This document shows, piece by piece, positions 1 through 20,037 of a DNA stretch of 20,037 nt. Position 1 is the first letter of the stretch. Every line of letters starts with the position of its first letter. The notes below the pieces were generated by a model, which was given only the letters and a program-made list of their open reading frames with translations, ran no database searches and was not told the origin of the DNA. Source of the DNA: a virus. The position numbers were made by a program, and so were the translations under genes. Location of the stretch: IMG/VR virus record IMGVR_UViG_3300042891_000584, positions 1-20,037 of that record; one strand, written 5' to 3'.

Positions 1-629
1 ATTTCTGACTGAATAAAGTCAATATCCTCTAACATTTCCTCAGAAACTTTAATAAAGTTTGTGCGTTTCTTTAGAGTAGTAGTTACCTCTACTAAATCAA
101 AATCAATTATATTCTTCAAAACCCCTTCGGCAGTTCCACCAGTTGTTCCACTTGGATTTCTTTTATCAATCCAATTAATTTTACCAGAAGAATTTCCACG
201 TACAGAAACTAAGTCCATCATAAATGGTCTACGTCTAGCTATATCAGTTGCACCAGGAATTAGGGTTGAGCCTAACATTTGACGGTCAGTGATATTTGCA
301 GTGGTCATAGCAGCAGCCTTAGTATCTAAAGTAAATTCTACTGAACTTCCTTTCTTACCTTTTAAGCCTTTAATCTCTTCTGACTTTTTAGAAAGATTTT
401 GAGATAATTGGTCTGGAATACTTGAACGATTTTGTTCGTTATTCTTACGCATTAATTCTAATGCCTCACCTTGCTTAACTACCATTTCTTCCATTGATTT
501 AAATTTATCAATATCGTCTTGCATAGCTTTTACACTTTCGATAGTAGCTTTTTCTCCTACCATTTTTTCTAATGCTGATTGTTTTAGTGCGATAGCATCT
601 TGCACTTCTTTTAAAGATTCTGGTGTCAT
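1..629 (-). CDS. HK97-fold major capsid protein (partial, 3' end outside window)
   Basis: Forms the icosahedral shell after assembly with the portal and cleavage by the prohead protease. The ATG at 629-627 opens a frame that runs without a stop to the window edge (209 full codons). Residues 1 to about 90 are highly charged and helical (many K, E, Q), as expected for the scaffolding delta domain that the protease removes in HK97-type phages. From about residue 95 the sequence changes to a capsid-like domain with stretches such as TDRQMLGSTLIPGATDIA and KINWIDKRNPSGTTGGTAEG. The start overlaps the protease stop as ATGA, so the two are probably translationally coupled. The call rests on the charged N-terminal region, the order portal-protease-capsid and the general look of the core. 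The C-terminal half is not visible. Confidence 0.88.
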   Translation of the reverse strand, partial: MTPESLKEVQDAIALKQSALEKMVGEKATIESVKAMQDDIDKFKSMEEMVVKQGEALELMRKNNEQNRSSIPDQLSQNLSKKSEEIKGLKGKKGSSVEFTLDTKAAAMTTANITDRQMLGSTLIPGATDIARRRPFMMDLVSVRGNSSGKINWIDKRNPSGTTGGTAEGVLKNIIDFDLVEVTTTLKKRTNFIKVSEEMLEDIDFIQSE

Positions 630-1429
630 AATTGAAAAATTTTAATTAGATTATTTTTTAGTTGATTTATTTCTTGAAGGTCTTTATCACCTTCAGTTTT
701 GTCCGCTTTTTCATTTTCATTTTTCGGCTCTTGTTCGTTCTCAGTGCCAATGGCAGTTGTCGGCTGAGATTTAATTAAGAGTGAAGGAATAGTTCGATAT
801 GCAGACTTGATTTGATTCGATTGAATTTCTAGGCAGTCATACGCTTCGTCACTTAATCCGTCTGTGCGTAGTGCCTTCATTATTGAATCCATTTTTTTAT
901 CGAGGTATGAATAAGCGTCCTCTTCAGTGTTAGACTTAAATCCGAGAAATGGAGTCATATCATTTGCACCCCAGCTAACCGTAGAACCTTCGTAAAGTTT
1001 TAGTTCTTTTAAAATCCAGTATGCGTCATCACTATTCGAACCTTCTACGAACTCATATCGAATAGTCTTATATCCAATAGAGTGTTCGTTATAAACTCCA
1101 GCCTCGTATAATTTTAAAACGTCAATTCCTATTTGAGTGCTTACAATTTTACTTTCAAAGTATAAACCAAAATCGTCTTCTTTCAATACGTATGGTTTTC
1201 CTATTGGCTTCATTGGGTCGTGTTGTAATAAATGTAAAATTTGATTCTTGCCATTTACACCTCGTTCGTTAATTGTTTTTGTGAACGCACCTTTTTCTAT
1301 AATATCATTCGCACTATCTAAGTTTCCAAAGTGTGCGAAGTAACCAGTGACAATTCCTTGCTTAACGTCTACGTCTTTTAACTCACCAGTCAATGCCTTG
1401 TATTCGTAATTTTTAATTTCTCTTTTCAT
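626..1429 (-). CDS. HK97-family prohead maturation protease
   Basis: Serine protease (caudovirus prohead protease, peptidase U35-like) that cleaves the capsid scaffold domain inside the prohead. The 267-aa product has the family landmarks: a GYFAHFGNLDSANDII stretch near residue 29, a catalytic-type histidine in LHLLQHDPMKPIG (H66 or H70), and the serine in YNEHSIGYK (S117). A KLYEGSTVSWGAND segment at 144-157 follows, typical of the last core strand. The C-terminal third is charged and low in complexity (EQEPKNENEKADK), so it may be a tether or a cleaved tail. It lies between portal and capsid, overlapping the portal gene by 17 nt and the capsid start by 4 nt. The assignment is firm from motif order and synteny. 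Confidence 0.93.
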   Translation of the reverse strand: MKREIKNYEYKALTGELKDVDVKQGIVTGYFAHFGNLDSANDIIEKGAFTKTINERGVNGKNQILHLLQHDPMKPIGKPYVLKEDDFGLYFESKIVSTQIGIDVLKLYEAGVYNEHSIGYKTIRYEFVEGSNSDDAYWILKELKLYEGSTVSWGANDMTPFLGFKSNTEEDAYSYLDKKMDSIMKALRTDGLSDEAYDCLEIQSNQIKSAYRTIPSLLIKSQPTTAIGTENEQEPKNENEKADKTEGDKDLQEINQLKNNLIKIFQL

Positions 1430-2813
1430 TATTATTCTTTTTTTCAGATTGAGTTGTGCGTGGTAAATAAGTGTTAGGTATAATTATTCTATCCATTACT
1501 TCTGGCTGCTTAGTAAAAATTTCCTCACCTAACATTTTACGCACCTCGTTTCTTGTCCATAAACCTTCTTTCATTTCCACTATTAATCTCTCACTAAGTT
1601 TATGCAAGTCCGTTTGTAATGCTGGAATATTTTTAATTTCAAAATCAATATAATATTCTTTGCCACCTTCATTATAGTTAGGCACTATCCAGTTATTCAA
1701 TACGTCACGTAAATCTGTTAATTCTGGTATCGCACTGTTTAAATAAAACGACCTCTCCGCTTGTTGCATATTATCGAAAGTAGAACTAGAAGTATCATTT
1801 AATAATTGCACTGGCACTCTATACAAATTTGCTATTTGTTTCAAGTCCATTTTTTGAGATTCAATAATATTTAAATCTACTGGCGACATTCCTAAATTAG
1901 TCCAAGACACAGACGCACTAGTAGTAAATATTTTTTTAAATTTTGACGCACCACTACCCATCCCTTCAAATTTATTTTGAATTTGTTTAGCTTCGTCTGG
2001 TGTCATAAATCCACCGTCTTCACCTACCGAACCCCCTTGAGAAAGTATTCCAGCAACTCCCATATTTTTGAATGCGAATGCGGAAGCAGAATAACTGTCA
2101 TTAGATTTTTCAATTAAATTCATAGCCGCTTGTATCGGACTAAAACCATATAAAAAATCTTGGTATAGTATTGCTGGATTCCAAGTCTTCGAATGATATA
2201 CTTCGTCAGAATTAAAAGTTAAATTAAAATCTGTGTCCATTACATAGAACACGTTGTGCCTATCTAAATAGTTCGATTCTCCATTTAATTTTACTGTCAT
2301 AAAGTGACTAGGTAAAATAAATAATTGACTAGCTTTTTTTGAGCCTACTGGTCGTAGCTGATAAATGTATCTGTTACCAGTAAGTAATTTATATCCAATA
2401 GCCTCTTGAACAAACGCACCCCACGTCTGCGTATTGTTCGGTGTAGTGATTAATTTGTTGAGTGCCTTGTTATTAGATTCCTCCCAATACTTTGCTTTTA
2501 ACTTTAGTGCGTCTACTACGTTACCAGATTTTACCGCATTCTCGTATTCTGATTTTTTTCCTCTTTCTTTTAGTTCGTAAACCTTCCACTGAATCGAACT
2601 GGCTCTAGTAGTTGCAAAATTAATAATAGAGAATACGTCAATATTTTTTCTGTAACCAAGTTCAACTTGTTGCTTTACGTCATCACTTTGTGCCATTAGT
2701 CCGTTAGCGAACCATCTGTAAAAAGAGAAATTGTATTTATTGACTAGTGAATTTTTACTAGTTTCATTTAATGCCTTCTTTTTTAAAAAAGGTAGATAAT
2801 CTTTTAAAGCCAT
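1413..2813 (-). CDS. Phage portal protein (HK97 gp3-like)
   Basis: Forms the dodecameric ring at the capsid vertex through which DNA is packaged and ejected. The 466-aa product has the usual length for the family. It carries family-like segments: an N-terminal VFSIINFATTRASSIQWKVYE region near residue 60, AWGAFV/GNRYIY-type strands near 130-150, and the conserved SSSTFDNMQQAERSFYLNS helix followed by IPELTDLRDVLNNWIVP near 345-375. The charged tail (SEKKNNNEKRN) overlaps the protease start by 17 nt. It lies directly downstream of the terminase, the canonical order. A strongly A-rich leader precedes the ATG. Confidence 0.93.
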   Translation of the reverse strand: MALKDYLPFLKKKALNETSKNSLVNKYNFSFYRWFANGLMAQSDDVKQQVELGYRKNIDVFSIINFATTRASSIQWKVYELKERGKKSEYENAVKSGNVVDALKLKAKYWEESNNKALNKLITTPNNTQTWGAFVQEAIGYKLLTGNRYIYQLRPVGSKKASQLFILPSHFMTVKLNGESNYLDRHNVFYVMDTDFNLTFNSDEVYHSKTWNPAILYQDFLYGFSPIQAAMNLIEKSNDSYSASAFAFKNMGVAGILSQGGSVGEDGGFMTPDEAKQIQNKFEGMGSGASKFKKIFTTSASVSWTNLGMSPVDLNIIESQKMDLKQIANLYRVPVQLLNDTSSSTFDNMQQAERSFYLNSAIPELTDLRDVLNNWIVPNYNEGGKEYYIDFEIKNIPALQTDLHKLSERLIVEMKEGLWTRNEVRKMLGEEIFTKQPEVMDRIIIPNTYLPRTTQSEKKNNNEKRN

Positions 2814-2861
2814 ATTGTAAACAAAAATAAGTAAATAATCTTAACGCACACAAATATTTTT

Positions 2862-4325
2862 TTATCCAGCAAAAAAAGGTCTTCTATTTTTACCGAAAGT
2901 TTCAAGTATCGCATAAGCCATAACGTCCACTTGGTCATCGTGTTTAGCATTCGGAAACGTAATTACCTCTTGAAAAAAACCTTCATTCCAACCACCTTTT
3001 AAAACTTTTATGCGTCCACCTTGCACAAATGGTGCGGCTTCTTCTACCCTTGTTATCTTTCCTTTAGCTACTAATTTGTCATCTATAAATGACGCATTCA
3101 ATCCCTTCCTTTGTAGTAGTGCTTTGATACCGTGACCACTAGCTTTTTTTTCTATGCGTATTAAAGTATTAGCTGGTAGTTCGTGTGCGTTAATTAGTGA
3201 GCAAATATTTTCAACTAACTCCCAGAGTTCCAGCCATATTTGTTCGCAGTGAAAAATAATTAAATCATTATCACTTTGTGCGGTTACCATTATAGCAGTG
3301 GGGTCGTTCTTTGTTTTATCTGTGAACGCACCATCTATCCAGACTTTAAAACTTAAATTAGTTTTATCTACCTTATCAATTACATCGAACCAAGTGCGTC
3401 TAATCATCTCGCCTTCTAACGGACTAGGTCGTTGCTGGTATAGGCTTGTAAATGTTCTTGGACTTTTTACTCTAACGTCTTCAATTTTTTCTCTTGAGTG
3501 CCAATGTTCTAGGAGTGCTTCGCCAATTTTTCTGGGGTCGTGTGCGTCATCGTTGTCTTCTCTTAGTGCTGGAAATTTAATTACCTCCCATTCGTTAGGC
3601 TCTTGTAATAAAACACGTCCAGCTAAATCGTCTTCGTGCCATCTTGTAAATAACATTAATTGCTTGGATTCGTTGTGCATACGTGTTTTAAAAACGTCCG
3701 TGTACCAGTCCCAAACTTTATTTCTAATAGCTTGACTGTTTGCGTCTGCTCTATCTTTATAGGGGTCGTCAATAATTCCTAAATCTACGGACGTTCCAGT
3801 GAGTGCTTGTCCGACACCTACAGTTTTATAAAATCCACTACCTTCGATAATCTCAAAAATTTCTGAGTTTCTTAGCTTACCTCTACGTGCGTCTGTAGAT
3901 ACGTTAGAACTATTTAGGTTCGTGTGCGGAAACACTTTACGGTAAATATTTGAATCTATGATATGCTGGGTTTTTCTATTGAACCCACTAGATAAATTTG
4001 GTGAGTAGGATGCGAGTGCGATTTTTGTGTTTGGATTTTTTCCTAGTACCCACGCTGGAAATACTTGGCTAGAAATTGTAGACTTGAAATGTTGTGGCGG
4101 CACAAATATCATTAGCTTACGCACTTGATTAGACGAATAGAAAATGTTTAATCTTTCGAGAATGTATTGAATATGCCAAGGCATACTTCCATCTGGGAGT
4201 AATCCAAATTTTGCAACTAGTGGAAAAAAGTATTTTAGATTTCTGTTCGCTAACTCACTGAGTGCGTCCTCTTTACTTTTATTCTTCAGTAGTGCTTCTA
4301 TCTTCTGACTTAAGTTTAGTTGCAA
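2862..4325 (-). CDS. terL: Terminase large subunit (packaging ATPase/nuclease)
   Basis: Motor and nuclease that cuts concatemeric DNA and pumps it into proheads through the portal. In the 487-aa product, the ATPase part has a Walker-A-like VPPQHFKST at 75-83, Walker B DLGIIDDP at 181-188 and a coupling motif LMLFTRWHEDDLAGR near 223-237. The RNase H-like nuclease part has acidic residues in WIDGAFTDKTKNDPTAI (D331), RIEKKASGHG (E392) and KHDDQVDVMAYA (D463/D464, D467). The P-loop has phenylalanine where HGKS or HAKS is more common. The gene overlaps the upstream small-subunit gene by 47 nt, and the portal follows 48 nt downstream. Confidence is high because both catalytic modules are complete. 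Confidence 0.96.
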   Translation of the reverse strand: MQLNLSQKIEALLKNKSKEDALSELANRNLKYFFPLVAKFGLLPDGSMPWHIQYILERLNIFYSSNQVRKLMIFVPPQHFKSTISSQVFPAWVLGKNPNTKIALASYSPNLSSGFNRKTQHIIDSNIYRKVFPHTNLNSSNVSTDARRGKLRNSEIFEIIEGSGFYKTVGVGQALTGTSVDLGIIDDPYKDRADANSQAIRNKVWDWYTDVFKTRMHNESKQLMLFTRWHEDDLAGRVLLQEPNEWEVIKFPALREDNDDAHDPRKIGEALLEHWHSREKIEDVRVKSPRTFTSLYQQRPSPLEGEMIRRTWFDVIDKVDKTNLSFKVWIDGAFTDKTKNDPTAIMVTAQSDNDLIIFHCEQIWLELWELVENICSLINAHELPANTLIRIEKKASGHGIKALLQRKGLNASFIDDKLVAKGKITRVEEAAPFVQGGRIKVLKGGWNEGFFQEVITFPNAKHDDQVDVMAYAILETFGKNRRPFFAG

Positions 4326-4698
4326 GTTCTAATAAAGTTTGTTCGCTGAGTTCGGTTAAAATATTTGTGTTCGATTCAATTTTTTCTCCCTTAGTTGTAT
4401 GGTCAATATAATTCATCGATAATAATTTTCGTTCGTTGTCCGTGCCAATTAATTTCATTAAAGCCATTTGCAACGTAGCGTTATCCGACCTATACCATTT
4501 ATTACGCATAGACACTTTTATTTCAGTTCTATTTTTCTCGAGTAACTCTTTTAGTTCGTCTGATTCGTGTAATTTATGGTCATAAAAAGTTGCCTTAACG
4601 CACGGTAAGTAACTGACAACGTCTTCAATAAAGATTAATTTATGCACTTTTATCACTTCTAGTGATTGTTTCAGTAGGTCTTTAGTTTCGTATGCCAT
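4279..4698 (-). CDS. Terminase small subunit-like DNA-recognition protein
   Basis: Probably recognises the packaging site and loads the large subunit. The 139-aa product has an N-terminal helical, HTH-like half (ETKDLLKQSLEVIKVHKLIFIEDVVSYL, then CVKATFYDHKL). A middle segment RNKWYRSDNATLQMALMKLIGTDNERKLL follows; it resembles the oligomerisation region seen in small terminases of Bacteroidota phages. The last third is polar and ends in a charged tail. Its 3' end overlaps terL by 47 nt, an unusually long overlap implying tight coupling. The call rests on this middle segment, the size and the position immediately upstream of terL. No catalytic motif is expected. Confidence 0.8.
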   Translation of the reverse strand: MAYETKDLLKQSLEVIKVHKLIFIEDVVSYLPCVKATFYDHKLHESDELKELLEKNRTEIKVSMRNKWYRSDNATLQMALMKLIGTDNERKLLSMNYIDHTTKGEKIESNTNILTELSEQTLLELATKLKSEDRSTTEE

Positions 4699-4742
4699 AG
4701 GATTGAATTATTTTACTAAGGTAGTAATTTATAATGTATTCG

Positions 4743-5318
4743 TTATTTGGTCGTAAAGTGTCCGTAGTATTTTCTGCACCCTACTGTATTAAGTTTCTGA
4801 AAATTAACTTCTTTTATGCCTTTTTTCCAGAAAAACTTGAGTGCGATTTCAAAACCATCTTTTGAATACATAGTTCTACATTTATTACTTATTTCTGGTG
4901 AGCCAAATAAATAATTAAGCATAGATTTATTTAGCGAACCTAGTCCCGCTTGTATAAAGGTAAAGAAAACAGTGCCTTTGTAGTTTTGTTCGAAAATCTC
5001 TACTAGTTGTTCGTATGCGAATGAATAGTGGTCTAGGTCTATTACGTCAAACTGACTGAGGTCATTTCTTTGTAGGTAGTATAGATTTACACCTTCTACG
5101 TTATCTGGGTGCAGACCTTTTACTTTTTCTAGGTATACTATTTGAAATTCAATTTCTGGCTTCTTTTTTATTATTTCATTCCAGATTTTATGTTCACCAG
5201 CAAAGGCATCAAGCACACGGATAACCTTTTTATCTGGTAAATTTTCAAGACGTTGTTTTACTTTAAGTTTAAAACCTACTACGTCATTTCTAGTTTTATG
5301 ATAATATAATCGTTTCAT
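4743..5318 (-). CDS. Rossmann-fold methyltransferase-like protein
   Basis: I cannot name a specific function. The 191-aa product has a class I SAM-methyltransferase-like motif I (VIRVLDAFAGEHKIWNEI, residues about 33-50). Later comes FDVIDLDHYSFAYEQLVEIF near residues 90-109, placed like the catalytic motif IV. The motif reads DLDHYS rather than the DPPY/NPPY of DNA methylases and is nearer the DLDPFG form of Trm1-type RNA methyltransferases (family knowledge; the relationship is inferred). The start overlaps the stop of the ParB-like gene as TAATG, so the two are probably made together. It may modify DNA or RNA, or be an inactive relative. Confidence 0.6.
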   Translation of the reverse strand: MKRLYYHKTRNDVVGFKLKVKQRLENLPDKKVIRVLDAFAGEHKIWNEIIKKKPEIEFQIVYLEKVKGLHPDNVEGVNLYYLQRNDLSQFDVIDLDHYSFAYEQLVEIFEQNYKGTVFFTFIQAGLGSLNKSMLNYLFGSPEISNKCRTMYSKDGFEIALKFFWKKGIKEVNFQKLNTVGCRKYYGHFTTK

Positions 5319-5860
5319 TAATAAGTGCTTGATTCATTTTCTAAGAACGAACCACCAAATTTTTCTATAATAGGCATAACCTCCATTAGAAATTCTGTTT
5401 TATTTTCTATAGGAATTGTAACCATTATATTTGATTTAACTGAATCTGGTATTACTCTTTTTTCAGATTCTACCTTCGCATCCACGTCTGGAATATTTAA
5501 ACCCCAATCAGCAATATCTTGTAAATCCCATTTATCTGCTAACGCATCCCAGTCCCACTCTCCAGCACCAACATTATCTTTTACTATAAATTCTCTTTGT
5601 TGTTCTTCTGATAAGTTGTCCGCTATAATAATTGGCACTTGCTTTAAACCAGCATCTTGACACGCACGAAGACGCATATTTCCACCAAGCACAAACATTT
5701 CACTGTTTACGATAATAGGTCTAAGTTGTAACATTTCTGGAAATTCTGTTATCGATTTTACCAGACTTTTAAACTTATCACTTTTAATTACTCTCGGATT
5801 CTCTGGGTTAGGCTTTACGTCCTTAATAGGCACAAGCACAGTTTCTGGTAGTTTTGTCAT
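5318..5860 (-). CDS. ParB/Srx-fold nuclease-like domain protein
   Basis: The first half of this 180-aa protein matches the ParB N-terminal (ParB/sulfiredoxin) fold. It has VPIKDVKPNPENPRVIK at about 11-27 and the hallmark GGNMRLRACQDAG near 79-91, where ParB-like proteins bind nucleotide. Then comes QVPIIIADNLSEEQQREFIVKDN. The second half has no motif I recognise. In phages such domains often accompany DNA methylases, and here the partner is the methyltransferase-like gene immediately downstream (TAATG overlap). There is no ParA partner, so plasmid-type partitioning is unlikely. A role in DNA modification, nicking or packaging-site choice is inference. Confidence 0.8.
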   Translation of the reverse strand: MTKLPETVLVPIKDVKPNPENPRVIKSDKFKSLVKSITEFPEMLQLRPIIVNSEMFVLGGNMRLRACQDAGLKQVPIIIADNLSEEQQREFIVKDNVGAGEWDWDALADKWDLQDIADWGLNIPDVDAKVESEKRVIPDSVKSNIMVTIPIENKTEFLMEVMPIIEKFGGSFLENESSTY

Positions 5861-5901
5861 ATTTTTTTCTCAAAGATAAAAATATTTTTAATTATGAAAA
5901 C

Positions 5902-6321
5902 TTATTTTAGTTTCAGATTTCTTTCTTTTACTAAGTAGTCACGTCTGTCTTTTTTTTCGTGAAAGTAGGTATGGCACTCTCTACAAAGTAAGATTAAATT
6001 GTTGAGTGCGTGTTTATTAGGATTATTAGGCATTTCCGAACGGAAAATGATATGGTGACAGTCTGGATAACATTTTTTACTGCACCGTTCACAGTAGTTA
6101 AATCCAGCGTCATTAATTTGCCTTTCTTTTAGAATAGATTTATTCTCTAGATATTCTTTTAAGTCTTTTGGAATATTTACTTTTTTAAATACTTGTAATT
6201 TTGTTTTCTTTTTTGGAGTATTTTTAAAGGTGCATCCAGCAGAGCAGTATTTTTGTAAACTGTTCCGCTGGATAAATTCCTCTTCGCACTCTTTACATTT
6301 TTTTTTCTTTTGTTTTTTCAT
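5902..6321 (-). CDS. HNH endonuclease with N-terminal zinc ribbon (NinG/packaging-HNH type)
   Basis: Small DNA endonuclease of 139 aa. Residues 1-30 hold a zinc-binding cluster (CKECEEEF...YCSAGC). Two further CxxC pairs flank the catalytic part (CERCSKKC; LLCRECH). The HNH core reads DCHHIIFRSEMP, then NKHALNNLILLC, ending RECHTYFH, with the His-Asn-His residues in order. HNH proteins next to terminase genes often assist packaging-site cleavage, and NinG-like proteins with a similar N-terminal ribbon act in phage recombination. Location favours the packaging role, but this is inference. A lysine-rich start (KKQKKKKCK) could aid DNA binding. Confidence 0.87.
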   Translation of the reverse strand: MKKQKKKKCKECEEEFIQRNSLQKYCSAGCTFKNTPKKKTKLQVFKKVNIPKDLKEYLENKSILKERQINDAGFNYCERCSKKCYPDCHHIIFRSEMPNNPNKHALNNLILLCRECHTYFHEKKDRRDYLVKERNLKLK

Positions 6322-6460
6322 TTATGTAAGTATTTGAGTGCTATTTTTTTAGTTTTGTTTAGTTAGTTAATATTTCCCCGATTCCGCAATTGGAAACTGC
6401 GGATAACAGTCAATAGTAGCAATTCATAAGAATGAACTGACTACTATTTTAGTGTTATTA
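6322..6460 (-). terminator. Intergenic double hairpin, possible weak terminator or processing site
   Basis: This 139-nt gap after the lipoprotein gene contains no ORF and two inverted repeats. The first pairs AATAGTAG (6412-6419) with CTACTATT (6441-6448). Its interior also pairs TTCAT (6423-6427) with ATGAA (6432-6436), giving a long interrupted stem. The second pairs TCCGCA (6383-6388) with TGCGGA (6398-6403) around a 9-nt loop. Neither is followed by a clear T-run on the minus strand, so Rho-independent termination is doubtful. mRNA processing or attenuation between the early and packaging genes is equally possible. Confidence 0.4.
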
Positions 6461-6691
6461 CTACCATTTACCACTATTGGTTATACAGTATCTACTACCA
6501 ACGTAAGCATTCATCCAGTCACCTTGACTTAGAACAAACTCCTTGTTATTATCACTACATTCATTCTTTATTACTACGCTATAATTTTGTGCGTTGTCTG
6601 ACTGTATAATACCACAGTTACAAGGCTCATCTTTTTTGCAAGATAAAGTTAATGCAGAAATTACTGCAATTGTTAAAATTGTTTTTTTCAT
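6461..6691 (-). CDS. Small predicted lipoprotein
   Basis: The 76-aa product begins with a lysine pair and a hydrophobic segment ending in a lipobox (MKKTILTIAVISALTLSCKK). Signal peptidase II should therefore cleave before Cys18 and leave a mature lipoprotein of about 59 aa. The mature part is cysteine-rich (CNCG near residues 23-26, then two more Cys) and ends WMNAYVGSRYCITNSGKW. I recognise no domain. It sits alone between regulatory and packaging genes with its own A-rich leader, consistent with a host-modifying accessory gene. Phage lipoproteins often block superinfection, but nothing in this sequence proves that. Confidence 0.78.
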   Translation of the reverse strand: MKKTILTIAVISALTLSCKKDEPCNCGIIQSDNAQNYSVVIKNECSDNNKEFVLSQGDWMNAYVGSRYCITNSGKW

Positions 6692-6721
6692 TTTGTTTTG
6701 TTTTTATTTGTTTAATTTATT

Positions 6722-6997
6722 TTAAGACTGCATCCATTTATCAATTTCCGATTTTAAAAACCTTAACTTTTTACCTCCTTTGTGTACTGGAATAGTACCA
6801 GAGTGAACCCATCCGTAAACTGTTGCCTTACTTGGTCTGTCTGGTATGTATTCGCATAATTCATTTAAATTCATCCACCTTTCTGGAGTTTCTTTTAGTT
6901 TTAATTCTTTTAATTCTGCTAAAACTTTTTTGACACTTTTTTCAATTAACACCTCTAACTCTTCTGGTGTAATTTCTGTAATTGTAATTGATTTCAT
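6722..6997 (-). CDS. Excisionase/MerR-type helix-turn-helix DNA-binding protein
   Basis: The 91-aa product has a charged N-terminal helix (residues 1-40, TPEELEVLIEKSVKKVLAEL), a likely dimerisation element. A winged HTH of the excisionase (HTH_17) type follows: WMNLNELCEYIPDRPSKATVYGWVHSG, then TIPVHKGGKKLRFLKSEIDKW, where the GGKKLRF wing and final W are family hallmarks. Proteins of this shape are common in Bacteroidota mobile elements as transcription or excision factors. With no integrase nearby, a transcriptional regulator is more likely. The leader is the A-rich AACTAAATAAAACTAAAATG. Confidence 0.85.
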   Translation of the reverse strand: MKSITITEITPEELEVLIEKSVKKVLAELKELKLKETPERWMNLNELCEYIPDRPSKATVYGWVHSGTIPVHKGGKKLRFLKSEIDKWMQS

Positions 6998-7004
6998 TTT
7001 AGTT

Positions 7005-7136
7005 TTATTTAGTTAGTTTATTTTGTTCGTTAATGTAATCTAGCACCTTATTGAGTTTTTGGAAAAATTCAAAAAGCCAGAATATCAGATAAATAATATA
7101 TCCGATAAATAATCCTATGAAATCAAATTTGTCCAT
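7005..7136 (-). CDS. Small single-TM membrane protein
   Basis: A 43-aa ORF (ATG at 7136-7134, TAA at 7007-7005) fills the gap between two accepted genes. It overlaps the upstream gene by 14 nt and ends 7 nt before the next ATG. The product has one hydrophobic span at about residues 5-25 (DFIGLFIGYIIYLIFWLFEF) and a polar C-terminal tail (KLNKVLDYINEQNKLTK). Tight packing with both neighbours and a clear TM-tail layout support a real gene. The function is unknown. Confidence 0.6.
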   Translation of the reverse strand: MDKFDFIGLFIGYIIYLIFWLFEFFQKLNKVLDYINEQNKLTK

Positions 7137-7452
7137 CGTGGTTTTGATAAAATTCTTTTTCTTTTAACTGGCTTTTAATTTCCTCTGTACGTCTATGCCT
7201 TTCCTCATAAAGTTTCCCTCGTAATTCTGGAAACTCTTGTTGTAATTTGGCTCTAGTTCTACGGACTGATTCTGGACTGGTTAATTTACCACTTGCGAAC
7301 AAAGTAGCAAAGTAATAAAAAGTTTCGTCACGAATAGAATCATTTTCAGAAATCCAAATTTTGACTAGAAGTAGTTCATCACAATCTCTAGTCTTTGGGT
7401 GATTAAGCAAAATAGATTTTACTTTGTCTGTTACATTTAGTTTTACTGGCAT
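7123..7452 (-). CDS. Conserved phage protein of unknown function
   Basis: The 109-aa product is charged and probably all-helical. It has a SPESVRRTRAKLQQEFPELRGKLYEERHR stretch at residues about 59-87 that resembles a small family found near replication genes in many phages (general memory, not a named domain). The two arginine-rich helices could bind DNA. It overlaps the upstream gene by 10 nt and the small membrane gene by 14 nt, so it is part of the helicase operon. It follows the DnaB-type helicase by one gene, which suggests a replication or regulatory accessory role. I do not assign a reaction. Confidence 0.75.
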   Translation of the reverse strand: MPVKLNVTDKVKSILLNHPKTRDCDELLLVKIWISENDSIRDETFYYFATLFASGKLTSPESVRRTRAKLQQEFPELRGKLYEERHRRTEEIKSQLKEKEFYQNHDGQI

Positions 7453-7643
7453 TGGATTATTGTTTTATTAGTTAGACCTTCAATTAATTTTTCTTCTCTA
7501 ATATACTTAAATTCAGTTTGTCCGTTTGCTAGGTAAATTCCCCTTTCAAGTTTTTTACCTTCTGGAAACGTGACGTTCCACCCCATACGGACGTAAATTG
7601 TTTCACCTATTTTTATTTTTTTGGGATAATAAAACTGTTTCAT
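7443..7643 (-). CDS. Small hypothetical protein in helicase operon
   Basis: The 66-aa product is probably mostly beta strand (MKQFYYPKKIKIGETIYVRM, then GWNVTFPEGKKLERGIYLANG). It has no motif I recognise. The start overlaps the helicase stop as ATGA and the 3' end overlaps the next gene by 10 nt. This continuous chain of overlaps makes translation almost certain. It has neither a signal peptide nor a TM segment. A small SH3/OB-like fold is conceivable from the strand-rich pattern, but that is a guess. Confidence 0.7.
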   Translation of the reverse strand: MKQFYYPKKIKIGETIYVRMGWNVTFPEGKKLERGIYLANGQTEFKYIREEKLIEGLTNKTIIQCQ

Positions 7644-9016
7644 AAATCAAAAATATTATCATTTTCTTTTTTACTTTGTGTAAAATCTGAAGGATTAAAT
7701 TGATTAGAATTATTAAAACTATCTCTATTCTTAAATTTAGTTATGCGTTCCTCCCACTTTAATTGTATTACACCAGTAGCACCATTTCTATTTTTAGCGT
7801 TAATAATCAATGCGACACCTTGATTAGAATTACCTTCTTCGTCTTCCATTATTCCGTAATATTCTGGTCGATAAATAAACTGGATAACGTCAGCGTCTTG
7901 TTCGATACTTCCAGAATCACGTAAATCAGATAACATTGGTATTTTATTTCCTCCACGTTGTTCCACTGACCTACTTAGTTGAGATAGTGCGACAACTGGC
8001 ACTTGAAAGTTTTTTGCTAATCTTTTTAATCCTCCAGATAATCTACCTACTTCGTCATTTCTACTGGAGTTCTTTTTTTCTTCGGCACTCATAATTTGTA
8101 AATAATCTACCACAACTAAATCAGTGTCTTTATTTTTTCTTAGTGTGGCATTCATTTCATTTAGATTAATTCCAGCCTTGTCATTTAAAACTAACCTCCA
8201 TTTAGAAAATCTTTCTTTAAATTCTTTATGCCTTTCCTCTTGTTGTCTATTAAGTCCACTTAAATTGTAAGCAGTTAAATTAGTTTCAGTCCAGCAACTA
8301 GCTATGCGTTTATAAATTAAGTCAGCACTCATTTCAAGTGAGAAGAAAATAACTTTTTTACCTTTTTCTAGTGCGTTGATAATGTATGCGATAGATAGTG
8401 CGGTCTTTCCCATTGACGGTCTAGCTGCTAATATAATTAAATCACTTTTTTGCCATCCACCCATCTGTGCGTCCATCTCATAAAATCCAGTAGTAACTCC
8501 AGATAGTTCACCACTGTTTTTTACTCTCTCATTAAAGACTTGAAATTTTTCTTCCATAGATTCGAAAGTGTGCGTATTTGAATTAGATAAGTTTACAATA
8601 TTTTCTAACTGTCTGCAACTGTTATTGTGAAAATCAAAAACATCATCAATAGGAGTCATCGCATTCTCTATAATAGACTGTGCGGTATCTCTCATTTTTC
8701 TTTTTACATACAACTCATAGAGAATAGCACAGTGCCTTTCAAAAGATTTCTGACTGTAGTAGTTATTTGTTTTTACTATTACATCGTGAGCAGAAACATT
8801 AGAAAAAGAATACAATATTTTGACTTCATTATAAACACTTAATGCGTCTACTGGCATACTTCTACTTTGTAGAGAATTAATAGCGTTAAAAATTTCTTTA
8901 TTCTTTACGTCGTAAAAAATTTCTCCAGTGAGTATATCTGGAAAATCAATTTCATTTATCATTAGTATTGAACCAATAACAGAATCCTCTATAGTTTTAT
9001 CTTGTATTACTTCCAT
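7640..9016 (-). CDS. dnaB: Replicative DNA helicase, DnaB family
   Basis: Hexameric 5'-3' helicase that drives the phage replication fork. The 458-aa product has an N-terminal DnaB domain (residues 1-110, EDSVIGSILM...) and a linker. The RecA-like core starts near 170 with SGVTTGFYEMDAQMGGWQKSDL. Walker A is ARPSMGKTA at 199-207, Walker B LVVVDYLQIM at 300-309. The C-terminal region has ALSQLSRSVEQR, then LSDLRDSGSIEQDADVI, including the arginine-finger region. A short asparagine-rich tail follows. The length is standard and all motifs are present. It lies 2 nt downstream of the initiator/loader-like gene, the usual arrangement of phage replication modules. Confidence 0.96.
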   Translation of the reverse strand: MEVIQDKTIEDSVIGSILMINEIDFPDILTGEIFYDVKNKEIFNAINSLQSRSMPVDALSVYNEVKILYSFSNVSAHDVIVKTNNYYSQKSFERHCAILYELYVKRKMRDTAQSIIENAMTPIDDVFDFHNNSCRQLENIVNLSNSNTHTFESMEEKFQVFNERVKNSGELSGVTTGFYEMDAQMGGWQKSDLIILAARPSMGKTALSIAYIINALEKGKKVIFFSLEMSADLIYKRIASCWTETNLTAYNLSGLNRQQEERHKEFKERFSKWRLVLNDKAGINLNEMNATLRKNKDTDLVVVDYLQIMSAEEKKNSSRNDEVGRLSGGLKRLAKNFQVPVVALSQLSRSVEQRGGNKIPMLSDLRDSGSIEQDADVIQFIYRPEYYGIMEDEEGNSNQGVALIINAKNRNGATGVIQLKWEERITKFKNRDSFNNSNQFNPSDFTQSKKENDNIFDL

Positions 9017-9018
9017 AA

Positions 9019-9633
9019 TTATCTTTTTAGAAATTGGTTTTTATCTTTAAGATTAATAATATTTTTTTCTTTATTATCACCTTCTAGCCATTTAGCTGCT
9101 CTAATTTTACCTTTCCACCTTTGAATCTTAGTACCATTTCTATCGTGCCATTCCATATCTGTATAATATTTATAAGCCTCTATAGATTTAGCCTTAGTAG
9201 AATTATTTTCTAAAAAGAATTTAGTAAACTCATCCAGAGTAGGAGGTGTAAATTCAATTTTAGCTTTTTTAGTCTTCTTATTTTCTTTAGATTTATCTAT
9301 ATTTTCATTTTCATTTTCATTTTCCATATGTTTATCATATGATAATTTGCTTTGTTTGTTGTTTCTACGTGAGTTACAATAATTTTTTCTCCTTTCTTTT
9401 TCTTTTTCTAACCTTTCATTAAAAAATAAATTGTTTTCATCTTTGTCAAACTTAGAAAACACTTCCTCGTCATATGATTTGCATATGAATAGCATTTGTT
9501 TTTCTGTTAGTCTACCAATATCAAAATGTAAACAGAGTAATCTAATATACTTACCTACTTGTTCGTCTGTCATTAGTTGTGTTCCTATTGTAAAATCACT
9601 TGGATAAAATAAGAACGCTGGGTCTTTTGCCAT
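9019..9633 (-). CDS. Replication initiator/helicase-loader-like protein (DUF1376-like N-terminus)
   Basis: The N-terminal 85 residues (DPAFLFYPSDFTIGTQLMTDEQVGKYIRLLCLHFDIGRL) match the winged-helix pattern of phage replisome-organiser/YdaU-type proteins that bind origin DNA. A low-complexity linker with a repeated ENENENEN tract and a lysine-rich segment follows (residues 100-125). A C-terminal domain contains AYKYYTDMEWHDRNGTKIQRWKG, a recurring element of Bacteroidota phage replication proteins. The product is 204 aa. It is directly upstream of the DnaB-type gene (2-nt gap) and directly downstream of an intrinsic terminator, so it may head its own transcript. Origin binding and loading are inferred from family and context. 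Confidence 0.78.
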   Translation of the reverse strand: MAKDPAFLFYPSDFTIGTQLMTDEQVGKYIRLLCLHFDIGRLTEKQMLFICKSYDEEVFSKFDKDENNLFFNERLEKEKERRKNYCNSRRNNKQSKLSYDKHMENENENENIDKSKENKKTKKAKIEFTPPTLDEFTKFFLENNSTKAKSIEAYKYYTDMEWHDRNGTKIQRWKGKIRAAKWLEGDNKEKNIINLKDKNQFLKR

Positions 9634-9657
9634 AATATAATTTTTTTGTAATTTAAA

Positions 9658-9683
9658 AAGGTGACTAGCTACAGAGTCACCTT
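9658..9683 (-). terminator. Intrinsic terminator
   Basis: A perfect 9-bp stem, AAGGTGACT/AGTCACCTT (9658-9666 with 9675-9683), has an 8-nt loop. On the minus strand it is followed by a T-rich tail (TTTTTAAATTA counting the end of the stem). It lies between the SSB-like gene and the initiator-like gene, so it can end or attenuate early transcription before the replication pair. Confidence 0.75.
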
Positions 9684-9717
9684 AATTTATTTGATTTTTA
9701 CCTAAAAATGTAGCTTT

Positions 9718-9777
9718 TTAGTCTGTGCAACTCACTGGAACGTAGTAGATTGGCTTGTTTTGGCTGTTTTTAGCCAT
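9718..9777 (-). CDS. Possible 19-residue leader peptide/small protein
   Basis: In the 207-nt gap between two genes, ATG at 9777-9775 opens a short frame, MAKNSQNKPIYYVPVSCTD, ending TAA at 9720-9718. It is 35 nt before the terminator stem. AGAAAGG lies a few bases upstream of the ATG, one of the few Shine-Dalgarno-like sequences in the window. The closeness to the terminator would fit an attenuator leader, but such a short frame can arise by chance. The rest of this gap holds a short TGGCT/AGCCA hairpin overlapping the start of the frame and nothing else I can interpret. Confidence 0.3.
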   Translation of the reverse strand: MAKNSQNKPIYYVPVSCTD

Positions 9778-9840
9778 TTTAAGAGCCTTTCTAGTGTATG
9801 GGTATGTAACACCACCAGACAACACAAAAAATAGCTTAAA

Positions 9841-10440
9841 TCAATTCTCGTCAAAATAGTCACCGTGTTCGTTACCAGTTTGTTGAAATCTATTTTGATT
9901 CTCTAATAATACTTTTTTCAAGAATTTAGTTCGTTGTGCAGTATAAACCATAATATCCTCTTTTTCGTATGGTGCTGGTGGAAAATCTGGTAGTCCGTTA
10001 GGATTTTCTTTTGTAAAGTATGCGTCTATCTTTTTACCACTTTTATCAGTACCCTCATAAACATTTACTCCAGCTATACGTTTACCATTTTCGTTTACAA
10101 ATTCGTATGGTGCTAAACAATAATTTTTAGTTGGTAACAAATTAGGCAACTTAGAAATTAAGTTTACAAAGTATCTTGAATCTACTGGCATTTGCACTGT
10201 GCAAACTTCTATACCATCGTTCAAAACGATAAATAATTTATCACCAAATTTTTTGTCTTCCTTAATTGCTATGCTAGTAATTTTACCATAGATACTTTCG
10301 TAAGTAAGTTCAAAAACTTTTTTGCCAGTTTTTGTTTCTCTCTCTTTGGCATTAGCAGTATCTTCAGATACTGTTCTAGTAATTTGTCCAAACACTATTG
10401 TAAAGTATTTAGACGTTGTGCGTTGTGCGTTTGTTCCCAT
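9841..10440 (-). CDS. Single-stranded DNA-binding-like protein
   Basis: Probable ssDNA-binding protein of the replication/recombination module. The 199-aa product is strand-rich in the first two thirds: YFTIVFGQITRTV, then KKVFELTYESIYGKITSIAIKE, then KLFIVLNDGIEVCTVQMPV. This suits an OB-like fold. A later segment YFTKENPNGLPDFPPAPYEKEDIMVY resembles phage SSB-like proteins I know from other Bacteroidota phages. The C-terminus ends in an acidic aromatic tail (HGDYFDEN), as SSBs often do for recruiting partners. The neighbour three genes upstream is an exonuclease-like protein, which fits. The homology is weak by eye and an unrelated replication accessory remains possible. Confidence 0.6.
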   Translation of the reverse strand: MGTNAQRTTSKYFTIVFGQITRTVSEDTANAKERETKTGKKVFELTYESIYGKITSIAIKEDKKFGDKLFIVLNDGIEVCTVQMPVDSRYFVNLISKLPNLLPTKNYCLAPYEFVNENGKRIAGVNVYEGTDKSGKKIDAYFTKENPNGLPDFPPAPYEKEDIMVYTAQRTKFLKKVLLENQNRFQQTGNEHGDYFDEN

Positions 10441-10445
10441 TTTGT

Positions 10446-10655
10446 TTATTTATTTATTGGATTAATTATGTTACTGTATAAATTTGTAGTTCTAGGATAG
10501 CCTAATTCTATTTTTTCGCATAGGTCTATAAAATAGCTTGTGGCTTCAATTTCATCTTTAAAAGATTCTTGTAAAAAACCATTAATGCGAATTGTGTAAG
10601 TACATTCAGTTAATGAATGTTCAACCTTGTCTAGTGTTACTTTTTTTGTGTCCAT
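10446..10655 (-). CDS. Small hypothetical early protein
   Basis: The 69-aa product has beta-rich segments (VEHSLTECTYTIRINGFLQESF) followed by a helix (EIEATSYFIDLCEKIELGYPR). I recognise no domain. It starts 2 nt after the previous gene and ends 5 nt before the SSB-like ATG, so it is cotranscribed with the exonuclease and SSB-like genes. It is small, soluble and mildly acidic, so an accessory or inhibitor role is conceivable but unsupported. Confidence 0.65.
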   Translation of the reverse strand: MDTKKVTLDKVEHSLTECTYTIRINGFLQESFKDEIEATSYFIDLCEKIELGYPRTTNLYSNIINPINK

Positions 10656-10657
10656 AG

Positions 10658-10909
10658 TTATTTTTTTAAATTGTAAATTGATTTTCTAATAAGATTTATT
10701 TTATAGTCTTCAAATTTTAATTCCATACTGTGTGCTTCACTTCTAGTAAAGAGCATTCCCAAATAAATTACTGGTGGAATTTTTTCATCTTTATAAATAA
10801 TTGCAGTAAGTTGTGGATTTTCAATTTTCTGTAAAACGAACTCGTAGTCCGTGTGCGATACATACTCCCAGTGCTTAGTAGTGTACCATTTTTTTTTCTT
10901 AGTTTCCAT
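10658..10909 (-). CDS. Small hypothetical early protein
   Basis: The 83-aa product begins with a basic stretch (METKKKKWYTTKHWEYV). Strand-like parts (YEFVLQKIENPQLTAIIYKDEK, IPPVIYLGMLF) and a helix ending in a basic tail (INLIRKSIYNLKK) follow. There is no signal peptide and no known motif. It is packed 1 nt from the exonuclease-like gene upstream and 2 nt from the next gene. The basic ends could contact nucleic acid. The function is unknown. Confidence 0.65.
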   Translation of the reverse strand: METKKKKWYTTKHWEYVSHTDYEFVLQKIENPQLTAIIYKDEKIPPVIYLGMLFTRSEAHSMELKFEDYKINLIRKSIYNLKK

Positions 10910-10910
10910 T

Positions 10911-11876
10911 TTATTGTTTATTTAGATTGTTTAAATATTCAGTTAGTGTAAGGTATGCGTATGCGTCAGAAAGTTTATCTGGTCTTTTTAAATCAATCAC
11001 TCCAGTAAATGTTTTAAAATTTCTGTCTTTTTTCTTCTCTTGTATTTTTGCCATTTCACAAAGGTGAGGTAATAGTGCTAAATCAATTGAATCTGTTTGG
11101 TCTTTTAAATTATAACTTGGTTCGGTCTTCCAGTCTTTAGGTGACCAATTAAATAATTTAATCTCTCTATCTTTAAACTCTGGAAATGATTCTATTAATG
11201 CCTCTCTATGAATAGCCAATTGGAGTGCGTGGTCAGAATGAAATCCTTTACGACCAGACTTCATATCTATAATTGCTAGAACTCTTTGCTTTTTTTTCTC
11301 TGGTTTAAATTCTCCAGACCTTGCACCAGTCTTAAATTTATCAGTGTCAGAGAATCCATCTACCTCAATAGTCATTTCACAAACTATATCCAATGCACCA
11401 GCTACACCATATTTATCAGTTCCTAAAACCATCTCTATGCCTAGTGCGTCTACTTCGTAGTCTTGAACAAACTTTGCGAATGCGACCATATCACTTTTTA
11501 AATCGTCCGACCAACTTTGTTTCCAGTGTTTAAAATTTTCTTGAGCAGCGAATGGCTCAATTATTTTATCCACCATTGATAAATCGTAGCTTCCATCTAT
11601 TAAAAGTTGTGCGTTTAAATAGTGCATTAAAGTACCGTAATTTGCAGACAATTCTAGTACCTTATCGTATTCACTACCTTGTTGCCTAATCCACTCTATT
11701 AAGTGTGGTGGAGTTGGTAGAACTGACCTAACAAAAGTGGTGGCACTAATGTATTGTTTCAATTTTCCTTCACTGTCATAACAATAGTATAGCCTACCGT
11801 TACCAGTATTAATTCTGTACATTCTGTGAGGTGGCACTATGCGTGATAGCATAGGCACGATTTCTTCTGTCTTCAT
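10911..11876 (-). CDS. PD-(D/E)XK superfamily exonuclease-like protein
   Basis: Likely DNA exonuclease of the RecB/Cas4/YqaJ-related group. In the 321-aa product the residues for this fold appear in order: a conserved GTLMHYL helix (about 81-87), E148 in ALGIEMVLGTDKYGVAGALDIV with D163, the catalytic D204-x-K206 in AIIDMKSGRKG, and Q219 in HALQLAIHREAL. That is a complete active-site set. The C-terminal third (FNWSPKDWKTEPSYNLKD and beyond) is less characteristic. Together with the SSB-like gene it suggests a recombination/replication-repair module, although no RecT-like annealing protein is in the window. The exact substrate is not evident. Confidence 0.82.
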   Translation of the reverse strand: MKTEEIVPMLSRIVPPHRMYRINTGNGRLYYCYDSEGKLKQYISATTFVRSVLPTPPHLIEWIRQQGSEYDKVLELSANYGTLMHYLNAQLLIDGSYDLSMVDKIIEPFAAQENFKHWKQSWSDDLKSDMVAFAKFVQDYEVDALGIEMVLGTDKYGVAGALDIVCEMTIEVDGFSDTDKFKTGARSGEFKPEKKKQRVLAIIDMKSGRKGFHSDHALQLAIHREALIESFPEFKDREIKLFNWSPKDWKTEPSYNLKDQTDSIDLALLPHLCEMAKIQEKKKDRNFKTFTGVIDLKRPDKLSDAYAYLTLTEYLNNLNKQ

Positions 11877-11893
11877 TTTTTAGTTTAGTTTAA

Positions 11894-12112
11894 TTAATAA
11901 TTATAATTAGTTCTATCAATGTTATTTTCAATTAGTGCGTGTTCGATACTACCTATTTTTTGCTGAGAAAGATAAATTTCAATATCTAAATACTGTAACA
12001 TATCTAACTCATTATCGTAAAGTTTTTGACAGTTTTTGTGAGTTTCTAGTTCTTTAATTGCTACGTGTAATATGTTCAGTAGTGTTTCTCTGTGTTTTTT
12101 ATTTAGTTCCAT
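11894..12112 (-). CDS. Small hypothetical early protein
   Basis: The 72-aa product is predominantly helical by eye (HRETLLNILHVAIKELETHKN, then LYDNELDMLQYLDIEIYLSQQK). It may form a coiled-coil or helical hairpin. It has no recognisable domain, signal or membrane segment. It lies 1 nt after the previous gene and 17 nt before the exonuclease-like gene, with a TTTAATTAAACTAAACTAAAAAATG leader between them. Confidence 0.6.
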   Translation of the reverse strand: MELNKKHRETLLNILHVAIKELETHKNCQKLYDNELDMLQYLDIEIYLSQQKIGSIEHALIENNIDRTNYNY

Positions 12113-12113
12113 T

Positions 12114-12311
12114 TTATTTTTTATTTTTATTAATAATTAAACTTCTTAAACCATTAATTGCTTTTTTATAGCCACGTTCTTTTTCCTTTATTAAATCATA
12201 AGTAGGTGCATCTGTAAAGTGCATTGATATTTCTTTACCGTAATGATTTGTTATTACTTTCCATTGACCATATCCAGTGCGTATAAAATCAATATTTTTT
12301 TTACTTTCCAT
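12114..12311 (-). CDS. Small hypothetical early protein
   Basis: The 65-aa product combines a strand-rich start (FIRTGYGQWKVITNHYGKEIS) with a basic helical end (KEKERGYKKAINGLRSLIINKNKK). I recognise no family. Its TAA lies 1 nt before the next ATG and its own ATG follows an A-rich leader typical of the window. The basic C-terminus might bind nucleic acid. Confidence 0.6.
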   Translation of the reverse strand: MESKKNIDFIRTGYGQWKVITNHYGKEISMHFTDAPTYDLIKEKERGYKKAINGLRSLIINKNKK

Positions 12312-12329
12312 TTTATTTTTTTTAGTTTA

Positions 12330-12557
12330 TTAATAATTTTCCATTACTCTATCGCATTCATCTTGAATGGCACTCCTAATTTTTTCATTAAATCTGTGCC
12401 ATACTTCTTTTTTGTGTTTTATTACTGAAATTACTTCGTAGCTATCTGGCACACTAGGTTGAAATCTATCTCCAGATTCACCTCTATTAAATTCTAATTT
12501 AACTTCGTATGCGTATGCGTTTCCGCTTTTACTTTCAATTGTTACTTCTATGTACAT
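12330..12557 (-). CDS. Small hypothetical early protein
   Basis: The 75-aa product opens with strands (MYIEVTIESKSGNAYAYEVKLEF). It continues through a polar loop (RGESGDRFQPSVPDSYEVIS) to a charged helix (VWHRFNEKIRSAIQDECDRVMENY). There is no known domain. The NAYAYE stretch is encoded by an ACGCATACGCATACG tract, the same motif found as an intergenic repeat further upstream (see repeats). It is one of a chain of closely spaced small genes. Confidence 0.62.
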   Translation of the reverse strand: MYIEVTIESKSGNAYAYEVKLEFNRGESGDRFQPSVPDSYEVISVIKHKKEVWHRFNEKIRSAIQDECDRVMENY

Positions 12558-12579
12558 TTTATAGTTTATTAAATTAATA

Positions 12580-12885
12580 TTAGTAATTTGTTTTGACGAA
12601 TAATCTAATTGGGCAACCAGTTAAATCTCTTATTCTGTTTATATCAGTTAGCGTAGGTCGATATTTAGAACTACCTTTTTTCCAGTGGCTAATAATACTT
12701 TTACAATATGAGTCACTCCAGTCTGGGTGCAGTGTTTTTAATAACTGTACAGACGTTTTTCTTTTGTCTGGTGTTCTACTCATATTCAAATAAGCTACTG
12801 CGTCACCGATAAATAGATATACTATACCAGCGTCATCTTTTTTTATATTCATAATAGTTTTTTTTAAGTTGGCTAATGTAACCAT
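12580..12885 (-). CDS. Helix-turn-helix-like regulatory protein (XRE-like)
   Basis: The 101-aa product has a helical body with a C-terminal pattern like an XRE/Cro DNA-binding domain. CKSIISHWKKGSSKYRPTL (about residues 61-79) is placed like the turn and recognition helix. TDINRIRDLTGCPIRLFV is the closing pair of helices, comparable with the 'L..I...L.V....LF' ending of such domains. The first 60 residues may be an effector or dimerisation part. It lies in the early region near the repeat-rich gap at 13178-13355, so that gap is a plausible target. The DNA-binding call is by pattern only. Confidence 0.5.
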   Translation of the reverse strand: MVTLANLKKTIMNIKKDDAGIVYLFIGDAVAYLNMSRTPDKRKTSVQLLKTLHPDWSDSYCKSIISHWKKGSSKYRPTLTDINRIRDLTGCPIRLFVKTNY

Positions 12886-12895
12886 ATTTTTTTTA

Positions 12896-13177
12896 TTATG
12901 ATTTTTTTAGACTGCTCTTAAGAATATTTTTTCTAAGTTCGAACCGTTCGTCTAGTTTACTTTCAACTTTAGAAACGTCATCTGAATACAAATAATTTTC
13001 TGAACTTACTATAAAATCACGTTCAAAGGTCACGCATACAGAATTTCCGACAACTGTAGACCTAATATTAATTTCAAAAAATTTTATTTCGTGTTTTTTA
13101 ATGTATCCGTATGCCTCTAAAAACAATTCTATTTGGTAATATTCACTGTGCGTAGTGTTTTTTTCTTTTGAGTTCAT
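12896..13177 (-). CDS. Hypothetical early protein
   Basis: The 93-aa product has a hydrophobic-polar middle (YYQIELFLEAYGYIKKHEIKFFEINIRSTVVGNSVCVTFERDF). A charged helical end follows (VESKLDERFELRKNILKSSLKKS). No domain is recognised. It is the first gene after the repeat-rich 178-bp gap, so a promoter or operator there may control it and the genes below it. Confidence 0.62.
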   Translation of the reverse strand: MNSKEKNTTHSEYYQIELFLEAYGYIKKHEIKFFEINIRSTVVGNSVCVTFERDFIVSSENYLYSDDVSKVESKLDERFELRKNILKSSLKKS

Positions 13178-13355
13178 TTTTTTTAAATTTTAGTTTGTTT
13201 ATAATACCTTAATATAATAAAGGGAAAAAGTTTAAAATCAATTTAAACCCTTTTAAAGCCACTAGACCCCCAGACCAGCTAAATAGCCTATCTGGGAGGT
13301 CAAAAGTGTCTGAGAGTGGCTAAAAGTGGCTAAATTGACCCCATTCTATAGGTTT
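13178..13355. other. Repeat-rich non-coding gap: candidate origin or operator region
   Basis: No ORF is supported here. On the plus strand I see: GTTTAAA/TTTAAAC, a perfect 7-bp inverted repeat (13230-13236 with 13242-13248); GACCCCCAGA/TCTGGGAGGTC, a 10-bp stem with one bulge (13265-13274 with 13291-13301); a 10-bp direct repeat AGTGGCTAAA at 13315-13324 and 13325-13334, with a degenerate third copy at 13305-13314; and TAGGTT/AACCTA (13349-13354 with 13358-13363) reaching into the stop codon of the DUF932 gene. An inverted partner AGCCACT occurs at 13257-13263. The AT-rich end and helix-turn spacing of the direct repeats recall iterons or operators. Confidence 0.5.
13315..13334. repeat. Tandem 10-bp repeat (two perfect copies, one degenerate before them)
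   Basis: AGTGGCTAAA is repeated exactly twice with a period of one DNA helical turn, and 13305-13314 (AGTGTCTGAG) is a weak third copy. Spacing by 10 bp puts all copies on the same face of the helix, as in protein-binding iterons. Confidence 0.7.
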
Positions 13356-14264
13356 CTAACCTACTAGGTGGTGTTTAATGGTGTTTTTATTAATAAATTC
13401 CATTATTGAGTCAAAAGTACTATTCATTACTTTGTTACCACCACCAATAAAAATAGAGTCTTCTTTTTTGTCTTCATTTACTCTAATATGATTTTCGAAA
13501 TAAGTAACAGAATTAAAAAGACCCCACAAAGAATTTCCGTGACTATTTAACTCACTTTCTAAAACATTATTAAATTGTGTTAGTTGGTTTTTTTTACGTG
13601 TACTAACGTCACTAGAATTTATTTCTAATTTATCCACGTCAAATAATAACTTAATAACTTTTTCGAAAATTGGTTTTGAAATTTTACTTTCAGCCATTCT
13701 AGAATAGTCTTCCATTATTTTGTTGTCACCTTGTAGGGTATTCATTAATTGTAATTTTGCTACTTCTACACGTTGTGCAGCACTCATAGTATGTCGAAAT
13801 TTTTCTAAATCTCTGAAGGCTCTATAAAAAGTGTTCTGGCATACGACCACTGTGTTACTACTACCAAAACCAATACTAGTAGAGCCATCGTGTGAGTTTA
13901 TAGCAGTTAGCCATCTTTTAATAGTATCGTTTTCAATTTTAAAATCTGGTAACTGTATTTGGTAAAAAACTTTTTTGTTATCTTGTAAAGTTCCACCTCT
14001 ATAGACACTACCAATACCAGAAGAAGCCTCTACTATAGTTTGTGCGAGTGCGTGATTCTGAAATGGTACGTATTGACCTTTAGTAGTACCTAGCCAGTCA
14101 TTATTGTCATTTTTAAAAATACCATACGATTCTGTAGGGTGACCTTTTATACTAATTAATGGTTCTTTGTATACTGACCAATTAGTGCCAGTGCCTTCTA
14201 GTAGTTCAAAAGTAGTTTGCTCAATACTAGATTTTTTTGAGATTGTGATTTCTGATTTTTTCAT
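13356..14264 (-). CDS. DUF932 family phage/plasmid protein
   Basis: The 302-aa product matches the DUF932 (phage/plasmid-like) pattern. It has an N-terminal part with a WLGTTKGQYVPFQNHALAQTI region (about 58-77), where family members have 'vG..Y.pvqn.e.f'. The central NSHDGSTSIGFGSSNTVVVCQNTF (about 124-147) follows, with FRHTMSAAQRV, the usual family landmark. A helical C-terminal half ends in a glycine-rich IFIGGGNKVMN segment. The family is widespread in phages and plasmids and has no agreed biochemical role. Early position and large size suggest an important takeover or replication-related function, which is inference. A non-coding, repeat-rich region follows its stop codon. Confidence 0.85.
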   Translation of the reverse strand: MKKSEITISKKSSIEQTTFELLEGTGTNWSVYKEPLISIKGHPTESYGIFKNDNNDWLGTTKGQYVPFQNHALAQTIVEASSGIGSVYRGGTLQDNKKVFYQIQLPDFKIENDTIKRWLTAINSHDGSTSIGFGSSNTVVVCQNTFYRAFRDLEKFRHTMSAAQRVEVAKLQLMNTLQGDNKIMEDYSRMAESKISKPIFEKVIKLLFDVDKLEINSSDVSTRKKNQLTQFNNVLESELNSHGNSLWGLFNSVTYFENHIRVNEDKKEDSIFIGGGNKVMNSTFDSIMEFINKNTIKHHLVG

Positions 14265-14293
14265 TTTGTTTTTTGTTTTTTTGTTTTTAATTA

Positions 14294-14446
14294 TTAATTT
14301 AAATTTTTAATCATATCTATATTAAAATTTTCTAAATTTTTTTTTCCCCAAATAATTGCTTCTTTATATTCACTAAAGAATTTTTCTATTAATTGGAAAT
14401 TATGTTTTTTAGAATAATAGTTTATTATAAATTTTTTATTTTTCAT
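14294..14446 (-). CDS. Small hypothetical protein (50 aa)
   Basis: ATG at 14446-14444 gives a 50-codon frame ending TAA at 14296-14294. It fills most of the gap before the DUF932 gene, and the usual AAATAAACTAAAATG leader precedes it. The product is basic at the start (MKNKKFIINYYSKKHNF) with an EYKEAIIWGKKNLENFNIDMI region. Similar short endings ('NLENFNxDMI') occur in small proteins of other Bacteroidota phages as far as I recall. The function is unknown. It was easy to miss because of its length, but the context supports it. Confidence 0.6.
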   Translation of the reverse strand: MKNKKFIINYYSKKHNFQLIEKFFSEYKEAIIWGKKNLENFNIDMIKNLN

Positions 14447-14485
14447 TTTAGTTTATTTATTTTTTAGTTTATGCGTATGCGTTTA
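14447..14485 (-). repeat. Intergenic repeat copy 1
   Basis: On the minus strand this holds ACGCATACGCA (14482-14472) followed by TAAACTAAAAAATAAATAAACTAAAATG. It follows the stop of the 99-aa gene and leads into the ATG of the 50-aa gene. Copies 2 and 3 have the same layout. Confidence 0.75.
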
Positions 14486-14785
14486 TTAAATTTTAGAATG
14501 TTCAAATATTTCTTTACCATACATAGTGCAACCGTGAGTCATACTAATATTCATAGCAGACTTAACTAGTTCGTGCATCACTGGTTTTTTTCTATCTAGT
14601 CCTTTCATAAAGTCAGCGGCTGCCATATCTTTTTTTACTTCCAAATAAATTTCTTTAAATTTTTCTTTAGCAGTTTCTTGAAAATATTTAGTAGCTTTTT
14701 CAACGTCAAATTTTTGATTCTCTTTTTTGCTTATTTGAATAATTGCTTCACTAGTCAATTGCTTCATTATTTTAGTTACTTCCAT
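14486..14785 (-). CDS. Hypothetical helical early protein
   Basis: The 99-aa product is almost entirely helical and lysine/glutamate-rich. It runs MEVTKIMKQLTSEAIIQISKK, then EKATKYFQETAKEKFKEIYLEVKKDMAA, then a hydrophobic end with MHELVKSAMNISMTHGCTMYG. I recognise no domain. It lies between two copies of an intergenic repeat and belongs to the set of small early proteins. A second in-frame Met at residue 7 (MKQL) could be the true start. The A-rich leader with AATAAATTATG supports the first. Confidence 0.62.
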   Translation of the reverse strand: MEVTKIMKQLTSEAIIQISKKENQKFDVEKATKYFQETAKEKFKEIYLEVKKDMAAADFMKGLDRKKPVMHELVKSAMNISMTHGCTMYGKEIFEHSKI

Positions 14786-14836
14786 AATTTATTTTTTTTA
14801 GGTTATTTATTTTTTTTAGTTTGGGGTGCGTATGCG
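14786..14836 (-). repeat. Intergenic repeat copy 2
   Basis: The minus strand holds ACGCATACGCA (14837-14827), which shares its first base with the stop codon of the 78-aa gene, then CCCCAAACTAAAAAAAATAAAT and a second AAAAAAAATAAATTATG. It is the same architecture as copies 1 and 3, with a small CCC insertion. Confidence 0.75.
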
Positions 14837-15073
14837 TTAAAACTCTACAAAGGCTTCCAACTCTTCAGAGGTCATAATTTCTTCCATAGAAGTTAAAGTG
14901 TCCACATCGGACACGCACTCTACGTCTACACCGTCTTCAAGGTCATCGTAAGTGGCATTAACGTTTTTTGAACCCTCTACACAATACCAAGAGAGTCCAT
15001 TTCTTTTTCTGTAAATAAAAACTATACAAGGTGTCATCTGACTACCATAAGTACCATTGATTTCGTAATTCAT
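14837..15073 (-). CDS. Small acidic hypothetical early protein
   Basis: The 78-aa product starts MNYEINGTYGSQMTPCIVFIYRKRNGLSWYCVEGS, a strand-rich module with a W and two Cys. It ends in a strongly acidic half (DDLEDGVDVECVSDVDTLTSMEE). Proteins with the same 'EINGTYGS...WYCVEGS' start occur in other Bacteroidota phages in my memory, with no known role. The acidic tail could mimic DNA and inhibit a host DNA-binding protein, but this is speculation. It is flanked on both sides by the intergenic repeat. Confidence 0.68.
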   Translation of the reverse strand: MNYEINGTYGSQMTPCIVFIYRKRNGLSWYCVEGSKNVNATYDDLEDGVDVECVSDVDTLTSMEEIMTSEELEAFVEF

Positions 15074-15131
15074 AATTTATTTTTTTTAGTTTATTTATTT
15101 TTTAGTTTGTGCGTATGCGTTTATTTATTTT
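15074..15131 (-). repeat. Intergenic repeat copy 3
   Basis: The minus strand holds ACGCATACGCA (15120-15110), then CAAACTAAAAAATAAATAAACTAAAAAAAATAAATTATG, leading into the 78-aa gene. It is the best-preserved copy and lies directly after the stop of the 80-aa gene. Confidence 0.75.
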
Positions 15132-15374
15132 TTACATTTTTATGTTTACACCAAAAGGTAATTGATAAAAACTTTTTTGCTCTTTAGAAATGTAGTCAAC
15201 TTCTAAATTAAATTTTTTAGCTACCCAGCTAATTTGCTGACTTGTGGCTCTCGAATACTTTCCGTTTACAATAAGTTTATTAAAAATATTCTCTGCTACC
15301 AATGTAGTATAAGAATATAAATTAAAACCATTTTCAGTGCGTTCAATGTGAACATTGTTTTTTAACTTTTCCAT
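15132..15374 (-). CDS. First early gene, hypothetical protein
   Basis: The 80-aa product is the first ORF after the 740-bp non-coding region. It has a strand-helix pattern (VHIERTENGFNLYSYTTLVAENIFNKLIVNG, then SRATSQQISWVAKKFNLEVDYI) and ends YQLPFGVNIKM. I recognise no domain. Its leader is the A-rich TTAAAAAACAAAGTTATG. Being first downstream of a likely promoter and structured RNA, it is probably expressed very early. The function is unknown. Confidence 0.65.
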   Translation of the reverse strand: MEKLKNNVHIERTENGFNLYSYTTLVAENIFNKLIVNGKYSRATSQQISWVAKKFNLEVDYISKEQKSFYQLPFGVNIKM

Positions 15375-15412
15375 AACTTTGTTTTTTAATTGTTTATTTG
15401 ATTTTTATTGTT

Positions 15413-15650
15413 AGCACTAATGGAGGGAATCGAACCCTCGGGATATTTTATTTATCCCCCGCCAGTTCATTAATGTTTACTTAGCCACTCGGTATCTAAG
15501 TATAATTTTAACCCTTCTGCATCCCTTTACTTTTGCTATGCCTAGCAATTGGCTTCGTGCCTATTTTTATTTCCCCTATCGGCTTTCTTCTAGTGAAGTG
15601 GCTACTCCTTTTTCTTCCCATCTACTTCCCAGCAGTAAGGATGGAGTGCT
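15413..15650 (-). ncRNA. Candidate structured non-coding RNA with tRNA-like T-arm
   Basis: On the minus strand the segment can be closed by AGCACT/AGTGCT (15650-15645 with 15418-15413). Inside are: a long-range helix joining CATCCTTAC (15643-15635) with GTAAAGGGATG (15530-15520, 2-nt bulge); a TTGCTA/TAGCAA tetraloop hairpin (15548-15533); a TACTTAG/CTAAGTA hairpin (about 15502-15480); GGGATA/TATCCC (15458-15440); and GAGGG-TTCGATT-CCCTC (15439-15423), a perfect T-arm. It is not a canonical tRNA because no matching D-arm, anticodon arm or 7-bp acceptor fits. A tmRNA-like, tRNA-derived or large ornate phage RNA is possible. The pairings were found by hand and not tested for covariation. Confidence 0.45.
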
Positions 15651-15822
15651 TATGATATCCGACCATCTAAATAAAAAATCTTGGTATTGGTATTAAGGTA
15701 TTTATCGGTAGTTTAATTAGTCCGTGAGCGTAGAGTGAGGAAGTATTTAGAGATACATTACTAAATTTTAACTGTGCGTTACTCTTATTCACCCCCCACT
15801 CACGCATTGTGATAATGGAGGG
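15418..15822. repeat. 10-bp direct repeat framing the structured region
   Basis: TAATGGAGGG occurs at 15418-15427 and 15813-15822, 395 bp apart in the same orientation. The first copy overlaps the T-arm 3' side. It could be a target-site duplication, a duplicated RNA element or chance. Confidence 0.45.
15728..15805 (-). other. Large hairpin upstream of the T-arm RNA
   Basis: GCGTGAGTGGGG (15805-15794, minus strand) pairs with CCTCACTCTACGC (15740-15728): 12 bp with one bulge and one G-T. The loop region includes a smaller TTTAG/CTAAA stem. The arms are GC-rich while the loop is AT-rich. It may be part of the downstream RNA or a separate processing or regulatory element. Confidence 0.5.
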
Positions 15823-15882
15823 GTTAAACACGTAGACCATTCAAAGAACTGACCCAAAGTAAAGGAGTATTTTTTAAACTAC

Positions 15883-15913
15883 CAAATATATTTTTACTTT
15901 GAGTCCAAAAGTA
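15883..15913 (-). promoter_or_regulatory. Candidate Bacteroidota-type promoter boxes
   Basis: Two matches to the -7 consensus TAnnTTTG lie on the minus strand: TACTTTTG (15913-15906) and TATATTTG (15890-15883). The first also supplies a TTTG 15 nt upstream of the second, a little closer than usual for the -33 box. They point toward the structured RNA and early genes. Confidence 0.35.
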
Positions 15914-15975
15914 TTTTTATCTAGATTGATTTTCAGTTAGTTAGGGGGTAAAATATTTTTTTGTGGTGACTGGTG

Positions 15976-15993
15976 ACCTAAATCGATTTAGGT
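15976..15993. promoter_or_regulatory. 18-bp perfect palindrome (operator-like)
   Basis: ACCTAAATCGATTTAGGT reads the same on both strands with no spacer. It is followed on the low-coordinate side by a GGTGAC direct repeat (15965-15970 and 15972-15977). A symmetric site just upstream of the candidate promoter boxes is where a dimeric regulator would bind. Confidence 0.55.
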
Positions 15994-16114
15994 TGTAACT
16001 TGCTGATAATTAAGGGTATTGTTTTTGTCGGGGTTTTGGGGGTTTTTGTGTACAGGTATTGCACTCCTTAAAAAATTTGACACAAAAAAAGGTAGTAAAA
16101 AAAGCTAGTTTAAA

Positions 16115-16531
16115 CTAAAATAAAATAAAATAAATAGTAGTACCTAAGAAAAAGGTAGTGCCTATAAATTTTAATACCTTTTGTTTTTTTATTTCTTTTT
16201 CTTTTTCTTTAATCAAATTTTCTTTTTCTTTGATTAACGCATCACGCATACCTAACTGAAATTCTTTTTGCTCTTCTACCAAAACATAATTTATAATTTG
16301 CTTATCTTTGGAAGTTATCACAGTATTGAGGTATTCAATTTGTTTTTGTTGTATTTTATAAATTGTGTCCAATTGCTCTGCTTTTAAAATTTGTATAGTA
16401 ATTTTTTCCATTTCAGAATCATTATAACAACTAAGAGTATCACCTTCGTATATTAAGACTTGTCCGTAAGATTGAATCTTTGCACCAGATAGTAGCAGAA
16501 GTAACAGTGTTAATTTTGTCCTTGTAAACAT
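16115..16531 (-). CDS. Secreted/membrane coiled-coil protein, spanin-like partner
   Basis: The 138-aa product has a hydrophobic N-terminal signal (TRTKLTLLLLLLSGAKI) with likely cleavage near SYG-Q. A long charged coiled coil runs from about 55 to 112, including the repeated LIKEKENLIKEKEKEI. A C-terminal TM segment follows (FIGTTFFLGTTIYFILF). Proteins with this 'QVLIYEGDTLSCY' start and TM end recur in lysis cassettes of Bacteroidota phages, without a proven function. The first 92 nt overlap the 3' end of the upstream spanin-like gene in another frame, the layout of overlapped Rz/Rz1 pairs. There is no lipobox, so it is not a classical Rz1. Confidence 0.62.
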   Translation of the reverse strand: MFTRTKLTLLLLLLSGAKIQSYGQVLIYEGDTLSCYNDSEMEKITIQILKAEQLDTIYKIQQKQIEYLNTVITSKDKQIINYVLVEEQKEFQLGMRDALIKEKENLIKEKEKEIKKQKVLKFIGTTFFLGTTIYFILF

Positions 16532-16760
16532 AATTTATTTTTTGTTTTAATTTTTCTAGAGAATCATTTTTTACTAATACAGAATCAATTCTAACTTGTA
16601 TTGCAGAAATTGAATCTTTATACATTTTTTCTATCTTTTTAGAATTAGCATCGTTCAAATTAAATTCCATTTTTTGTTCGCACTTTTTATTTAATAGCAA
16701 AGCAAACATTAAACATAAAACAAAAATAATTCCGTACAGTGCTGAATTATTTACTTTCAT
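16440..16760 (-). CDS. Inner-membrane spanin-like protein (i-spanin/Rz-like)
   Basis: I use the ATG at 16760-16758. A longer frame reaches 16799, but its extra part (GILLHKFKRRKK) lies wholly within the holin-like gene. The 106-aa product has one N-terminal TM helix (ALYGIIFVLCLMFALLL) and a periplasmic coiled-coil part (MYKDSISAIQVRIDSVLVKNDSLEKLKQKI). The end is TSATIWCKDSILRTSLNIRR. This topology is that of i-spanins, which link inner and outer membranes in the last step of lysis. It overlaps the holin-like gene by 14 nt and the next gene by 92 nt. The call is by topology and location. Confidence 0.6.
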   Translation of the reverse strand: MKVNNSALYGIIFVLCLMFALLLNKKCEQKMEFNLNDANSKKIEKMYKDSISAIQVRIDSVLVKNDSLEKLKQKINYVYKDKINTVTSATIWCKDSILRTSLNIRR

Positions 16761-16998
16761 TTTTTTTCTCCTTTTGAATTTGTGTAACAGTATACCCACC
16801 GTAAACCATCATCGCACCAGATACAATAGTAAAATCTGCTGCACTCATATTATAGAAATTCACTATACAAAACCAAACGTATGTAACCATTACAGAAACG
16901 AATACTATCGAACTTTCCACTCTTTTTTTACTAAAATAACTAGGTTCGTTACTCCACATTTTTAATAATTCACTAAAAAACCATTTTAGATTTTTCAT
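16747..16998 (-). CDS. Two-TM holin-like protein
   Basis: The 83-aa product has an amphipathic N-terminus (MKNLKWFFSELLKMWSNEPSYFSKKRVESS). Two hydrophobic segments follow (SIVFVSVMVTYVWFCIVNFY and FTIVSGAMMVYGGYTVTQI), then a charged C-terminus (QKEKKNESK), a class II-like holin layout. The MWSNEPSYFSKKR motif recurs in proteins next to endolysins in Bacteroidota phages, in my recollection. It overlaps the endolysin stop by 4 nt. A holin would time release of the endolysin, which lacks a signal peptide. The alternative is a membrane accessory of the spanin complex. Confidence 0.7.
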   Translation of the reverse strand: MKNLKWFFSELLKMWSNEPSYFSKKRVESSIVFVSVMVTYVWFCIVNFYNMSAADFTIVSGAMMVYGGYTVTQIQKEKKNESK

Positions 16999-17525
16999 TT
17001 TACATTATCAATTAAATTTACAAACTGAATTACCGAACTCACGAACCTTTTTTTCTTATAAACACCGTCGCCATTTGATTGGCTACCTTTTTCAGAGGAG
17101 GAAGTATTTCCCTCAATGCAAGAGAATGAAATTCCTTTTTCAATCCATTCATAAAAAATACCAATATGATTTGATACACCATCTTTTTCCCAGTCAAATA
17201 AAACTAAATCCGCCATTAATGGAGTGTCCGTAGTCCATTTTTTTGCCTTAGCTATTGTCTGTAATGTAGGAATGTAATGCACTCCTAAGTTAGTATCAAT
17301 AGTAGGCATAGGAAATCCAGCAAAGAAATAAATATACGAACAAAACGTGCCACACCACGAATAAGGTTTTGAATTAAGAAAATAAGGGTGTGCCTTACCG
17401 TTGGGTGAAAATGCTGGATAATACCAGTCGTTGTATTTTACTATATTACTTCCAGCGGGTTGTTCTAAAGTTCCAATTTCAAGTTCTGCAAAATGTATTA
17501 TTGAATGCCTTAATTTTTCACTCAT
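16995..17525 (-). CDS. CHAP-type peptidoglycan hydrolase (endolysin)
   Basis: Cell-wall hydrolase that opens the host at the end of infection. The 176-aa product has the cysteine-histidine arrangement of CHAP/NlpC-type amidases. The catalytic Cys is in YSWCGTFCSYI (C58), the His in VSNHIGIFYEW (H120), and a third acidic/Asn site is in FSCIEGNTSS (E138/N140). An ADLVLFDWEKDG strand precedes the His as expected. No cell-wall-binding domain or signal peptide is seen, so export depends on a holin. It overlaps the holin-like gene by 4 nt and the nuclease-like gene by 8 nt. Confidence 0.88.
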   Translation of the reverse strand: MSEKLRHSIIHFAELEIGTLEQPAGSNIVKYNDWYYPAFSPNGKAHPYFLNSKPYSWCGTFCSYIYFFAGFPMPTIDTNLGVHYIPTLQTIAKAKKWTTDTPLMADLVLFDWEKDGVSNHIGIFYEWIEKGISFSCIEGNTSSSEKGSQSNGDGVYKKKRFVSSVIQFVNLIDNVK

Positions 17526-17814
17526 AACTATTAAATTTCATATAAATATTATTCACGTCTTGAATATCCTCTACTAAAAACCATAATCCACCTTTCATTT
17601 CAATATCTTGTTTAAATTTTAATTCTCCAGCAGTTAGCGTTCTCGCACTACGCACCTTTGTTCCGTCTTTAATTTCAACGTATGCGGAACGACCTTTAGT
17701 AACTACTAAATCACAACAGTTTTTTAAGTCAGAAATATCGTGAACAAAAAAACCTAACGAACGAAAGTGTGCCACAATATCTTTGTGGTTCGCATCCCTA
17801 CGATTTGCTCTCAT
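17518..17814 (-). CDS. VRR-NUC/PD-(D/E)XK-type small nuclease
   Basis: The 98-aa product has the compact nuclease core: D35 in NCCDLVVTKGR, the E47-x-K49 pair in AYVEIKDG, and a following LTAGELKFKQDIEMKGG helix. The first 20 residues (NRRDANHKDIVAHFRSLG) match the N-terminal helix of VRR-NUC/Holliday-junction-resolvase-like proteins. It may trim or resolve replicated DNA before packaging. The position inside the lysis cassette is odd but seen in other Bacteroidota phages. Overlaps of 17 and 8 nt with its neighbours mark it as part of the same transcript. Confidence 0.78.
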   Translation of the reverse strand: MRANRRDANHKDIVAHFRSLGFFVHDISDLKNCCDLVVTKGRSAYVEIKDGTKVRSARTLTAGELKFKQDIEMKGGLWFLVEDIQDVNNIYMKFNSYE

Positions 17815-17959
17815 TTTTGCTTAATTTTAAAGGCTCTAACGAATTGTCATCAATAAATGTATTTAATTCATTACATTTTTCTTTCACTAATTCGCAAACT
17901 GCATAGAGCAATTTATTTTTTTTACGAATAGATTTATAAGGCTTATTTTTTTCGTTCAT
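17798..17959 (-). CDS. Small hypothetical protein (53 aa)
   Basis: ATG at 17959-17957 opens 53 codons to TAG at 17800-17798, overlapping the upstream and downstream genes by 17 nt each. The product is lysine-rich at the start (MNEKNKPYKSIRKKNK) and helical in the middle (LLYAVCELVKEKCNEL), with an acidic-polar end. No domain is recognised. It exactly bridges the otherwise empty 128 nt between two genes, which supports it. Confidence 0.6.
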   Translation of the reverse strand: MNEKNKPYKSIRKKNKLLYAVCELVKEKCNELNTFIDDNSLEPLKLSKNESKS

Positions 17960-18197
17960 ATTTTAGATACTGGGTTAATTCAGTTATTGTTTTCGCAACT
18001 CCGTTCATAGCTTCTATGATAATTTTTTGGTCTTCACGAAGTTGTTCAGCATATTCTTTTTGTTCATCTAAAATAAACCTAGATAAATCCTCAATACGTT
18101 TATCTTTTTTTTCTAATTGCTTCATAAAATACCAAATGAAAAACACTAATGCGGCTATTAGTGGTGACTGTTCGGCTATTTTAGAAAGTATTTCCAT
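17943..18197 (-). CDS. Small membrane-anchored coiled-coil protein (BhlA/holin-like)
   Basis: The 84-aa product has one N-terminal TM segment (SPLIAALVFFIWYFM) and then a long charged coiled coil (KQLEKKDKRIEDLSRFILDEQKEYAEQL). It ends in a basic tail (YLKYERKK). BhlA-like phage proteins with this layout act in lysis as holins or holin accessories, so this is a second holin candidate beside 16747-16998. Its start overlaps the upstream stop as TAATG. Without tests either protein, or both, could be the holin. Confidence 0.62.
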   Translation of the reverse strand: MEILSKIAEQSPLIAALVFFIWYFMKQLEKKDKRIEDLSRFILDEQKEYAEQLREDQKIIIEAMNGVAKTITELTQYLKYERKK

Positions 18198-18430
18198 TAT
18201 GCTTGGTATTGCACTAATTGTTTATTTACCCACGCATCAATATCATCGTCTTCCCAGCTATCTACGTATGTAAATAAGTTTGGAAACGTGAATCCAAATT
18301 GTGTTCCAACTTCATCGATTAATAAAATTGAAACAACGCAATACTTTAGTTGAATTTTGTCAGAAACATTTACAACAGTTACTTTTGGATTAACTATTTC
18401 AATATTAAAATCTGGAAATTTGTAATTCAT
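18197..18430 (-). CDS. Small hypothetical protein downstream of tail gene
   Basis: The 77-aa product is strand-rich and acidic at its end (MNYKFPDFNIEIVNPKVTVVN, then FGFTFPNLFTYVDSWEDDDIDAWV). I recognise no family. It begins 12 nt after the tail/adhesin gene and ends with a TAATG overlap into the membrane coiled-coil gene. It could be a small tail or baseplate-associated protein or a chaperone for the adhesin, but the sequence shows neither directly. Confidence 0.68.
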   Translation of the reverse strand: MNYKFPDFNIEIVNPKVTVVNVSDKIQLKYCVVSILLIDEVGTQFGFTFPNLFTYVDSWEDDDIDAWVNKQLVQYQA

Positions 18431-18442
18431 ATTTTTATTTTT

Positions 18443-20037
18443 TTATAGTCCAAAATCTGAAGGAATAAATTTGCGACAAATGATATACGATTGACTTGTT
18501 GATTTTCCAGTCCCCGCAAAAGTCGAATTTGATTGCAACGTGTAAGCATTTGCAGTTGTATTGGCAAATGTTGTTGATGTCCAAATTCTATCCGTTGACG
18601 TAGTTATCGCAATATTGAAAGGTGAATAATTTAATAGAGCATTTGTAACAGTTGAAAAATTACAAATAGAAACAAGTTGATTGATGTTTGGTAAAATCCA
18701 ATCTGTAAATGCACCTTGTGTACTTGCCAATGCACCATCTATCGCACCGTTCCACTGTGTCGCAGTTGTTAGCCCTATGTACCACATTAATCCAGTTAAA
18801 TGGTCAAGGACAAATTTATTAGTATATGTTTGACCGCCCAATTCATCCGTAAATCTTTGATTTGTTCCAAAAATATTTAAATCAGATAATATAGAAAAAC
18901 TTGCACCAATTCCCATTTCTAAATCACCGTCGTCGCCAGTACGGAACGACGTTACTTGTCCGCTTCGCGTTGGTTGTTGTCTTTGTATTTGATTAATTTG
19001 CGTAGGCGTCAAATCGTCATTCAAATCTTGCGTAGCTAAATTTTCAATCAACGTACAAGACAAATCGGTCATTGAAAGATTTAGTTCAACGTCACCGTTT
19101 GGCTGCGTCAAATTAATATTTGGTAAAACAAATATAGTTCCAGATGCAAATTGATTCGTATAACTCGCATCTGTATTTTCGACAAATGAATCTTCAATGT
19201 TCACTTGCACCCCAGCGTTAACCGTTCCAATTTGATTGCCATCTGAATTTAAAACTGGAATATCAATTAATGAGGGTGCGGCTTCTATCGAATAAAGTGT
19301 GCCATTAATATCAATTTCAACGTCACCTCCTCCAGTTGTAGAATAAGAAAACGAATCACCACTTGGAACAGTCTGGATAAAAATACCGTTTTCAATAATA
19401 TTTACACCAGCACAATTACGAAAATCTATATTTTCATATTTGCAAGGATTGAATTTTTTTCTTAATGGAATTGTTAATCTTAATTCTACTCCAGATAAAT
19501 TGTCCGTAAATAAATTAGTAGTATGACCTTTATTTTCTACATACAATCCCCACTTAGCGTGACGCACCCTTTCAATTTCCTCTAGTTCGTTATATTGAAT
19601 AAATGAATTAGATTTTAATTTCGCAATAAATTTAGTAACCAACTCGTCAATCTCATCTATTACGAAATCATAATGGTCTTCTGTTAGCCAATCTCTAAAA
19701 TTTGCAGAAGTCATAAAATACATAGCACTGGTAACAGTGTCACCAATTTGAGAAAGTGGATTTAAATTTTCCCTATCAGAAAAAGTTTCCGCAAAATAAA
19801 TAATCGGATATTTTTTTTGTGAATTAGTTATTTTTTTTAGTTCGTTATCTATTGCTAAATAAGTTCCGTGAAAATAATACGGATAGCCAGTTTTATATTC
19901 TGTTCCAACTGGCAACGAATTTGCACTAACTGTAAATGAAGGAGTGCCTATATCAATAGCATCTATTGTATATTCTACTCCACCAATAAAAACAGTATTT
20001 CCAATTACTAAATCTAGTAAATCAGAAACTACGCACA
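18443..20037 (-). CDS. Tail/adhesin protein with C-terminal DUF1566 (Lcl)-like domain (partial, 5' end outside window)
   Basis: The frame is open from the window edge to 18443, giving at least 530 codons. The TTG at 19915 is just a codon, since the frame continues upstream of it. The N-terminal half (GYPYYFHGTYLAIDNELKKI, then GVELRLTIPLRKK) resembles a phage structural protein family seen near tail genes in Bacteroidota phages. A middle part is strand-rich and Asn/Asp-rich. The last about 150 residues carry DUF1566/Lcl-like landmarks: VLDHLTGLMWYIGLTTATQW, FTDWILPNINQLVSI, DRIWTSTTFAN and SYIICRKFIPSDFGL. Such domains are C-type-lectin-like and bind surface ligands, so this is a likely receptor-binding or adhesin tip. 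The C-terminal half also uses more CG dinucleotides than its neighbours, hinting at exchange. Confidence 0.72.
   Translation of the reverse strand, partial: CVVSDLLDLVIGNTVFIGGVEYTIDAIDIGTPSFTVSANSLPVGTEYKTGYPYYFHGTYLAIDNELKKITNSQKKYPIIYFAETFSDRENLNPLSQIGDTVTSAMYFMTSANFRDWLTEDHYDFVIDEIDELVTKFIAKLKSNSFIQYNELEEIERVRHAKWGLYVENKGHTTNLFTDNLSGVELRLTIPLRKKFNPCKYENIDFRNCAGVNIIENGIFIQTVPSGDSFSYSTTGGGDVEIDINGTLYSIEAAPSLIDIPVLNSDGNQIGTVNAGVQVNIEDSFVENTDASYTNQFASGTIFVLPNINLTQPNGDVELNLSMTDLSCTLIENLATQDLNDDLTPTQINQIQRQQPTRSGQVTSFRTGDDGDLEMGIGASFSILSDLNIFGTNQRFTDELGGQTYTNKFVLDHLTGLMWYIGLTTATQWNGAIDGALASTQGAFTDWILPNINQLVSICNFSTVTNALLNYSPFNIAITTSTDRIWTSTTFANTTANAYTLQSNSTFAGTGKSTSQSYIICRKFIPSDFGL

Follow-up and report, generated by a model that had tools for sequence, protein, structure and literature searches.

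A serine-type tRNA-like segment in a gene-free gap of a phage genome, possibly the relic of a tRNA gene

What, if anything, is encoded in the 740-base gap between the lysis-side and early genes of this phage? The record is linear, and its whole length of 20,037 bases (here called the window) was analyzed. All of its likely genes lie on the minus strand, in the order tail-side protein and endolysin, early genes and DnaB helicase, and then TerL, portal, protease, and capsid. Because TerL is 47% (46.9%) identical to that of Flavobacterium phage 1/32, its best TerL relative among phages, and 41.5% identical to that of Flavobacterium phage tant8-1, the host, judged from sequence, is probably a member of the Bacteroidota. 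A first-pass annotation proposed that about 400 nt of the gap form an undescribed noncoding RNA with a perfect tRNA-like T-arm. Its premise that the gap holds no real protein gene was borne out: the open reading frames are short and without a family match, and, scored by the phage's own codon usage, most of the gap looks noncoding in each of the six frames. The tRNA-like segment lies at the early-gene end of the gap (Table 1).

Other noncoding features of the window were noted in passing. The early genes are preceded by a leader repeat (AACGCATACGCNNAAACTAAAAAATAAATAA) on the minus strand at 14453-14483 and 15091-15121, with a partial copy near 14808-14838; the two exact copies compare with none expected by chance, and the repeat may be an operator, or else a promoter or ribosome-binding module specific to the phage. 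The gene-free minus-strand gap at 13178-13355 contains several inverted repeats and has no Rfam match, and the 200-nt window at 13201 folds strongly (z about -4.2). The gap at 6322-6460, also gene-free on the minus strand, contains hairpins and adjoins a gene for an HNH endonuclease; part of it falls within the 200-nt window at 6201, which has a folding z of about -5.3.

Table 1. Features of the gap and of the tRNA-like segment, in window coordinates
Feature	Coordinates	Strand	Basis
Last lysis-side gene (stop at 16115)	16115-16531	minus	One border of the 740-base gap
Gene-free stretch, 740 bases	15375-16114	minus	Open reading frame list; codon-usage scan
First early gene (start at 15374)	15132-15374	minus	Other border of the 740-base gap
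GC-rich noncoding island	15411-15660	minus	40-43% GC; top 0.05-0.1% of windows
Long-range helix of the first-pass annotation, CATCCTTACT with AGTAAAGGGATG	15520-15643	minus	Helix search
88-nt segment with complete tRNA-Ser layout; degenerate 5′ acceptor strand, no anticodon stem	15414-15501	minus	Full-length alignment to six tRNA-Ser genes of Bacteroidota
Class II-type D-loop sequence CCGAGTGGCTAAG	15480-15492	minus	Pattern CNGAGTGGYNNAA, one mismatch
61-nt unit with acceptor AUUAAUG/CAUUAGU, variable-arm hairpin, and T-arm, lacking the D and anticodon arms	15414-15474	minus	Covariance model
Long variable-arm-like hairpin GGGATA-AATAAAA-TATCCC	15441-15459	minus	Covariance model; folding
T-arm GAGGG-TTCGATT-CCCTC	15423-15439	minus	Rfam; tRNA-Ser covariance model; pattern search
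3′ acceptor strand CATTAGT, G73-like G, C (then TA, not CCA)	15414-15422	minus	Alignment

The T-arm is exact, as had been claimed. A 5-bp stem encloses a 7-nt loop of the TTCRANN form that characterizes the T-arm of the Rfam tRNA family (RF00005), and the core, GGTTCGANTCC, has its sole exact match in the window at this position. Together with the variable-arm-like hairpin and the CATTAGT-G-C end, it is arranged like the 3′ half of a class II tRNA, and a G73 followed by C is also the arrangement in the aligned Bacteroidota tRNA-Ser genes. Rfam 15 (4,227 families) was searched to an E value of 5 on the window and of 10 on the segment, and no family threshold was reached, the tmRNA, GOLLD, ROOL, HEARO, and tRNA models included; the best match of the tRNA/tmRNA clan scored 16.4 bits, below the tRNA cut-off of 29. 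The idea of a class II tRNA arose because of two weak matches, one to the tmRNA T-arm and the other, at 26.1 bits on the opposite strand, to RF04351, which spans the variable-arm-like hairpin. RF04351 is a plastid element that, once reverse complemented, corresponds to a tRNA-Ser-like variable arm with its T-arm.

A covariance model was built from six aligned tRNA-Ser genes of four Bacteroidota genomes. Its best match in the window is the 61-nt unit, 15474-15414 on the minus strand, at 29.6 bits and an E value of 8.6e-6, which is rough because the calibration was short; the next match scores 6.6 bits. The same model scores most intact tRNAs of other kinds at 28 to 61 bits, and its match here passes over both the D arm and the anticodon arm. 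Folding of the 66-nt segment 15476-15411 gives the 61-nt unit with the acceptor helix lengthened to 8 bp (z of -2.4). End-to-end alignment with the six genes yields a second reading, 15501-15414, whose 88 nt equal the total length of Bacteroidota tRNA-Ser. In this reading T8, the D-loop CCGAGTGGCTAA, an AACTGxCG stretch after the anticodon, the long variable arm, C48, the T-arm (with GAGGGTTCGATTCCCTC, as in Bacteroidota tRNA-Ser), G73, and C74 all fall in register, the Ser-type D-loop being at the right distance. The D-loop pattern, with one mismatch, occurs 3 times in the window versus about 1.1 times expected by chance, and the 5′ half alone is weakly tRNA-like, its similarity being equalled at 1.4% of randomly chosen places and in 5% of shuffles (p of 0.014 and 0.05). 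We hold with good confidence that the 3′ half is tRNA-like, and the 5′ half is probably so.

The segment also departs from Bacteroidota tRNA-Ser. No pairing of the expected kind (5 bp around a 7-nt loop) was found around the place of the anticodon arm, the D-stem is poor, and the acceptor stem, which is paired in the armless 61-nt reading, forms 4 of its 7 pairs in the 88-nt reading. ARAGORN found no tRNA with default settings; at a relaxed threshold, it reported a tRNA at 15501-15414 but could read no anticodon and gave the kind as unknown. A working tRNA was ruled out because the acceptor and anticodon stems fail to pair in the 88-nt reading. The suggestion of a tRNA-derived RNA, made alongside others, is supported by the match of the variable arm, T-arm, and 3′ end to the tRNA-Ser model.

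We favor, with moderate confidence, the explanation that the segment is a phage serine-type tRNA gene that has decayed or been truncated or internally shortened. Under this explanation, 15501-15414 would be the remnant of a class II gene that once stood between the lysis and early genes. Its variable arm, T-arm, 3′ acceptor strand, and G73-C74 would still be recognizable, and its anticodon stem and 5′ acceptor strand would have been lost, so that the relic could not decode. If transcribed, it would form at most a leader segment of the early transcript, whose T-arm, carried on a short acceptor stem, might in principle still be open to cleavage by host RNase P or RNase Z. Broken but recognizable tRNAs have precedents in phage genomes: tRNA pseudogenes have been predicted in T4-like phages (PMC1524935), and two are annotated in Serratia phage BF. 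The BF pseudogenes sit in a tRNA cluster, whereas the segment is solitary, the 20-kb record containing no intact tRNA. Phage BF (KY630187.1) also has two unannotated T-arm hairpins, at about 235-345 and 540-650. They have acceptor-like 3′ strands (ACCCAC and ACATCC) with complements downstream (GTGGG and GGATGT), and they may be permuted or degenerate genes of the BF tRNA cluster.

Three observations weigh against a relic. The 5′ half by itself is only weakly tRNA-like, as noted above. The acceptor of the 61-nt unit is fully paired, and simple decay predicts otherwise; by our own estimate, pairing of that quality somewhere in 90 nt is an event of about 1 in 10. Finally, a pure relic leaves unexplained the strongly purine-rich GC peak just upstream. 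The higher GC content reported by the first-pass annotation is real: 15512-15661 has 44.7% GC where the window averages 31.7%, which places it among the top 0.05% of 150-nt windows, and 15415-15664 ranks in the top 0.1% of 250-nt windows. The peak of the window is the island 15411-15660, whose edges are sharp (28% GC in the flank above and 14% below), and purines make up 68% of the minus strand over 15506-15660. The GC-rich stretch of about 150 nt upstream of the tRNA-like part may represent further relics or acquired DNA.

This island, with its sharp edges and its position within a noncoding stretch, is also what speaks for a genuine phage noncoding RNA that would run from about 15652 to 15411 on the minus strand (about 240 nt), with AGCACU/AGUGCU as its closing helix and with a tRNA-like 3′ end. 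The tRNA-like domain (acceptor-like helix, extra hairpin, and T-arm) could then serve 3′ processing, stability, or the recruitment of a tRNA-binding factor. The recognition of a 3′ domain with a paired acceptor by the tRNA model is consistent with such an RNA, as is the folding of the 242-nt unit closed by AGCACT, which is somewhat better than that of shuffles (z of -1.9; 8 of 200 fold as well). We consider this RNA possible, with a probability well short of that given to the relic, and its more specific form, in which the RNA heads the early transcript and is processed or stabilized through its armless tRNA-like end, a little more doubtful still.

Folding and helix counts close to chance tell against it. 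The long-range helix described in the first-pass annotation is present as letters, CATCCTTACT at 15643-15634 facing AGTAA-AG-GGATG at 15531-15520, and so are the closing pairs AGCACT/AGTGCT and ACTAAT (15721-15716)/ATTAGT. As a set, these helices are not clearly above chance. Folding z values are -1.4 to -2.0 for 15411-15721 and 15411-15810, against a genome baseline in 200-nt windows of -0.66 (standard deviation of 1.3), and the last 90 nt alone stand out (z of about -2.4 to -2.7). Long-range helices of at least 9 bp number 3 in the segment versus 1.95 in the average tile, a number reached by 30% of tiles. When overlapping registers are counted as well, the segment has 12 versus 1.7 in shuffles, matched by 0.7% of them, but these collapse to the same 3 distinct helices, two of which are A/T only. 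Six-base-pair closings of the 3′ end number 2 versus 0.55 expected, and 12% of shuffles have as many. Nor are the helices mutually compatible, as had been proposed: the closings through AGTGCT, ATTAGT, and CATTAGT share bases on the 3′ strand, so at most one of the three can form. No consensus promoter or minus-strand terminator was found near the 240-nt segment.

A further point against a functional RNA is that no homologue was found in any collection searched. A blastn comparison of the segment with 50,697 phage records returned generic T-arm and short matches only, and exact or degenerate patterns of the segment found nothing in IMG/VR or in 84,980 prokaryote genomes. Among 395 Bacteroidota genomes there were two matches of 27 to 28 nt. 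The one at 15526-15552 fell inside a Panacea-like reading frame; the window has no Panacea match, and the two matches were attributed to chance. Relatives of the phage found through DUF932, endolysin, TerL, and DnaB were too distant for the segment to be compared, and none of 49 related loci had a tRNA-Ser-like match, the only two matches being intact tRNA-Phe genes. Given the lack of homologues in these searches and a fold that is near chance overall, the data speak neither for nor against a new RNA class. Membership among the large ornate RNAs of the GOLLD/ROOL kind is not supported. Like them, the segment is phage borne and gene free, and tRNA sequence sometimes adjoins or lies inside those RNAs; unlike them, it has no covariance-model match and no extensive structure, and it is well below the length of GOLLD, many members of which exceed 800 nt (PMC12286853).

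The resemblance to tRNA could instead be fortuitous, a T-arm-like hairpin beside another hairpin in ordinary intergenic DNA. About 40 nt supply most of the 29.6 bits, and a window should contain 0.5 copies of the T-arm core when one mismatch is tolerated. Here, however, the core is exact and its stem has five pairs, the variable arm is of class II, C48 and G73 are present, and the D-loop is in its place; with the E value given above, chance is unlikely. Somewhat less probable again is an attachment site or captured host DNA, in which a host tRNA-Ser gene would have left its 3′ end behind after integration or faulty excision. The 3′ ends of tRNA genes are common attachment sites, and the GC content of the segment exceeds that of the rest of the phage. 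Against this origin, the family matches of the window proteins scanned include no integrase, GAGGGTTCGATTCCCTCCATTAG occurs in none of the 84,980 prokaryote genomes, and an acceptor with A1-U72 that ends in CATTAGT is unlike that of the bacterial tRNA-Ser examined.

A strongly diverged phage tmRNA, another identity suggested at first, is largely refuted, and we regard it as very improbable. Bacteroidota phages do carry tmRNA (PMC8776804), with the same T-arm, and a 19-nt T-arm stretch (CGAGGGTTCGATTCCCTCC) is identical in the segment, in the tmRNAs of the calleviruses Calle_1 and phi38:1, and in the permuted tmRNA of the crAss-like phage cr50_1, all Bacteroidota phages. Real phage tmRNAs with this T-arm score 60 to 87 bits, whereas the segment reaches 16.4 bits, from the T-arm alone, against a cut-off of 47. 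Unlike the Callevirus and cr50_1 tmRNAs, it has no tmRNA 5′ domain, P2 helix, or tag reading frame: the 5′ motif of RF00023, GGxTTYGAC, is absent within 15411-15810 even with two mismatches allowed, the permuted form RF04321 gave no match, and no frame of the region reads as a tag ending in A-A and a stop. Separately, these searches revealed an unannotated tmRNA in Cellulophaga phage phi38:1 (1168-1529, 87.6 bits), across which the hypothetical protein gp041 is annotated on the opposite strand. In Cellulophaga phage Calle_1, the model match is also at 1168-1529 and the annotated tmRNA is at 1220-1579; its boundaries look shifted because start and end both lie about 50 nt downstream of the match.

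Least probable of all is a protein gene in decay. On the minus strand, the frame at 15840-15508 spans 110 codons and is interrupted solely by two TAG codons, each followed directly by ATG; both the frame and the TAG-ATG junctions are real. Its last 37 codons, however, score -25 bits, compared with a 5th percentile of -3 in frame, and searches of Pfam, PHROGs, and tblastn returned no match and no related intact protein. Recoding of TAG in this frame was rejected on codon usage and on the use of TAG as a stop, since four clear genes of the window terminate at it. Two other arrangements were discarded: a permuted gene with its 5′ half downstream (no ACTAATG lies between the segment and the early gene) and a tRNA interrupted by a group I intron (no intron family match and no second tRNA-Ser part in the window).

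As the relic of a tRNA-Ser gene, the segment would be one more case of tRNA gene loss in phages and a caution against taking a perfect T-arm by itself as the sign of a new RNA class. As part of a functional RNA, it would instead give a phage early RNA a non-decoding tRNA-like tail, and the use of host tRNA-processing enzymes by phages would become testable.
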